DNA of 64,000 bases from positions 62,001 through 126,000 of the forward strand of contig JAKLEA010000003.1 of the NCBI GenBank assembly GCA_022711755.1, given 5' to 3'. The stretch is from Planctomycetota bacterium. Its GTDB lineage: Bacteria > Planctomycetota > Brocadiia > SM23-32 > JAKLEA01. The translations under genes were made by a program, and so were the position numbers. Below the pieces are notes generated by a model. The model had not been told where the DNA came from. It saw nothing but the letters and a program-made list of their open reading frames with translations, and did no database searches. This document shows positions 1 through 64,000 of the stretch, piece after piece. How positions within the stretch are numbered: the first letter of the stretch is position 1; each line of letters starts with the position of its first letter.

Positions 1-77
1 GGCCCTGCGACAAAATAGCGGCCCGAGCCTTCCCTACTCGCTGAAATTATCTTGGCGGGATTTCGCCGCCATGACCG

Positions 78-106
78 GGAACATTCGCGGGAAGTCGTGA
101 TATGAT
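78..106 (+). promoter_or_regulatory. Candidate promoter of the ThuA/HEAT gene
   Basis: A -10-like TATGAT lies at 101-106, and 17 bases upstream is GGAACA at 78-83, which matches only the ACA half of a -35 box. The start codon of the ThuA/HEAT gene is about 110 bases downstream. The -10 is good and the -35 is weak. The first 77 bases hold no gene. Confidence 0.3.
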
Positions 107-213
107 TTTAGTTTGCGTGTGCTTGCCCGATGATGGTCGGAACAAACATCTCGCGGCGGGCGAGACTATTTCCTGTTCAATTTGTGTCTCTGCCGCGATG
201 TGGAGAAACGATT

Positions 214-2913
214 GTGAAAAAGATTGGAATTGTAACAGCCATCCTGACATTGGCGTGTTCCCTCGCTGCCGCACAGGACGCACCGCCTTTGAGGGTTCTG
301 CTGGTTTCCGGATCGCAGGAGTATGACTCCGCGCCTTCTCTGGCTTTGCTTCAGGCGCGGCTGGAGGGGGATTACGGCGCTGTCTGCATGAGAGCGTTCG
401 GGGAGGACAAGGGGAACATCCTGCCCGGCATCGAGCAGATCGGCAAATGCGATGTGATGGTCGTATTTTGTCGCAGGATAACGCTTCCTCCGGAGCAACT
501 GGCGCTAGTTCAGAAATTCTGTGAGAAGGGAGGCGCGGTCGTCGGAATAAGGACGGCCAGCCATGCTTTTCAGAATTGGCCCGAGTTCGATAAGACCGTG
601 CTGGGAGGCGATTATCAGGGGCATTTCGGGGACGAGGCTGCGGAGATCAGGATCGTCGAGGCGGGGAAGTCGCATCCCGTTCTCAATGGCGTCGGCGATT
701 ATAAGGGACGCTCGAAATTGTATAAGAATCCGGGTATTGCGAAGGACGCCGTCCTGCTCATGACCGCAAAATCCGGTGGGGTGACAATGCCGGTCACATG
801 GGTCCGGACGCACAACGGCGGACGCGTGTTTTACACCTCGCTCGGAATGCCGTCGGATTTTCAGGAGGAAAATTTCCTGAAGCTCCTGATAAACGCGATT
901 CTCTGGACAGCGGGCAGGGAGCCTTCACCCGGATCCGCCGCCAAAGCGGGGGCCGGCGACGACCCAATTGCTTCATACGAGCATGGCCAGAGCGTTGCCG
1001 CGCTAGCGGAGATTGCGGAGCAGGTCCGGGCGAGCGCGGACGATCCGGCCCTCGCGGCAAAGCTTGAGGCCCGCTTCATCAATCTTCTTAGGGCCGGCGC
1101 AACCGTCGAATGTAAGCGCTTCGTCTGTCGCCAGCTTCGCATGATCGGCACCGACAAGTCCGTCCCTGCGCTGGCCGCTCTGTTGACGGACGCCGAACTT
1201 TCTCACATGGCCCGATACGCGCTGGAGGGGATACGAACGCCTGCCGCGAACGCCGCACTCCTTGACGCGCTTGGCAAAACGAAGGGGCGACTGCGAGTCG
1301 GAATTATCGAGACGATAGCGGCCAGACGGGATGTCGGGGCTGTAAAGGCGATTGCGCTGCTGACGTCGGATGCCGACATGGAGGTTGCCGACGCGGCAGC
1401 CACGGCGCTGGGCAGAATCGGCGGTGACGAGGCGCTGGCCGGGCTTCGCGGCGCAAGGGAAGGGATTGCTCCGGCGTTGCGGGGAAACCTTGTCGAGTCT
1501 TTTCTATTGATCGCAGAAAGATCGGTGAAAGAGGGAAATCCGGATAAGGCGCTCGGTATCTGCCGCGAGTTGCTGGCCGGGGAGAAGGATTCCGGTTCAC
1601 GTGCGGCAGCGATCCGATGCATGCTTTCATCAGGTGGAGAGGGCGCGATAGAGGAAACCCTCGACCTGATCAGGTCGGAGCCAGCAGCGGTGGCGGCGTT
1701 GGCCATGCCCGCGTTGGTCGCAATCCCCGGCGAAGGCGCAACGAAGATCATGGCGTCCAGACTGGAGGCGCTTCCGGTCGAGGCGCAGCCGCGGCTTCTG
1801 GACGTTCTGCGTCTGCGCGGAGACCGCGCAGCGTTGCCGGCGGTGACTGAGGCCACTAGTTCGAAGGATGAGGCAACGCGCGTCGCCGCCATCGCTGCGC
1901 TGGGGCGCGTGGGCGACGCTGGTTCAGCGTCGTTGCTTGCGGAAAAAGCCGCAAAGGGAAATCCCGCCGAAAAGTCGGCGGCAAAATCCGCTCTTGTCAT
2001 CCTTGCCGCTCCCGGCGTTGACGAAGCAATGATTGCGTCGCTGCCGAAATCGGATGAGCAGACGCAGATTGAGTTTATTCGCGCATTTATTGACCGGGAC
2101 GCCCGAGCGGCTGTGCCTGCGCTGGTAAAGGTCGTTTCCGGCGGCGCTGGAAAGGCAAGAATGGAGGCTATGAAGGCGCTGGGCGAACTGGGCGGGGATG
2201 AGAATCTTCCGCTGCTGCTGGATATCATGACAAGATCTGAGGGCAAAGATACTCGCTTCGGCGCGGAGAACGCTGTGGGGCAGATATGCCGAAGATCGGT
2301 TGAAAAGGGAAAATGCGCGGAACTGCTGTCCGGCGCGTATCCGGACGCTTCGGTCCCGGCGAAGTGTTCGATTCTGAGAGTGCTGGGAACCATCGGCGGG
2401 ACGCAGGCCCTAGCAATGCATCGGACGGCGATTACGGACGCCGCCGGGGAGATTCAGGACACCGCCGCGCGCGGGCTGAGCGATTGGCCGGACGCCACCC
2501 CGACGGACGACCTGCTGAAAATGGCCCGCGAATCCGCGAAGGAAACGCACCGCGTTCTGGCGCTCCGGGGCTACCTCAGGATGATCGAACTGCCTGGAAA
2601 TCGCCCGGCGGATGAAAGACTGGCTATGTGCCGCACGGCGATGGAAACGGCACGGCGGGTGGAGGAGAAGAAGCTTGCGGTTGCCGCTGTCGCACGGATT
2701 GAGGACGAGCGGGCAATTGAGATGATAGTCGGCATGATGGTGGACGAAGAACTGCGCGCCGAGGCCTGCGGGGGCATCATCCGAATGGCGGGGGAAAAGA
2801 GCATGAGGAAGAAATTGCCTACGCAGTTGCAGGCCGCGCTCAACAAGGTCATTGCAATCAGCAAGGACGCGAACCAGATCAAGGATGCGAAGGATCGTCT
2901 CGGCAAGTTCTGA
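214..2913 (+). CDS. Secreted ThuA-domain protein with HEAT repeats
   Basis: An 899-residue protein. The GTG at 214 is chosen because it follows a GGAG by eight bases and begins a clean signal peptide (VKKIGIVTAILTLACSLAAA); in-frame codons back to 130 add an unlikely basic leader. Residues about 24-235 read as a ThuA (trehalose-utilisation-like) fold, with typical segments such as GIRTASHAF and GGDYQGHFG. From about residue 260 to the end the sequence is alpha-helical HEAT-like repeats (recurrent ALxxLLxDAE / AAIAALGRVGD patterns). ThuA plus HEAT fusions are common in planctomycete-like bacteria and are usually linked to carbohydrate use, but the reaction is not known. The next gene starts 30 bases downstream on the same strand and encodes a PmoA-like protein, so the two are probably co-transcribed. 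Confidence 0.85.
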   Translation: MKKIGIVTAILTLACSLAAAQDAPPLRVLLVSGSQEYDSAPSLALLQARLEGDYGAVCMRAFGEDKGNILPGIEQIGKCDVMVVFCRRITLPPEQLALVQKFCEKGGAVVGIRTASHAFQNWPEFDKTVLGGDYQGHFGDEAAEIRIVEAGKSHPVLNGVGDYKGRSKLYKNPGIAKDAVLLMTAKSGGVTMPVTWVRTHNGGRVFYTSLGMPSDFQEENFLKLLINAILWTAGREPSPGSAAKAGAGDDPIASYEHGQSVAALAEIAEQVRASADDPALAAKLEARFINLLRAGATVECKRFVCRQLRMIGTDKSVPALAALLTDAELSHMARYALEGIRTPAANAALLDALGKTKGRLRVGIIETIAARRDVGAVKAIALLTSDADMEVADAAATALGRIGGDEALAGLRGAREGIAPALRGNLVESFLLIAERSVKEGNPDKALGICRELLAGEKDSGSRAAAIRCMLSSGGEGAIEETLDLIRSEPAAVAALAMPALVAIPGEGATKIMASRLEALPVEAQPRLLDVLRLRGDRAALPAVTEATSSKDEATRVAAIAALGRVGDAGSASLLAEKAAKGNPAEKSAAKSALVILAAPGVDEAMIASLPKSDEQTQIEFIRAFIDRDARAAVPALVKVVSGGAGKARMEAMKALGELGGDENLPLLLDIMTRSEGKDTRFGAENAVGQICRRSVEKGKCAELLSGAYPDASVPAKCSILRVLGTIGGTQALAMHRTAITDAAGEIQDTAARGLSDWPDATPTDDLLKMARESAKETHRVLALRGYLRMIELPGNRPADERLAMCRTAMETARRVEEKKLAVAAVARIEDERAIEMIVGMMVDEELRAEACGGIIRMAGEKSMRKKLPTQLQAALNKVIAISKDANQIKDAKDRLGKF

Positions 2914-2943
2914 AGCGATGCCGTGAAGGAATGGAGGTCGGAA

Positions 2944-4167
2944 ATGACGCGCGCGTTTTCTCTGGCCGTAGTCATGGCGGTCCTGTCAGCCGGGGACCGG
3001 GCAAACGGAGTCGCCCTTGCCCGAATCGTTGTTGACTCCGGAAAGCACGAACGCCTCGATACGCCGGTCTGTGTCGCGCTGGAGGGCGTGGCGGATCCGT
3101 GGCGTCCGATGCAACTCGTTGAGGTGACTGGCGGCAACCGCAGGCCGGTTGCATCACAGATGGAGGCTGGAGATCCGCCGGTCCTATGGTTCATCCTGGA
3201 CGGCCCCACCGCGCAGGGAAGCAAGCGGAATTACGAACTCATAGAGGGGAATCCCGTCGCCGGGCCGATGGTGACGGCGGAAATGAACGGAGCAGCGCTG
3301 ACGGTCGCCTGCTCTGCGGGGAAGGTCATCAGATACAATTACGAATACGTCGTCCCGCCGCAGGGCGTGGACGGGAGCTATATCCGCAGCGGCTACATTC
3401 ATCCACTCTGGTCGCCGTCGGGACTTTGCGTCACGGACGATCTTCCCCCGGAGCATCTGCACCACAAGGGAATCTGGTTTCCGTGGACGAAGACGGAGTT
3501 TGAGGGGCGGCATCCGGATTTCTGGAACCTGGGAGGCAAGACAGGCACGGTTCGCTTCGCTGGGTTCGAGGCCGTCACGAGCGGAACGGTCTGGGGCGGC
3601 TTCAAATCGAGGCACGAACATGTTGATCTGAGCGCGCCGGGGCACAAGGTCGCGCTGCTTGAGCAGTGGGACGCCCGCGTTTGGAACGTTGGCGGCCCGG
3701 AGAAGAAGTATTGGCTCATGGACCTGACGTCCCGCCAGCGATGCGCTACGGACAGCCCGCTGATTCTGCCGGAATATCGCTACGGCGGGCTTGGTTTCCG
3801 GGGCAATCGCGAGTGGGGCCTGATGAATAACACCTTCCTGACTTCGGAGGGCAAGGGGCGGCTTGACGGCCACGCCACGCGCGCGAAGTGGTGCGACGTG
3901 GCCGGAACGGTCGGCGGGAAATGGACAGGCGCGGTCATCATGGGGCACCCGGAAAACTTCCGCTTCCCGGAGCCGATGCGCATCCACCCTACGGAACCGT
4001 TTTTCTGTTACGCGCCGTCCCTGGCCGGCGATTGGAAGATTGAGCCGGGCAAGGAACATGTCGCGCGTTATCGCTTTTTCGTACATGATGAGAAAACAAC
4101 TTCGGAAGTTGCCGGGCGATTCTGGACCGACTTCGGTGAGCCGCCGGAGGCCAGGATTGAGAAGTAA
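2944..4167 (+). CDS. PmoA-like protein (DUF6807 family), secreted
   Basis: A 407-residue protein. The ATG at 2944 is preferred over the GTG at 2923 because GGAGGT lies at 2933-2938, five bases before it. The N-terminus (MTRAFSLAVVMAVLSAGDRA) is a signal peptide. The body matches the family annotated as PmoA or DUF6807, with a conserved HHKGIWFPW-type segment (residues about 170) and an aromatic-rich beta-sandwich pattern to the end. Despite the name, these proteins are not subunits of particulate methane monooxygenase; no function is established. They often sit beside ThuA proteins and GFO/IDH/MocA oxidoreductases in PVC-type genomes, as here with the upstream ThuA/HEAT gene. Confidence 0.8.
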   Translation: MTRAFSLAVVMAVLSAGDRANGVALARIVVDSGKHERLDTPVCVALEGVADPWRPMQLVEVTGGNRRPVASQMEAGDPPVLWFILDGPTAQGSKRNYELIEGNPVAGPMVTAEMNGAALTVACSAGKVIRYNYEYVVPPQGVDGSYIRSGYIHPLWSPSGLCVTDDLPPEHLHHKGIWFPWTKTEFEGRHPDFWNLGGKTGTVRFAGFEAVTSGTVWGGFKSRHEHVDLSAPGHKVALLEQWDARVWNVGGPEKKYWLMDLTSRQRCATDSPLILPEYRYGGLGFRGNREWGLMNNTFLTSEGKGRLDGHATRAKWCDVAGTVGGKWTGAVIMGHPENFRFPEPMRIHPTEPFFCYAPSLAGDWKIEPGKEHVARYRFFVHDEKTTSEVAGRFWTDFGEPPEARIEK

Positions 4168-4191
4168 GGAGGCGGGCGGGGCGTCTCAAGC

Positions 4192-4220
4192 CGTAACAAC
4201 AGCAATTTCTAATTGTTACG
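4192..4220. promoter_or_regulatory. Perfect 8-bp inverted repeat upstream of the pilZ promoter
   Basis: CGTAACAA at 4192-4199 is repeated inverted as TTGTTACG at 4213-4220, with 13 bases between. It ends four bases before the -35 box at 4225. No T-run follows, so an operator is more likely than a terminator. Confidence 0.4.
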
Positions 4221-4224
4221 ACTA

Positions 4225-4253
4225 TTGACAATCCGCCCCGGGTGTGATAAAGA
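4225..4253 (+). promoter_or_regulatory. Promoter of the pilZ-HHH-mglA cluster
   Basis: A consensus TTGACA (4225-4230) is followed after exactly 17 bases by TAAAGA (4248-4253). The start codon of the PilZ gene is 55 bases further on. Confidence 0.6.
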
Positions 4254-4308
4254 GGACAAAATGGCGGGAGCCTGATCAGGCGCAATCGCGGGATCGGATA
4301 ACCTGAAA

Positions 4309-4716
4309 ATGAGCAAAGGACAACCCAGGAAGGGAAGCGCCAGGCGCGAAGACAAGCGCGAGAAACTCCGGTATGACAGCGTCAACCTCCTCTATTACGA
4401 GGATTTTGACGAGACCGGAGAAGGAACGCTGAGCGGACTCGGAAGCACGATAAACATAAGCGCAGGCGGCATTCTCGTGCGAACGACGATTCCCCTCAGG
4501 TTGCATAGCAAGGTGTCCGTGGACATGTTCACGCACTTCCAGCGCAAGATCAGGGCGATCTGCGAGGTGGAGCACGTGACAAAGACCGGCGACGCATCAT
4601 ACGCCAACGGAATGAGATTTCTGGCCATTTCCCGGGGTGACGTTGAGTACCTGGAAACGCGCTTTCCGGCAGCAAAGTTCGGGGAGACGGAAGCCAAAAC
4701 GTCTCAAGAAAAGTAA
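4309..4716 (+). CDS. PilZ-domain protein
   Basis: A 135-residue single-domain protein. The PilZ c-di-GMP-binding signature is visible: an arginine cluster near the N-terminus (RREDKREKLR, residues about 12-21) matching RxxxR, then NISAGGIL matching the [D/N]xSxxG motif about 30 residues later. A small cytosolic c-di-GMP receptor is the likely role. It heads a same-strand series with a helix-hairpin-helix protein and an MglA-type GTPase, which suggests that c-di-GMP and the GTPase act on the same process, such as polarity, motility or surface growth. A consensus promoter and an inverted repeat lie just upstream. Confidence 0.85.
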   Translation: MSKGQPRKGSARREDKREKLRYDSVNLLYYEDFDETGEGTLSGLGSTINISAGGILVRTTIPLRLHSKVSVDMFTHFQRKIRAICEVEHVTKTGDASYANGMRFLAISRGDVEYLETRFPAAKFGETEAKTSQEK

Positions 4717-4929
4717 AAAGAGACTTGAGCTTGAGACGATTTTGACGTAAATAGGGATAAGGAAGTTCCGGGTTCGAGCCGTTTTGGGACTGCGCCGGGC
4801 AGTCGTTTCGTCGCCGCGCAGGATGGGACGGAACTGTCCGGTTGCAACGTTCCGGCGCAGACAGTAGAATGTTCGCCTGACAGGCACATTGTGGAGACAG
4901 GATCGGCCCCCGGGCCAGTCAGTGACAAC

Positions 4930-5937
4930 ATGGCATTCAAACAACTATTCCAGAAGGCCGTAGCGCTGTTCACGGGGAAGTCGTCCGGTCCAGCCGAGGC
5001 GACGCCGGTCGAAGCGCAGCCTGCGCCGCAACCACAGGCTCAGCCTGCGCCGCAACCACGGCCTGCCGCGCCCAAACCGCAACCGGTCCAGCCGGCGGCT
5101 CCGGCGCAGCAACCGCGCCCGGCGGCGGCTCCCGCGCAACCGGCTCCGCGTCCGGCTCAGCCGGCGCAACGCCCGGCGGCCCGCCCGACACCGGCCCCGC
5201 GTCCGGCCCCGGCTCCAGCCCCGGTGGCGGCAGGGGGCGGCGGATTCGGGCTTGACGAGGAAGAGGACGACCTTCTGAAGAACCTGGATAACAAGCTCCA
5301 GGAAAGCGACAAGGCCACCAAGGAAGCCGGCGCTCTGGGGCTTGAGGCCGGCGCGCGGGAGGAAATACAGCGCCTGTTCGAGCAGATGCTGCCGGAATAC
5401 GTTCCGCCGATCCGCGAGGGTCTCGTAAAGCTCAAGGCTGGGAACGTTTCCAAAGTTGTCGTTGAAGGTTTGCTGGGCGCAATCTCGCCGCTGATTTTCG
5501 CAGCAGAACACGTTGAGGCTGATGAAACGTTCCAAATACTGCGCCGCATGAGGGCTCCGCTGGACAGGGCGCGCAAGGGCGGCGCCATCAGCAAGAACGA
5601 CATAAAGATGCTCATCCGCGAATACAACAAGATGGTCATCCAGCTCAAGGAAAGCCGCAAGAGAGCGCAGGGGACCGTTGTTGCCAAGAGAGCCGCAGAC
5701 GTTGAGGCGAAAGCGGAACTGGACGCCGCAGCAGACGAGCCGGCCCTCATTGACGTCCTGAGCAAGATCGAAGGCGTCGGCGGAGAAGAAATCGAAAGGC
5801 TGTTCGCTGCCGGGTTGACGACTGTGTCAACCCTCAGGCAGGCGACCGTCAAGGACGTCATGGACCTGACGGGCATCAACGCGGCCCTGGCCCTGCAGAT
5901 TGTTCGCGCCGTCTACGAGGCAAAACCGGATAAATAA
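4930..5937 (+). CDS. Pro/Ala-rich linker protein with C-terminal helix-hairpin-helix domain
   Basis: A 335-residue protein of unknown role. It begins with a short amphipathic segment (MAFKQLFQKAVALFTGK), then has about 85 residues of low-complexity Pro/Ala/Gln repeats. A helical middle domain (about 110-260) follows, and the C-terminus (about 275-330) contains a helix-hairpin-helix-like segment (IEGVGGEEIERLFAAG). The ATG at 4930 is chosen for the clean N-terminus; an in-frame GTG at 4891 would add 13 residues, and neither has a strong ribosome binding site. The gene lies between the PilZ and MglA-type genes on the same strand. By position it could be a scaffold or effector of the GTPase; this is inference. 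No MglB-like roadblock domain is recognisable. Confidence 0.7.
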   Translation: MAFKQLFQKAVALFTGKSSGPAEATPVEAQPAPQPQAQPAPQPRPAAPKPQPVQPAAPAQQPRPAAAPAQPAPRPAQPAQRPAARPTPAPRPAPAPAPVAAGGGGFGLDEEEDDLLKNLDNKLQESDKATKEAGALGLEAGAREEIQRLFEQMLPEYVPPIREGLVKLKAGNVSKVVVEGLLGAISPLIFAAEHVEADETFQILRRMRAPLDRARKGGAISKNDIKMLIREYNKMVIQLKESRKRAQGTVVAKRAADVEAKAELDAAADEPALIDVLSKIEGVGGEEIERLFAAGLTTVSTLRQATVKDVMDLTGINAALALQIVRAVYEAKPDK

Positions 5938-6008
5938 TCCCCAGCTTGTGAATGACTCTCCAGGCGCGCCGCATCAGGCCGCCGGTCAACATCATTGAAG
6001 GACTGACC

Positions 6009-6596
6009 ATGCCGAATATTGATGTTAGGAACAGGCTGATAAACTGCAAGATCACCTACTATGGGACCGGTCTGGGCGGCAAGACTACCAACATACAATA
6101 CATCCACAACAAGATTGATCCGTCGTACAAAGGCAAGCTGGTGTCCCTGGCGACCAAAACCGAGCGAACTCTCTTCTTCGATTTCATGCCGCTGTCCCTG
6201 GGCCGGATTAAAGGATTCAAGGTCACGTTCAATATCTGCACCGTCCCCGGGCAGTCCTTCTATAACAACAGCCGCAAACTTCTGCTGAAGGGCACGGACG
6301 GGATCGTATTCGTGGCAGACAGTCAGGAACACCGATTCGACGCCAATATTGACAGCCTATATAACCTTCAGGAGAACCTAGAAGAATATAACGTGAAACT
6401 CGAAAACGTGCCGCTGGTCATCCAATACAACAAGCGTGACCTGCCCAATGTGCTGCCCGTCCAGGAATTGCGAGCCGAGTTGAACCTCTACGGCGTCCCC
6501 GATCACGAGGCAGTAGCCGTTCGCGGAACGGGCGTATTCGAGACGCTTCGATCCGTGATCCGGCTCGTATCGGAAGACATCAGAAAGCGCCTGTAA
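6009..6596 (+). CDS. mglA: MglA-type small Ras-like GTPase
   Basis: A 195-residue GTPase. The ATG at 6009 is preceded by GAAGGA seven bases upstream; the in-frame start at 5952 lacks this. The P-loop GTGLGGKTT is at residues 19-27. The switch II region reads TVPGQSFYNNS, the MglA-family form in which the DxxG aspartate is lost. It is followed by KGTDGIVFVADSQ, and NKRD (guanine specificity) is at 141-144. MglA proteins control cell polarity and gliding or twitching in myxobacteria and others, with MglB (roadblock) as GTPase-activating partner. No MglB is in the window; the flanking genes are PilZ, an HHH protein and a metallophosphoesterase starting 17 bases downstream. Confidence 0.9.
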   Translation: MPNIDVRNRLINCKITYYGTGLGGKTTNIQYIHNKIDPSYKGKLVSLATKTERTLFFDFMPLSLGRIKGFKVTFNICTVPGQSFYNNSRKLLLKGTDGIVFVADSQEHRFDANIDSLYNLQENLEEYNVKLENVPLVIQYNKRDLPNVLPVQELRAELNLYGVPDHEAVAVRGTGVFETLRSVIRLVSEDIRKRL

Positions 6597-6613
6597 ATCC
6601 CCGGCCGCCTCCC

Positions 6614-7372
6614 ATGCCCCTGTTCGACGGCAATCGTCTTTCAACGACAAGGCTTACCATCCCCGTACCCGGCCTGCCGGAAGCCCTCAGGTCTCTGGTA
6701 ATCTGCCACATCAGCGATCTCCACGTCAACTGCGCAAGTCCTCTGCTTGAATCCGTGGCCGAATCGGTGCACGCGGAATCTCCCCATGCCGTCTGCATCA
6801 CTGGCGACATCGTCTGGCGTCAGAGCGACATCGAGCGCAACGTCATCCCCCTGCTGACCCGGCTGAAATCGCCGCTGGGCGTTTATACCGTGCCCGGGAA
6901 CTGGGAACACAGGGGGTGCGTTCCGCTCTGGGAGCTTCGCAGGCGACTTTCCGGGATACCAGTTCCGCTCCTGATGAATGAAAACATCATCGTTGAATTC
7001 CAGGGGGAGCGCATCGCGTTTATCGGGCTTGACGACCCAAGCACTCTTCATCACGACGCGGAGATGGCCATCGCCGGGACGGAGGAAGCATCGCTTCGGA
7101 TTGCTCTGGCGCATTCCCCGGACGCCGCCGAGGACCTTGCGGGGCGCGGGATTCACCTTATGCTTGCCGGGCACACACACGGCGGACAACTGCTGCTGCC
7201 CCCGCTGCCGCCTTTCTGGCTGAAGATATTCAACAAGAGCGCCGTCGCGGGGCTGCATTGGGTCGGTTCGATGCCGATGTTCGTGACCCGCGGCATAGGC
7301 GCGGTGGGGCCGCTCCCGCGCAGGCTTTTCTGCCCCCCTGAGATTGCCTACATCAGCTTCAAGCCGGCTTAA
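6614..7372 (+). CDS. Calcineurin-like metallophosphoesterase
   Basis: A 252-residue cytosolic or membrane-associated phosphoesterase of the YkuE/YaeI type. Metal-binding motifs are in the canonical order: ISDLH (residues about 35), TGDIV (about 60), PGNWEH (about 95) and AGHTHGGQ (about 190). GNWEH replaces the more usual GNHD. Some members hydrolyse UDP-2,3-diacylglucosamine or other lipid-linked phosphates; the substrate here is unknown. It starts 17 bases after the GTPase stop, so it is probably in the same operon. Confidence 0.85.
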   Translation: MPLFDGNRLSTTRLTIPVPGLPEALRSLVICHISDLHVNCASPLLESVAESVHAESPHAVCITGDIVWRQSDIERNVIPLLTRLKSPLGVYTVPGNWEHRGCVPLWELRRRLSGIPVPLLMNENIIVEFQGERIAFIGLDDPSTLHHDAEMAIAGTEEASLRIALAHSPDAAEDLAGRGIHLMLAGHTHGGQLLLPPLPPFWLKIFNKSAVAGLHWVGSMPMFVTRGIGAVGPLPRRLFCPPEIAYISFKPA

Positions 7373-7385
7373 ATGAAAACGGAAC

Positions 7386-7411
7386 CGGAGAGCCGCAATG
7401 TCGGCTCTCCG
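7386..7411. terminator. Hairpin between convergent genes
   Basis: CGGAGAGCCG and CGGCTCTCCG form a perfect 10-bp stem with a 6-base loop between two converging coding regions. No T-run follows on either side, so it is a terminator candidate only. Confidence 0.45.
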
Positions 7412-7443
7412 ATTCCGATGCTGCGCATCATTTCGGATCAGGA

Positions 7444-8739
7444 TTACTTCGCCTGCGCCGGGGGATTGAGCGGTTCCAGCACCTTCACGTCCGTGGAAAG
7501 GTAGACCGCCTGCTTATCCAGCAGGTAGAAAGCCTCGCCGAAGACCGCGACAAATTCCGCGTCCTTTTTCGCCAGCGGGTATGTGTAGTATCCGTCGTCG
7601 CCCTTCTGCACGGGCGTCGGTTCCCACTTGGACTGTCTGAAGTCGCGCGTGGCGGAAGTCGCCAGCCAGACGCGCCCTTCCTTCAATTCCACGTCGGACT
7701 TGAACTTCAGCGTCGTTCCGTCCTTCTGCCACTGGTAGGTCCATTCAAGATTCGGGTATTCAAGCTTCCCGTTAATCTTCTGGATGAAGCTCGTGAATCC
7801 GGCCGCCAGGCGCACTGGATCGCCGACGTCGTGGCCTTTGTTGGGCACGTAGAGGATGTACTTCTGGCCGACGAGGTCGTTGTAGTATAGATTCATCGCC
7901 TCCAGCGGCCAATAAGGGTCGTTCGTGCCGCAGACCATGAGTTTTGGAACAGAACTGCGGTTGCGGTAGGTGTAGGGATCAACGATCTGCATCAGTTCAC
8001 GGGCCTCGCCTTCCAGAATCTTGTCCGTAAGCCCAAGTTGTGTGTAATCGTTGATCTGTTCGCTGAACGCGCCGAAGGACTTCTTCTGCATGCGCATCTG
8101 TTCCGACAGGTTCAGGTTGTTGTAGACGATCGGGATTGCGCCTCTCACGCGGGTGTCAACAATGGATGTGAACCATGTGGTCCAACCGCGTTTGCTGCCG
8201 CCCATCGTGATGAAACCGCTGACCTTTTTGTTGCCCTCGGCGGCAAGCTCCTGCAGAGCGTCCATAGCTCTGACCGCCGCCTTGGTCATCGGGAAAAGCA
8301 GGGGCCAGGTCTCGTCGCCGGTCTTGAGCGTTTTGTCGAAGGTGTAGGCGATTATCTCGTCTTCGTGCTTGCCGTCGAATAGGGGCTGGTTGGGCACATC
8401 GAAGAGAACCGCCACCGGCACGCCGGTCTGCGCCGCAATTATCCCGGCGTATTGCATTTCCGTCTTGCCGCCGCCGCTTCCCGTAATCACGAGGACGCCG
8501 AGCGTCTCGTCGGGAACGTTCGGAGGAACCGCGACTTTGAGGCGGTGCTTCCAGACAATCCCCTGCCATTCCTGCGAGACAAGCTCAACGTCGTATATGG
8601 TGATGCCGAGCTGATAGTCCTCGCCCACCAGTTGCCAACTGTAGTTCTTGTCGGGCGCCGCGACGTAGGTGAAGATGTCGGCGAATACCGACGACGCCAG
8701 AGAGAAAACGACTGCAAGCAGAAGCAGAAATCTCTTCAT
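7444..8739 (-). CDS. PqaA-type (PhoPQ-regulated family) secreted alpha/beta hydrolase
   Basis: A 431-residue protein. The start at 8739 is preceded by GGAGGAGGACAGGAA and begins a signal peptide (MKRFLLLLAVVFSLASSVFA); the open frame upstream is not coding-like. The body matches the PhoPQ-activated pathogenicity-related (PqaA) family: a nucleophile-elbow-like MGGSKRGWTTW (residues about 180), IVYNNLN, YTYRNRSSVPKLMVCGTNDPYW, and a C-terminal beta-sandwich. The family is named for regulation seen in Salmonella, and its substrate is unknown. A perfect -10 (TATAAT) lies about 95 bases upstream. Confidence 0.85.
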   Translation of the reverse strand: MKRFLLLLAVVFSLASSVFADIFTYVAAPDKNYSWQLVGEDYQLGITIYDVELVSQEWQGIVWKHRLKVAVPPNVPDETLGVLVITGSGGGKTEMQYAGIIAAQTGVPVAVLFDVPNQPLFDGKHEDEIIAYTFDKTLKTGDETWPLLFPMTKAAVRAMDALQELAAEGNKKVSGFITMGGSKRGWTTWFTSIVDTRVRGAIPIVYNNLNLSEQMRMQKKSFGAFSEQINDYTQLGLTDKILEGEARELMQIVDPYTYRNRSSVPKLMVCGTNDPYWPLEAMNLYYNDLVGQKYILYVPNKGHDVGDPVRLAAGFTSFIQKINGKLEYPNLEWTYQWQKDGTTLKFKSDVELKEGRVWLATSATRDFRQSKWEPTPVQKGDDGYYTYPLAKKDAEFVAVFGEAFYLLDKQAVYLSTDVKVLEPLNPPAQAK

Positions 8740-9076
8740 TTCCTGTCCTCCTCCGCCGACCCAAACGGGCCGGACGGAATCTCCCGTCCCACAAAGAAAA
8801 TGTCCTTCCGAAGCCACGATTTGAACGTCTGCATTATAGATTGCGCCATTGGCCCGCACAAGCCGGGGGACTTGCGTAACGGCCATCAGCCGTGATGCCT
8901 GCGCGCCGCGCGCCCGCATCGAACAGCAGGTTTCCAGCGATAGCGCAAACAAGCATGTTCGACTGCAAATTACTGCCTGCCTTGCCGCTTGGATGGAATG
9001 CGCCATTTCCCGTTCCTTTCCCAACCCGCGCACTGAACCTGATACTTTGTCCGCGGCTTACTCAGGCGGCGCGACA
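8740..9076. other. Intergenic region between two minus-strand genes
   Basis: A 337-base gap without a supportable gene. Apart from the promoter at 8833-8861, no repeat, RNA or further ORF was recognised. Confidence 0.5.
8833..8861 (-). promoter_or_regulatory. Candidate promoter of the PqaA-like gene
   Basis: On the minus strand TATAAT (8838-8833) is preceded after 17 bases by TTGTGC (8861-8856). The -10 is perfect; the -35 keeps only TTG. Confidence 0.4.
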
Positions 9077-10537
9077 TCAAGCAAACAGATTTGCGAACTG
9101 ATCGGCGGCGGCGTTTGCCCGTTCGTCAACCGACATCGGAACATGGTCGTAAATGCTCAGGCATCTCTGCCAGTATTCCCGCCTTATCGCGCCGCGATCC
9201 GGATTTGGCCCGGACATCCCGGCAAACTTCCTTGCAAACCACAGCAGGTCGGCCCTGTATTGTTCCGGCGATGGATAAAGCGGCAGTTCGCAGGCGTCCG
9301 TTGTCGCGGACTCCAGATGTTCGATGATGCGTTTGTACGCCCTGTGCGCTTCCTCCTTTGACCACCGCCTGCGCGGGTAAAACCCCCATGCCGGAACGAC
9401 CTCGAACGCCTCGAAAAGGTCGCCCAGCGCCTCGTGTTCTTTCCCGAAAACGCGCGCACAGAATTCCCGCGAGACCTGATCGGGATCGCGATCCGGATTA
9501 ATTCCGGCCTGTGCGGCGGCGTACATGCACATGTGGCTCAGGCGCGGGGACATCGTGTAGCTCATCGCCCCGTGGTATGGCGCGCAGGCGCGCTCCTCCC
9601 GCCGACGGCTGAATATGCGCGGCAGCCTCCAATGGGGATGAACCACAAGCTCGCCTTCGGTGACGGAATAGTCCCAACTGTTGATCCGACGGGACTTTGC
9701 GACCTCGCGGACGTATTCTCTTGCGTCGCCTCCGGCAGTGGCGTCGGCGTCGCCGCTGAATCCCAGGTTGATCGCAACGGACGTATTCTCAGGGAATTCC
9801 GGGAGCCGTTTCATCAGTTCGTCCATGGCCCGCTTTGCCCTCTCCGGTTTGCCGTTCCAGATGTGGCACTGCGGCGGATTAGCTTTTGCCGCGCCATCCA
9901 GCATCATCTTCCAGGAGCCGTCCCAACCCGGACAGTTGTAAAGGTCCTCCCCCCAGCCCGAGAACGGCGTGCCCCACGTTCCAAGCTCCGTCTCCGCAGC
10001 CGGGTTTTCCTGAAGCGTGATTTCCATCAAGCGCAGGGCAAGCTCGATGTAGGTCCTGTGATCGCAACCATTGCGGTTGCAGCCGCCCGGATCGCCGGGG
10101 AAAACGCCGACGATGTCCGCCCCGGCCAGCTCGCGGTTCCAATGACGCCAGAGTTTCCTGATCAGTTCCAGGTCGTCGGGATCGTTCGGGCAGGCGAAAC
10201 GCCATTCCCGCCCGATGCAGTTGGGGCCGTTGATGAACTTCACCATCAGCCCACGCTCATGCGCCGCTGAGATTACCGAGCGCATGATTCCGGCGAATCT
10301 CGAATATTTCTCCCCGCACTCGAGGGCTTTCGGATCGTACATGGCTGGGATCAGCCAGAACTCGAAGCACGTGAAGCCGAACGAGCGCAGCATGTCGAAG
10401 AACCTTTCGAAATCAGCGGCGCTCCAGGCGTGCGGCGCATCAGGGAAAATCATGTTCGCGTTCCACGAGTTGAGCAGGTGGGAGGCGAAGTTCACGTAGC
10501 AGGAACGATGTTTGAAACAAGGGGTCGAATCCGACAT
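9077..10537 (-). CDS. Unrecognised barrel-type enzyme, possibly a glycoside hydrolase
   Basis: A 486-residue protein with no signal peptide. The start at 10537 follows GAGGAGAT; longer in-frame starts up to 10609 have no ribosome binding site. The N-terminal part looks like a (beta/alpha)8 barrel of the glycosidase type: SFGFTCFEFW, HERGLMVKFINGPN, and a striking FPGDPGGCNRNGCDH segment (residues about 155-170). The C-terminal third is helical. I cannot assign a family with confidence. It is divergent from the glycyl radical enzyme gene across a shared 160-base promoter region, and has a C8 tract in its 5' leader. Confidence 0.7.
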   Translation of the reverse strand: MSDSTPCFKHRSCYVNFASHLLNSWNANMIFPDAPHAWSAADFERFFDMLRSFGFTCFEFWLIPAMYDPKALECGEKYSRFAGIMRSVISAAHERGLMVKFINGPNCIGREWRFACPNDPDDLELIRKLWRHWNRELAGADIVGVFPGDPGGCNRNGCDHRTYIELALRLMEITLQENPAAETELGTWGTPFSGWGEDLYNCPGWDGSWKMMLDGAAKANPPQCHIWNGKPERAKRAMDELMKRLPEFPENTSVAINLGFSGDADATAGGDAREYVREVAKSRRINSWDYSVTEGELVVHPHWRLPRIFSRRREERACAPYHGAMSYTMSPRLSHMCMYAAAQAGINPDRDPDQVSREFCARVFGKEHEALGDLFEAFEVVPAWGFYPRRRWSKEEAHRAYKRIIEHLESATTDACELPLYPSPEQYRADLLWFARKFAGMSGPNPDRGAIRREYWQRCLSIYDHVPMSVDERANAAADQFANLFA

Positions 10538-10580
10538 ATCATCTCCTCGTGAGGGGGGGGAAGTTTTATTACCACAAGGT

Positions 10581-10609
10581 ATTCTACGCTCAGCCGCGCT
10601 ATGCCTCAA
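10581..10609 (-). promoter_or_regulatory. Promoter of the barrel-enzyme gene
   Basis: On the minus strand TTGAGG (10609-10604), 17 bases, then TAGAAT (10586-10581). The leader then runs through a C8 tract (10560-10553) before GAGGAG and the start codon. Confidence 0.45.
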
Positions 10610-10633
10610 TGAAGAAGCAATGTGCCTCTTTCA

Positions 10634-10662
10634 TTGCGTCCCTTCCGCGCGCGCCATACAAT
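10634..10662 (+). promoter_or_regulatory. Candidate promoter of the glycyl radical enzyme operon
   Basis: TACAAT (10657-10662) is preceded after 17 bases by TTGCGT (10634-10639). The -10 is good and the -35 weak. The start codon is 36 bases downstream. Confidence 0.35.
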
Positions 10663-10697
10663 GATCTTTGAAATCGCTCACGGTTGAGGATCATGCG

Positions 10698-12884
10698 ATG
10701 CCCAATGATTCCGTTGCAGGGCTGGAACCGATATCGGACGTTCATCCGACCCGAAGATTCCTGAAACTGAAGCGCAGGTGCGCCCGGGGCGACGTTCCCT
10801 ACCCGACTCCTGAAATGTGCCTGCTTGAGGCGAGGGGCATGACCGGCGCGTCGGGGGAGACATGGTGGATCATCCGCAGGGCGCGGGCTGCGGCATCAAT
10901 CCTCTCCGGCATGACTCCGGTCATCATCCCGGATGAACTGGTGGCGGGCAGGCTCTGCCGCAGGAAGCTGACGAAGGCGGAAAAGAAGGAGCTTGACGCC
11001 TGGCGCAAGGTCGCGCCGCACATGCCGCCGGTCCACGGGCAGCGCGCACACCAGACGGTTGATATAGAGAAGCTGCTGCGCGAAGGAGTCTCCGGAATCA
11101 GAGACGAGATCGGCAACTACCGCGCCGCGCTTGACCTGTCCGTTCCGGCGGACATGGAGAAGGACACCTTCTACCGGGCGTGCCTGATCACTCTGGACGG
11201 ATTCTCCAAACTCGCCGCGAACTACCGGGCGAAGGCAGCGGGGCTTGCCTCCGCGGCGGGGAGCGGCATCGCGGCGGAAAGATACCGCGAGCTGGCTGAA
11301 ATCTTCGCCCAAGTTCCCGACCTGCCCGCGCGCAATTTCCGCGAAGCCCTGCAAGCGACATGGCTGCTGACATTCGCCCTCTGCGCGGGGCAGATGATGC
11401 TGCTCTTCCAGACCGGGCGCCCCGACCGTTATTTGTGGCCATATTATCAGCGCGACGTCGCGGAAGGCCGTATCAACAGAAAACAGGCTCAGGAACTCAT
11501 TGATGCCTTCTGCCTCCAGTTCAACGACCTGACCCCGCGCGGGCTGGCCGTCGGCTTCATGCTTTCCGGCGAGGACGGCTACGGCAACGAGGTTTCAAAC
11601 GAGCTTACGCATCTCTTCCTGAACTCCATCGAGCACGTCGGGATGGCATATCCGGGAATCGGAATCTGCTGGAGTGACAGGACGCCGGAGGACGTTGTCC
11701 AGAAGGGATGCCGCCTGCTGTCGCGGGGGTTCACGCATCCGGCGTTCTTCAACGACGGCGTCATCAGCAAAGGCATGAGAGCCGCAGGTCTGACCGAGCA
11801 CGAGTCGCGCCTTTACATCAACAGCACCTGCGTCGAGATCACGCCCATCGCATCCTCGAACGTCTACGTCGCCAGTCCGTACATCAACCTTCCGCAGTGC
11901 CTGAACGACGTTCTCGGAGTCCCGCTTTCCGGTTCTGAAAACGCATCAGTTAACGAGCAACCGAGCGATTTCAACGAATTGAAATCGCTATGCAGGGCAA
12001 GGCTTGCGGAGATCATCCGTAATTCGGCGATTGACCAGAATGCCGCGATGATGACGCGCGACCGGCACGGCGGATTCCCCTTCCAGAGTTGTTTTGTGAA
12101 CGACTGTCTGGCCAGGGGGAGGGACATTGATTACGGCGGGGCGCGGCATAACTGGATCGAGCCGTCTTTCGTCGGGCTTGCCAATCTTGCCGACTCCCTT
12201 GCCGCCGTGAAGCGCTTTGTTTTCGAGGAAAAGACCGTAAGCTTGGCGGCTCTTGCGGATGCGCTCAGGTCGAATTTCAAGGGGAACGAGCAACTGCGGC
12301 AGATGTTCCTGAAAGGCGCGCCGAAATACGGGAACGACGATCCGTCCGTTGACGATCTGGCCGGGGAGGTCACCGATTGGATCGTTGAGGAATGCAGGAA
12401 ATACAGGACGTGGCTGGGCGGGCGGTATCATCCCGGGCTGTTCTGCTGGATAATGCACGAGCGGCTTGGAAGCGCGACCGCAGCCACGGCGGACGGGCGT
12501 CGCGCCGGGTTCCCGCTGGCGGACGGATGCGGCCCGGCGCAGGGAAGGGAACTGCATGGACCGACCGCCGCCGCGCGCTCCGTCACATCGTGGGAACACT
12601 CGCCCATGCTCGGGGGCATGGCGCTGAATCTCAAGTTCGGCAAATCGTCCATTCGAGGTCGCGAGCTTTCCGACATTATTTTCGACGTTGTACAGTCGTA
12701 TATGCGGCTTGGCGGATTCCAGGTCCAGGTGAACGTTGTTGACCGCGAAACGCTGCTCAAGGCGCGGGAGAAGCCGGAGGAATACCGCGACCTCGTGGTC
12801 AGGATCGGGGGGTACAGCGACTACTTTGTGAACCTGCCTGAGGGAATGCAGGAAGAGGTCATCGCAAGAACCGAACATGAATAA
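10698..12884 (+). CDS. Glycyl radical enzyme (pyruvate formate-lyase/dehydratase superfamily)
   Basis: A 728-residue protein. The ATG at 10698 follows GAGGA by eight bases; the TTG at 10668 is less likely. The active-site cysteine motif is STCVEIT with Cys378, where most dehydratase-type members have GCVE. The C-terminal glycyl radical motif is RIGGYSDYF, with the radical-bearing Gly705 before Tyr. The CVE form argues for a dehydratase or lyase (glycerol/diol dehydratase, choline or isethionate lyase type) rather than pyruvate formate-lyase, which has CC. The substrate cannot be read from the sequence. Enzymes of this class need a radical-SAM activase and anaerobic conditions; no activase gene is in the window. 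The next gene, 25 bases on, encodes a rubredoxin-flavoprotein. Confidence 0.85.
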   Translation: MPNDSVAGLEPISDVHPTRRFLKLKRRCARGDVPYPTPEMCLLEARGMTGASGETWWIIRRARAAASILSGMTPVIIPDELVAGRLCRRKLTKAEKKELDAWRKVAPHMPPVHGQRAHQTVDIEKLLREGVSGIRDEIGNYRAALDLSVPADMEKDTFYRACLITLDGFSKLAANYRAKAAGLASAAGSGIAAERYRELAEIFAQVPDLPARNFREALQATWLLTFALCAGQMMLLFQTGRPDRYLWPYYQRDVAEGRINRKQAQELIDAFCLQFNDLTPRGLAVGFMLSGEDGYGNEVSNELTHLFLNSIEHVGMAYPGIGICWSDRTPEDVVQKGCRLLSRGFTHPAFFNDGVISKGMRAAGLTEHESRLYINSTCVEITPIASSNVYVASPYINLPQCLNDVLGVPLSGSENASVNEQPSDFNELKSLCRARLAEIIRNSAIDQNAAMMTRDRHGGFPFQSCFVNDCLARGRDIDYGGARHNWIEPSFVGLANLADSLAAVKRFVFEEKTVSLAALADALRSNFKGNEQLRQMFLKGAPKYGNDDPSVDDLAGEVTDWIVEECRKYRTWLGGRYHPGLFCWIMHERLGSATAATADGRRAGFPLADGCGPAQGRELHGPTAAARSVTSWEHSPMLGGMALNLKFGKSSIRGRELSDIIFDVVQSYMRLGGFQVQVNVVDRETLLKAREKPEEYRDLVVRIGGYSDYFVNLPEGMQEEVIARTEHE

Positions 12885-12909
12885 CCCGCAGCGCGGGCGG
12901 AGATCAGAC

Positions 12910-14289
12910 ATGAGCGACAGCAGGAGCGGAGCGTGGCGTTGCATGGTATGCGGTTACATCCACAGGCAGTCCGCGGCGCCGGATGAGTGCCCGATCTGCG
13001 GCGCGGCGAAGTCGTATTTCGAGGCGATGGCAACCGAAGCTCCGATAAAGGCCGAGTTCGACGCCCGGACGGCGAACTTCTCCGGCAACCTGGTTGTGCT
13101 GGGCGCGGGGATAGCAGGCATATCGGCGGTCGAAGCATTCAGGAAGGCGACATCCGGGGGGACTGTTACTCTGATTACCAAGGAAAGCAGCCTGCCCTAC
13201 TATCGCCTGAACCTGACTCGCTATCTGGCCGGAGAGATCGGCAACGACGAACTGCCGATTCACGACAGGGCCTGGTACGACTCCAACAATGTGGATTTGA
13301 AGCTGGGCGAGGAGGTTGCAGACATCAGCCTCGGCGACCGGCGTGTGATCATGCGCGACGGCTCAGGCATGCCATTCGACAGGCTTATCATCACGATCGG
13401 CGCGCATCCGTTCGTTCCTCCGCTGGCCGGCGCGCACAGGGAGGGCGTGACTGCTTTAAGAACTCTCCACGACGCGAGGTTGATGCTGAAGCAGTTGCGT
13501 CCGGGGATGACCTGCGCGGTGGTCGGCGGGGGGATACTTGGGTTGGAGGCGGCGGGGGCGCTGGCGGCCCGAGGCGCGGGGGTGTCTGTGATTGAAGGCG
13601 GCGAGTGGCTCATGCCGCGCCAGTTGAACAAGCGGGCGGGCGAGATTCTGCTCAAGCACGTCAACGGTCTGGGCATCAAGGTCGTGAGCAATGCGCGAAC
13701 GAAGGAATTGATCGGCGACGAGCGCGTCATGGGCGTTCTGATGGAGGACGGGCGGCAGATCCCGGCCGATCTCGTCGTTGTCGCGACGGGAGTGCGGCCC
13801 AACAGCCAGCTTGCCAGGCGAGCGGGGCTGGCCGTGAAGACGGGCGTCATCGTGGACAACCATCTGCGAAGCTCACATCCTTCGGTTTATGCCGCCGGCG
13901 ACGTGGCGGAGCACATGGGCGTGCTCTACGGCAACTGGACAGCCTGTCAGTACCAGGGGGGCATAGCCGGAATCAATGCAGCCGGGGGCGACGCCGAATT
14001 CGGCGGGATTCCGCGCTCGAATTCCCTGAAGGTCTTAGGGCTTGAGCTTTCCAGCATCGGCAAATTTGAGCCTGACGGCCCGGAGTGCATGGTACTTGAG
14101 TCCGAATCGGACGGAGAATACATCCGGTTTGTGTTCAAGGACAGGCAGATGATCGGAGCCGTGTTGATTGGCGATGCGGCTGTTTCTCTGGCGGCGAAGG
14201 ATGCGATAGAGGGACGGAAAGATTTTTCGGGGGTTCTGGCCAAAGACGCTTCGGCTGCGCAGGTGGCCGAGGGTTTGCGCACAACTTGA
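12910..14289 (+). CDS. Rubredoxin domain fused to FAD/NAD(P)H oxidoreductase
   Basis: A 459-residue protein. The ATG at 12910 is preceded by GGCGGAGAT. An N-terminal rubredoxin-like iron site has cysteines 11, 14, 27 and 30 (CMVCGY and CPICG). It is followed by a pyridine nucleotide-disulphide oxidoreductase fold: FAD site VVLGAGIAGISA (about 57-68), NAD site VVGGGILGLEAAG (about 202-214), ATGVRPN, and VYAAGDVAEH. This is the NADH:rubredoxin oxidoreductase-like arrangement found in anaerobes, where it passes electrons from NADH to rubredoxin partners that remove oxygen or peroxide. Placed directly after the glycyl radical enzyme, a protective or reductant-supply role is plausible (inference). 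Confidence 0.88.
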   Translation: MSDSRSGAWRCMVCGYIHRQSAAPDECPICGAAKSYFEAMATEAPIKAEFDARTANFSGNLVVLGAGIAGISAVEAFRKATSGGTVTLITKESSLPYYRLNLTRYLAGEIGNDELPIHDRAWYDSNNVDLKLGEEVADISLGDRRVIMRDGSGMPFDRLIITIGAHPFVPPLAGAHREGVTALRTLHDARLMLKQLRPGMTCAVVGGGILGLEAAGALAARGAGVSVIEGGEWLMPRQLNKRAGEILLKHVNGLGIKVVSNARTKELIGDERVMGVLMEDGRQIPADLVVVATGVRPNSQLARRAGLAVKTGVIVDNHLRSSHPSVYAAGDVAEHMGVLYGNWTACQYQGGIAGINAAGGDAEFGGIPRSNSLKVLGLELSSIGKFEPDGPECMVLESESDGEYIRFVFKDRQMIGAVLIGDAAVSLAAKDAIEGRKDFSGVLAKDASAAQVAEGLRTT

Positions 14290-14302
14290 GGACGCATCAG
14301 CG

Positions 14303-15271
14303 ATGAAAAAGCGCGCATTGATTCTGGCGGGCGCTGTTGCAGGAGCGCTGGTTATGACGGCGGTATTGATTAATGATCTGACTTCGGTGGAGACGAAGAA
14401 AACCATAAGGGTGGCCAGTTACAACGTGCAGTTCCTGCCCGGGATTGCCATGGCCGTCAACAAGCGGCCCCATGCCGGGCACAGGGCAGACCGGATTGCG
14501 GAGGCAATGTCCCGTTTCGACATAGTCGGGCTTCAGGAAACGTTCTTTGAGAAATACAGATATCGCATTGTCGAGGGGGTGCGCAACGCGTGGGGGGGGA
14601 TGGGGAAGGCCGTAATCGCTCCCAGACCGAAGGGGTTTTACACGAACGGCGGCTGCCTGCTCCTGACGCAACTGCCCGTCATCAAGACCGGGACAATGGT
14701 TTTCAAACATTTCAGCAAACCCATGGAGTATGGATTCCTTGCCGATGGTTTCGCCGCCAAGGGGGTCGTCCACACCAGACTGGCCAGAAGCGCCGACCGG
14801 CTGGACGACTTCATTGACGTGTTCGTCACGCATCTGGAAGCGTGCGCCGGCGGCAAGGTTCGCGTGCATCAGTATCAGGAAATGGCCGAATTCATCAGGG
14901 AACACTCCGATCCCGGCAAACCGTGCATCCTCATGGGCGATTTGAATACGGGCGGCGCGCCGAACGAGCGCAGGGACCCCGAATCCCTGTACAGCCGCAT
15001 GATGGCGCAGTTGAACCGGGCCAGACCGCGCGGGGGGATGACGGACCTTTGGCCGGCTCTCATGGGGGACGCCATCGGAGCGACGGACAACCAGACGACA
15101 ACAGAATCAGGCAGTCGGATAGATTATGTTCTTATCGGCAATCCCGGCGATGGCTTGCCACAATTGAAACCAGTCGCGATCGAGGTCAATCCGTATCTTG
15201 ACCCAAAATCGGGGGCGTTGTCGGATCACAGCGCGGTCGAGGCGGAGTTGGAATGGGTATCGGGGGAATAG
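14303..15271 (+). CDS. Endonuclease/exonuclease/phosphatase-family protein (sphingomyelinase C-like)
   Basis: A 322-residue exported or membrane-anchored protein with an N-terminal hydrophobic segment (LILAGAVAGALVMTAVLI). EEP-fold motifs are present in order: ASYNVQF (about 36), GLQETF (about 76), a metal/phosphate-binding GDLNTGG (about 212), SRIDYVLI (about 270) and LSDHSAVEAEL (about 308) with the catalytic Asp-His pair. The length and motif spacing resemble bacterial neutral sphingomyelinases and related phosphodiesterases. It starts 13 bases after the flavoprotein stop, so is probably in the same operon. A G8 tract at 14592-14599 lies inside the coding frame. Confidence 0.85.
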   Translation: MKKRALILAGAVAGALVMTAVLINDLTSVETKKTIRVASYNVQFLPGIAMAVNKRPHAGHRADRIAEAMSRFDIVGLQETFFEKYRYRIVEGVRNAWGGMGKAVIAPRPKGFYTNGGCLLLTQLPVIKTGTMVFKHFSKPMEYGFLADGFAAKGVVHTRLARSADRLDDFIDVFVTHLEACAGGKVRVHQYQEMAEFIREHSDPGKPCILMGDLNTGGAPNERRDPESLYSRMMAQLNRARPRGGMTDLWPALMGDAIGATDNQTTTESGSRIDYVLIGNPGDGLPQLKPVAIEVNPYLDPKSGALSDHSAVEAELEWVSGE

Positions 15272-15650
15272 AGAAAGGAATCTGGAAGGCAGGACATGGT
15301 TAATCCATACAAAGCGTCATAAATAATTGCGCACATGACACGCGGTTATCCCCCCTCATCCACCGCCCTGCTGCCCGCAATCGGGCAGCGCGGTTCCCAT
15401 TCTCCCTTGGGGAGAAGGTGGCCGCGCCGGGTCGGCGCACCGGATGAGGGGGACGCAGAAATGGCGTAACAATCATGCGCATCTACTTCTGACGCCCAAT
15501 ATAGAAATGCGCCGATGGAAGTTTCATCCATTTCTTCTTCCTGGAGAAGATGCCGACACCGGAGGGCGAGGGAGGATTTGCAGGCGGCGGCCATAGGCGA
15601 TAATTCTGATAACATTGAATTGATCGCCAGCAAAAGTGATACCCGCCCCT
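15272..15650. other. Convergent intergenic region
   Basis: A 379-base gap between converging genes. It holds the multi-hairpin element at 15351-15452. The remaining 200 bases contain no ORF or motif I can support. Confidence 0.5.
15351..15452. repeat. Multi-hairpin palindromic element
   Basis: Outer inverted repeats CCCCCTCATCC (15351-15361) and GGATGAGGGGG (15442-15452) are perfect. Inside are three more hairpins: CTGCCCG/CGGGCAG (15371-15388), TTCTCCC/GGGAGAA (15400-15416) and GCGCCG/CGGCGC (15424-15438). The build resembles REP/BIME or MITE-like dispersed elements. No target-site duplication was identified. Confidence 0.6.
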
Positions 15651-17141
15651 CTACCTGACCGTCACCTCAAATACCCTCTCCTGCTCGACGTCAGTTCTGA
15701 TGATGAGCGTCGTTCCCTTTCGCTCCGCGTCGGCGTAAAGTTGCCCGTCCCGCGTCACGGCGACTTCCGCATTGTCCGGGATATTTCCGCAGACGATCTT
15801 CGTGACGCCATTGAAAGACGGCGCTCCCTTCAGGACCGCGAAGCGCAGCTTTGGGGCGCGGAATTCGGCGGATCGGACCAGGACCTTCGGATAATCAACG
15901 CGCGAGACGCGGGGGGATTTCAGGACGTCGTCCCGCCGCGTTCTGTAAAGCCTGCGCATTGAGTCCCCCCGCGTGGACAGCGCGGCGGAGATGTTCCCCG
16001 TGGCGGGGATGCGGTGGGCGTTGCAGGTGTGATAGCAGTAGCTCTCCGCGTGCCCGTCGCCGTCCGCGTCAAGGCTTCGCCCGCATTCGGCCTCCAGCCA
16101 GTTCAGAATTTTCCGCGCGTTCTTCTCGTCCCCGGCCTGCATAGCGACCAGCGGGAGGAAGGAGTTGGCTACGGGCAGAGTTGAGCCGCCGCAGCAGGCG
16201 ACGACCTTGTTGTTGTGCGCGAAAGCCTGGTCCGGCTTCGGCGCGCCCCACTTCGCATTCTTCAGCAGGTAGCGCCAGCCCTCGACGGCGAAACCCGTGT
16301 CCGGAAACCACGGATATCCCCAGCCCAGCGCCCAGCCGTCAGCGCCCACGTCGCTCAGCGGCAGAAAGACGTTCTGGTTTTTCAGATAGATGACGTAAAG
16401 GAATTCAGGCGATCCGGGCTTATTGCGGCGAAAGTTCTTCGACATCCAGTCGAACCACTTCTGATTGACCTTCGAATACTCGGTTCCGTGAAGCAGGTCG
16501 TGGAGGAGGTATGCGTTCGAGCTGTGGTTGTTGCAGTCTGCGAAGATGGAGTTCGGCTCGCAGCAGATGCCGCCGCACGGCGTTTCGACGCTCTGGACGT
16601 GCATTCGCCGAACCGCCAGGTCGAGGTCGTAATGAGTCTTGCGCCCGTCCGTCCAGACGAAGTCCCATCCCTCTTTGGAATAGCGCATGTCTCCGGTCAT
16701 CAGTTCGTAGAGCAGCATGAGCTGCGCGAGGTGACCTGTGTACATTACGTTTTCATACCGGCAGGGATCAGGCGGGCCGCCTCCGTATTTCCAGTAATCC
16801 GTCACGTAAGGCCAGCAGCGCGCGTCAATGATGCGCTCGCAGAGATCAAGCAGTTGAGCGCCGATGACCTGCGTATAGGCGGGGGTCTTTGCGGCCATAG
16901 CGGCGCAGCCGTAACCGCAGAAGGCGATCTGATAGCGGAAGGCGGTGATGTCCTTCTGTCGCCCGTCGTCGTTCCAGCCCTCCCATGCAGCGGCTTTGCG
17001 GTCGGACAGGAAGGTCAGTTGGGAAAACCAGCGCTGGATGGCGAGTTCCCTGTCCGTCAGGCCCGCGTACAGCGCCTCCTCCGCGCGGAGCGCCGCACCG
17101 AGCAGAATGGCAATCGCGATAATCGGAAGCGCCCGCCTCAT
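15651..17141 (-). CDS. Linalool dehydratase/isomerase-like protein, secreted
   Basis: A 496-residue protein with a signal peptide (MRRALPIIAIAILLGAALRA). The core is a helical toroid with the hallmarks of the linalool dehydratase/isomerase family: YENVMYTGHLAQ, and CCEPNSIFADCNNHSS, in which Cys194 and Cys203 are nine residues apart, the same spacing as the two catalytic cysteines of the Castellaniella enzyme. A glycine- and aromatic-rich segment follows (GWGYPWFPDTGF). The Castellaniella enzyme is periplasmic, which fits the signal peptide. The true substrate here is unknown and the surrounding genes suggest glycan rather than monoterpene metabolism. It lies 15 bases downstream of the zinc-cluster gene on the same strand, so they are likely co-transcribed. 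Confidence 0.75.
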   Translation of the reverse strand: MRRALPIIAIAILLGAALRAEEALYAGLTDRELAIQRWFSQLTFLSDRKAAAWEGWNDDGRQKDITAFRYQIAFCGYGCAAMAAKTPAYTQVIGAQLLDLCERIIDARCWPYVTDYWKYGGGPPDPCRYENVMYTGHLAQLMLLYELMTGDMRYSKEGWDFVWTDGRKTHYDLDLAVRRMHVQSVETPCGGICCEPNSIFADCNNHSSNAYLLHDLLHGTEYSKVNQKWFDWMSKNFRRNKPGSPEFLYVIYLKNQNVFLPLSDVGADGWALGWGYPWFPDTGFAVEGWRYLLKNAKWGAPKPDQAFAHNNKVVACCGGSTLPVANSFLPLVAMQAGDEKNARKILNWLEAECGRSLDADGDGHAESYCYHTCNAHRIPATGNISAALSTRGDSMRRLYRTRRDDVLKSPRVSRVDYPKVLVRSAEFRAPKLRFAVLKGAPSFNGVTKIVCGNIPDNAEVAVTRDGQLYADAERKGTTLIIRTDVEQERVFEVTVR

Positions 17142-17156
17142 GGTTTTTCCCCTTCG

Positions 17157-19256
17157 TTATGGGGCGATCAGCCCCGACCCTCCCCCCTCGGCGGGGGCTT
17201 CTTCTCCGGACTCTCCGGAAGCGTCCCTGGCGTCAGGTTCGAGCACGCAGAACCAGCAGGGGTACTCCTCCTGCGATTCCCACGCCTTTTTGCATCGCCG
17301 CATCAGTTCCGGCCAGGCGTTATCGTAATCGAAGTCGGGATGATTGAGGGCACGCCTCAGCAGGCTGAGCAGTTCGCCGGGATGGGTCTCCCGCAGGTGA
17401 TTGAGGAATTGCGGCGGGATCTGGTCTTCAAAGAACAGCCGGCGCAGCATGGTTGCGGCCAGCTCGGTCGGCTCCGCCGCGCCGGATAGGCAGTTGGTCA
17501 GCGGTCTAAGGTCCGGCAGGAGTTCCATCCCGATTTCCGGGAGGCAATAGACGGACATGGGATAGTCGTCCATCTTATCGCCGATTCTGACTTGCTTTGG
17601 TGCGGGGGGGCAACCGTGAATCAGCCTGAAGCTGTCCGCCGGGGCCATGCCGCTCTGGATGGAGCGCCACTCGAAGATGAAGTCATGGAGGAACTCGTTA
17701 ATTGTCGGGATGCCATCGCGCTGGGTTTCAAAATGCGCCAGCGCGCCGCCAAATTTGTTGGCGAAGGCGCGGGCCATGCTTTTCTGCAGCAACCTGCATT
17801 CCATCAACTCGTTTTCCCTGCCCAGCCAGCGCAGTTTCACGTTGGAGTTCTTGACGCGGTCGGCAATCTCGCGCGCCTCGAAAGCGTCATGCGGTTTGAA
17901 TATATTTGCCATCGGAGAGATTGACATCGCGCCATCGTCACGTTTCCAGAGGGGCGAGACTATCAAAAACCCATCCGAAATGGCGGAATTGGACGGCATT
18001 TTTACCGTAACGGCATCTCCGCCGCGTATCAGGTCATCAAGAACGATGGATTCCTTTCCGCCCTTGACGACGGAATAAACTCCGGTCATTGCGTCCGCCC
18101 AATCCCGAAGCATGGCGGACTTCTCCGGTTTCAGGCGCGCCTGACGCTCGATGAACATGTCAACAGGCCGCTTGCCAAGGCCTGAAATGTGCAACCTTGA
18201 GGCGAAGGCGAATATCCTCGTCGTCCGCAGGATATCCCTGTCACGCGGGGATTCGTTCGCGCCGACGTTGCCGACGAAGGCCTGGACCTCGGCGGCGCAC
18301 CACGGGCTGGTCGTAGTGAAGGCCATGAGTTTGTTGACGAAATCGCGCTCGTCCGGGTTGTCCCCCACGCGGGGCATCATCTGGTAATACATTTCCCGCG
18401 GGTCCTGGGAAATGCCTGAGCAGACGCCGTCGCGGCATTCGTGGCATTCCGGGAGGGCGGTGAAGAAAAGCGCACCGCAGCGATACGGTTCCCTGATGCA
18501 GACGGACTCGCGCCCGTCTCCCTTGAAGGCGTCCAGCAGGAACTGCCGGCACGCCGTGGCCGTCCGCCGGGCCAGGAGTTGAATGTCCTCATGGCGCTCC
18601 GAACAGATGATGTGATCGCGCGATTCGAAATAAAACCTCAGCGACGGAAGGATTGCCGCGTTATGAGCCGCAAGGGTGAAGACGTCCAGCAGCTTCGGAT
18701 CGGGCGGTATGAGGGCGTCAAGCTCACCGCTCGCCATTTTCCACCTTCGTCGGCAGCGGCTGAGCGCTTCTGAGGCGTCGCTGAACGGGGCCAGGAGCAA
18801 CCCCTCAAGCTCTGAGCCGGGCAGGGAGCAATGATCGCAGATGAATTCCTCTATGGTCGTCGCGAGGTGGACGCCCATGTCCTGTGCCGCGTCGTGGGTG
18901 ATTTCATATTCGGGTGATTTCACCCCCCCCCGCGCATTCCAGACGACTTCGGCAAGCTCGTTGCCGAGCCGCCAGATCAGGAAATCCCAAGCGACCGGGT
19001 GCGGCCTGACCAGGCTGCGGAATTCGATGAACCAGTCGTCGGGAATCCAGAACCGCCGCTTGTCCTCCGCCTCTTCCATCTTCGCGCGGGCCAGTTCCAT
19101 CATCCTGCCGCGCAGGCCGAAGCCGCAGTCGTTGGGGCAATTGATCTCGCTGAAACGGTGCAGGCCGCAGCATTGGGAGCAGATCCAATCAAGCAGGGCC
19201 GGGCACTTGCGTTTTCCCTTGCGGGACTTGCAGTATGCGCAAATCTGTTCGGACAT
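17157..19256 (-). CDS. Unknown protein with N-terminal cysteine cluster
   Basis: A 699-residue protein I do not recognise. The N-terminus has a dense metal-binding pattern: Cys6, Cys9, Cys18, Cys26, Cys29, Cys30, His33, Cys40 and Cys44, suggesting a treble-clef or double zinc finger. Further pairs occur at ICDHC (about 140) and CHECRDGVC (about 275). The remainder is mostly helical with no signal peptide or membrane segment, so it is cytosolic. A run of nine G in the coding strand (plus-strand C at 18923-18931) lies near residue 110; slippage there would truncate the protein. It sits between GH116 (107 bases upstream) and the linalool dehydratase-like gene (15 bases downstream). The length and neat frame show it is a real gene. 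Confidence 0.7.
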   Translation of the reverse strand: MSEQICAYCKSRKGKRKCPALLDWICSQCCGLHRFSEINCPNDCGFGLRGRMMELARAKMEEAEDKRRFWIPDDWFIEFRSLVRPHPVAWDFLIWRLGNELAEVVWNARGGVKSPEYEITHDAAQDMGVHLATTIEEFICDHCSLPGSELEGLLLAPFSDASEALSRCRRRWKMASGELDALIPPDPKLLDVFTLAAHNAAILPSLRFYFESRDHIICSERHEDIQLLARRTATACRQFLLDAFKGDGRESVCIREPYRCGALFFTALPECHECRDGVCSGISQDPREMYYQMMPRVGDNPDERDFVNKLMAFTTTSPWCAAEVQAFVGNVGANESPRDRDILRTTRIFAFASRLHISGLGKRPVDMFIERQARLKPEKSAMLRDWADAMTGVYSVVKGGKESIVLDDLIRGGDAVTVKMPSNSAISDGFLIVSPLWKRDDGAMSISPMANIFKPHDAFEAREIADRVKNSNVKLRWLGRENELMECRLLQKSMARAFANKFGGALAHFETQRDGIPTINEFLHDFIFEWRSIQSGMAPADSFRLIHGCPPAPKQVRIGDKMDDYPMSVYCLPEIGMELLPDLRPLTNCLSGAAEPTELAATMLRRLFFEDQIPPQFLNHLRETHPGELLSLLRRALNHPDFDYDNAWPELMRRCKKAWESQEEYPCWFCVLEPDARDASGESGEEAPAEGGGSGLIAP

Positions 19257-19363
19257 ATGCCTGTCGCCTTTCGCTTACTGGCGCGTTGGGTCTGAAATAA
19301 CGGCGCGTAGTTTCGGCTTCCGCCGCCGCGGCGCGGTTGCGGCCGGTTCCGGGATGCGCTGGG

Positions 19364-22009
19364 TTACTTGGGGCCGATGGTGATCCGCAGGACGTCCCCC
19401 TTCCCGAGGTTTGCCGGCCATTGCAGACGGACGGACAGGCGGTTTCCGCTGAATCGCGTCTCGGCGTCGCACGGTTCGCTATTGATCTTCACGGAACACA
19501 GCGCCTTGCCTGACGACCTTGCGCGAAGCGGAACGGGCGGCACGACTGATATCGTGTGCAATCGGAATTCGCCGTATCTCGTCTCAAGCGCCGCAGAAAA
19601 GCGCTTATCCATCATCTGCTGGCTGTACGAACCCCAGGCGGTTCCCGCCGTGAACAGCGCCCTGAACGTCTCCAGGCTCAGCCGCGGGGCGAAGGCAAGC
19701 TCCGCCTCCGGGGCCGAGTAGTAATACCCGCTGAGCGCCGTCAGCACGGACCATGACGAAAGCGGACGAGCGTAGTGGTCCCCGCATTCCGGCTCGTTCC
19801 ACGGATTGCGGCGGAAACCGTCATGGCGCTCGCGGATTCCCTTAACGATTGACAGCCCCTCCTCGATCATCCCCTCGTAGATGAGATGCGCGGCGACCTG
19901 GTACTCGCAGCCGGTCCACACCTCGTCGGCGTAGGGGAACGGAAAGACGGGCCTGCCGCCTCTGGGCCATGTGCATAGCAGCAGCCCCGGCTCGTCGCCC
20001 AGGGCGTACGTCCGCTGGCAACTGTGATGATTCCAGAGGTCGGTCTTCCAGTTGTGGTCAAAGATTGATTGCAGCGTTTTGCGGACGTGGTCAGGTTCGG
20101 CCACATGGCCCAGGCCGACCACGGCGCACATCCACTGGCCCAGCATCTGGTCAGTCAGACAGCCCGCGCCGTACTGATAGCGCGGCTCCGGCTGGGAGGG
20201 GGTCCACTTTTTCGTCGAGCCGGGCGGAACGACCTTCTGTTCGTAGTAGCCGCCGTTCCAGAGTTTCTCGATGTTCCGGCGGCCTTTCTCGTAGACGGCC
20301 GCGAATTCGCGCGCGGCGTCCGCATCCTCGACGACCCTGGCAAGTTCCGCCCCGGCTTTCAGGGCGGCGAGGTAGAGGATCGTCATCATCGGGTTCGGGC
20401 CATGGAACTCGATGTCGTAGGTGTTGTGCTGCTCGCCCTCCATGACGCCGTCGCGATCCTTGTCCCAATGCTGCCAGGCGAATTCGAGCGAGCGTTTCGC
20501 GTTCGGCCAGAGCTTTTCAAGGAAGGCCCGGTCGCCGCTGTGCAGCCATTCGCGGTAGAGCTTGACGATGCAGCCCATCTGCCCGTCGGCGGCAGGTTTG
20601 AACCCCCACTGGGCGCAACCGCAGGGCAAAAGCGTGCGGAACGCCATGCTCCCGTCCTCGCGGATGTTCTGCGTGTAATCCGTCCACCGCATCGTCCGCT
20701 CAAGGGCCGGGAAGAGGTGCGCCAGCGCCTGCTCGTAATTCCACACGTGCGTGCAGTTCATCGGGCAGCAGCCGACCTCTCCGGAGCATCCCTCGAAACC
20801 GTGGAACGTTCCGTCCTCCAGCCGCATGGCGGTATTACTTCGGATGGTCGAAACCTGGCTGGAGACCGCGTCCAGAACGTAGCTCGGCAACGTGCTCTCA
20901 AAAAGCGTTTCCTGGAAAAGGCGGCTCTCGGACTTCAGCCTTTCCAGGTTCCCGACCGTGTATGACGCGATATCCCATGCGCCGGGGAACTGCGTGGCGT
21001 AGTAATTTACGAGTTTCTTGCCGCGAACTTCCTGCTCGCCGTTCCAGTCGTTTTCGCGCGTCGGGAAGTGCCAGGCAAGAACCAACGGAATCTCAACGCT
21101 TTCGCCGGGCTTGAGCTTGAAGCGCATGCCCAGCGCCCCGATGTCCGTCATCCCGTCGCCCGTCTCGCGCGTCTCGGCGTTGTTGTCGAACTGCCCCTTT
21201 GCGCGGAACCCGTCCCAGAACTTCTGCGCGTCGTCCCACCAGCCGCCATCCGGCCAGCGGGTCGTATATGTGACGTCCTTCCAGGGAGTGGCCAGCGCAA
21301 GGGAGCCGAAAACCTTGTCCGTTTTGTCATACTTTCGGGACGTCATTTTCAGGCCCCGCAGACCGACTCCATCAACCCATTCGTTGACGTTCCTGCCGAG
21401 GGAGGCGTGGTTGCGCCGCCCGGGCATGGAGTGGCCGTCAAGCCCGACCGGATTGAGCAGGCACATGCCCAGCGTCCCGGAAACCGGAACGCGTTTCTTG
21501 TTCGTCAGGCGGACGAGCGCGATCAGGACCGGCAGGCCGGAATCCTTCTCATTCATTGGAATGAGAGGATTGAAAATCTCCATCGAGGCGTTCAACGGGA
21601 CTGCGGGATCCTCGAAGCGAATATCGCAAAACGGATATTTCCCGGTGAAGAATGCCTCGCGGAATCTCGGCAGACCGTAGACGAAATCCGGCGGCAGCCC
21701 GCCGCTGCGGCTAAGCGGCGGAAGCGCGGGGCCTTCAAGCACTTTGGCGACGGCGTCATCCCCGTCCTTCTTCGTCCACAGGAAAAGGAAGGTATAGGGG
21801 AGTCGTTTTCCCTTGCCGGGGCGGTTGAAAATCTCCCAGTCAATAAGCTGCCCCCCGGAGCCGACGCTTACCGTTCCGGTCCCGATGCCGCCGATCGGGA
21901 AGGCCACGCTCAACCCGTCCAGACCGGAGTATTCCTTCTGCGGGCCGTGGTCGTAAAGCTGGGATACAGAGTATCTTGCGCTCCACGCAGATTTCTTGCT
22001 GCGGGCCAT
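19364..22009 (-). CDS. GH116-family glucosylceramidase-like beta-glycosidase
   Basis: An 881-residue protein without a clear signal peptide. It shows the two-part GH116 (GBA2/DUF608) architecture: an N-terminal beta-sandwich starting with AFPIGGIGTGTVSVG (residues about 36-50), and a C-terminal (alpha/alpha)6 barrel with NCTHVWNYEQALAHLFP, EGEQHNTYDIEFHGPN and ECGDHYARPLSSW. Family members cleave beta-glucosides, beta-xylosides or N-acetylglucosaminides; the substrate here is open. The ribosome binding site is weak. It leads a minus-strand series with the zinc-cluster and linalool dehydratase-like genes. Confidence 0.88.
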   Translation of the reverse strand: MARSKKSAWSARYSVSQLYDHGPQKEYSGLDGLSVAFPIGGIGTGTVSVGSGGQLIDWEIFNRPGKGKRLPYTFLFLWTKKDGDDAVAKVLEGPALPPLSRSGGLPPDFVYGLPRFREAFFTGKYPFCDIRFEDPAVPLNASMEIFNPLIPMNEKDSGLPVLIALVRLTNKKRVPVSGTLGMCLLNPVGLDGHSMPGRRNHASLGRNVNEWVDGVGLRGLKMTSRKYDKTDKVFGSLALATPWKDVTYTTRWPDGGWWDDAQKFWDGFRAKGQFDNNAETRETGDGMTDIGALGMRFKLKPGESVEIPLVLAWHFPTRENDWNGEQEVRGKKLVNYYATQFPGAWDIASYTVGNLERLKSESRLFQETLFESTLPSYVLDAVSSQVSTIRSNTAMRLEDGTFHGFEGCSGEVGCCPMNCTHVWNYEQALAHLFPALERTMRWTDYTQNIREDGSMAFRTLLPCGCAQWGFKPAADGQMGCIVKLYREWLHSGDRAFLEKLWPNAKRSLEFAWQHWDKDRDGVMEGEQHNTYDIEFHGPNPMMTILYLAALKAGAELARVVEDADAAREFAAVYEKGRRNIEKLWNGGYYEQKVVPPGSTKKWTPSQPEPRYQYGAGCLTDQMLGQWMCAVVGLGHVAEPDHVRKTLQSIFDHNWKTDLWNHHSCQRTYALGDEPGLLLCTWPRGGRPVFPFPYADEVWTGCEYQVAAHLIYEGMIEEGLSIVKGIRERHDGFRRNPWNEPECGDHYARPLSSWSVLTALSGYYYSAPEAELAFAPRLSLETFRALFTAGTAWGSYSQQMMDKRFSAALETRYGEFRLHTISVVPPVPLRARSSGKALCSVKINSEPCDAETRFSGNRLSVRLQWPANLGKGDVLRITIGPK

Positions 22010-22218
22010 TTTATGATTCCCTTATTTGTGCTTCCTTCCGGCCGGAGGACGGCGGATTGCGCCGACTGGAGATGCCCAAACCCTCAGTAACCGTATCCTG
22101 AGCGCGCCGGGGGGTCAAGTACTATCCGACATGTTATATCGGGCGCGGCAACGCAGGCGGTCATGATTCAATGCGCGCGAGCGGAATAATGGTCAAGCTC
22201 GTTGCCCCCTTCACCCGG

Positions 22219-22277
22219 CGTTACTTCGTAACGTTTGCTGGGAAACACATCCGCGTCCATCCGCGTTCATCTGCGGT
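22219..22277. repeat. Short hairpin and tandem ATCCGCGT-type repeat
   Basis: CGTTAC and GTAACG (22219-22233) form a hairpin with a 3-base loop. It is followed by three near-copies of a 10-base unit at 22249-22277 (ATCCGCGTCC, ATCCGCGTTC, ATCTGCGG). The element lies just beyond the stop of the giant LEPR-XLL gene and may act as its 3' end structure or be a dispersed repeat. Confidence 0.4.
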
Positions 22278-22285
22278 TAAGAATC

Positions 22286-25200
22286 TTACGTTATCTTGTT
22301 TCCGACGTAGACGCGGGCCATGAGCTGGTCGAAGGAGTTGATGACCCCGTCGCCGTTGATGTCGCGCCGGGCATTGGCGGCATTCACCGCCTGACCGACA
22401 AATGCGCGAATGTTCAGAAGGTCGAAGCTGTTGACCTGCCCGTCCCCGTTGGCGTCGCCGCGAAGGGTCTTGACGGTTATCTGCGAGAGGCCGGATGCCC
22501 CGTTGCCCGCCAGGTCTTCAATCGCGCTGCCGAGTGTTACCGTGTATGTGTCAATGTCCGGAAGCGCAGCAGAGAGGCCGATGGTTATCTTGTTTCCCGC
22601 AACCGTCGCGCTTGTGATGAGGGAACTCTGGTTGCCGTGTGACACGCCGACGATGCTCAGGTCGGAAACGCTCACGCTGCCGGGACTCATCGCATCGTCC
22701 ATGTTGATGACGAGCTTCCTGATTCCCTGGTAGCGCGATTCCACGTAGCCGCTGGCGATATCGTTCACCAACTCCCCGATCCCGCCGCCGTGCGTGGCGG
22801 CAATCTGCCATTTGTTCACAACCGGGCCGACCGTGTCAATCGTCGTCGGATCGGAGTCGGTAGCGACGTTGCCGGCGCTGTCGGTGAAGGTGATGTTTAT
22901 CGGATGGACGCCGTCAGGTAGCGGACTCAGAGCACCCATCATGATCGAAAGGGTTTTTGCTCCTTCATTCACACACGCGATGTCCAGTGCCCCGTCGCCG
23001 TTGTAGTCCTTCACGGCGACGTCGTGAGCGCCCGCCCCGGTGGCGTAGTCCGCATCTTTCACAAACACTCCGGTCCCATCGTTTAGCAGGATGGAAACGT
23101 TGCCCGAACCGCGGTTAGCCACGGCAAGATCGGCCCAGCCGTCCGCGTTCAGGTCCCGAATCCCGACGCCCAACGGTTCACTTCCTGTGGCGTAATCAAT
23201 CCTGGGAGCGAACGTCCCATCGCCGTTGCCCATGAGAACCGAGACGTAGGTTGCTTCGGAATTGGCGCTGACGATGTCGTTGATCGCGTCACCATTGAGA
23301 TCCCCTGTTGCGAGGTACCACGGAGCAGGCCCGATGGTGTAACTGCCGCTGGAAACACAGTTCCCGCTCCCGTCGTTGAGAAAGACGGTGAAAGTTGCGG
23401 CAAAGAACGTCGCCACTGCGAAGTCCGGAACGTCGTCCGCGTTGAAGTCCGCAACGGCCAGCCCGCTTGCTGAAGTCAGGCCAGAATATTGGTCAATCCG
23501 GCTGAAGCTTCCGTCGCCGTCGTTGAACAGAATTGAAGCGTTGTTGCCCGGAAAATTGGCGGTTACGATGTCAGTGTCGCCGTCTGAATCCATATCCGCC
23601 ACGCTGATATGAGCCGGCAGTGACCCACATGCGTAATCTGAGTCCTTGACAAACGTCCCCGACTCATTGAAGAAAACGGCAAGCCCGTTTTGGTCTCCAA
23701 CGGCTAAGTCCAAGTCGCCGTCGCAGTCCATATCGGTTACCGCGATGCCGTGGGGTTCATTGCCCATGGCGAGAGTCTGACTCAGGGCGAAAGCCCCGGC
23801 CCCGTCGCCAAGAAAGACCAGTGCTCTGTCCGCACCCTTGTCCGAGATTGCCAGGTCAGTGAATCCGTCGCCGTTGAAGTCTCCCGGGGCGATCCTCTGC
23901 GCGTTACTACCGAGCGACTGACTGACAGACGGCTGGAAGGTCCCCGTCTGGAATCCCGCTGTTATCTGCACGGTTCCCGCTACGCCGACCGCCACCCTCC
24001 CGTCGGTCACGCCGTCGCCATCGAAGTCGAAAGAAAGCATTCCCGGTTCGTTGACGGTCACCGCATAGCCGGGCTTGTTGGCCGCCGTCAGATTGTCCGA
24101 ATCCGATGCCCCAAGGTCGCTGGCAGGAAGAAGGTCAGCGACCGCAGCGGGAGACGCCGCGTCAACAGTGAACCCCCGTCTTTCGTCGGCGCCGTCATTC
24201 AGCGGGTTGCCGAAGACGTCTTTCACGGAAGCGTTCCCGTCTATGACGAACTCATAAGCCTCATCGGTCAGTGCCGGATTCAGGCTGATCGTAACGACAA
24301 AAGGTCCCGCACCTCCGCCGTCTGAATACGCGGCGTCTTGGACGATGCCTGAAAGAATCCTGTCCGTTTCGTCGCCAAAGAATCCGTCCCCCCCGCTGGC
24401 GAAAATCGCGTAGTTGCCGACATCCTCGGCGGAAACCGCGTCAAGCGCCTCGCTGAACTCGACAACAATTTCGTCAACAGCAGTCCCGACGATTCCACTC
24501 GGCGTCACAGAAAGAACGGTCGGACCTGGATCGTGAACCGTGAAGGATGCAAGGAAATATCCTCCCTGGTAACCATTCCCGCTGGGAAGCGATCCGGAGA
24601 ACTCTCCGTCAACAAGCTTCCCGTCTGCGCCCGCAACGCCTTGAACCAACGGAGATGAAATCTCTTTTCTGAACCAGACCTCATCGTCGAAATAATTATC
24701 ATCCGACCAGATCCACAGCGCATCGGTCGGGTTCGGGAATCCGCCTGCATGGTTGCGCCACGGATCGGTTGCGGGATATTGCCCCCACGAGGTCGCGCTG
24801 ACCCATCCCGAATCGTCGAAACCGGGCTGTGCCCAACCGGAAACGAGCGATTCCGAGACCAGCCACGTAGTGTCGGACACGGAAACTCCGCCATCAATCG
24901 AGGCCAGGAAACCTGCGCTCCCGCCAGTGTCTCTTGCGTGGACGGCAAGCACGTTCGGCCCGGAAAGCACGTTGAGGTTCCACGTCTCGGCGGTCATCCA
25001 GTCGGAAGCTGATCCCAGGGACGTCCCGTTCCAGTAGATGTCGTAAAGATCGTCACAGGTGGTTATCGCCTGCCATTGTCCAATGACGTTTCCCACCCCG
25101 GCGGACAGAAGTACGTAGTACTCGTCATTGGGTAGAATGGATGTCGGTCTGAATGAGATTTCCTTGAGTATGTCGGAGTAAACAAGATCCGTGACGCCGA

Positions 25201-27136
25201 AGTAAGAATCATCCGCTGTCAACGGGATGCCGTCTGCGCCCGGGGAAAGCAGTTTCACCGTGTCCGTTGTGACTGTCAGGGGATTCAGCGATTGATCGAA
25301 AGCAAGCGTGATGACGGGCTGCGCGTCGTCAACGGTTGCTCCGGGAGCGGGGGTCATCGTTGTAACCCTTGGGCTGCCGTCGGACATGATAATGGTTATC
25401 GCGTCCGGTATCGGATCATCCAGACCGCCATCATCAGTAACCGTCAGTGTTACGGTGTATTCTCCGGCTTCAGGCAGCGTAAGCGAGCCGGGGTCCTCCG
25501 CAGTCGAGCTCCATGTGTAACCGTTTGGGCCGGTGATCTGCCAGTCCCATCCCGTCACGGTCCCGTTCGTGTCGTAACCCGACGCCTGAAGGTTGATCGC
25601 CTGGCCGTCGGGGATGACCGCGCCGTCAAGCGGGGAGTCTATCTTCCCGTTCGGGGAATCGTTGAATTCGTCGTCAACCTCAGCCTGAAGGTCGGAATAC
25701 TCCAGCACCACCTTCGGGGTGTAACCCGTCTGGAGTTGCCCGTCGAACCACATGGTCATGTCGTTCTCGCCCCGGTAGGCGACGCTGAAACGCTGCCAGC
25801 TCTGGCCGGTCACGTCCCAGTGGCTCTGAAGGGTTTTGATTCCCCCGGCGGCGTAGTAGTCCGCCAGGAATTCCCCGCCGTAGGGCGTGTAGGTGCCGTC
25901 GGTGTACTCGTTGGTCGTGATGAGGACGTCGCCGTTGAAGTAGGACGGCTGCGGGACGCGCACATCGGAGTAACCGGTGATCTGATCGCAGGTTATGACG
26001 CCGCCGGAGCCGTCCGGCGCGAAGTAGTTGATGAAGCTGGGGACAGTGGCTTCGTACGGCTGAAGCGACGTGTAACCATCCGCAAGGTGATGCGTGTAAT
26101 CGCCGTCATTCGGGGAGGTCAGCAGCATGTGCGACGCGATTGAGCGGGGCAGGGAGCCGATCTCCGGATATGTAATCTCGGGGTAATAGTTATGAACCGA
26201 AACCTGAGTTCCATACTGGTTCAGCCCGGTGGCGACGGTGGCGCAGCCGGGGAAGGTGACGTTTATGCGGGAGCAGCCGGACTCCGGGAAGGATGCGGTT
26301 ATGAGGTGGCGGTACTGGGAGTTGGAGAAATCGGGGTAATCGAGACGCCGCGTGGAGAGCGTCTTGGTCGTCCCGTCAACGAAGTCCCCCCAGCAGGAAT
26401 GGGAACGGCAGGCAAGGCCGAGAACGTCGCCGACGAGGTTCATGGCCTGGATGTCTATCAGGTCTAGCGCGGTGTCGGGTTTTGCGGCCTTCAGGCCGTA
26501 ATAGAGGCCCTGCAATTCCATGCCGAGGTCGCTGGTTCCCCAGTCAACCTGCGCCGGAACGGACCGTATGACCTCGTAGGTAACTCCCTCGTAGGTGAGC
26601 GCGATGGCGAGCAGTTCGTAGAACGTCTCCTCGATCTCTTCCGCCTTGTAGTAGCCCTGGGCAAAGCCGCGCTCCAGCGGATCGCCCCAGCAAACCAGGA
26701 CGGTGTAACCGTAGCTCTGGGCGTCTACCTGCTCCTCATAAATGAAGCCGTTGAGCGGGAACGCGCCGATGGAGACGGTCGGCGGATTGGGGTCGGGGTT
26801 GCCGTCGTTGTCGGTGACGGTAAGCGTTATGTCGTACTGCCCCTTGTCCGGCAGGACCAGCTTGCCGGGGTCCTCGACGTCCGAGGTCCAATAGAATCCC
26901 TCGTAGCCGACGACCTCCCAATGCCAGCTCTGGATGGTCCCGTCCGGATCGCTTCCGGAGGCTGAAAGGAAGACGGATTCGCCGGGGACGAAGATATCTT
27001 CGTTCGCCGGGGTGTCAATGACACCGGTCGGTGCGTCAAGGAGCAGACGGCTCTCAAGAGGCTCAATGCCCTTCAACCCGCCGGAAATCGAGAAACCCTT
27101 ACAACAATTGCCCCGATCGGTTTTCATCCTTCTCAT
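22286..27136 (-). CDS. Giant LEPR-XLL surface protein: PKD, C45-type hydrolase, FG-GAP, dockerin
   Basis: A 1616-residue protein. The start at 27136 is chosen for the GGAGGAAGAG before it; in-frame starts upstream (27181, and a GTG at 27253) lack one. EPLESRLLL at residues 25-33 is the LEPR-XLL leader typical of planctomycete surface proteins. Domains in order, approximate: PKD (36-125); a C45-type N-terminal-nucleophile hydrolase region (130-500) with candidate nucleophile Cys247 in SCWGDFVDG and RRLDYPD after it; PKD (505-590); Ig-like or other beta-sandwich domains (595-1010); FG-GAP/VCBS repeats (1075-1440) with many DFNGDG-type calcium motifs; and a type I dockerin (1558-1616) with GDANGDGQVNSFD and RDINGDGVINSFD. 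No cohesin gene is visible. Expression may be switched by the poly-G tract in its promoter. Confidence 0.85.
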   Translation of the reverse strand: MRRMKTDRGNCCKGFSISGGLKGIEPLESRLLLDAPTGVIDTPANEDIFVPGESVFLSASGSDPDGTIQSWHWEVVGYEGFYWTSDVEDPGKLVLPDKGQYDITLTVTDNDGNPDPNPPTVSIGAFPLNGFIYEEQVDAQSYGYTVLVCWGDPLERGFAQGYYKAEEIEETFYELLAIALTYEGVTYEVIRSVPAQVDWGTSDLGMELQGLYYGLKAAKPDTALDLIDIQAMNLVGDVLGLACRSHSCWGDFVDGTTKTLSTRRLDYPDFSNSQYRHLITASFPESGCSRINVTFPGCATVATGLNQYGTQVSVHNYYPEITYPEIGSLPRSIASHMLLTSPNDGDYTHHLADGYTSLQPYEATVPSFINYFAPDGSGGVITCDQITGYSDVRVPQPSYFNGDVLITTNEYTDGTYTPYGGEFLADYYAAGGIKTLQSHWDVTGQSWQRFSVAYRGENDMTMWFDGQLQTGYTPKVVLEYSDLQAEVDDEFNDSPNGKIDSPLDGAVIPDGQAINLQASGYDTNGTVTGWDWQITGPNGYTWSSTAEDPGSLTLPEAGEYTVTLTVTDDGGLDDPIPDAITIIMSDGSPRVTTMTPAPGATVDDAQPVITLAFDQSLNPLTVTTDTVKLLSPGADGIPLTADDSYFGVTDLVYSDILKEISFRPTSILPNDEYYVLLSAGVGNVIGQWQAITTCDDLYDIYWNGTSLGSASDWMTAETWNLNVLSGPNVLAVHARDTGGSAGFLASIDGGVSVSDTTWLVSESLVSGWAQPGFDDSGWVSATSWGQYPATDPWRNHAGGFPNPTDALWIWSDDNYFDDEVWFRKEISSPLVQGVAGADGKLVDGEFSGSLPSGNGYQGGYFLASFTVHDPGPTVLSVTPSGIVGTAVDEIVVEFSEALDAVSAEDVGNYAIFASGGDGFFGDETDRILSGIVQDAAYSDGGGAGPFVVTISLNPALTDEAYEFVIDGNASVKDVFGNPLNDGADERRGFTVDAASPAAVADLLPASDLGASDSDNLTAANKPGYAVTVNEPGMLSFDFDGDGVTDGRVAVGVAGTVQITAGFQTGTFQPSVSQSLGSNAQRIAPGDFNGDGFTDLAISDKGADRALVFLGDGAGAFALSQTLAMGNEPHGIAVTDMDCDGDLDLAVGDQNGLAVFFNESGTFVKDSDYACGSLPAHISVADMDSDGDTDIVTANFPGNNASILFNDGDGSFSRIDQYSGLTSASGLAVADFNADDVPDFAVATFFAATFTVFLNDGSGNCVSSGSYTIGPAPWYLATGDLNGDAINDIVSANSEATYVSVLMGNGDGTFAPRIDYATGSEPLGVGIRDLNADGWADLAVANRGSGNVSILLNDGTGVFVKDADYATGAGAHDVAVKDYNGDGALDIACVNEGAKTLSIMMGALSPLPDGVHPINITFTDSAGNVATDSDPTTIDTVGPVVNKWQIAATHGGGIGELVNDIASGYVESRYQGIRKLVINMDDAMSPGSVSVSDLSIVGVSHGNQSSLITSATVAGNKITIGLSAALPDIDTYTVTLGSAIEDLAGNGASGLSQITVKTLRGDANGDGQVNSFDLLNIRAFVGQAVNAANARRDINGDGVINSFDQLMARVYVGNKIT

Positions 27137-27263
27137 CTCTCTTCCTCCAAGAAGAAGCCGAGCATTAGCTACATTGGACATTCTATCCGCATTCGTGCGG
27201 GTTTTCAACAGCCGCTTCTGGCCGGCATCCTGACAGCATTCGCCCAATTTCACACGATATGAT

Positions 27264-27296
27264 ATTGTACCCCCCCCCCCCCCGTGTAAGTGTCAA
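27264..27296 (-). promoter_or_regulatory. Promoter with G14 tract in the spacer
   Basis: On the minus strand a perfect TTGACA (27296-27291) is followed by CTTACAC and 14 consecutive G, then TACAAT (27269-27264). The spacer is 21 bases; loss of four G would give the optimal 17. The start codon of the LEPR-XLL gene lies about 128 bases downstream. This is the layout of known phase-variable promoters such as Neisseria porA and opc. Confidence 0.7.
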
Positions 27297-27671
27297 GACT
27301 GATTTTTGGAATTTTGGGGAATTTTTTCGCGCGCCGGTCATCCGAGCGGGCTACGTAAGTGGCCAGTTATGGGCGTGTGGCCGTGATTTGGATTGCGGCA
27401 GTCTTGCTGCCGCCTTGTCGTTTCCCCCGGCTTGCCGGGGTTGGAAACTACCTGATCCGGCATCGCATAAGCAAGCGCACGAATGCAACGGCAAGGCGCA
27501 AGCAAGCGCGTCCGCAGAGCGGACGAGCGCATCTCCAAGGTAACGCGCCCGTCAGTGACCCACTACCTGGCAACCTATTTCGATCTTGCGCGGGGCGGAT
27601 GCCACGCCGTATTCTGGGCGGAAGAATTCCGGACTTCCAACCAGCCAGGATCATGCACGAGAGGGGATTCC
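27284..27671. other. Divergent intergenic region with hairpins
   Basis: A 388-base gap between the LEPR-XLL gene and the oxidoreductase. It contains the upstream part of the poly-G promoter and the hairpin cluster at 27395-27524. No additional gene is supported. Confidence 0.5.
27395..27524. repeat. Cluster of three hairpins (REP-like)
   Basis: Perfect short stems are GCGGCA/TGCCGC (27395-27413), CCCCGG/CCGGGG (27425-27440) and CGTCCGC/GCGGACG (27508-27524). Their spacing and G+C-rich stems resemble the elements at 15351 and 53414. Confidence 0.5.
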
Positions 27672-28757
27672 ATGAGCGCGTCGCGCGAAATCATCAATGC
27701 CGGCATTTCGGGCCTCGGCCGCAGCGGATGGGACATTCATGCCAACCTGCTGTCCAAAATGCCGGACATGTTCCGGGTCGCGGCGGTCTGCGATCCGATC
27801 AAGAGCCGATGCGCCGAAGCTCAGACCCGGTTCGGCTGCCGCGTTCATGACAGTTTCGACTCTCTGGCGGACGATCCTGAAATCCGTGTTGTTGTCGTGG
27901 CGTCTCCGTCATGTCTGCACGCTGCGCAGGCAGTCAGGGCGCTTGAGGCCGGGAAAAGCGTCGTCTGCGAAAAGCCGATGGCGACAAATCTGACCGACGC
28001 CGACCGCATGATTGCTGCTGCGGGCAAGTCTTCAGGAAAATTGACGGTGTTCCAGTGCTGCCGTTATGACGCCGACTTTGCGAAGATCAGGGAAGTCATC
28101 GGATCGGGCAAACTCGGGCGGATAGCGCAGATCAAGATGGCGTGGCAGGGATTCGGAAGGCGCTGGGACTGGCAGACGTTGCAGGAGTTCGGCGGGGGGG
28201 CGCTCAACAACACGGGGCCGCACATGATGGACATAGCGTTGCAGTTCCTGAACGGGAGGAAGGCGGGGCGCATTTTCTGCCATATGGACAGGGCGCTGGT
28301 GTCAGGCGACGCGGAGGACCACGTGACGGTCATCATCGAAACGGACGGCGCGCCGACGCTCAACCTTGAGATCAGCAGTTGCTGCGCATACCCCGAGAAC
28401 GCGTGGCTCGTGCAGGGAACTCAGGGAACGCTGACCGGAAGCAGGAGCGCGTTGAAATGGAAGTTTATTGATCCCGCGAAGCTCCCGCCCAGACCGCTGG
28501 ACAGAAATCCCACCCCGGACCGGAGCTATAACTCCGAAAAGCTGGAATGGACCGAGGAGACTTGGGGGGAGAGCGACGGCGTCGCGGGGAGGGCTTATTC
28601 ATCCGCGGCAGCGGCGCTTGGCAAGGGCGGGCCGTTTTACGAGGATTTACACGATTTATTAACGAAGGGTGAACCGTTCCCGATAACGCTGGAGCAGGTG
28701 CGGGAGCAGATACGGGTTTTCGAGGAGTGCCATCGCCAGAGCGGATTCTGGAAATGA
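27672..28757 (+). CDS. GFO/IDH/MocA-family oxidoreductase
   Basis: A 361-residue NAD(P)-dependent sugar or cyclitol dehydrogenase. The start at 27672 follows GAGAGGGGA; the open frame upstream runs through hairpin DNA and is not coding-like. The Rossmann region reads INAGISGLGRSGWDIHANL, and the cofactor/catalytic EKP motif is in SVVCEKPMAT (about residues 100-108). NNTGPHMMDIAL contains the family's conserved histidine and aspartate. No signal peptide is seen. It is alone on its strand and ends at a bidirectional terminator. The substrate is unknown; such genes in this setting usually act on released sugars. Confidence 0.88.
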   Translation: MSASREIINAGISGLGRSGWDIHANLLSKMPDMFRVAAVCDPIKSRCAEAQTRFGCRVHDSFDSLADDPEIRVVVVASPSCLHAAQAVRALEAGKSVVCEKPMATNLTDADRMIAAAGKSSGKLTVFQCCRYDADFAKIREVIGSGKLGRIAQIKMAWQGFGRRWDWQTLQEFGGGALNNTGPHMMDIALQFLNGRKAGRIFCHMDRALVSGDAEDHVTVIIETDGAPTLNLEISSCCAYPENAWLVQGTQGTLTGSRSALKWKFIDPAKLPPRPLDRNPTPDRSYNSEKLEWTEETWGESDGVAGRAYSSAAAALGKGGPFYEDLHDLLTKGEPFPITLEQVREQIRVFEECHRQSGFWK

Positions 28758-28821
28758 TATTTCATAAATCCCGCGAATAGCCTGATGGACTGAATGAGAG
28801 AATTCCGGGATATCGTACAAG

Positions 28822-28861
28822 AAAAAGACCCGCCAGGCTCAAGGTCCTGTCGGGTCTTTTT
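28822..28861. terminator. Bidirectional Rho-independent terminator
   Basis: AAAAAGACCCG (28822-28832) pairs perfectly with CGGGTCTTTTT (28851-28861), with an inner CAGG/CCTG extension. The A-run and T-run serve the converging oxidoreductase and PEP-CTERM genes. Confidence 0.85.
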
Positions 28862-28875
28862 GCGTTCGGAGATGA

Positions 28876-29808
28876 TTACTTCTTACGACGCTTGACGGCC
28901 ACGAGCGCGCCCAGTCCGCCCACGAGGAGCAGCATGCTGGACGGTTCGGGGGTCATGCCCTGGTAATCGCCTGTGAAACGGAGCGACAACCACAGACCCA
29001 TTCCGGCATTCTCGTCTATCCAAACAAAATTCTCGTAGCGAAGCTCAGAATGGCTGATTTCAGACGCCAACTCGCTTCCAACTTCCGTGTAACTTCCAGT
29101 GAAGCTTGACGGCAAGTTGCCGCTGTTGATCGGGCCCTCTGTTCCGAAAATGTACTCTCCGGCCGGATCGTTCGGACCGAACCACAACAGGTGAATGTAT
29201 TCACCGGGGGCCGTCTCGATGTAAGGATACGGATATCCGCCCGGCACCGGGTCCGGCGGTGGGTACGGCGGCGGACCCGGGGCGCCGGTAGCATCCGGAG
29301 GCGGGCCTACCGGCATCGTGCCATAGAGGCCGTAGTAAATGTCATAATTGAAGCTGGTAACCTCGTAATAAATCGTATCTCCCGGGATGGAGAAATTGCC
29401 TCCGCCGTCCACGGTCCCATCAGGAATGGTGCAAACACGGGCCTGAATCTGACCTGGGTCGAACTCGAGCCATGCGAAGACATACTCGAGCGGCGGGCCG
29501 ATGTACACACTCAACCAAGAACCCCAGGAAGTTGCGTTCGTCGCATTAATGCTTGGCACGTTCACGCCTGAATACGGACCCGGCTCATTCCAGTAATTGA
29601 TATTCATGCCGCCGATCATCTGCATATCGCCGCCGCCAACATACACCCAATCACCCTCTTGAGGCGGCGTATCCGGGGCATTTGCGCTCAAATACATCTC
29701 AAGGTGCAGATTACTCGTGTCCAGCAGAGAATGCTGGTGCAGGTCTGCGCGCGCGGTTACGCTCGCGAAGGCCAGCAGGGCCAACACAACAACCCATCGT
29801 CCTTTCAT
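28876..29808 (-). CDS. PEP-CTERM sorting-signal protein
   Basis: A 310-residue exported protein. The start at 29808 follows AGGAGGAACAAAGC. It has an N-terminal signal peptide (GRWVVVLALLAFASVTARA), a central beta-rich, Pro/Gly/Tyr-rich domain with no recognised family, and a C-terminal tag: PEPSSMLLL, a hydrophobic helix and the basic tail KRRKK. PEP-CTERM proteins are processed by an exosortase (EpsH/XrtA type) and are linked to extracellular polysaccharide; no exosortase is in the window. The promoter at 29873-29901 is good and the 3' end is a strong terminator, so it is a single-gene unit. Confidence 0.88.
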   Translation of the reverse strand: MKGRWVVVLALLAFASVTARADLHQHSLLDTSNLHLEMYLSANAPDTPPQEGDWVYVGGGDMQMIGGMNINYWNEPGPYSGVNVPSINATNATSWGSWLSVYIGPPLEYVFAWLEFDPGQIQARVCTIPDGTVDGGGNFSIPGDTIYYEVTSFNYDIYYGLYGTMPVGPPPDATGAPGPPPYPPPDPVPGGYPYPYIETAPGEYIHLLWFGPNDPAGEYIFGTEGPINSGNLPSSFTGSYTEVGSELASEISHSELRYENFVWIDENAGMGLWLSLRFTGDYQGMTPEPSSMLLLVGGLGALVAVKRRKK

Positions 29809-30120
29809 GCTTTGTTCCTCCTGAAAATCCACCACCCGTCAGAAAAAAGATGCACAATTCCTTCCTGTATGAAATGTACAAAATCGCCCTATGGAAGTCA
29901 AGAGAAAAGACGATCCAGGTGCGCGATTTATATGCCGGAAGCAGGCGTTCGTCATATCATTCGCTTTCCATGAAGGCCAAGACATATTCAGGATTGATGA
30001 ATGATATTCATTATCATGGCAGTATTGCTGATACAGGAATACATTTGACAAGAGTCATGCAGGTCAGCATTCTGTAATCGCATAATTCCCAACAACATTT
30101 TGTTTGGGCGGAGGATGAAA
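29809..30120. other. Divergent intergenic region
   Basis: A 312-base region more A+T-rich than its surroundings. It carries the PEP-CTERM promoter at 29873-29901 and, toward the plus-strand gene, a TTGACA near 30046 with no convincing -10 at the right distance. No gene is supported. Confidence 0.45.
29873..29901 (-). promoter_or_regulatory. Promoter of the PEP-CTERM gene
   Basis: On the minus strand TTGACT (29901-29896), exactly 17 bases, then TACATT (29878-29873), about 65 bases before the start codon. Confidence 0.5.
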
Positions 30121-32715
30121 ATGACTCGCTCAGCCAGGATAGTCATACTGGCCCTCACTATTGCAGTTGCCGGATGCGCGGACCGCGCGAGAGTATCTGG
30201 GCAGCAGGAAATCTTGAAACATCCTGACACCCAAAATGAAAACATCATCAAACTTGCCCGCGATGGGGTAACTGATTATACGATCTGCGTATCAACAGAT
30301 GCCATAGAGCCTGAAAAACTTGCGGCGCGCGAGCTATCCAGGTTCATGGGCGAGATTGCCGGAGCCGAATTTCCGATTGTGGAAGGCAACGCGCCGAAGG
30401 AACCAGCGATTATCGTCGGAAACGGCGCAATTCTGAATTCTGCGGCCCCGGACCTGGCTGAATTAAAGTTTGGCGATGAGGAATTGATTATTGCTGCGAG
30501 GGGCCGTAATCTCATTCTGGCCGGCGGGCGGCCGCGAGGAACGCTTTACGCCGTCTACGAGTTTCTTGATACCCGGATGGGATGCAGGTGGTATACGAAA
30601 GACGTTTCGGTAATCCCCAGGCAGACGTCCATCGAGTTGGCCTTCGCGGATTACCGATTCAACCCGGTTCTGGAGTATCGGGAACCTTTCTTCACAGAGG
30701 CATTCGACGGGGAATGGTGCATGCGCAACCGGATGAACAGCACACATGGGCGTTTATCCGCCACACAAGGGGGGAATATCAGTTACAGAGGATTTGTTCA
30801 TACCTTCTACTCCCTCCTGCCCCCTGAGCAGTATTTCAAGGAGCATCCTGAATATTATTCAGAGATTTATCGCCGACGTGTCGGAGATAAAGGGCAACTG
30901 TGCCTTACGAATCCGGACGTTCTTCGAATTGTCACAGACAAGGTAAGGGAATGGGCGAGGCAGGAACCAAAAGCCGACATCATTTCGGTATCTCAGAATG
31001 ACTGGTGGGGGTGGTGCTCATGCGCGAAATGCAGCGAACTGGCGAAGCGCGAAGGGAGCCAGGCAGGTCCCATAATACATTTTGTCAACCAGATCGCCGA
31101 CTCATTGAAAGAAGAATTCCCGGACCTGGCCATTGATACCCTCGCTTACAGCTACAGCCGCAAACCGCCGAAATTCGCGCGCCCCAGGCCGAATGTGATA
31201 GTGCGCCTCTGCTCGATAGAATGCTGCTTCTGCCACCCTTTGGATGCTCCCGACTGCCAGTTGAACGCCAAGTTCGCCGAAGACATACGCGAGTGGGCGA
31301 AGATTTGCGATCGCCTCTACATCTGGAACTACAACACCGATTTCGCTCACTACCATGCCCCGTTTCCAAATATCCGCGTGATCGGGCCTAACATTGAATT
31401 CTTCGCAAAGCATAACGTCAGGGGGATTTTCGAACAGGGCGCATATCCGTCATGCGGAGGCGGAGAGGGGGCTGAATTGAAGTCCTACATAATGGCTCGT
31501 TGCCTCTGGAAGCCGGGAACTGACAGCCGCGCTGTGACAGTTGAGTTTCTGAGGGCGGTCTACGGTCCGGCTGCCAATGCCATGCTGAAATATTACGATG
31601 TTCTCCATGACGCTGTTGAGAAGCGAGACGTTCACGTAGGGATATTCATGTCGCCCAGCCAGTGGTTTTCTCCTGAACTGTTGAAGGCGTGTCGAGAACC
31701 ATTGGATGAAGCCGCGGCTGCCGTGAAGGGGAATACGGATTATGAACGGCGAGTCCGACAGGCGCGGATGTGGCTCAAATATGCTGAACTAAATTCAGGG
31801 GAACGAACATGGCGAAGAGACGGCGATGTCATATCTCAAGATTTTGACAAGGGATATGGAGAACTGCTTGAAGGTTACATTGCAGATCTAAAGGAGTTCG
31901 GCGTGAACCAGATTCGCGAGAGCGGCAACCTGGAAAGTTGGATTCAGAGCATGAGATCAAATGCCCTGGCCAAGAAATGCCCGGTTCTGAGATTAAGGAA
32001 TCCGGCAATGCAGTGCGAAATAATACCGTCGCTGGGAGGTAGAATTCATCAGGTGATAATAACCGGCGAGCATGACATGAATATTATTCATTCAACAGGT
32101 CCGGGTTCTGAGGGATACCCGTTCGATGGCGGCTATGAGGAGTATACCCAGCGGGCATACAGGTCTGTAGGCTGGGAGGAGGAATTCAAGGTCCTTGGAT
32201 CATCTGCCCGATCGCTCCTGATGCAGGCAGTGCTGAAAGATGGAGTAGTTCTAAGCAGAACGGTTACAATCGCCCCGGAAAAGCCATTTTTGACAATCTC
32301 GACGCGATATGAGAACACTTCGCAAGTTGTTCAAGCGATAGCGCCTCGGGCACATCCATCTTTTTCACTTGGCGATCCGTCAAGGTGCGTCGTTTTTTCC
32401 TTAAAATCTGACGGCATTTGGACTTGTGTAAGACTAAATGCGGATGCGGCTCACAGTGAGCAGGAATTCTGGATTGACGCCGCCGCAAAGTCCAAAGGAC
32501 AATGGATTCTCTGGAACACTGAGTTGAACATAGGGATTCTGAACAGGTTTGATCCGGCTCAGGTCGAGAAACAGCTTGTTAATTGGAATATGGTTCAGAA
32601 ACGGATCAATATTGAACTCTGGTTCAATCAGAAAAGATTGCCTGCCTCAACCGGAGCGACTTTCGAACATTCATATGAGGTCATCAGGAAGCTTCCGGAC
32701 GGCGCAACATTGTAA
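30121..32715 (+). CDS. DUF4838 lipoprotein, alpha-glucuronidase-like
   Basis: An 864-residue lipoprotein. The ATG at 30121 sits six bases after GGAGG. The signal peptide ends in the lipobox AVAGC (Cys18 or so). Residues about 50-160 match the GH67/GH20-type N-terminal domain (LILAGGRPRGTLYAVYEFLD). The central part matches DUF4838 with ISVSQNDWWGWCSCAKC and IWNYNTDFAHYHAPFPN. The C-terminal 240 residues form a beta-sandwich domain like those in galactose-mutarotase folds. DUF4838 proteins are predicted glycosidases of the outer surface; activity is not established. Converges with the heparinase-like gene, 25 bases apart. Confidence 0.8.
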   Translation: MTRSARIVILALTIAVAGCADRARVSGQQEILKHPDTQNENIIKLARDGVTDYTICVSTDAIEPEKLAARELSRFMGEIAGAEFPIVEGNAPKEPAIIVGNGAILNSAAPDLAELKFGDEELIIAARGRNLILAGGRPRGTLYAVYEFLDTRMGCRWYTKDVSVIPRQTSIELAFADYRFNPVLEYREPFFTEAFDGEWCMRNRMNSTHGRLSATQGGNISYRGFVHTFYSLLPPEQYFKEHPEYYSEIYRRRVGDKGQLCLTNPDVLRIVTDKVREWARQEPKADIISVSQNDWWGWCSCAKCSELAKREGSQAGPIIHFVNQIADSLKEEFPDLAIDTLAYSYSRKPPKFARPRPNVIVRLCSIECCFCHPLDAPDCQLNAKFAEDIREWAKICDRLYIWNYNTDFAHYHAPFPNIRVIGPNIEFFAKHNVRGIFEQGAYPSCGGGEGAELKSYIMARCLWKPGTDSRAVTVEFLRAVYGPAANAMLKYYDVLHDAVEKRDVHVGIFMSPSQWFSPELLKACREPLDEAAAAVKGNTDYERRVRQARMWLKYAELNSGERTWRRDGDVISQDFDKGYGELLEGYIADLKEFGVNQIRESGNLESWIQSMRSNALAKKCPVLRLRNPAMQCEIIPSLGGRIHQVIITGEHDMNIIHSTGPGSEGYPFDGGYEEYTQRAYRSVGWEEEFKVLGSSARSLLMQAVLKDGVVLSRTVTIAPEKPFLTISTRYENTSQVVQAIAPRAHPSFSLGDPSRCVVFSLKSDGIWTCVRLNADAAHSEQEFWIDAAAKSKGQWILWNTELNIGILNRFDPAQVEKQLVNWNMVQKRINIELWFNQKRLPASTGATFEHSYEVIRKLPDGATL

Positions 32716-32740
32716 GATTCCCGGTAGCATGGGAGGTGAA

Positions 32741-35182
32741 TTACTTCATGTGAAGGTCGCCTTCAAGCTTTATTATCTTCGGGGCCGGACCGCGCGGGTG
32801 ATCTCGTCCTCCGTAGGTGTCGTATTGGATCGGACAAACAATTTTCTCCTGGCGGATGCCGTTGCTCCAGTCGAGTTCAAAACTCCCGTTTTGACTGAGC
32901 GCGGCTTTCAAATGTTTTCCGCCGATGGCGACTTCGGCCCATGTTCCGCGGGCAAATGCCATAGCCTTCGCGTTCCGAATAAGGCTGATTGAGCCGTCAC
33001 CCGACAGAACAACGCCATCAGGAAACTCTGCCTTGCCGGGGCCAAAAAGAACGTGATAGGTATTTGCAGCGGCCTTTATCAGCAATGCCGGGTGATCCGG
33101 AACCCGTATCACGGACTTTAGATTCGGCTCGTCGGTCCACGCATCCCAGACCGCAAGAAATGGAGAATCGGTTGTGTTGCGCGCACATATCGTCTGACAG
33201 GCCGGATGTCCCTGCGTAATTACTGCGTTATCAACCGGGAATGTCTCAAGCCGGAATACTGACGCGCCATGAATGCCCGCCATGGTCAGGCGTGAAGTTA
33301 CTCCCCCGACCAGCCATTTTGCCGACCAGTCCTTGTCCCCCGCGCCTTTGAGAACAACGGGATTGCCGTTATACAGCCAGTCGGCCGGATCGAATGGAGC
33401 TTCTTCCATGGCCATGCTGAATTCGGTCGTCTGCCCGGCGTGATGAGCCAGCCAATCCTTTGTCATCCCGCCCTGCGCATCGAAACAGTCAATTACGATA
33501 TCCTCGATGATCGCCACAGAACGCCGATAAGCCTGCACCTGCGGATAGATGCGATCTCCGCGCAATTCGGCAAACTTCATGATGCTGCCGGCATAGAAGA
33601 CGGCCGCCACCGGAATCTCGCCCCCCTTCAACTCTTCGCCCTGTTTTTGTGATACCTTGTCAATGACAACCGTCGTATGCGACTGGGTCATGGTTCCGAG
33701 TTTGCGGGTGACTTCTTCGTTGTAAGGCGTTCCCTTTTCGAGAACCAGCAGTTGACCGTGACTGTATAAAGTCAGCCCCAGACGGTCGGCGTGCTGATGG
33801 CCGCCCCCCGGTTTCAGGGCGTTCAATCCGACCCATGCACGATTGCCGTTCCATTCGTTCCTCAGGGATACCCATCCGCATGATAAATGCGAACTGGCGA
33901 ACGGCGTCTCAACCTTCCTGATCTCAGGCGCTCCATACAGCAACCCGATCCACGAACGCTTCGCGCGCAGGTTCTCATAATCACCGACCGCGGCCACGTC
34001 GTAATACCTGTAGCCGATCTCGGCGGTCGTCGTATATGAGTCCATGCCGGAACGCGCCGTCATGGAATCGCCGACGACGGGCATAGTGCGATCCGGCATC
34101 GCCATTGACATGAACCACTCAAGCGCGTTCTTGATGGTACGGCCCGGCAGGTTCTCCGGATTTGTGCAGTCGTAATCCCTGGCGGGGAAACGCCGCGGAT
34201 CCATCAGCGACAGATTGCGTGTCAGTACGGCCAGTTCGCAGAAGGCGTACATCGGATAAAGGTGATAGCCGGAGCAGAGTTCCCAGTAAGCCCCGTCCGG
34301 AAGGAAATTCCGCTCCGCGATCCTGCGCAGGCTGCGATGCTCCGGCGACTTTTCAGGGGTGAAATCGCCGTAACCGATGCACCAGTCAATGAGATCATCG
34401 CGCTCAAGGCAGGCGGCGGTCTGCATTATAGTGCGATACCACTGGTAGACATTGTTGTGGTCATATCTGTAGATCGGTTCAAGCATGACGTCGTCGAGCA
34501 TCCGTTTCAGGATGTCGGTCTCGATCGTTGCGCGCTCTTCCGTAGTCATGCCATCCCGGCACAACTCGTATGTCACTGCAAGGTCTGAAAGGATTTTATT
34601 GTCGCCTTCGCGGTGGTAGGTGAGGATGCGGACCAGGTTGCCGTCGCCGACGTGATCAGTCGGAGAATTGCGGATGGTTTCAGCGAACAGACTTAACAAT
34701 TCGCGGCTGCGGGCCAGATATGCGGCATTATGCTCCACGCGTCCGATGACGGCCATATCGGCCGCCGTCTGGGAGGCTTGCAGATAAAAGAGGCAAATCC
34801 AGCCTTCATACATGCTTCCGTGGTGAACGTGGTCCTTTGGGTAGATACCGGCGTCGGTGTCCGGCGCGAATTCCTTCCCGCAGGTCTCGCACACGAATCT
34901 GTCAGGATTGAAGGCGTCGAATTTCGGGCGAATCCGGCAATCTGGGCACGAGAAATTGTGATAGACGCTGCCCCTGCGCTTCGGGAAGACGCGGCGAAGC
35001 TCATCGCTTGAAGCATTCAGCCAGGGCGCAAGAGCCGTCTTCCTGGCGTCCCAGACGGGACGCGCCCATGCCTGCGTTTCGAGCTTCTGCGCGACTTCGT
35101 CAAGCGTCCGGGGCGTAACCATGCCGGCCGGATGCTGCCACGTTGCGGCGCTCAGGATCATGGAAATGATTATCGTGTTCAT
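32741..35182 (-). CDS. Heparinase II/III-family polysaccharide lyase
   Basis: An 813-residue protein. The N-terminal half is an (alpha/alpha)n toroid of the alginate-lyase/heparinase type with an inserted zinc ribbon (CPDCRIRPKF then CETCGKEF, about residues 80-105). The C-terminal half is the heparinase II/III beta-sheet domain with GGGHQHADRLGLTLYSHG (about 455-472), carrying the family's histidines, and EKGTPYN. Such lyases cleave uronic-acid-containing polysaccharides by beta-elimination. The N-terminus is a short hydrophobic segment, and export is probable. There is no clear Shine-Dalgarno. It is the last gene of a minus-strand series after the large unknown protein and the GH130-like enzyme. 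Confidence 0.82.
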   Translation of the reverse strand: MNTIIISMILSAATWQHPAGMVTPRTLDEVAQKLETQAWARPVWDARKTALAPWLNASSDELRRVFPKRRGSVYHNFSCPDCRIRPKFDAFNPDRFVCETCGKEFAPDTDAGIYPKDHVHHGSMYEGWICLFYLQASQTAADMAVIGRVEHNAAYLARSRELLSLFAETIRNSPTDHVGDGNLVRILTYHREGDNKILSDLAVTYELCRDGMTTEERATIETDILKRMLDDVMLEPIYRYDHNNVYQWYRTIMQTAACLERDDLIDWCIGYGDFTPEKSPEHRSLRRIAERNFLPDGAYWELCSGYHLYPMYAFCELAVLTRNLSLMDPRRFPARDYDCTNPENLPGRTIKNALEWFMSMAMPDRTMPVVGDSMTARSGMDSYTTTAEIGYRYYDVAAVGDYENLRAKRSWIGLLYGAPEIRKVETPFASSHLSCGWVSLRNEWNGNRAWVGLNALKPGGGHQHADRLGLTLYSHGQLLVLEKGTPYNEEVTRKLGTMTQSHTTVVIDKVSQKQGEELKGGEIPVAAVFYAGSIMKFAELRGDRIYPQVQAYRRSVAIIEDIVIDCFDAQGGMTKDWLAHHAGQTTEFSMAMEEAPFDPADWLYNGNPVVLKGAGDKDWSAKWLVGGVTSRLTMAGIHGASVFRLETFPVDNAVITQGHPACQTICARNTTDSPFLAVWDAWTDEPNLKSVIRVPDHPALLIKAAANTYHVLFGPGKAEFPDGVVLSGDGSISLIRNAKAMAFARGTWAEVAIGGKHLKAALSQNGSFELDWSNGIRQEKIVCPIQYDTYGGRDHPRGPAPKIIKLEGDLHMK

Positions 35183-35230
35183 TACATTCTATCCGTTGGC
35201 CTTCTCGCACTTTCGGGAAAATCTGGGCGG

Positions 35231-37393
35231 TTACCTGGGCAATGCGCGCGCATCGTAGTCAATGATCACGTCATTGACACGCAGTTTGCGCCCGTCCAGA
35301 CGCCATTCGCCGTCGGACGGAACAATCACAATCAGCTTGGCGTTGTCAGCCGGAATCATCAGATCCGTCTTGCCCGCCGCTTTCCGCAGAAGTATTCGTT
35401 TTGACGCCGCGTCATAAACATCGGATTTCAGCTTACCCAATTCAAGGGAGATGGTTCGGTCTTCAGCATATGGATTATAAATCAGGAAGGTGGGAAAGGC
35501 CTTGTCATGGAAGAAATCGGTTGCAAGACAGTCCAGAGCTATAATTCTTCCGTCGCTGGTGGGATGGACCAGCGCACCAAGCATCCCGACGTGGCTGGAT
35601 CCGTAAAGTCCGAGGTCTGTCTTCGGCCCCCATTTCATGCAAAGGGGATCGCCCGTCGCATACGGGCTTTTGACGCCCCATTGACGCCGCAATCCTTCAT
35701 AGGCAATGACGCCTTTCGGATCGCCCTTCCAGAAGGAGCATGACTGGCGGTCGGGCGGAAGCCCGTTCGTACAAAAAAGCCGGGCGGCGTTTGCGAGATT
35801 GAGCATCCACTTCCCAATGGCGCGGGAGTAGCACGGGGCGTAGCGAACGATCGGCGTCATGGCCCCGGCCTGGGCGAACGTGTTCATCGCGAAGGCGTAG
35901 CCGCCGCCGTTGTCCACGCTGCCGGCCAGCCCGTGGCAGTCATGCCCGCCCCATTTCTGGATCGTTATCCCCCAGCCGGAGCGGCATTCGCTTATGCCGA
36001 ACGACCAGTTGATCATCTTGTCGAGGTCGTAATCGCGTCCGAGTTCGGCGTTCATCCGGGCGGCCAGATAAGCTCCGTATGGAAGTAATACCTCATAATA
36101 TGGATTCTCGCGCCGCTCGCTCAGGAACCGGAGGCAGGAATCGGCGGCTTTCAGATGCCTATCGTCGCGGAATCTGACCCACGCCATGTATTCGAGCCAT
36201 CCGATGCCGGCGGCTGCGTCCGGTTCCCTCCACTGACCGTTGTCAACCGGTTTGAGCGTTCGGAAATCGAAAGACGTGTGATTGAAATCCGGTTTTCCAT
36301 CACTTCCCGTCATGTGCAGGCACGCCTCGTTCCATCTGTCCGCCGTCGTTTTCATTATCTCGTCAAGATTTCCGTGGCCGGGATATTTATCCGCAAGGCA
36401 ATAGAACAGAATGTGAGGCCACAATTCGTACCAGAACGATCCGCCGGTCTCCTGCTCCATCCCGTTGAGAACAAGATTGAGACCGTTCTTTCTGTTGTAG
36501 TAGGCCTCGCACATTGCGACGTAATCGTAGCGCTGCTTCCGCTTGTCAATTCCCACGAGTGTTCCGCTGAGGACCGCCGCGATGCCCGTCACGCCCTCAT
36601 GGTTGGCCCCGCCCTGCCGCAGGTCGCCGACATAGCTGTAAATGCCGAACGTCGGCCCGGGGATATTCACGCGGGAATCATCAATCCAGATAAGCGGGAG
36701 GTATAGCCCCCTGGCGTTGTGGTTGAAGGCAAGCGCATCATAGGCTCGGGCGACGGCGCGCCAGTCGCGCATCTTGAATGGATACGGGTAGTTCGGCATC
36801 CAGTCAACGCAATCAATGTTTGTCTGGCCGGGTTTGACTGCCGCCGTCTTCGTCGTCCTGCCGGGGATGAATTCAAGCGATTCGAAAACGACCGCAGCGC
36901 CCGGTTCACCCTCCACGCCGAGTTGAACCTGGAACGCCGCGCGTCCAGCCGCCGCCATTGCGCGGGGATCGGGTTCAGCCTCGAATTCCCCCGTAACACC
37001 GTTCTTCTCAAAAATGGAAACCGTAACCGGCCTGCCATATCCCCATGCGTCCCCGTAGAGCCTCATCAGCAAGACCGCGCCGCCTTCAACGGAGCGGACC
37101 TTGAGCCGTATCCGTCCCGCGTCCCGCGGCAAGAGAATGTTCGGGATGGCCGCGATGGCCCACTTTCTTCCCGGAGCGACCGTCACGCGAAGACCATCCG
37201 AGTCAGCGCTGACAACCGCGCCGTTCATCCTGTCGGTCCATAAGTTGGCCGATCTAATGCAATCGGGCGACCAGTCCTGACCGCCTTCGCCGCACATTGA
37301 GGCGGCGCTGATTCCTAAAAATGCGATTGCGCAGGCCAGCCAGACATTCCGAAAGATTTGTGCGCGTATTAGCCCGGATGTCGGTTTCATCAT
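35231..37393 (-). CDS. Unknown secreted protein with helical-toroid (glycosidase/lyase-like) domain
   Basis: A 720-residue protein with an N-terminal hydrophobic segment (NVWLACAIAFLGISAASMCG). Residues about 40-190 look like a beta-sandwich carbohydrate-binding module. The central 230-600 region is rich in paired helices with Trp/Tyr/His-rich loops (ETGGSFWYELWPHILFYCLAD, GWGITIQKWGGHDCHG) typical of (alpha/alpha)6 glycan-degrading enzymes. The C-terminus is a small beta-sandwich. I cannot name the family. It lies 48 bases upstream of the heparinase-like lyase and 18 bases downstream of the GH130-like gene, which supports a role in the same polysaccharide degradation. Confidence 0.65.
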   Translation of the reverse strand: MMKPTSGLIRAQIFRNVWLACAIAFLGISAASMCGEGGQDWSPDCIRSANLWTDRMNGAVVSADSDGLRVTVAPGRKWAIAAIPNILLPRDAGRIRLKVRSVEGGAVLLMRLYGDAWGYGRPVTVSIFEKNGVTGEFEAEPDPRAMAAAGRAAFQVQLGVEGEPGAAVVFESLEFIPGRTTKTAAVKPGQTNIDCVDWMPNYPYPFKMRDWRAVARAYDALAFNHNARGLYLPLIWIDDSRVNIPGPTFGIYSYVGDLRQGGANHEGVTGIAAVLSGTLVGIDKRKQRYDYVAMCEAYYNRKNGLNLVLNGMEQETGGSFWYELWPHILFYCLADKYPGHGNLDEIMKTTADRWNEACLHMTGSDGKPDFNHTSFDFRTLKPVDNGQWREPDAAAGIGWLEYMAWVRFRDDRHLKAADSCLRFLSERRENPYYEVLLPYGAYLAARMNAELGRDYDLDKMINWSFGISECRSGWGITIQKWGGHDCHGLAGSVDNGGGYAFAMNTFAQAGAMTPIVRYAPCYSRAIGKWMLNLANAARLFCTNGLPPDRQSCSFWKGDPKGVIAYEGLRRQWGVKSPYATGDPLCMKWGPKTDLGLYGSSHVGMLGALVHPTSDGRIIALDCLATDFFHDKAFPTFLIYNPYAEDRTISLELGKLKSDVYDAASKRILLRKAAGKTDLMIPADNAKLIVIVPSDGEWRLDGRKLRVNDVIIDYDARALPR

Positions 37394-37411
37394 TTAGACC
37401 ATCGAGACGGA

Positions 37412-38542
37412 TCAACGTTTAACGCTCGCCGAGTAGCAATGAATCTCCTCCCGCCCGGGCGGCGCGTCCCAGCCCTGGGCATAGAGCCATCGCCCTCGAT
37501 ATTGTATCAGGCCGCCCCAACTGAGCGTTCCACCCCGGTTGATCGCCGGCGGAACGGAAAGCGCATCGCAGCGATAAAGCGCCTGCGCGGCGGAAAACGC
37601 GCCATCCGGTGCGCTATAGAAAAAGTCGAGGACCAGTCTCCCGCTTCCGTCATGATCGGTCACGGCGCAGGCGACCTCATGCAGCCGCCCCATCGCCGGG
37701 TCAAGGGGGAGATAAGTTATCGGTTCGTATTCCCAGTTGAGCATGTCGTCCGAGCGGCCGATATGCTGCTGCCCGCCGCAGCCTTCGCTTACGAACATTG
37801 TGAACCGTCCGTTGATCCGGACCGGTTCGCCGCGCGGATTCCTAGCCAGAACGCCGGCCTTGGCCCAGTATTTCGAGACGCCGTATGGGACGACGGCGCC
37901 ACGTTTCTCCCAATGCGTCAGGTCGTCGGACGTGGCAAGGCATATGTCAACCGCCAGCTCGATCGGGAACGGGGTTCCGGCAGTTTCCGTTTTGACGGCG
38001 GCGGGCGGATCCCATGCGGAGTTATAGAAGAGGTAATACCTGCCGTCGAGAACGTAAATCTTCGGGTCGTCGCATCCGAGCGTCTCGTTCGGCTCCGTGG
38101 GATGGATGATCGGATTGGACGGCGAATCCGTCCAGTTCCGCCCGTCCTCGCTCCAGGCCAGTCCGATCCGGGAACATAGCGATTCCTTTGTCGGCGCGGC
38201 CCGGTAGAAAAGGAGCAGTTTCCCGCCGGCTTCAACCAGAGACGGGTTGAAGATGCTTGACGATTCCCATCCGATGCCCATCGGATCGCGCCATTGCCGG
38301 GTTTTCCTGAAGGTCATTCCCTCCTCACGCGAGAAGGGGCCGATCGCCCATTCCGGCTCTGCGGGATAGTTCCCGCTGAAGGCGAGCGCCGACAGATTCC
38401 GGATTACGGGGGACGGCTCCGCTGCGCGGGCGCGGAGAAAGGCTTCCCTGTGAGTTTGAGCGTAGGCGTTCAATGACGAAACCCTTTCAACAATGGGTAG
38501 CAACCGGCCCAATAGCATGACGAGAGATAAAGTCATTCTCAT
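37412..38542 (-). CDS. GH130/GH43-like five-bladed propeller glycosidase or phosphorylase
   Basis: A 376-residue protein. Blade motifs are visible: IFNPSLVEAGGKLLLFYRA (about 95), CDDPKIYVLDGRYYLFYN (about 155), DLTHWEKRG, and KAGVLARNPRGE. The DDPKI and NPS patterns fit GH130 (beta-mannoside phosphorylase/hydrolase) and the related GH32/43/68 propellers. The first 20 residues are hydrophobic. The ATG at 38542 is preferred to the GTG at 38545; the ribosome binding site is weak. It leads the minus-strand series with the unknown protein and heparinase-like lyase. The family is fairly sure, the substrate not. Confidence 0.75.
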   Translation of the reverse strand: MRMTLSLVMLLGRLLPIVERVSSLNAYAQTHREAFLRARAAEPSPVIRNLSALAFSGNYPAEPEWAIGPFSREEGMTFRKTRQWRDPMGIGWESSSIFNPSLVEAGGKLLLFYRAAPTKESLCSRIGLAWSEDGRNWTDSPSNPIIHPTEPNETLGCDDPKIYVLDGRYYLFYNSAWDPPAAVKTETAGTPFPIELAVDICLATSDDLTHWEKRGAVVPYGVSKYWAKAGVLARNPRGEPVRINGRFTMFVSEGCGGQQHIGRSDDMLNWEYEPITYLPLDPAMGRLHEVACAVTDHDGSGRLVLDFFYSAPDGAFSAAQALYRCDALSVPPAINRGGTLSWGGLIQYRGRWLYAQGWDAPPGREEIHCYSASVKR

Positions 38543-38719
38543 CACGGGGCAGTGTAGTCATGCGCATTTATCATATCAAGCTGTGTAAGTATTGAAGACA
38601 TGCGGTATCCGTTTGAGGTTGTCGCTCCTTCCGGGTAATCTATCCGGCGTGGGGCGCGCCATGGGACGCGCCGCGCGGCATCGTTTCAATCGGGTTCGCG
38701 ACACCCCGGGAGCCAAGCC

Positions 38720-39712
38720 ATGAAGAAAGCCTCCGCAGTCCTGCTCGTTCTCGTCCTGACGGTTTCAGCCCTGACGGGCTGCAAGAAGAGGGAGACCCAG
38801 CCTGCGCCTTCAGCCGGTCCAGCCGCCGCAAAGGCTCCGACCGGGAAGGTTGAGGGAAAGATCGGCATATCCGTGCTGACCCTGACGAATCCCTTCTTCA
38901 TTGACATAGTCAAGGCCGTTGAAGACGAGGCGAAAAAGAACGGGTTTGAGGCGATTGTGACGAGTTCCGAGTTCGACCCCGCAAAGCAGCGCGACCAGGT
39001 CAAGGACTTCATCGTCAAGAAGGTCAACGCCATCATCCTGACGCCGGCGGATTCAAAGGCCGTCGGAACCGCGATCAAGGAGGCCAACGAGGCCGGAATA
39101 CCGGTCTTTACCGCCGACATCGCCAGCCTGGCCGAGGACGCGAAGGTCGTCAGCCACATCGCCACCGACAACTACGCCGGCGGACGCCAGGCCGCGAAGG
39201 CGATGATGGAAGCGCTCGGAAACAAGGGCAAGGTCGCAGTGCTTGACTTCCCCGTGGTCGAATCCGTCATACTCCGCACAAGGGGCTTCGAGGATGAACT
39301 GAAGGAATCCAAAAGCCCGATAGTCATCGTCGGCAAGTGGAACGGGAAGGGCGTCAAGGACGAGGGCTTCAAGGTTGCGCAGGACATCCTTACGGCGCAC
39401 AAGGAGCTTGACGGCATATTTGCGATCAACGACCCGTCCGCCCTCGGGGCATACGCCGCGCTTGAGAAGGCCGGGCGCGCGGGCAAGGTCGTCCTGATCG
39501 GCTTCGACGGGCAGTTGGAGGGCAAGAAGGCGATCCTCGAGGGGAAGATTTACGCCGACCCCATCCAGTTCCCGGACCTCATCGGGCGCACGACCGTGCA
39601 GACGATCATGAAATACCTGGACGGCGCGAAGGTCGAGCCGCAGATACTCATTCCGCCCAGCCTCTACCACAAGGCCGACGCCGAGAAGGATCCCGCGCTT
39701 TCCGCCAAGTGA
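38720..39712 (+). CDS. Sugar ABC transporter substrate-binding lipoprotein (RbsB-like)
   Basis: A 330-residue periplasmic-binding protein. It has a lipoprotein signal ending in LTGC (Cys21), then a Pro/Ala linker, then the type I binding-protein fold (Peripla_BP_4) with IGISVLTLTNPFFIDIVK and the hinge FAINDPSALGAYAALEKAG. It is of the ribose/galactose/inositol class. The stop codon overlaps the GTG start of the ATPase gene, indicating translational coupling. First gene of a three-gene importer operon; the 5' region of 174 bases has no convincing promoter. Confidence 0.92.
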   Translation: MKKASAVLLVLVLTVSALTGCKKRETQPAPSAGPAAAKAPTGKVEGKIGISVLTLTNPFFIDIVKAVEDEAKKNGFEAIVTSSEFDPAKQRDQVKDFIVKKVNAIILTPADSKAVGTAIKEANEAGIPVFTADIASLAEDAKVVSHIATDNYAGGRQAAKAMMEALGNKGKVAVLDFPVVESVILRTRGFEDELKESKSPIVIVGKWNGKGVKDEGFKVAQDILTAHKELDGIFAINDPSALGAYAALEKAGRAGKVVLIGFDGQLEGKKAILEGKIYADPIQFPDLIGRTTVQTIMKYLDGAKVEPQILIPPSLYHKADAEKDPALSAK

Positions 39713-41226
39713 GTCCGATGGCCGAATCCGCCACTGCCGCCCCGCCTGCTCCGCTGCTTGAGATGACCGGGATAGACAAGAGCTTTCCCGGCGTTCGCGC
39801 CCTTGCCGGGGTTGATTTGGTTCTCCATCCCGGCGAGGTTCTGGCCGTGGTGGGCGAGAACGGGGCGGGCAAGAGCACGTTGATGAAAATCCTGGGGGGG
39901 GCGTACCTCCCCGACTCCGGACGCATCAGCCTGAACGGGAAAGAAACGCGAATTCTGAATCCCGTTGACGCCCGCCGGGGCGGGGTCGCCGTCATCTATC
40001 AGGAGTTCAACCTCATCCCCCGCATGACCGTCCGGGAGAACATCTTCCTGGGTCGGGAGCGGACGCGCCTCGGCTTCTTCGACAGGCGCTCGGAGACGGA
40101 CGAGGTGAAACGCATTTTCGAGCGCATCGGCGTGCGGCTTGATCCGGAGGCCGAATGCGGCGATCTCAGCGTCGCGCAGCAGCAGACGGTTGAGATTGCC
40201 AAGGCTCTGTCCCTTGACGCGCGCATCATCGTGATGGACGAACCGACCGCCGCGCTGACCGACCAGGAGGTCGAGCGCCTTTTTGAGATCATCCGCGACC
40301 TGAAGAGCAATCGCATAGGCGTCATCTACATCAGCCATCGTCTCGACGAGGTTTTCCGAATCGCCGACACGATAATGGTGCTTCGCGACGGCCAGCTTGT
40401 AGGAGCCAGGCCGGTTTCCCAGTTCAACCGCCAGTCCGTCATCGAGATGATGGTCGGGCGCAGGATTGAGAACGAGTTCCCGAAACGCGAAGCCGAGACC
40501 GGCGGCGAGAGGCTCGTGATCAGGAATCTGACGCGGGGTACGAGCGTGGGCGGCGTCTCGTTTTCAGTCCGGGCCGGGGAGATACTTGGCCTGACCGGTC
40601 TGGTCGGCTCCGGGCGCACGGAGCTTGCGCGGCTGATATTCGGCGCGGACGCGGCGGACTCCGGCTCAATTTCGCTTGACGGGCGGGAGCTGCGCATCCG
40701 CTCGCCCAAGGACGCCATATCCTGCGGCATCTGCCTGCTGACTGAAGACCGCAAGACGCAGGGACTCGTGCTGGACCATTCCGTGCGGGACAATTTCGGG
40801 CTGCCGAACCTGTCCGGCTTCTCGACGTGGGGCTTCGTGCGCGAGCGCGAGGAGAGCGAAGCGCTTGCCGGATTCGTCGAAAAGCTGCGCATCAAGATAC
40901 CGCACCATGAGGAAGTCGCCCGTAACCTCTCCGGCGGCAACCAGCAGAAGGTCGTTCTGGCGAAGTGGCTGCAGCGCGACTGCAAGGTCATCATCTTCGA
41001 CGAGCCTACGCGCGGGATTGACGTGGGCGCGAAGTACGAAATCTACACGCTGATGAACAGGCTTGCCGAGGACGGCAAGTGCATCATAATGATAAGCTCC
41101 GAGCTGCCGGAAGCGCTCGGCATGAGCGACAGGATTCTCGTCATGCGCGGGGGGCGGATCGCCGGGGAAATTGCCGACGTCCCTTGCGCGACGCAGGAGC
41201 AGGTGATGCACATGGCCGTGGGCTGA
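39709..41226 (+). CDS. Sugar ABC transporter ATPase (RbsA/MglA-transporter type)
   Basis: A 505-residue protein with two tandem nucleotide-binding domains. The first has Walker A GENGAGKST (about residues 49-57), signature LSVAQQQTVEIAKAL and Walker B VMDEPTAAL. The second has the degenerate P-loop GLVGSGRTEL, signature LSGGNQQKVVLAKWL and Walker B IFDEPTRG. This is the usual fused carbohydrate importer ATPase. GTG at 39709 overlaps the preceding stop; ATG at 39718 is the alternative. A G8 tract (39894-39901) codes for Gly-Gly and is in frame. The permease gene starts 12 bases downstream. Confidence 0.93.
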   Translation: MSPMAESATAAPPAPLLEMTGIDKSFPGVRALAGVDLVLHPGEVLAVVGENGAGKSTLMKILGGAYLPDSGRISLNGKETRILNPVDARRGGVAVIYQEFNLIPRMTVRENIFLGRERTRLGFFDRRSETDEVKRIFERIGVRLDPEAECGDLSVAQQQTVEIAKALSLDARIIVMDEPTAALTDQEVERLFEIIRDLKSNRIGVIYISHRLDEVFRIADTIMVLRDGQLVGARPVSQFNRQSVIEMMVGRRIENEFPKREAETGGERLVIRNLTRGTSVGGVSFSVRAGEILGLTGLVGSGRTELARLIFGADAADSGSISLDGRELRIRSPKDAISCGICLLTEDRKTQGLVLDHSVRDNFGLPNLSGFSTWGFVREREESEALAGFVEKLRIKIPHHEEVARNLSGGNQQKVVLAKWLQRDCKVIIFDEPTRGIDVGAKYEIYTLMNRLAEDGKCIIMISSELPEALGMSDRILVMRGGRIAGEIADVPCATQEQVMHMAVG

Positions 41227-41237
41227 GAGGACCGACA

Positions 41238-42608
41238 ATGGCCGGAAATCGCGGACGCATGGGCGCGGCGGGGCGCCGATTCATAGCCGACTACGGCATG
41301 ATCTTCGTCCTTTTGCTTCTATGCGTTTATTACTCGGTGGCGACGCTGAACGTCCAGTATCCGACCGGTTCCGAGGCCGCGCGCCAGGTGGTTGCGGAAT
41401 GCCGGGAACGGCTTCCAAGTGGCGATGCGGCTCTCATCGTGGCGCATCACGGGCAGGACGCGTCGGATTTCGCCCGCGAGGCCGAGGCCGGGCTGAAGGC
41501 GGCGGGGGTTGAGGTCGCCGGCGTCGTTCTTGGCGATCCATCGGCCTTGAGGTTGGAGCTTGAGCGCCTCGGCGCGGCGGGCCGCGCCCCGAAGGCGATA
41601 CTCGCAACGCGCGAGGCCGCCGAGTGGCGGCTGATCCGGAACATCGGCGAAATCCTGCCCGCAAGCAGCGGGGTCAGTGTCTTCTGCCCGGAGAGCCATC
41701 GCTGGCCCGACTTCCTGAAACGCAACAACCTGCTGGCCGTTGCCGACCGCATTGTGGTCATTGCGATCGTGGCCATCGGCATGACGATGGTCATCATCAC
41801 CGCCGGCATTGATCTGTCAGTCGGCAGCCTGATCGCTTTTTCAGCGGTGATGGCAACACGCCTGATACGCGACGCCGCCGGAGCAGCTAACGCGAGCGCT
41901 GCGGGGATGGTGCTATGCTGCCTGGCCGCTATTGTCGCGTGCGGGATTGTCGGCGTGTTCTCCGGCCTGATGGTGACGCTCTTTTCCGTGCCGCCGTTCA
42001 TCGCGACGCTGGCGATGATGCTGGTGGCCAGCGGGACGGCCTACACCCTGGCCGCCGGGCAGTCCATTTACGAGGTCCCGGCCTCGATAGACCGCCTGGG
42101 GCGCGGGACGAGTCTATTCGGGCTTCCGAACACGCTGATCCTGATGGCCGTCCTCTACGTCGTGGCGCACGTCATGATGTCGCGCACGGCGCTCGGGCGC
42201 TACGTCTACGCGACGGGCGGCAACAGGGAGGCCGCGCGGCTGTCCGGCGTTCCGGTCAGGCGGGTGATACTATTTGTATACGCGGTCTGCGGGGCGCTGG
42301 CCGGGCTTGGCGGCGTGGTCCAGACGTCGCAGCTTCAGAGCGGCGCGCCGACCTACGGACTTATGTATGAGCTTTACGTTATCGCGGCAGTGGTCGTCGG
42401 CGGGACGAGTCTTTCCGGCGGCCAGGGGAAGATACTGGGCACGCTCATCGGCGCGTTCATCATAGCCGTCATCCAGAACGGGATGAACCTGACGGGGGTG
42501 GAGAGTTATACGCAGAACATCATACTGGGGCTGGTCATCCTGGCGGCGGTGCTGCTGGACAAGCTCAAGCAGAGGGGGTGGCGATTGCGGGGAGGGGAGT
42601 CGGGGTGA
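41238..42608 (+). CDS. Sugar ABC transporter permease (RbsC-like) with an inserted extracytoplasmic domain
   Basis: A 456-residue permease; RbsC homologues are usually about 320. The ATG at 41238 is preceded by GAGAGG. The first membrane helix (about 17-37) is followed by about 125 non-membrane residues (39-165) with an alternating strand/helix pattern (DAALIVAHHGQD, VEVAGVVLGDPSAL, APKAILATREAAEW) before the usual helices resume at about 168. The family motif ITAGIDLSVGSL is intact, as is GGTSLSGGQGKILGTLIGA near the C-terminus. The inserted segment looks like half of a Rossmann-like binding domain and probably faces the periplasm. Last gene of the importer operon. Confidence 0.9.
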   Translation: MAGNRGRMGAAGRRFIADYGMIFVLLLLCVYYSVATLNVQYPTGSEAARQVVAECRERLPSGDAALIVAHHGQDASDFAREAEAGLKAAGVEVAGVVLGDPSALRLELERLGAAGRAPKAILATREAAEWRLIRNIGEILPASSGVSVFCPESHRWPDFLKRNNLLAVADRIVVIAIVAIGMTMVIITAGIDLSVGSLIAFSAVMATRLIRDAAGAANASAAGMVLCCLAAIVACGIVGVFSGLMVTLFSVPPFIATLAMMLVASGTAYTLAAGQSIYEVPASIDRLGRGTSLFGLPNTLILMAVLYVVAHVMMSRTALGRYVYATGGNREAARLSGVPVRRVILFVYAVCGALAGLGGVVQTSQLQSGAPTYGLMYELYVIAAVVVGGTSLSGGQGKILGTLIGAFIIAVIQNGMNLTGVESYTQNIILGLVILAAVLLDKLKQRGWRLRGGESG

Positions 42609-42666
42609 GCGGCCAAGAAGTGTATCCTTGTAACAAGTGTATTGCGTATAATCACGCTGGCTGAAA

Positions 42667-43707
42667 TTACTCGAAAAGGTTCCTTTGTCTTATGTTGTCC
42701 GGTTTGCCTTTTCTTCTCTTTTGAGTCTCCTTTCGCAGCATTGTCTTTGCATAAACTCGAATGAACTGCTCATCGAGCTTCCTGCGTTTCCTCACTTCAT
42801 AATCATAGGTATCATTTTCGTCCTTATGTTTCTTAGCCCATCCCATCGCCACAAATTGATTCATGGCGTTATGTATCCAGTTAGCTCTAGGGATTTCTGG
42901 TACTGCCTCACCTTCTTCCCCAGGTCCATAGAATGATGATAACTTCCTTCTGAAATCCTGGACGTTTAGTTCTACCCACAATCGACCCTCTTCCCGAAGC
43001 TGCAAGAGTTTATCCTGAGTCAGTTCATTAACGATAGTCTCGTGGATCAATACCATCAGGTACGGCAATGGTGGGCATGCATCGTATAGCTTCACGCTAG
43101 CAAAATGAGGATTTCCAGCAACCAAGCTGTACTTAATCGGCAGGCATTTGGCTAGTTTGGCTTGCTTGACTTTATCCTGCAGTGCGCCGCAACAAAGCTC
43201 CAATGACAACCATGTGTCTCGTTGGGCAACAGTACAAAAACGGACCACAGCAAGATTACGTTCGAGAATAAGTTCCCCTTTCTGTTGCATTTCTTCAACC
43301 AGTTGGCGTACTGTAGGACCACGGAGGTGATGAACCAATTGTATAATATCGTGAGATTGAATCCGTCCATCCACAGTATCCCATCCAGACAAGTCATCAT
43401 CATATTCCTTTATTTGTAGTATCTCTTTTACCTGATACTCCTTAGTATCCGGAAGAGCAAGTTTTGCCTCACCCACAATCCCATAACCTGATGATCTTGT
43501 AACAACTAAGTCGGGAGTCACGATCTTATCACTTGACTTCTTCATTCTTCTTCCGAATCGGACCTTCACTTCTCGATTCAGATCCCCCACTTCATCATCA
43601 AACATGAACTCGTTTGCAGTAGCTTTCAGTGCGAGCACCGTCTGTTGATAGTCATCTATCTCGTTCCGAATTGCTTTGATTCGATCCGCTGTTTCCTGTG
43701 AGATCAT
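42667..43707 (-). CDS. PD-(D/E)XK nuclease-like protein with C-terminal winged-helix-like region
   Basis: A 346-residue cytosolic protein. The nuclease signature is visible: Pro65-Asp66 in VTPDLVV, followed 14 residues later by Glu80-Ala-Lys82 in GIVGEAKLAL, which is the PD...ExK order and spacing of restriction-endonuclease folds. An N-terminal helix (2-35) precedes it. Residues about 265-310 (WIHNAMNQFVAMGWAKKH followed by a strand with YDYEVR) resemble a winged helix, and the tail is strongly basic. The start overlaps the stop of the upstream gene by ATGA, so the two are translationally coupled. The pair is visibly A+T-richer than all neighbours. No methyltransferase accompanies it. A defence role is inference. 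Confidence 0.7.
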   Translation of the reverse strand: MISQETADRIKAIRNEIDDYQQTVLALKATANEFMFDDEVGDLNREVKVRFGRRMKKSSDKIVTPDLVVTRSSGYGIVGEAKLALPDTKEYQVKEILQIKEYDDDLSGWDTVDGRIQSHDIIQLVHHLRGPTVRQLVEEMQQKGELILERNLAVVRFCTVAQRDTWLSLELCCGALQDKVKQAKLAKCLPIKYSLVAGNPHFASVKLYDACPPLPYLMVLIHETIVNELTQDKLLQLREEGRLWVELNVQDFRRKLSSFYGPGEEGEAVPEIPRANWIHNAMNQFVAMGWAKKHKDENDTYDYEVRKRRKLDEQFIRVYAKTMLRKETQKRRKGKPDNIRQRNLFE

Positions 43708-44798
43708 GCGTACTCTGCTACGACCCCTTCATCAAACTGGTCACATATGTGGTTACACAACCTCCCCATTGACGAAGCCGAGGCCTTGGTCCCAGGGACT
43801 ATGAGGATGCGCGACGGATCGGTCACCCATATGTCGTAGCTCGATCCGTCCAGATAGTCCACAAGAGAAACATGTACGTAGGGATTTGGGTGAAGCACCG
43901 AAATAGACACATCACGGAGCTTCTCCAAGATTCCTATGAACCTGTGGTTCTGCTTCTTGTCGGCGAAAACATCCTGATCATAGGCAATGCCAATCGGACG
44001 GCAAAGCCCCGTCGGGCTGTTACATCTCCCTCGCTGGTTGTAGAAGTCGTGGCTCTGAACGATTTCCTCTCGCAACGACGACACGGCTGCATTCAAAAAG
44101 AAGTCCAATCCCCTACTGCAGGTGAATTGACAGTCACTACGCAGACGCGCTTTATTGAGAACGCGTCCATCACTGTGACGGACCGCGAGACTGATAGACG
44201 AAAGCCAGGAATTCTCTTCCTCCAGTTTCGCGAAAACGTCAAGGTAGTCCTCATCGGTCCATTCACGTCCTGTCTTGACCGTCTTTGCCGCAAGATCCTG
44301 GTCTTCGATCAACTTCCCAGAAATGTACTCGGTCACTCGAATAGAAACATCGAGACCACGACCAATTCGTCCGATTGCGCGTTTCATCTCCTTGGTTCGT
44401 AGAAACGTTCTGCACAAGTCTGGTTGCAGCAAGGCGTTGAAGTGCTTCAATAAGAGCGCGAATTCCTTTGCTGTGTGGCATGACGCAACCATGACGGTTC
44501 TTGAGGTACGGTCTTCCGACACAAGTGCCTTGATCGGTCGGCTCTCACCCCCTTCAGGCAAAGCCGTGTGAAGCTGTATCAGTGCAGTTTGCCCTTCAGT
44601 CGCTCGTATTCCCCTGCGCTTCGCATAGGGGCCATGCAGCTTCGAAACGAGAACCTGCAAGTCCGTTTCTGCCGAGAACATTGCGCCATGGACCACCCCG
44701 CCGGCCTTACAGACATCAATCCCCGCCTCGATCATCTCTGCGAGAGAACCACTCGCAGAGTAGAAGCACTCTACCTTCTCATTTATCGCTGCCAACAT
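43704..44798 (-). CDS. Unknown protein, first gene of the A+T-rich cassette
   Basis: A 364-residue protein I do not recognise. No signal peptide, membrane segment or nucleotide-binding motif is seen. It contains eight to nine scattered cysteines with no obvious zinc-finger spacing. The N-terminal 130 residues look like an alpha/beta domain (VVHGAMFSAETDLQVLVSKL, TVMVASCHTAKEFALLLKH), and the C-terminus has YDIWVTDPSRILIVPG. The start follows AAGGAGAG by nine bases. Codon use differs from the surrounding genes. It is coupled by ATGA to the nuclease-like gene and has its own promoter with a palindrome. It could be a sensor, a regulator or a second enzyme of the system. Confidence 0.65.
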   Translation of the reverse strand: MLAAINEKVECFYSASGSLAEMIEAGIDVCKAGGVVHGAMFSAETDLQVLVSKLHGPYAKRRGIRATEGQTALIQLHTALPEGGESRPIKALVSEDRTSRTVMVASCHTAKEFALLLKHFNALLQPDLCRTFLRTKEMKRAIGRIGRGLDVSIRVTEYISGKLIEDQDLAAKTVKTGREWTDEDYLDVFAKLEEENSWLSSISLAVRHSDGRVLNKARLRSDCQFTCSRGLDFFLNAAVSSLREEIVQSHDFYNQRGRCNSPTGLCRPIGIAYDQDVFADKKQNHRFIGILEKLRDVSISVLHPNPYVHVSLVDYLDGSSYDIWVTDPSRILIVPGTKASASSMGRLCNHICDQFDEGVVAEYA

Positions 44799-44861
44799 GG
44801 CAGGAACTCTCCTTCACGACATCCTAGTCTCAGCGCACAGAGACAACTCTTATTTTAAGGA

Positions 44862-44891
44862 ATTCTAGTACCATGGTACCTGCCGCGTCAA
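44862..44891 (-). promoter_or_regulatory. Cassette promoter with 12-bp palindrome in the spacer
   Basis: On the minus strand TTGACG (44891-44886), 18 bases, then TAGAAT (44867-44862). The spacer contains the perfect palindrome GTACCATGGTAC (44868-44879), directly abutting the -10. Its place would let a bound protein block RNA polymerase. The start codon is 64 bases downstream. Confidence 0.55.
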
Positions 44892-45043
44892 GCCAAACAG
44901 AAAGATTTATCGGGATAGAACATGTCGAAAACTGCCCCTTTATCCTTCAGCACTCCCGCAACACCACATGCAATCAGCCCATCAGTGGTGGGGCGGACCA
45001 GTTCCGCCTTTTCGGTGAAACCTGAATCCAAGCGGTCAAACAT
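44888..45043 (-). pseudogene. Possible gene remnant at the cassette edge
   Basis: A 51-codon open frame starting ATG at 45043 and ending TGA at 44888, inside the -35 box of the cassette promoter. The product has a coding-like composition (KAELVRPTTDGLIACGVAGV). It weakly resembles the C-terminal part of the unknown protein at 35231-37393 (LGALVHPTSDGRIIALDCLA). No ribosome binding site. It may be the tail of a gene cut when the A+T-rich cassette arrived. Confidence 0.3.
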
Positions 45044-45050
45044 CTGCTGT

Positions 45051-46139
45051 CTACATCTCATTAATCAGATTCAGCAGTTTCCTGTCCAGCTTATGCCCGC
45101 GCCAGTCCTCGTATTCGACGTCCGCCCTGCCGGAATCGAGGATGCCGAACGAGCCTTTGAAGCACCACAGCGCGTAGCCGATCCCATGCGAGGTCAGGAT
45201 TTCCAGCACGTCGCGGAACCACGCCATGAACACGTCGTGCGGGGTCTGGTTGTGGCAGCCGCACTCGCCGCAGTGGACGCCGATGCCGCGCGCTGCCAGG
45301 TCCGCCCAGGGCTTGTAATGCCGCTCCAGCGCGGCGCGGTCCCACTTCTTGAACATGAAGCTCGATCCGGGCCAGCGCGGCTTCTCGAAATACTCCGAAC
45401 CCGCCATCCATCCCGCCTTGTAGTGCGTGACGGAATGCGGGGAGTAACCGCGGCAACTTTGCGCGACGCCGGTCTCGGCCAGTTCCTCCACCGGTGTCGA
45501 GGAGTAGATGCCGTCGGAAATGATCAGGCGATCGGGGCTGTGGGACCTGATTTCCTCTATCGCGGCCTTGGCCACGCGGGCGTAGACAAGCCCCGGAACA
45601 TTCGGCTCGTTGACGAGGTTGAAGCTCAGCGCCGAACTCGGTATGCCTTTGTAACGCTTTGCGAACATGCCCCACTGGAAGCGGAACGCGTCCAGCGCCG
45701 TCCTGTCAATCCAGAGGTTGAACGGCTCCTTGACGTTGGCGACGCAGTAGCCCGGGGCGCGGTGGAAGTTCAGGCACATGTGGATGCCGTATTTCATGCC
45801 CATCTCGACCGAGCGGTCAATCTGCTCCAGGACGTTTTCCTTGTTTTTGTAGGGATCGCCGCCCTCCGTCCAGAGATCGTACCACATCGGAAGGCGAACG
45901 AAATTGAAGCCGAGTTCGGATATCCATTGGAAATCTTCCTCGTCCGGTTTGCACGGCGCACCGGACAGAAAGAAGTAATGGAGGTTGAATCCGCGCCAGC
46001 GCGGCAGGACGGTCTGTTTGCCGGGCGTCTGCGCTGCGGCGTCGGGGCCGATCGCCGGCGTTCCTGTCGCCGCAAGTCCCGAAGCCAGAAATGCGGCGGA
46101 CTTCACGAAACCTCGTCTCGTCATTCCATCGTCAGGCAC
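45051..46139 (-). CDS. GH5-type cellulase-family glycoside hydrolase, Tat-exported
   Basis: A 362-residue protein. The GTG at 46139 is chosen because GGAGGT lies four bases before it; the ATG at 46124 (five codons later) has no ribosome binding site. The leader TRRGFVKSAAFLASGLAA is a twin-arginine signal. The (beta/alpha)8 barrel shows the GH5 pattern: GFNFVRLPMWYDLW, acid/base in FNLVNEPN (about residue 195) and nucleophile in GVHCGECGC (about 300). It begins 19 bases after the CorA stop on the same strand. Substrate may be cellulose, mannan or another beta-glycan. Confidence 0.85.
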   Translation of the reverse strand: MPDDGMTRRGFVKSAAFLASGLAATGTPAIGPDAAAQTPGKQTVLPRWRGFNLHYFFLSGAPCKPDEEDFQWISELGFNFVRLPMWYDLWTEGGDPYKNKENVLEQIDRSVEMGMKYGIHMCLNFHRAPGYCVANVKEPFNLWIDRTALDAFRFQWGMFAKRYKGIPSSALSFNLVNEPNVPGLVYARVAKAAIEEIRSHSPDRLIISDGIYSSTPVEELAETGVAQSCRGYSPHSVTHYKAGWMAGSEYFEKPRWPGSSFMFKKWDRAALERHYKPWADLAARGIGVHCGECGCHNQTPHDVFMAWFRDVLEILTSHGIGYALWCFKGSFGILDSGRADVEYEDWRGHKLDRKLLNLINEM

Positions 46140-46158
46140 GTTAACCTCCCGGAGCGGG

Positions 46159-47220
46159 TCAGATCCATTTCTTCTTTCGGAAGTAGGAAAGCATCCCAAG
46201 CGCAACCAGAATCATAAGGCCAATCACCGCGGGGTAGCCGGCCTTGTGCCGCAATTCCGGCATGTGCTCGAAGTTCATGCCATAGACCCCCGCGATGAAG
46301 GTCAGCGGCATGAAGACGGTCGCGATCAGGGTGAGCACCTTCATGATTTCGTTCAACTTCTGGCTCATCGTGGAGGAATACTGATCCATCATGCCGGTCG
46401 TGAGATCGCGGAAGGTGTCAACGGAGTCGTACGCCCTGGCGCAGTGGTCATAAACGTCGCGCAGGTAGTGGATCGTCTCCTCGGAAATCACAGCCGTGTC
46501 GCGCCGCATGAGGTTCTGAACCACGTCGGTCAGCGGCCTTACTGCCTTTCTGATGAAGATCAGTTCCCGCTTGATGCCGTAAATGCGCCGGAGGGTTTCG
46601 TGCGTTGGGTCCTCAATCAATTCCTCCTCGATGTCCTCTATCCTGTCTCCGACGGATTCGATGATCGCCAGATAATTGTCCACGAGAATATCAAGCAACG
46701 TGCATGCCAGGAAGTCCGCCCCCATGCTTCTGAGCCGTCCCATGCCGGTTCTGATTCGGTCTCGCACGCCGTCGAATGAGTCCCCCTGCTTCTCCTGAAA
46801 GGTCAGCACGAATGACTTGCCCAGCACGAGGCTGAGTTGTTCATTCTCGATATAACTGTTCTCGGGATCCCCTTGAAGCATTCGCATGACGACGTAGGCA
46901 TAAGATCCGTAGGACTCATACTTGGGTCGCTGGCTTGTGTGGCAGATGTCCTCCAGAACAAGGGGGTGAATGCCGAATGCCGCTCCGACGCGTTCAATGG
47001 TCGCTGTATCGAAGACGCCGTCAATGTTGACCCATACCGTGCCCGGCGACTGTCTGACCCTTTCGCAGTCGGCGCATGTGGCCGGATTAATCTCCTCATA
47101 ACCTTCGGGATCGTACCGGAATACGGCGACCCTGGCGACAGTCGCCTGCCTATCTTCAGATCCGGCAGACGCCCCGGCGACGGTCTTGTTTTTCAGATTG
47201 TGAACGTCGAAATTAAGCAT
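46159..47220 (-). CDS. corA: CorA-family magnesium/cobalt transporter
   Basis: A 353-residue inner-membrane channel. The start at 47220 follows GGAGGAAGCCG. It has a large cytosolic domain, a long helical stalk (residues about 190-290), and two C-terminal membrane helices joined by the signature YGMN (Gly314-Met315-Asn316). The C-terminus is basic (YFRKKKW). It imports Mg2+ and sometimes Co2+ or Ni2+ as a pentamer. It lies between transketolase and the GH5 gene; no functional link to them is evident. Confidence 0.95.
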   Translation of the reverse strand: MLNFDVHNLKNKTVAGASAGSEDRQATVARVAVFRYDPEGYEEINPATCADCERVRQSPGTVWVNIDGVFDTATIERVGAAFGIHPLVLEDICHTSQRPKYESYGSYAYVVMRMLQGDPENSYIENEQLSLVLGKSFVLTFQEKQGDSFDGVRDRIRTGMGRLRSMGADFLACTLLDILVDNYLAIIESVGDRIEDIEEELIEDPTHETLRRIYGIKRELIFIRKAVRPLTDVVQNLMRRDTAVISEETIHYLRDVYDHCARAYDSVDTFRDLTTGMMDQYSSTMSQKLNEIMKVLTLIATVFMPLTFIAGVYGMNFEHMPELRHKAGYPAVIGLMILVALGMLSYFRKKKWI

Positions 47221-47322
47221 CGGCTTCCTCCCCGTTCCGGGATCCAACCGCAAACCCCTTCGCCTCTGTATCCGCAACGGCGCCGTTGTGTCAAGAACAG
47301 TCGCGCGATCCGTTCCGAGGCG

Positions 47323-49278
47323 CTATTTCCCGATGGCTTTCCTGGCGGCTGCGATAATCGCATCCCTGCTCAACCCGCAATAGGCGAAGACGTCTTCCGG
47401 TGTCTTGCCTGACTTCGGAATCCTGTTGCAGACCAGGCAGACGACCTTCGCCCCGCGCCTTGCCGCCGCCATCTCCGCCAGCGCGCTGCCAAGCCCGCCA
47501 GCGTAGTTGTCCTCGACGCTGACGATGACCTTACCCGGATCGGCGGTCAGGGACTCGATCAGTTTCGATCTGATCGGCAATGAATAAGCGTCAACCAGTC
47601 CAGCGTCAATACCGTCTTTCCTGAGCGCTTGAACCACGTCCTTGATGTAATGCAGCGTGAAGCCGTTGCTGACGAAGATGACCTCGTCGCCCTGAATCAC
47701 GCGACATGAGCCGCCGATCTCGAACTTCTGATCCTCCGGATAGATGACCGGAACATCCGGGCGCATCGTGCGGATGTAGACCATTCCGGGATTCTCCGCC
47801 GCGAGTTTCACACTGTTGTATGCCGCGACGGCATCCGCCGGTATCAGCGTCGAGCAAGCGGCGGCAGACGCGAAGGAACGGAAGAAGGCGACATCCGCCA
47901 CGCCCATCTGGGATGGGCCGTCCGCCCCCAGGCTTATGCCGGCGTGGCTGCCGCAAATCTTGACGTTCGCGCCGGTGATTGTGAGCATTTCGATCTGGTC
48001 ATATGCGCGGGCCAGGAATTTCGCGAAGCTGCTCACGAACGGAATCTTGCCAGCCGCCGCCAGCCCTCCCGCTACGGAAAGCATGTTCTGTTCGGCGATG
48101 CGGCATTCGAAATACCGATTCGGGAACTCTTTCGCGAAGATGTTGGAGAACGTCGAGTTACTTACGTCCGCGTCCAGCACGACGACGTTCGGATTGGCGC
48201 GGCCAAGCTCACGGAGCGCGATGCCGTAGATGCGCCGCGTTGCAACGCCCTTCTTTTTCAATTGTTCAAGGAGTTTGCTGTCTCCCGCCAGTATCTTATC
48301 GAAATCGCATGGCGGCAAAGCCGCCGGAATCTCCGCAGCTCTCGTCCCGCAGCAGCATCCGCAATCCTTCGCGGTGGGGAGTTGCGGCTTAAGTACGACC
48401 CCATCAGATTCCGGGAGTTTCTTCTCAAGCACATCAAGTTCTGCAATCGCCGCGCTCATCTGATCTTTAGTCAGCGGCTTGCCGTGGTTGCTCTTGTCCT
48501 TCAGTGCGGACACGCCCCAGCCCTTCTGCGTTCTGAGGACGATGGCGACGGGCCGCCCCTCCAGGTCGGTTTCATTAAGGGCATTCTCAATCGCCGCCTG
48601 ATCGTGCCCATCCGCGATCACTGCCTTCAGATTGTAAGCTTCCAGCTTTCGGGCGATTGTTTCCGGGCTTTGCTGTTTCGAGGTGTAGTCGCTCTGCCCC
48701 TGCCCGTTGCAGTTGAAGATCGGTGTTACGGCGGACAGCTTATGATCCGCAAGGAAGTCAACCGCCTCCCATATCTGCCCCTCGCGCGATTCGCCGTCGC
48801 CGATGATACAGTAGATGCGCTTGTCCAGCCCGTCGAGTCTTGCGGCCAGCGCAAGCCCGGCGGCGGCGGAAAGGCCCTGGCCGAGAGAGCCGGTGGCGGC
48901 ATCGAAGAAATGGAAGCCGACGTTGGGATTTGGGTGTCCGTCAAGCTCGCTGTCAATCTCGCGCAGCGTGTCGCAGAACTCCGGCGTCAATGTTTTCGCC
49001 TCAGCCTTTGACTTGCCGAACACCCCGCCCAGATCCGCGTAGGCCGCGTATATCACCGGAACGGCGTGTCCTTCCGACAGCACGAGCCTGTCCGACGCCG
49101 GATTCCATGGATTCTTCGGATCGTAGCGCATCTGCTTGAACATCAGCGTCGCCACAACATGCGTCAGCGCCAGAGCGGAACTTGGGTGACCGGACTCCGC
49201 AAGGGTCGTCATGCGGATGATGAGCTTGCCCATCGCGATTGCTTTGCGGTTCAGAGCGACTATAGTTTTGTCGTCCAT
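47323..49278 (-). CDS. tkt: Transketolase
   Basis: A 651-residue single-chain transketolase. The start at 49278 follows GGAGGT; an in-frame start at 49290 is less likely. The N-terminal thiamine diphosphate domain has SGHPSSAL, LSEGHAVPVIYA and the TPP motif GDGESREGQIWEA (about 155-167). The pyrimidine-binding domain starts with YGIALRELGRANPNVVVLDAD and has the catalytic glutamate in FECRIAEQNM. A C-terminal domain follows. A short His/Cys-rich linker (KDCGCCCGTRAA, about 310) joins the two halves and is unusual. It moves two-carbon ketol units in the pentose phosphate pathway. Confidence 0.93.
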   Translation of the reverse strand: MDDKTIVALNRKAIAMGKLIIRMTTLAESGHPSSALALTHVVATLMFKQMRYDPKNPWNPASDRLVLSEGHAVPVIYAAYADLGGVFGKSKAEAKTLTPEFCDTLREIDSELDGHPNPNVGFHFFDAATGSLGQGLSAAAGLALAARLDGLDKRIYCIIGDGESREGQIWEAVDFLADHKLSAVTPIFNCNGQGQSDYTSKQQSPETIARKLEAYNLKAVIADGHDQAAIENALNETDLEGRPVAIVLRTQKGWGVSALKDKSNHGKPLTKDQMSAAIAELDVLEKKLPESDGVVLKPQLPTAKDCGCCCGTRAAEIPAALPPCDFDKILAGDSKLLEQLKKKGVATRRIYGIALRELGRANPNVVVLDADVSNSTFSNIFAKEFPNRYFECRIAEQNMLSVAGGLAAAGKIPFVSSFAKFLARAYDQIEMLTITGANVKICGSHAGISLGADGPSQMGVADVAFFRSFASAAACSTLIPADAVAAYNSVKLAAENPGMVYIRTMRPDVPVIYPEDQKFEIGGSCRVIQGDEVIFVSNGFTLHYIKDVVQALRKDGIDAGLVDAYSLPIRSKLIESLTADPGKVIVSVEDNYAGGLGSALAEMAAARRGAKVVCLVCNRIPKSGKTPEDVFAYCGLSRDAIIAAARKAIGK

Positions 49279-49349
49279 TTCGACCTCCAATGATTAATGG
49301 AACTTCAATGGAACTTCGGTTCGGAAGCGATGCGCCATCCGGTAGCGTG

Positions 49350-50126
49350 TCACAGCATCGCCAGACTTGCCGCCATGATCATCATGCCGAGGATGGCCCC
49401 GAGGATGGGTATGTGCCCTTCGTACATTGATTTGGCCGTCGGCATCAGCTCATCCAGCGAGATTGCAACCATGATTCCGCCGACGGCTGAAAGCACCCAT
49501 CCGAGGACGGTGTCATTCAGGATCGGCCACAGGACAAGCGCGGCAATGCCTGCGCCGACAAGCTCGCTGACCCCGGAGAGAAAAGACCAGAGAAATGCCT
49601 TACTACGACTGCCGGTGGCAAGGTATACCGGTGCGGATACGGCCAGCCCTTCGGGGATGTTGTGTATCGCAATCGCAATCGCTATGGCCACGCCAAGCTC
49701 CGGCTTCTGTAGCGTCCCTACGAATGAAGCCATGCCCTCGGGAAAATTATGAATTCCGATCCCCAGAGCCACCAGCAAGCTGGTTCGCATCAAGCCTTCA
49801 TCCGATACGCTTTCCGGGTGATCATGCTGCCCGCTGTAGTCATGGGGGATGAGCAGGTCAATAAGGAAGTAGGCGATCATACCGCCGAAGAAGCCCATGT
49901 GCGCCGGGACGAAGCCTATTGACTCGATTGCTTTTGCAAGCAATTCCACAAACGAGACGAGAATCATGACCCCGGCGGAAAACCCCAGCGTGAAGCTCAG
50001 GAATTTTGGGCCGGGCTTCTTCACGGCAAGCCCTATGAGGCTTCCCACCGTTGTGGATAAACCCGCGCCGGCGGACAAAAGAAGACCTAGAACGAACTTG
50101 TTCTCCATCAATCCATCAAGTGACAT
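49350..50126 (-). CDS. ZIP-family divalent metal transporter (ZupT-like)
   Basis: A 258-residue inner-membrane protein with eight predicted helices. The start at 50126 follows AGGTGA; the longer open frame adds a non-hydrophobic leader. The two metal-binding signatures are HNFPEG (126-131) and HNIPEG (155-160), and a His-rich loop (PHDYSGQHDHPES) lies before them. It imports zinc and other divalent metals. A perfect -10 box (TATAAT, minus strand, 50212-50207) lies 81 bases upstream without a recognisable -35, which would fit an activator- or alternative-controlled promoter. Confidence 0.92.
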   Translation of the reverse strand: MSLDGLMENKFVLGLLLSAGAGLSTTVGSLIGLAVKKPGPKFLSFTLGFSAGVMILVSFVELLAKAIESIGFVPAHMGFFGGMIAYFLIDLLIPHDYSGQHDHPESVSDEGLMRTSLLVALGIGIHNFPEGMASFVGTLQKPELGVAIAIAIAIHNIPEGLAVSAPVYLATGSRSKAFLWSFLSGVSELVGAGIAALVLWPILNDTVLGWVLSAVGGIMVAISLDELMPTAKSMYEGHIPILGAILGMMIMAASLAML

Positions 50127-50257
50127 TGACTCACCTGTCGCGGATGCTTGATCTTGATGCGCTCCGAGCGCGCAAGCCGGCAACTTCCGAATGAAGCAAC
50201 GACATTATTATACCGGGGCGGTACTGCGCGTCGAATAAGTTCCTCGATGCCGCCTCG

Positions 50258-50288
50258 TTGCGAATGCGCTGGAGCCGGTGTCTATAGA
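50258..50288 (+). promoter_or_regulatory. Candidate hicBA promoter
   Basis: TTGCGA (50258-50263) and TATAGA (50283-50288) are separated by 19 bases, 15 bases before the hicB start codon and just before its GAGGA. Confidence 0.35.
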
Positions 50289-50303
50289 GCATGAGGAATT
50301 GTC

Positions 50304-50522
50304 ATGAACATGAAACTCACAGCCGTCTACATGAAGGCGCCGGAAGGCTACATCGCTTTTGTCGAAGAGTTGCCCGGGGCGAATACGCAGGGCGCGACCT
50401 TTGAGGAGGCCAAAGCAGGTCTCCAGGAGGCAGTTGAGCTCGTCCTGGAGGCGAATCGCCTGCTCTCGGAGGAATCACTTGCGGGACAAGAGGTTATCAG
50501 AGAAGCGTTGCCCATCCGATGA
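50304..50522 (+). CDS. hicB: HicB-family antitoxin
   Basis: A 72-residue protein with the HicB/UPF0150 partial RNase H-like fold: a first strand MKLTAVYMKAPEGYIAFVEELPG, then ANTQGATFEEAKAGL and the helix QEAVELVLEANR. The start is preceded by GAGGA. HicB neutralises the mRNA-interferase HicA and represses the operon. The stop overlaps the start of hicA (ATGA), the normal coupling for this gene order. The partner is frameshifted, so this antitoxin is now an orphan. Confidence 0.85.
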   Translation: MNMKLTAVYMKAPEGYIAFVEELPGANTQGATFEEAKAGLQEAVELVLEANRLLSEESLAGQEVIREALPIR

Positions 50523-50696
50523 AAAGACGAGATTTGATCCGGCATTGGATGCGAACTTCTGCGTGAAGGCGGCAGTAACACAGTATATGTAAATCGCAGG
50601 AAGGGGAAGACATCAACTGTTCCGAGGCATCGTGAGATCAACGATTTCCTGTCGCGGAAGAAATGTCGCGATCTGGAGATTCCCGAAGCGGTGTAG
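50519..50696 (+). pseudogene. hicA: Frameshifted HicA toxin
   Basis: The frame begins MKRRDLIRH, exactly as HicA proteins do, then meets a stop after seven more codons. From 50547 in the +1 frame the rest of HicA is intact up to the TAG at 50694: GCELLREGGSN, TVYVNRRKGKTSTVPRHREI, NDFLSRKKCRDLEIPEAV. The catalytic-type histidine region is altered only by Asn-Thr in place of Ser-His in GGSHS. Between RH and GC family members have four residues, whereas here one base remains, so about 11 bases were lost. The toxin cannot be made without frameshifting or repair. A hairpin follows at 50696-50720. Confidence 0.85.
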
Positions 50697-50728
50697 ATGA
50701 CTCCGCGGCGGAGCATCATCGCGCCAGG

Positions 50729-52297
50729 TCAACCTTTCGGCATTGCCCCCCGCCAGCCTTCCCGCAGCGTCTTCGTCAGTTCCTTCACGAGTTCCGCGTT
50801 TTCCGGCTTGTCGGCGATGTTCTCGTTCTCATCGGGGTCGGTACTGTGATCGTAAAGCTCACAAACGCGGAAGCCCTTTTCCGGCACGGCCCATTCGGTG
50901 AAGCGATAGCGATCGGTTCGCATTGAGTAGCCCATGCAGTCGCCCACGTTCGGAATCGAGCGCGGGTACTGGCTGAAGGCGGCGCGCTTCCATTCCCGGG
51001 CGGGATTTTCCAGAAGCGGGATGAAGCTTGCGCCCTCAAGCCCTGCCGGGGGCTGCAATCCACAGGCCTCGCACAGAGAGGGGTAGATGTCCACGAATTC
51101 GACCAGTGCGTCGGACGCTCCGCCCGCGTTCTTTCGCCCGGGCGCGCTGATCACCAGCGGAGAATGGACCGACGTTTCGAAGTTCGTGTGCTTGCACCAC
51201 ATGCCGTGCTCGCCAAGCTGCCATCCGTGATCGCCCCAGAGAACGACGACCGTTTTCTCCCTCAGCCCCAGCGCGTCAAGCCCTGCCAGAAGCCTTCCGA
51301 TCTGCGCGTCGGTGAAGCTGACCGCCGCGTAGTACGCCCTGACGAGTTCGCGGGCCTTGTCGTCGCTCAGGGGGCCTTCCCCCGGGATATCGTTGTACTG
51401 GCGCAGCTCTCCCCAGTTGGACAGCGCGAACTGTGGGGCGTTCCTGGGCGCGAACGGATTGTCGGCAAGGGGGATGTCAATGCCCTTGTAAAGGTCAAAG
51501 TACTTTTTCGGCGCGACGAACGGCAGGTGCGGTTTCAGGAAACCGACCGCAAGGAAGAACGGTTTGTCCTTGATCCGTCGCATGGCATTGAGCGCCGCGT
51601 CGGTTATGCGCCCGTCCGGAAGCGCGTGATCCGGGGCGTCGGGGTCCTCCCATGAGGGGCCGCGCCTGGCTTTCTTCTTCCGAGGATTCTCCTTCAAAAT
51701 GATCCCGGTCTTCGGGTCTTTCTCCAGCGCCACACCACCCTTCAGTTTCTTATTGAACTCCCGCGCCTCTGCCGCGTTCTTCTCCATCAGGGCTATATTT
51801 TCCGGCTTGCCGTATTGGGGCGCTTCGGGGAACCACGCCGGCTCGGTCCACGACGCGGGATCGTCAAAACCCCCGTGAAAAATCTTTCCGAACGATTGCG
51901 CGTGATATCCGTTCGAGACGAAATGCTGCGGCAGCGTAACGACATCGGGAATGTGCCGCCGGAAATGCGTGTTGAGATCGTAGACCAACGTCGTGTCCGG
52001 GCGTCTGCCGGTCAGGAGGGACGTGCGCGACGGGCTGCACACGGCCTGCTGGCAGTAGGCGCGTTTGAACGTCATGCCGGAGGCAGCCAGCGCGTCAATG
52101 CTTGGAGACTTGACGATCCGGTTGCCGTAGCAGCCAAGCTCAGGGCGCAGATCGTCAACCGCGATGAACAGGACGTTGAGCCTTCCGCCGTCTGGGGCGG
52201 CAAGGGCGTCAAGGCCGGCAAACCGGTTAAGCAGGCAATACCCGCCAAGTCCCGCAAGGCCGTTTCTCAGCATTTCGCGTCTGGAACAGTCGGCCAT
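50729..52297 (-). CDS. Iduronate-2-sulfatase-like sulfatase
   Basis: A 522-residue type I sulfatase. The start at 52297 follows GGGAGGA. A twin-arginine-like leader (RREMLRNGLAGLGGYCLL) indicates export. The formylglycine motif is CSPSRTSLLTGRRP with Cys87 as the residue to be oxidised. LFIAVDDLRPELGCYG carries the metal-binding aspartates, and WGDHGWQLGEHGMWCKH is characteristic of the iduronate-2-sulfatase subgroup. It would remove sulfate esters from glycans such as heparan-like or algal polysaccharides, fitting the lyase genes nearby. The only SUMF1-like gene in the window lacks one catalytic cysteine, so the activating enzyme is probably elsewhere. Confidence 0.92.
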   Translation of the reverse strand: MADCSRREMLRNGLAGLGGYCLLNRFAGLDALAAPDGGRLNVLFIAVDDLRPELGCYGNRIVKSPSIDALAASGMTFKRAYCQQAVCSPSRTSLLTGRRPDTTLVYDLNTHFRRHIPDVVTLPQHFVSNGYHAQSFGKIFHGGFDDPASWTEPAWFPEAPQYGKPENIALMEKNAAEAREFNKKLKGGVALEKDPKTGIILKENPRKKKARRGPSWEDPDAPDHALPDGRITDAALNAMRRIKDKPFFLAVGFLKPHLPFVAPKKYFDLYKGIDIPLADNPFAPRNAPQFALSNWGELRQYNDIPGEGPLSDDKARELVRAYYAAVSFTDAQIGRLLAGLDALGLREKTVVVLWGDHGWQLGEHGMWCKHTNFETSVHSPLVISAPGRKNAGGASDALVEFVDIYPSLCEACGLQPPAGLEGASFIPLLENPAREWKRAAFSQYPRSIPNVGDCMGYSMRTDRYRFTEWAVPEKGFRVCELYDHSTDPDENENIADKPENAELVKELTKTLREGWRGAMPKG

Positions 52298-52541
52298 GTC
52301 TTCCGTCCTCCCTTTGAACGATCCGCTATTCAACAATCGCCTTTCCGATTATGACCTCATGCAAGCAATTTTACACCAAATGGTCAATTACAACCATGCC
52401 GGCGCCTCAATGCGACGGTTATCGGATGCGCGGCCCGCCTTGCGGCATGTCTGACTTGCTGATAGATTTCCACAGGCGCGCAGAGGGATCGTTTCCCGAC
52501 GCGCGGAGGCGGATGCCGAAACAAAGCTCGAAGCCAGAATC

Positions 52542-53288
52542 ATGGAACCGGCGGAAATACAGAAACTCGACGAGATGACGGAGCGGCACTGGTGGTACCG
52601 CTCCCGCCTGAAACTCGTCAGGGCCATGATTCAACGCCGGGCGGGCGCATCGAGGATCACGCGCGCGCTGGAAATCGGCTGCGGCTGCGGCGGAAATATG
52701 GTCGGGCTGGCGGACCTGGCGGAGAATATCGCAGGCCTTGACCTTTCTGCGGATTGCCTTGACCGCTGCCGCGCCCGCGGGATAGGAGACATCGCGCAGG
52801 CCGACGCCGCTGCGCTTCCATTCCCGGACGGGGCGTTTGACGCGGCGTTCATGCTCGACGTCCTGGAGCACTTCGAGGATGAAACGCCGAGCCTGCTGGA
52901 GGCAAGGCGCGTTCTGTCGGACAAGGGCGTCCTATACGTTACAGTCCCAGCGCTGCAAGGCCTCTGGAGCGTCCACGACGAGGCATTTCATCACAAGCGC
53001 CGCTATTCCTCCGACGGCCTGCGAACCCTTATACAGAACGCAGGATTCCGCGTCGAGACAATCACCTACTGGAGTTCCCTTCCCCTGCTGCCGGTCTTCA
53101 TCCAGCGAAAGCTCAGGAGCGCGCGGGGGAATACGAGCGCGCTTTCCGATTTCCACCTTCCGCAGCCGTGGCCGCTGCCGCAGATATTCGCGGGGATGCA
53201 GGCGTTGGAGCGATCAATGATTATCGGCGCAGGCCTGCGCCCGCCGGCGGGCGTCAGCCTCTTTGCATGCGCGACCGTCAGAAAATAA
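52542..53288 (+). CDS. Class I SAM-dependent methyltransferase
   Basis: A 248-residue cytosolic protein with a Methyltransf_11-type domain. Motif I is LEIGCGCGG (about residues 44-52), the acidic loop is GLDLSADCLDRC, and motif post-II/III is FDAAFMLDVLEHFED, with LLEARRVLSDKGVLYVTVP after it. The C-terminal 70 residues are hydrophobic and Pro-rich (SLPLLPVFIQRKL, PLPQIFAGM), suggesting membrane contact or a lipid- or glycan-linked substrate. The ribosome binding site is weak. It is divergent from the sulfatase gene and alone. Confidence 0.85.
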   Translation: MEPAEIQKLDEMTERHWWYRSRLKLVRAMIQRRAGASRITRALEIGCGCGGNMVGLADLAENIAGLDLSADCLDRCRARGIGDIAQADAAALPFPDGAFDAAFMLDVLEHFEDETPSLLEARRVLSDKGVLYVTVPALQGLWSVHDEAFHHKRRYSSDGLRTLIQNAGFRVETITYWSSLPLLPVFIQRKLRSARGNTSALSDFHLPQPWPLPQIFAGMQALERSMIIGAGLRPPAGVSLFACATVRK

Positions 53289-53413
53289 AAACGCGTTACT
53301 GCGGTAGGGGATCACTGACGGGTGCGGACTCCATACTATGGATTGCGCGGGCATGACCGCGCTTTATCAGGGCGAATCTTGATACGCCACGAGGCCTTGG
53401 CTCGGCCATAATT

Positions 53414-53484
53414 CGCGCTTCGTCGAACCGAAGCGCGCCGCATCGTCAAGCCGATGCGCGGTCAAGGCGGCGGCAAGCCGCCGC
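53414..53484. repeat. Cluster of three hairpins (REP-like)
   Basis: Perfect stems: CGCGCTTCG/CGAAGCGCG (53414-53437), CGCATCG/CGATGCG (53439-53458) and GCGGCGGC/GCCGCCGC (53467-53484). The cluster lies between converging genes, as does the element at 15351. The GGCGGCAAGCCGCC core is of a kind common as a dispersed repeat in PVC-type genomes. Confidence 0.55.
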
Positions 53485-53526
53485 ACTCCAAAGTCGGGCC
53501 GCGCGACCGTCGGGATATAGAACGGC

Positions 53527-56500
53527 TTACTGCGCGAAATAGTAGAAGTGATGCGAGGCGTCACCCCAGTTGCCGCCGTTGTCCTGCGCCTTCACATGCA
53601 GGAAGCACGCCCCGGTTTGCGGAGCTTTCAATGTCCCCCCGGCCTCCGGCCTGACCGCTTCCGCCGGCGGATCGGTCATCGGCGACTGATCCAGGACGAC
53701 CGAATATGCCTTGATACCGGTGATATCCAGCGCGGACCACGCGAAGGCGGCGGCGGCCGGGCCGGCGCTTGAGATCATGAAGTCGTCAATATGGAATGCG
53801 AAGTTGGGCTGATTGCCCTGAAGCGCGGTCAGGAAGTCCCCGAAACAGACGGCGCTCACCTGCACGGGCTTGCCCTTCAATTCCTCCCTGGCCTGAAGCA
53901 GGGCGTTAAGGTCAACCCATGCGGTGTGCCACTGGCTGTCCGCGCTCACGCCCTGCAACTGCCCAATTATCTCGAAGGCCGACTTTCCGCCCGTGAAGGC
54001 AACGGTGTACCACTTGCCGTTGGCGTGGACGTGGAGGTCAATCTTCACCTCGGCGGGGATTGTGTAGCTGAAGGAAATTATCGGGAACTCGGCCGGATTG
54101 TAGGGGGCCGCGCGCGCGACGGTCTTCCACGGCCCCGGCGTAGCGAGACTGCAATGCAGGCACTGGTCCGGCCCAAGCTTGCCGCGCTGCACAAGCTGGA
54201 TGCGCGACGTCCCGTCCCCCTGCTGCCATCCCCCGGCGCTGTCAAGGAACTCGTCCCGCTGCAATATCTTGAGCGACGAACACTTGATCGTCGGCGCGGA
54301 TGGCGGCGTCTTGTCCTTCGCATAGTCCATCACCCACGCCCAGTTGAGGGGCTGGGAAGTGTTTCCAGCGAAATCCTTGACCGTCGCCGAGACATCCACC
54401 CGCTTGCCGTTCGGGATAGAAGTCTGGTCCTGCGGTCTTCCCACGCGCCAGTCCCAGAGGTACATGCCCCTTCCGAGATCATACGACGCGCCGGCGGATC
54501 CAAGCTGGCAGGGCTTCCCGTCAATCGTGATGCTCAGCGTCTCCGGATCAACACCCGATCCGACGTCCGAAATGGGAACTATGATCTCGTTGGACGCGGA
54601 CGGCTCTTCCGGCGCGGGCGACGGCTTTCCGAAAACGGGCGACTGCGAGTCAATCCGGAAGCGGAAATGCGCCGTCGGCCCCCAATTTCCAGCGTTATCA
54701 ACGGCCCTGATGTGCAGGTACGCCTCAGGCCCCGCCAGGTTTGTGAAAACCGTCTCCGGCGATTCATGCGTGATTTTCTGCGGCGCCTCCTCCTCCGGGT
54801 TCTGACTCCAGAGGCACGAGTACCCTTTGATCCCGGAACAGTCGGCGGCTTCCCACTGAATCGGCCCGAAGCTCTCCCCCCCCGCCACCGGAACAAACGT
54901 CAGGTTGTCCAGCAATACGTAGCCGAACGGGGCGTTCTCCATGTGCCCGGAGTCCTTGAGCCTGACCCCGGAAACACGGTAGTGGTTGGGGACGAACTGC
55001 TGCACGGAAAGGGCCTTCTGAAGATCAACCTCTGCGCGATGCCAGCGTCCGTCCTGCGTCACGCTCTGGACCTGGCCGTTTCTGCCTGTGCCCGGGGACT
55101 GGTCTGTGAAGGCAATAAGCGCGTAACGACCGGCCGGAACTTCCACGTCAAGCGCCACGCCCCGGTTAACCGCGTAATCGAAGGCAAGCAGCGGGAACCG
55201 CCCCGCGCTGAATGTCTGCGGCGTCAGGTAAGTTCCGAAGTGCCCGCCCTGCAAGGCGTTGTAGACGCACACTCCCCGCCCGCCGGGAACCCTCTGCGGA
55301 TCGGCTATGATCCTGCTGCCGTAGGCGTCGCCCATGCTGGCCATCCCCTGCTCAGTCAGGTTGGCGGTATCGAAGAACCTGTATGGTAGCGGGGGCGCTG
55401 AGGGATTGCCGGCGTTCAGGTTGGTGATTCTTGCCGGCAAGGGCGGCGTCCGGTCCAGTTTCCGCCGCGCAGTGAACTCACACTTAATCTCGAGGGCGCC
55501 GCCGATTACGTCGGTCAACGTCGCCTTCAGCGCGACCTTTTCTCCATCCGAGAAACTCAGGCCCGCAGCCGCCGGATCAAGCGCTATTTTTCTGGTTTTC
55601 GGGTCATATGCCGCGATGCGGCTGTTGGCGAAACTCAACTCCGCGCCCTTCAGTTTCAGCTTGCACTTGCTCAAATCGAGTTGCGCGGAATCCGGCTTCA
55701 GCCCGACCGTCACCATTGAAAGATTCCAATCCCCATTATGCGCCGGTTCGCTTCCGCTCTCAGCCAATGAGTCGGCAACAATGAACGGCAGATGTCTGAC
55801 GGGCGTCCAGTTCGTCTCGCCGATCTTTGCGCTCATGTGTAAATACTTCAGTCCGGGCGTCAGTTCCTGGAGCTTTGAGTGAACGCCTTCCTGCTGCGGC
55901 GGGGCGTCATTTGGATTGGGGCTGACCGTGACGGAGAACGGCGCGTTCGGCTGGCCCTCGATATTCCAGACGAATTTCGCCTCCGGACCGCCGACGGAGT
56001 AGACGCGGACGTTGTCCACGCAATAACCCGACCCGTTCGGATTGCCGCCCATCCCCGCCCAGAGATAGCCCGTATGAAGGTTGCCGAAGGCGATGGAGTT
56101 GATCTTCTCTTCCTTCTGGGGCATGGGCGCGACGCGGGCGAACGGCTCGTGAATGACAAATCGCGCGTTGCGCCATTTGCCGTCGTCTTTCACGCCCTCG
56201 ATCTCGCCGAGTTTGACCAGGTTCGGCTGGAAATCGTCAGGGCAGTTCATGCGGGCGTAGTAACGCGTCCCGCCGGCGTCGGCGTAGAAGTTGATGCGCG
56301 TGCCCGGATTGAGCTTGTAGTCGAACTCGACGACAGCGCGCCGCGCCGGGACGTGGTAAAGCAGGTCGGTCTGCGCCCCGAGCATCCCGCCGGTGCCGTT
56401 GTTGCTGACGCTAAGACAGGTCCCGCCTTCCCGGGGTTCGAGGCGGACTTCGGCGCTGTTGTAGTCGCCGACCTTCTTCCAGCCCTGGATGCCGGACTCG

Positions 56501-59427
56501 AAATCGAACACTGCCGCCGGATGGGTCTCGGATGTGACAACCAGATTAGGCAGCGGGTCGGGAAGCTTTGGAGCATTTTCAGGCGGAGGGGCGCAGAGCG
56601 CGCCGGGGGTCCTCTTGTGCTGGTAGCTGATCTTCACGCGCGCCACGACGATGGAATTGTAAAGCGTCCAGATGGCCGGGCTTCCCCACTGCGCCAGCGG
56701 CTCGCGATCGTAATAGTCGAACACCGCCTCGTTGTCGAAGAGATAACTGACCTGATTACCCTGACGCCGGGCCTTCAGGTAATACCAGGCGCCGTGAACC
56801 GGCCTTCCGGTCGAAATCCATGGAACCCGTATCGTCCGCTCCTGCGTCGGACGATCGCGCCCTTTTGGGATGAATTCGCGGTCCGTGCGCTGGACCACCT
56901 GATCGAAACGCAACAGGCGGCTCCAGACCTCGCTCCACCACGGGTCCCACGCCTGGAGCACGAAGTTGTAGCCGGAGTCAAGGCTACGCCCGTCGGTGAA
57001 TATGGCCATGTTCAGGTCGCCGATTCGGGGATAGTTACCGTTCAGCCCCAGGTCCCCGCGCTGCATGCGCATCCCGGTGTGGGACTCGATGGTCATGTCC
57101 CCATAGAATTGCGTCCTGTCCCAGAGTATCGCGGACTCCAGGCTTTTGCCGACCATGTGGCTCCAGCGGGGATCGCAGACGAAGCGGTTCATGACCGCCC
57201 ACTTCCCGACGGCTTCCCAACCTGTCGGCGCCGACTCGAAATAATGGTCCTCGACATTTGTGCGGAAAATCTTGATCGTCGAAAGGTCCACAGGCGTTTC
57301 GGACTTCAACGCGACGCGGGTGCTCTTGAGCAGCTCCCCGTCCTGGAACGTGATGATTTCCTGTCCGCCGGACGTGATCCACAGGAAGGACTCATCCTTG
57401 TGAATTTCGACCGCCGGCGCGGTCTTGCCGTCCGCCCCGACGGGGATGAAGGCGCTCTGGACCTCTTTGCCGAGTCGGTAAAGAACGACTGCCGGCAGCT
57501 TTTGCGCCTCCTTCTTCTCCTCCGGTTTGGCGGGGGAATCCCGCTCCTCGATGCGGATTGCGTATCCGCCCTTCACGTCAATCATGGAGGCGCAGTGGAT
57601 GAGCATGACGCCCTTGGCGGCCGGCAGCGTGATGACCGATCTGCCGTAGAAATCCCCGACGTGCCAGTAGGCGTTCTCCATGTCCCACTGCGGCCACCAT
57701 GCGCCCTTCGGGCTGGACCAGTGCTGCATGAAAGGATCGCTCTGGAAAACCTCCACGGTCGGCTGCCGTTCGATGTCCTCGTTGCGCTGGAAGGCGAAAC
57801 ATACGTCGGCGAAATGAAGCGGTCGGACGGCGCTTCCGACCAGTCCCAGGCTTCCATCGGACGGTTCCGCCATGCGCATCCGCAGGGCGGTCCAGTCGTC
57901 CACGCAAGCCCTTATCTCGCGCTCACTGCGAAGGTCAACGAGCAATTCATGCGTATCGCCCGGCAGAAGGCGGGGAGGTTGCGATTCCATGAGCACGCGC
58001 CGCCCCTCCGCGCTGCGCTTTACAAGCTGAATCCGCGACTCCTTATCGCCATTGGCCGGCCCGCGCCAGAGAACTTCATGATACGGCGTTCCGTCGCCCT
58101 TGTAGTCGAGGATGATGCCGACCGATTCCCCCCTGCCCGGCTGCTCAACGCGGCAGGAAGCAACGATTGAACCGCGATTCGTCGGCCCGAACAGCAGGCT
58201 GCCGTCTCCGTTCTTCAACCGCATGACCGCCGCGCTCGGCATCCCGTGCAAGGCCGACATCGCGAAATCCCATTCTCCTTTCAATACCTTCGTATACTCC
58301 CTGACCCATCTCCTGTTCGTATAGGGAAAGACCGTTGTCGAACTGACCGAAACGTCGTCGAAGGTTGCGTTCTCCTTAACCTCGGAATACAGGCCTATCA
58401 TGCCGCCGAAGGCTGATTCATGCTCGACGCTCATCACCGGAGCGTCATCCAGGAAAGCGTCAACCCGCCTCCCCAGCGTCCTGATTCCGATGCGGTACCA
58501 CTGGTTCGTCCGGCCCGTCACCCATGCGCCCGCCAGTACCTGTTGCTCCCCCGCCTTCACCCTAACAATCTCCATCTTCGAGGGCGAAGGGGACTCCCGC
58601 TCAACCTTCCAGCGCAGAAGAAAGAAATCGTCATCACCACGATAATCGAAGACCAGCCCCATGACGCCGCCGGGATTGGTGACGCTGACGCGCGCGTCAT
58701 AATCACACCAGAACCACTGCCCCCCCAGCAGCAGCGCCCAGTCCGCCGTGGACGCGTTCATCGAGAAAGGATTCGGGCTGTGAACCGCGTCCGGCCTTCG
58801 GGATGCAGGAAGCGACGAAACGTTGATATTGTCCACGTCCTCAACGATGGAGTGCAGCTTCCACGTCCCCCGCTTGACGACCCAGGACTGCGAAATCTCG
58901 GCCTCGTTATCGGCTCTGCGGAAGTCGTCTCCGAAGCGTAGCGGAACCGTCTCCTGGCATCGCACCTTATCCGTGAGGGCGATGCCCGATGCGAAGACGG
59001 CTATTTTCCCGGAGCCGAAGGTGTCGTCAAAAGCCTCCAGAACCACTCGCCCCTGGGCGTAGACCGAGATGAGAAAGAGTTCGCGCTTGATGAATATCTC
59101 GAGTTCCTGGCCGGAGAACGGCTCGGCGGCGCATCCGGCCAGTATCTTGGCGCGCCCGTTTTCAATCCGGCGAAGGCCGTAACCGCGCGGGGTGACGTCA
59201 AGCGAGTAGAGGTTGTTCTGATCCTTGAAGCCGAACAGGACGCGGGTTTCGGGATCTGGTTTCGATATTCCCGCGAAGTTGAGGCACAGGACGAAGGTCG
59301 GCTCTGCGGGGTTCGAGATGACGCGGTATTCGCGATCTTCGAAAGCGATATTTTCCTGCGCTTCCGCCTGGCACAGCGCGGCGCACAGGAAAACCGCCAG
59401 CGAATGGATAATGAATCGGCTCGGCAT
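53527..59427 (-). CDS. Giant secreted multi-domain protein (concanavalin-like and Ig-like modules)
   Basis: A 1966-residue protein. The start at 59427 follows GGAG and begins a signal peptide (RFIIHSLAVFLCAALCQA). The first 1000 residues carry repeated beta-sandwich modules of the DUF1080/LamG type, recognisable by paired phrases such as DDFRRADNEAEISQSW and GTWKL, and VKGEWDF. The middle has two or three carbohydrate-binding-like domains with DNVRVYS and LDNLTFVP. The C-terminal half contains three Ig-like modules ending in LHMSAKIGETNW, LHIRAVDNAGNWG and LHVKAQDNGGNWG. No catalytic motif, anchor or sorting signal is visible; a carbohydrate-binding or matrix role is likely. It has a good promoter of its own. 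Confidence 0.8.
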   Translation of the reverse strand: MPSRFIIHSLAVFLCAALCQAEAQENIAFEDREYRVISNPAEPTFVLCLNFAGISKPDPETRVLFGFKDQNNLYSLDVTPRGYGLRRIENGRAKILAGCAAEPFSGQELEIFIKRELFLISVYAQGRVVLEAFDDTFGSGKIAVFASGIALTDKVRCQETVPLRFGDDFRRADNEAEISQSWVVKRGTWKLHSIVEDVDNINVSSLPASRRPDAVHSPNPFSMNASTADWALLLGGQWFWCDYDARVSVTNPGGVMGLVFDYRGDDDFFLLRWKVERESPSPSKMEIVRVKAGEQQVLAGAWVTGRTNQWYRIGIRTLGRRVDAFLDDAPVMSVEHESAFGGMIGLYSEVKENATFDDVSVSSTTVFPYTNRRWVREYTKVLKGEWDFAMSALHGMPSAAVMRLKNGDGSLLFGPTNRGSIVASCRVEQPGRGESVGIILDYKGDGTPYHEVLWRGPANGDKESRIQLVKRSAEGRRVLMESQPPRLLPGDTHELLVDLRSEREIRACVDDWTALRMRMAEPSDGSLGLVGSAVRPLHFADVCFAFQRNEDIERQPTVEVFQSDPFMQHWSSPKGAWWPQWDMENAYWHVGDFYGRSVITLPAAKGVMLIHCASMIDVKGGYAIRIEERDSPAKPEEKKEAQKLPAVVLYRLGKEVQSAFIPVGADGKTAPAVEIHKDESFLWITSGGQEIITFQDGELLKSTRVALKSETPVDLSTIKIFRTNVEDHYFESAPTGWEAVGKWAVMNRFVCDPRWSHMVGKSLESAILWDRTQFYGDMTIESHTGMRMQRGDLGLNGNYPRIGDLNMAIFTDGRSLDSGYNFVLQAWDPWWSEVWSRLLRFDQVVQRTDREFIPKGRDRPTQERTIRVPWISTGRPVHGAWYYLKARRQGNQVSYLFDNEAVFDYYDREPLAQWGSPAIWTLYNSIVVARVKISYQHKRTPGALCAPPPENAPKLPDPLPNLVVTSETHPAAVFDFESGIQGWKKVGDYNSAEVRLEPREGGTCLSVSNNGTGGMLGAQTDLLYHVPARRAVVEFDYKLNPGTRINFYADAGGTRYYARMNCPDDFQPNLVKLGEIEGVKDDGKWRNARFVIHEPFARVAPMPQKEEKINSIAFGNLHTGYLWAGMGGNPNGSGYCVDNVRVYSVGGPEAKFVWNIEGQPNAPFSVTVSPNPNDAPPQQEGVHSKLQELTPGLKYLHMSAKIGETNWTPVRHLPFIVADSLAESGSEPAHNGDWNLSMVTVGLKPDSAQLDLSKCKLKLKGAELSFANSRIAAYDPKTRKIALDPAAAGLSFSDGEKVALKATLTDVIGGALEIKCEFTARRKLDRTPPLPARITNLNAGNPSAPPLPYRFFDTANLTEQGMASMGDAYGSRIIADPQRVPGGRGVCVYNALQGGHFGTYLTPQTFSAGRFPLLAFDYAVNRGVALDVEVPAGRYALIAFTDQSPGTGRNGQVQSVTQDGRWHRAEVDLQKALSVQQFVPNHYRVSGVRLKDSGHMENAPFGYVLLDNLTFVPVAGGESFGPIQWEAADCSGIKGYSCLWSQNPEEEAPQKITHESPETVFTNLAGPEAYLHIRAVDNAGNWGPTAHFRFRIDSQSPVFGKPSPAPEEPSASNEIIVPISDVGSGVDPETLSITIDGKPCQLGSAGASYDLGRGMYLWDWRVGRPQDQTSIPNGKRVDVSATVKDFAGNTSQPLNWAWVMDYAKDKTPPSAPTIKCSSLKILQRDEFLDSAGGWQQGDGTSRIQLVQRGKLGPDQCLHCSLATPGPWKTVARAAPYNPAEFPIISFSYTIPAEVKIDLHVHANGKWYTVAFTGGKSAFEIIGQLQGVSADSQWHTAWVDLNALLQAREELKGKPVQVSAVCFGDFLTALQGNQPNFAFHIDDFMISSAGPAAAAFAWSALDITGIKAYSVVLDQSPMTDPPAEAVRPEAGGTLKAPQTGACFLHVKAQDNGGNWGDASHHFYYFAQ

Positions 59428-59581
59428 CGTTGCTCCGGAATCAAGTTTCGCGCAATGCGCGGCGTCTCCGCCGCGCGGGCGACCGGTCGGCCGCCCGCGC
59501 AAACGGCTGAGGCGCAGACGCCCATCACGAAAATGAAAGTGCGCTCGGCCCGATTCCCTCGCCAGGGCGCAAGCCTTGTAC

Positions 59582-59610
59582 ATTATGATAATGCCCGGAT
59601 GCGCTTTCAA
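59582..59610 (-). promoter_or_regulatory. Promoter of the giant secreted protein
   Basis: On the minus strand TTGAAA (59610-59605), exactly 17 bases, then CATAAT (59587-59582). Divergent from the promoter at 59620-59648. Confidence 0.55.
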
Positions 59611-59619
59611 CAAGTTGCC

Positions 59620-59648
59620 TTGCGCGGCGGATTGGCTCAGGCTATACT
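59620..59648 (+). promoter_or_regulatory. Promoter of the SUMF1-like gene
   Basis: TTGCGC (59620-59625), exactly 17 bases, then TATACT (59643-59648), 60 bases before the start codon. Only nine bases separate it from the divergent -35 box. Confidence 0.5.
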
Positions 59649-59707
59649 TTGACCCGTCATCAAGGTGGATTGTTCCGTCAACGTGACCAACTTAACGGAG
59701 GCCGGCA

Positions 59708-60571
59708 ATGAAGAAATCGCCCGGTATTCTGGGGTTTGCTCTCTGCCTTGCGTCGCTCGCCGTCATAGGAGCGAAGGCCGCAGCCGAAGAGGATTGTCTT
59801 GCCAAAGCGGTGGCGAAACAGGCCGAATCCGCCCAGGCCAGAAACCTGTCGGTCGAGGATTCGATTGACCTCGGCGAGGGCGTGATCCTGAAACTCGTCT
59901 ACATCCCGGACGGCGAGTTCAAGATGGGCAGTTGCGACAAGGTCGCGTTCGCCCGTTCGGACGAACGCCCCGAACACAAGGTCAAGATCGCCAGACCGTT
60001 CTACATGGGCAAGTTCGAAGTCACCCAGGATCAGTTCTGGCAGGTATGCCGCAGCCTGCCGAGTATGCAGGACCTTCCCTGCGGTCCCGCCGACCGCGTC
60101 ACATGGAATGAGGCCAACGAGTTCTGCAAGATCGTCTCCAAGATGTCCGGACGCCGTCTGCGGCTGCCGACCGAGGCTGAGTGGGAATACGCCTGCCGCT
60201 GCGGTTCCGGCGCTCAGTTCCCGTATGGAACCAACCAGGTCGAGCAGCGCAGGCTGTTCGAGTTTGCGTGGTTCTACAACACGGAGGTGCGCGAGCTTCA
60301 CGAGGCCGGACTGAAGCGCCCGAACGCGTGGGGGCTGAACGACATGCTCGGCAACGCATGGGAGTGGTGCTCCGACTGGTATGCGGCGGATTATTACGCC
60401 TCAAGCCCCGCGGAGGATCCGAAAGGTCCGGAGAGCGGCAAGCTGCGCGTCGCCCGCGGCGGACCGTGGGACTATACCTTTACAAGCTGCCGCGCCGCGT
60501 TCCGTGAAAAAGCGAATCCCGAACTCCGCCTGAATTCATTCGGCTTCCGCGTCGTGGCCGAGGCGCGCTGA
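59708..60571 (+). CDS. SUMF1/FGE-like domain protein, secreted, probably not a formylglycine generator
   Basis: A 287-residue protein with a signal peptide and GGAGG before the start. The FGE-sulfatase (SUMF1) fold is plain: YIPDGEFKMGS, FYMGKFEVTQDQFWQVC, VTWNEANEFC, RLPTEAEWEYACR, GNAWEWCSDWY and RVARGGPWDYTFTSCRAAFR. In true formylglycine-generating enzymes the last segment has two copper-binding cysteines (GGSxxC...C). Here the first is Tyr and only the second Cys remains, so classic FGE activity is unlikely. Such proteins often act as binding or structural modules. It is followed after 204 bases by an oxidoreductase gene. Confidence 0.87.
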   Translation: MKKSPGILGFALCLASLAVIGAKAAAEEDCLAKAVAKQAESAQARNLSVEDSIDLGEGVILKLVYIPDGEFKMGSCDKVAFARSDERPEHKVKIARPFYMGKFEVTQDQFWQVCRSLPSMQDLPCGPADRVTWNEANEFCKIVSKMSGRRLRLPTEAEWEYACRCGSGAQFPYGTNQVEQRRLFEFAWFYNTEVRELHEAGLKRPNAWGLNDMLGNAWEWCSDWYAADYYASSPAEDPKGPESGKLRVARGGPWDYTFTSCRAAFREKANPELRLNSFGFRVVAEAR

Positions 60572-60775
60572 GAATCGGACCGCCGGATTTCACGGACGTA
60601 ATTTTCATCGGAAACCTGCGGCGCGTCCGGGTTGGGAATAGAATCCTGCTTTCACTCCGACCGGACGGCATGGCATGCGACGGCTTCCGGAACCAAAGTA
60701 ATTGCAATCCGCGCGAGTTTGCTTCCAATCCTGCAAGATGCAACCTGCCGGTTGCGGAGGACATGAACGCGGATA

Positions 60776-62005
60776 ATGAAAAACGGCATGGCCAAGAACC
60801 GCGTGAAACTGATTGTTGCCGGATGCGGGGGGCGCGGACACTGGTTCGTCTCACAGGCCTGCAAGAGGAAAGATTACAGTCTTGCGGCGCTTGTTGACAT
60901 TGTCCCCGGGCGCGCGGAATTGACGGCGCAGCACGTCGGCGTGAAGAAGGTCCCCATCTTCGCCGACCTTGGGGAGGCGCTGGACAAGGTCTCCTGCGAC
61001 GCCGTGATCCTTTCCACCCCGGACGTTGCGCATCCGGATGGGGCCGTCGCCGCTCTCTCGCGCGGATGCCCCGTCTACGTCGAAAAGCCCCTCGCCATCA
61101 GCATGGAAGGCTGCTTGCGCATCGTCGAGGCTGATCGCGCATCCGGCGGGAAGGCATTCGTGGGCTTCAATCTCCGCTACGCCCCGGTCTACAAAACCAT
61201 CCGCAAAATGATCGCGGACGGCGGCGTAGGGCGGATTCTGAACATTCAGACGGACGAATACTACTACGGCGGGCGCACCTACTTCCGCCGCTGGAATCGC
61301 CTTCGCAACGTCGGCGGCGGGCTTTGGATAACCAAATCCTGCCACGATCTTGACCTGCTTTACTGGATCACATCAGCGTTTCCGGAGAAGGTTTTCGCCA
61401 CCGCTGCGCTGACGCATTATCATCCGAGGCCGGACGCCGCGCGCCTGTGCCGCGACTGCTCCCTGCGCAAGTCCTGCCCGGACTGTCACTTTCCCGGCGG
61501 AGCCATTGACGAGGACGCCTTCTCCTGGAAGATGGCGAAACTGCGCGAGGACGCCGGCGGCGATCCCGCCGACCTCTGCCTCTGGAATTCCGATAAGGAC
61601 ACTTACGACCACGCTAACGCGCAGATCGAATTCGCGGGGGATATCATCGCCACGCACACGGTCAACGTCGTCTCATCCTGCTCCCAGCGCCGGATGAGGG
61701 TATCCGGGACCGACGGCATGATTGACGGCGACCTTGAGAACTCATCCGTCGTCCATTACAAACGCCACGAAAACAAGCCGAGAGAAATCAACGTGAAGGC
61801 GAGCGGGGGGCACGGCGGCGGCGACGAGAATATCCTGACGGACTTTGCGGCATTTGTTCGCGGCGAAAAGCCGTCGCCCATCTCGCCCGCGGAAGCGAGC
61901 GTATCCATCGCAATGGGACTGGCGTGCCGGTTATCCTCCGATCGCGGCGCAGCGGTTAAAATGGACGAAATGCCCGGTTGGGATCGAATCAGCGGGAATT
62001 CGTAA
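60776..62005 (+). CDS. GFO/IDH/MocA-family oxidoreductase with cysteine cluster
   Basis: A 409-residue protein. The Rossmann motif is VAGCGGRGHWF (about residues 13-23), the EKP motif is VYVEKPLAIS (about 100), and the substrate histidine lies in TKSCHDLDLLYW (about 190-201). An insertion after the catalytic domain carries CRDCSLRKSCPDC (about 223-235), which may bind a metal. This subgroup is frequent in PVC and Bacteroidota genomes for sugar and inositol derivatives. ATG at 60776 or at 60788 are both possible. No signal peptide. Confidence 0.87.
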   Translation: MKNGMAKNRVKLIVAGCGGRGHWFVSQACKRKDYSLAALVDIVPGRAELTAQHVGVKKVPIFADLGEALDKVSCDAVILSTPDVAHPDGAVAALSRGCPVYVEKPLAISMEGCLRIVEADRASGGKAFVGFNLRYAPVYKTIRKMIADGGVGRILNIQTDEYYYGGRTYFRRWNRLRNVGGGLWITKSCHDLDLLYWITSAFPEKVFATAALTHYHPRPDAARLCRDCSLRKSCPDCHFPGGAIDEDAFSWKMAKLREDAGGDPADLCLWNSDKDTYDHANAQIEFAGDIIATHTVNVVSSCSQRRMRVSGTDGMIDGDLENSSVVHYKRHENKPREINVKASGGHGGGDENILTDFAAFVRGEKPSPISPAEASVSIAMGLACRLSSDRGAAVKMDEMPGWDRISGNS

Positions 62006-62049
62006 TCCCCAGGTTGATTCGAATATGCCTATCGCCTGGATTCTATTCG

Positions 62050-62817
62050 TTATTTTACGACCGGCGCGTCAATATTTGCGCGCGCGAACCATATGCGATC
62101 TTCGCGCATGTCGCGCATGGAACATATAACCTCGTCAACGTTTCCCCTATTATTCGTTTTGTCGCCTACGACTCCTGCGTCCACGTAAGCGTCGCGCCTG
62201 CCCGATCCTCCGGATGGTCCATCCATGCTCCCTATCACGCGGACCCGATCAGGATTCCAAGATTGAGGCTCAATCGTCAGCGCGATCAGAATGGCCATGT
62301 CCCAGGTCCTTGCCGCAAGTCCCGAGCCGCCGGGACCGTAATTGCCTCCGCTTCCGGCATCGCGATAACTGACAAGCTGGTCCTGCACGGAATACACGCG
62401 CATCTCCTGCCTGCCTGAGCGCGCGGGGAAAATCCGAATCGTATCTCCGTCAACGCCGTATCTCATGCCGTGCGGTTTCAAGATATCTTCCAGCGCGTCA
62501 CCCAGCGGACGGTCCTTTCCCGCAACTCTAGCGCGTTGTTTCGGACTGAGCCGGCAATCGTCATCGAAAAATATTTTCAACCTTGACGTTTTTCTGATTA
62601 CATTGATCGCCTGCAACAGCGATGTTTCCGGTATCTCCACCCCGCAGCCATTGCACAGAGCGGAGATGACGGACGGATCGCCCCCCTCGGAGTCCAATAT
62701 CCGAATCCGCATCTCCCCGCTTGCGGAATCAGCAATGTAAATGGACTCCGCTTCAGCCGCGCGAGGCAGGACAGCGGGAAGAAGAAATATGAAGGTTATT
62801 ATTGCGTATTTCTGCAT
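62050..62817 (-). CDS. Secreted STN-domain protein
   Basis: A 255-residue exported protein with a signal peptide (IITFIFLLPAVLPRAAEA). Residues about 60-130 match the secretin/TonB short N-terminal (STN) domain: LLQAINVIRKTSRLKIFFDD, then PLGDALEDILKPHGMRYGVD and DTIRIFP, followed by MRVYSVQDQLV. In its usual setting the STN domain sits at the N-terminus of secretins or TonB receptors; here nothing resembling a secretin or beta-barrel follows, only about 100 Gly/Arg/Asp-rich residues. Two cysteines in LCNGCG could form a disulphide. Isolated STN proteins occur widely in PVC genomes; function unknown. Confidence 0.75.
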   Translation of the reverse strand: MQKYAIITFIFLLPAVLPRAAEAESIYIADSASGEMRIRILDSEGGDPSVISALCNGCGVEIPETSLLQAINVIRKTSRLKIFFDDDCRLSPKQRARVAGKDRPLGDALEDILKPHGMRYGVDGDTIRIFPARSGRQEMRVYSVQDQLVSYRDAGSGGNYGPGGSGLAARTWDMAILIALTIEPQSWNPDRVRVIGSMDGPSGGSGRRDAYVDAGVVGDKTNNRGNVDEVICSMRDMREDRIWFARANIDAPVVK

Positions 62818-62958
62818 GGCGTCCTTATCATGCCACGGCAGTTTTGTTCCGCAAGCCCAATCGCCGTTTATTCAGGTTATCTTTTTCCATCGGGTTTGTC
62901 AAAAAGCCTTCAGACCACACGTTTTCGTGGCGGAATTTATACCTCGCTTCCACACAGG

Positions 62959-64000
62959 TCATCGTTGTTCACCGCCTGCTGGCCGGGCCTGAGAACTTAC
63001 TCCCTTCAGCCTGACAATCGCCCCAGCCAGATGTCTTCGAGCCTCATACAATTTCTGCGGATCGTGATCGAAGACCATCGGTGAGGTGATAAGCCCGTCC
63101 GCAAGGCGCAGTTCCGGAACATCGCTACCCCCGGACGCCTGTTTGAGCAGCCAGAAATACTCCCTGTCCTCCAGCCCCTCCCTGAGCATTTCGAAGCGGA
63201 TGGTGTTGATCGGTCCGCTCACGACCGGTTCGGACGGGGGCGTCGCTACGGGGGGGTAAAGGAGATAGCCGTCGCCGTTGCCGTAGGTCTCCCCCTTCTT
63301 GTCCGCTCTGCTGTAGCTCATCGTGTCCCGCCAGGGATTCTTATAGTTCCAGTAGGTCGTGCTCCAGTAGAGGGAGCCGTCAACGCCGTACTTCTCCATC
63401 ATCCAGAAATGGATGCGCTGGTTGAGCGCCGGGTGGTCAATGAAGTTGTTGGGGAACGGGAACCTGGGGACCGTGCAGACGTACCACCACACTTTCTCGC
63501 CCTTTGCCTGACGCTCCCTGGCGCGCTCGTGATTGTATGCCGAAAAGACCGGAACCCAGATATCCACCGACTCGTAAAAATACGGTAGCGGCGCAGGCTC
63601 CAGATTCAATGTCAGGAGGGTCCGCAATCCGGGCAGGTTTTTGTGTATGAAGTCCATTCCTTCCTTGACCGACGGGTAGCTCTTCAGCGGCGGTTCGTCG
63701 GTCCAGTAGGTGTAGCACTTTTTCAGCCAGCCCTTTTCCCTGAGGTGTTCGACTATGCCGCCCTGGCCTTTCCGGTAGAGGGCGAGGTACTCCTCGCTTC
63801 CCCGTTTGTGCCCGGCGATTTCGCCGGGGATGATGGAGTGCGGGAAGTTGAAGGAGGTCATCTTCAACTCGTCAAGCGCCCAGGAGGCTGCGGCGTCAAA
63901 CTGCGCGAAATCGAGTTTAACCTGCGCGTCCCCGCCCGCGCCCTGAATGTCCACACCGATCGGGCCGACGTGCGCCATGGGGCTGTAACAGGAAATTCTG
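62959..64000 (-). CDS. DUF4091/GH123-like glycosidase, 5' end beyond the window
   Basis: The visible 346 codons are the C-terminal part; the frame is open through base 64000, so the start lies outside. The sequence matches the DUF4091 domain of GH123-like enzymes: YTYWTDEPP holds an adjacent Asp-Glu pair like the GH123 catalytic pair, and VWWYVCTVPRFPFPN, GSLYWSTTYWNYKNPW, IRFEMLREGLEDREYFWLL are typical of the family's C-terminus. GH123 enzymes are N-acetyl-beta-galactosaminidases using substrate assistance; DUF4091 proteins are more varied. It ends 141 bases before the STN protein on the same strand. Confidence 0.82.
   Translation of the reverse strand, partial: RISCYSPMAHVGPIGVDIQGAGGDAQVKLDFAQFDAAASWALDELKMTSFNFPHSIIPGEIAGHKRGSEEYLALYRKGQGGIVEHLREKGWLKKCYTYWTDEPPLKSYPSVKEGMDFIHKNLPGLRTLLTLNLEPAPLPYFYESVDIWVPVFSAYNHERARERQAKGEKVWWYVCTVPRFPFPNNFIDHPALNQRIHFWMMEKYGVDGSLYWSTTYWNYKNPWRDTMSYSRADKKGETYGNGDGYLLYPPVATPPSEPVVSGPINTIRFEMLREGLEDREYFWLLKQASGGSDVPELRLADGLITSPMVFDHDPQKLYEARRHLAGAIVRLKGVSSQARPAGGEQR

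Follow-up and report, generated by a model that had tools for sequence, protein, structure and literature searches.

Most known contingency loci come from host-adapted pathogens, and a promoter layout with a poly-G tract is that of the Neisseria porA gene. In the same genus, it is a promoter tract of poly-C that makes opc variable (PMC3960869). The likeness of both genes to the locus analysed here is that a promoter homopolymer controls a surface protein. However, the present case concerns another phylum and far larger proteins, with several similar promoters per genome and almost only poly-G tracts; four of the five genes also have a tract-free promoter in tandem, and length variation is here a prediction. 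In Chlamydia trachomatis, which belongs to the same superphylum, a poly-A tract lies between the predicted -35 and -10 boxes of lpxC, and reads show 12, 11 and other numbers of A (PMC4514472). The homopolymer thus occupies the same position, but it is poly-A, at a single locus, before the gene for a lipid A enzyme, in a host-restricted pathogen. A further relative is Neisseria nadA, where a promoter-region repeat is reported to render a surface adhesin phase-variable through spacing (PMC2791445). The spacing there is one among distal promoter elements and acts with the repressor NadR, whereas here the tract lies within the core spacer, without a known repressor. Our literature search returned no paper describing phase variation by homopolymers in planctomycetes, and no prior link of the LEPR-XLL/dockerin class of proteins with repeat-tract promoters. 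What we describe would be a device of a known kind that has turned up in a new lineage with new features, two of which, the bias for G over C and the tandem constant promoter, are not predicted by the Neisseria model.

The poly-G tract of the window and the gene downstream

The window, i.e. the whole stretch of 64,000 nucleotides that was analysed, corresponds to C46:62001-126000 in a genome of 5.94 Mb and 121 contigs. The features on which the argument depends are these:

27353..27559, no strand assigned: dispersed repeat of about 205 bp upstream of P1; the genome carries nine or more further copies, 74-87% identical and several of them partial
27291..27296, minus strand: TTGACA, -35 box of P1, the distal promoter (sequence)
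27284..27290, minus strand: CTTACAC, the 7-nt non-repeat portion of the P1 spacer (sequence)
27270..27283, minus strand: G14 tract (C14 on the plus strand), directly adjoining the -10 box (sequence; homopolymer counts)
27264..27269, minus strand: -10 box TACAAT of P1, spacer 21 (sequence)
27203..27208, minus strand: -35 box TTGAAA of the proximal candidate promoter P2 (consensus scan of the leader)
27180..27185, minus strand: TAGAAT, -10 box of P2, with a spacer of 17 and a distance of 43 nt to the ATG (consensus scan of the leader)
27144..27148, minus strand: Shine-Dalgarno sequence GGAGG (sequence)
22286..27136, minus strand: P0001, 1616 aa, with LEPLESRLLLD near the N-terminus (LEPR-XLL type), PKD, a weak C45-like region, Big_5, FG-GAP repeats and a type I dockerin

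An earlier note had described a TTGACA, a 21-base spacer ending in 14 G and a TACAAT, and this matches the minus-strand sequence exactly, with a long simple repeat between the -35 and -10 boxes. Its remark that no other homopolymer of the window exceeds nine is equally accurate, the runner-up being a C9 at 18923-18931. Transcription from P1 would be expected to start at about 27257, and the distance from P1 to the ATG is 127 nt, the start codon being most likely the ATG at 27136 behind GGAGG. The LEPR-XLL/dockerin protein that had been placed downstream is there too: P0001 carries LEPLESRLLLD at its N-terminus and a type I dockerin at its C-terminus, as do planctomycete surface proteins of this class. 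We defined LEPR-XLL proteins by an N-terminal [LIV]E.[LR]..R[LIVM]LL in a large repeat-rich protein of extracellular type, and P0001 has both the motif and the architecture; no curated LEPR-XLL model of NCBIfam matched it at E≤0.01. Its C45-acyltransferase-like region scores 30.7 bits, against a curated cut-off of 85, and gave no match in a PDB search; a scan of genome contigs with P0001 as query found no relative. The LEPR-XLL proteins of this genome fail the signal-peptide rule, and we infer their surface location because of their domains.

Candidate P2 (TTGAAA-17-TAGAAT, 27208-27180) sits downstream of P1 and upstream of the gene, so that P1 is not the sole promoter candidate of the gene. 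This bears on the proposal of a phase-variable promoter made in the earlier note: the sigma-70-type layout, the tract within the spacer and the large surface-type protein downstream all stand, while ON/OFF switching becomes less likely given P2. On balance, we think that the G14 tract is a functional element of P1 and that P1 is a real, distal sigma-70-type promoter of the LEPR-XLL/dockerin gene. The 205-bp repeat was considered as a carrier of the promoter in the window and ruled out, since its matches come to an end about 57 nt before the -35 box is reached. In the C13 paralog, GC-rich sequence of a similar kind, with AAGCAAGCGC units, lies between the two promoters.

Recurrence in the genome and across the phylum

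A search of the same genome with TTGACA-N3-12-G9+-N0-6-TANNNT gave six distinct sites, with tracts of G10-14, against none with the reversed pattern used as control:

C46:89270: G14, P1 of the window
C13:118163: G10, LEPR-XLL/dockerin protein downstream
C68:95991: G10, LEPR-XLL/dockerin protein downstream
C68:270892: G10, LEPR-XLL/dockerin protein downstream
C57:76782: G11, LEPR-XLL/dockerin protein downstream
C33:182: G11, 170 nt from the contig end, no readable gene

Wherever the gene is readable (five sites out of five), an LEPR-XLL-type N-terminus lies downstream, and a dockerin 93-100% identical to that of P0001 (58 residues) ends an open frame that fits in position and in length at each of these five loci. 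The frames measure 1668, 2171, 1075, 1042 and 4706 codons from stop to stop, and the five proteins behind tract promoters range from about 1000 to 4700 aa. Three further dockerin paralogs whose upstream DNA is readable, on C100, C29 and C2, have no tract. For the genome as a whole, there are 75 G/C runs of at least 10 and 11 of at least 12 in 5.94 Mb, two of the 11 being obvious contig-end artefacts, and there are 38 matches to TTGACA-N15-23-TANAAT, compared with 6 to its reversal, with a long G run in two of the 38.

Equivalents of P2, of the form TTAA[CG][AG]-17-TATAAT and with 10-11 of 12 consensus matches, are present in the paralog on C13 and in the two on C68, at a distance of 49 nt from the ATG. 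Four genes out of five thus have a tract-free promoter with a 17-nt spacer 43-49 nt upstream of the ATG, and their poly-G promoter is the distal member of a tandem pair; about 1% of shuffled leaders contain a comparable site. In the fifth gene, on C57, the leader scan detected the P1-type site and no P2 equivalent. Given this tandem arrangement in most of the genes, the role of the tract promoter is probably to modulate expression rather than to switch it ON and OFF.

In a further 391 genomes of the phylum, which the LEPR-XLL, DUF1559 and PEP-CTERM proteins suggest to be Planctomycetota, the pattern TTGACA-N3-12-G9+-N0-3-TANNNT has 20 sites in 15 genomes, against one for its reversal (P=2e-5). 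Substituting poly-C for poly-G leaves 2 sites instead of 20 (P=1e-4; outside the genome of the window), a strong preference for G that would not be expected from spacing alone. The genes downstream are biased towards export or surface functions: in addition to the five LEPR-XLL genes out of five here, 16 of the 20 readable ones elsewhere are exported-like, against a baseline of 196 of 653 (30%; P=8e-6), the size of the bias being approximate because the baseline comes from one genome, that of the window, and because the call, a rule-based signal-peptide-like test, also counts membrane proteins. Loci with G7-8 tracts are exported-like in one case out of six, for six loci only. Many of the downstream proteins have no Pfam match; the matches include peptidase M23, LamG, TPR and DUF1559 pilin-like domains.

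Tract length varies from 9 to 17 across similar promoters, and what stays constrained is the total spacer rather than the tract. Within the genome of the window, similar promoters have G14, G11, G11 and G10; in genome G107, a poly-G-spacer promoter precedes each of two exported proteins that are glycine-rich and related to one another (L180 and L192), with G16 and G10; and in G385 similar promoters have G11 and G12. The intergenic DNA of the window had no useful match elsewhere in a sequence search, and an ortholog test in the genus of G319 yielded a sole usable pair, that of G319 and G272: the sister species is without tract and its spacer is still 19, so that the tract is not conserved, as judged from this one pair.

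We consider it somewhat better than an even bet that these promoters form a family of contingency loci acting through the promoter spacer, which would be new to Planctomycetota. More tentatively, and with slightly less than even confidence, we suggest that Planctomycetota may use, phylum-wide, strand-specific poly-G-spacer promoters for exported and giant surface proteins, often stacked before a constant promoter, and that this would give many independently drifting surface expression levels. If true, the benefit would be surface bet-hedging against phages, predators or changing substrates, which would then also be used outside hosts, by environmental Planctomycetota.

Spacer compensation, proposed slippage and competing explanations

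Upstream of genes in the genome of the window, TTGAC-16..18-TAnnnT is found 36 times, against 4 on the opposite strand, and TTGAC-TAnnnT pairs with spacers of 19-21 are found 16 times, against 2. The P1 spacer of 21 exceeds the preferred 16-18. The earlier note expected the loss of four G to restore a 17-base optimum; a simple reading in which 21 means off was rejected, since 19-21 is also in use. For the 24 tract promoters, spacers average 18.1 with a mode of 19, tract-plus-offset is negatively correlated with the other spacer bases (r=-0.66), and the variance of the total spacer is 4.4, against 12.2 when the parts are shuffled (P=3e-4). Such compensation is what would be expected if RNA polymerase reads the whole spacer. 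Boxes placed upstream of genes at constrained spacing are what genuine promoters should display, and this much is found, on sequence evidence only.

The reading that we favour is that P1 has a tuning role via slippage, because each G shifts the spacing by one, while P2 would give the base level. Most likely, slipped-strand mispairing in the G run would shift the -35/-10 spacing by single bases; the strength of P1 would then differ between cells and lineages, raising or lowering expression above the basal level supplied by P2. Runs of such length are established to slip in Neisseria and others, and G14 should, by analogy, be long enough to do so. Tract-length differences among similar promoters and the precedent of Chlamydia lpxC fit this tuning role; slippage and its effect on transcription are inferred, and phase variation at poly-G-spacer promoters is plausible. 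Five observations count against this reading: each locus was seen at a single tract length, G10 is constant in three paralogs, P2 might make P1 unimportant, the G272/G319 ortholog is tractless, and G is favoured over C.

Some of the same observations would suit a fixed, strand-specific element, i.e. a G-rich stretch of the non-template strand, adjoining the -10 box, that is read by RNA polymerase or a regulator or forms a G-quadruplex, its exact length being of minor importance. Outside the genome of the window, the non-template strand carries G at 20 sites and C at 2, which points that way, and this model is kept alive because spacing does not explain the G-strand bias. It could also account for the promoters on C13 and C68 (two), which have diverged by several flank substitutions yet are all exactly G10, and for the 19-nt spacing kept in the ortholog without tract. 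We nevertheless hold it to be rather unlikely, since tract length goes from 9 to 17 between similar promoters while the total spacer is what is constrained, and since the G7-8 tracts show no bias for exported proteins, in the six loci available. It is more doubtful still that P2 is the working promoter and that P1 and its tract are decaying or accidental, retained through duplication with the paralogs. Four genes out of five do have a P2 with the canonical 17-nt spacing, placed 43-49 nt from the ATG, comparable sites occur in only about 1% of shuffled leaders, and the P1 spacing is over-long. But P1-type sites occur phylum-wide in unrelated contexts, their spacing is compensated and they strongly favour one class of genes, and C57 has P1 without P2.

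A sequencing or assembly artefact, or a chance pairing of a homopolymer with promoter-like hexamers, is very unlikely and is rejected by the reversed-pattern controls (0 and 1 sites against 6 and 20); moreover, the downstream genes are far from random, and the P1 tract is internal, with ordinary sequence on either side. Apparent poly-G artefacts do exist in this assembly: C58 ends in G32 and G16 (L016 8044-8097) and C59 begins with G10 (L101 1-10), as is typical where poly-G arises in the reads or where an assembly breaks at a tract. Four of the 75 long tracts are within 200 nt of a contig end, against 0.6 expected (P=0.004), an excess that could reflect either polymorphic tracts breaking the assembly or poly-G read artefacts.

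A few observations concern other parts of the window and other tracts of the genome. At 53527-59427, the window contains a 1966-aa open frame without match in Pfam or NCBIfam, and at 28876-29808, adjoining the P1 region, it encodes a protein of 310 aa whose C-terminus bears a PEP-CTERM/VPLPA-CTERM sorting signal. On C35 (C35:187001; L013 7990-8060), a G16 lies about 13 nt upstream of the TTGACA of a promoter-like site, i.e. outside the promoter, and a 521-aa gene follows. On C40 (C40:33047; L014 8048-8060), a G13 is found inside a called 283-aa gene, which makes this a possible translational contingency locus.
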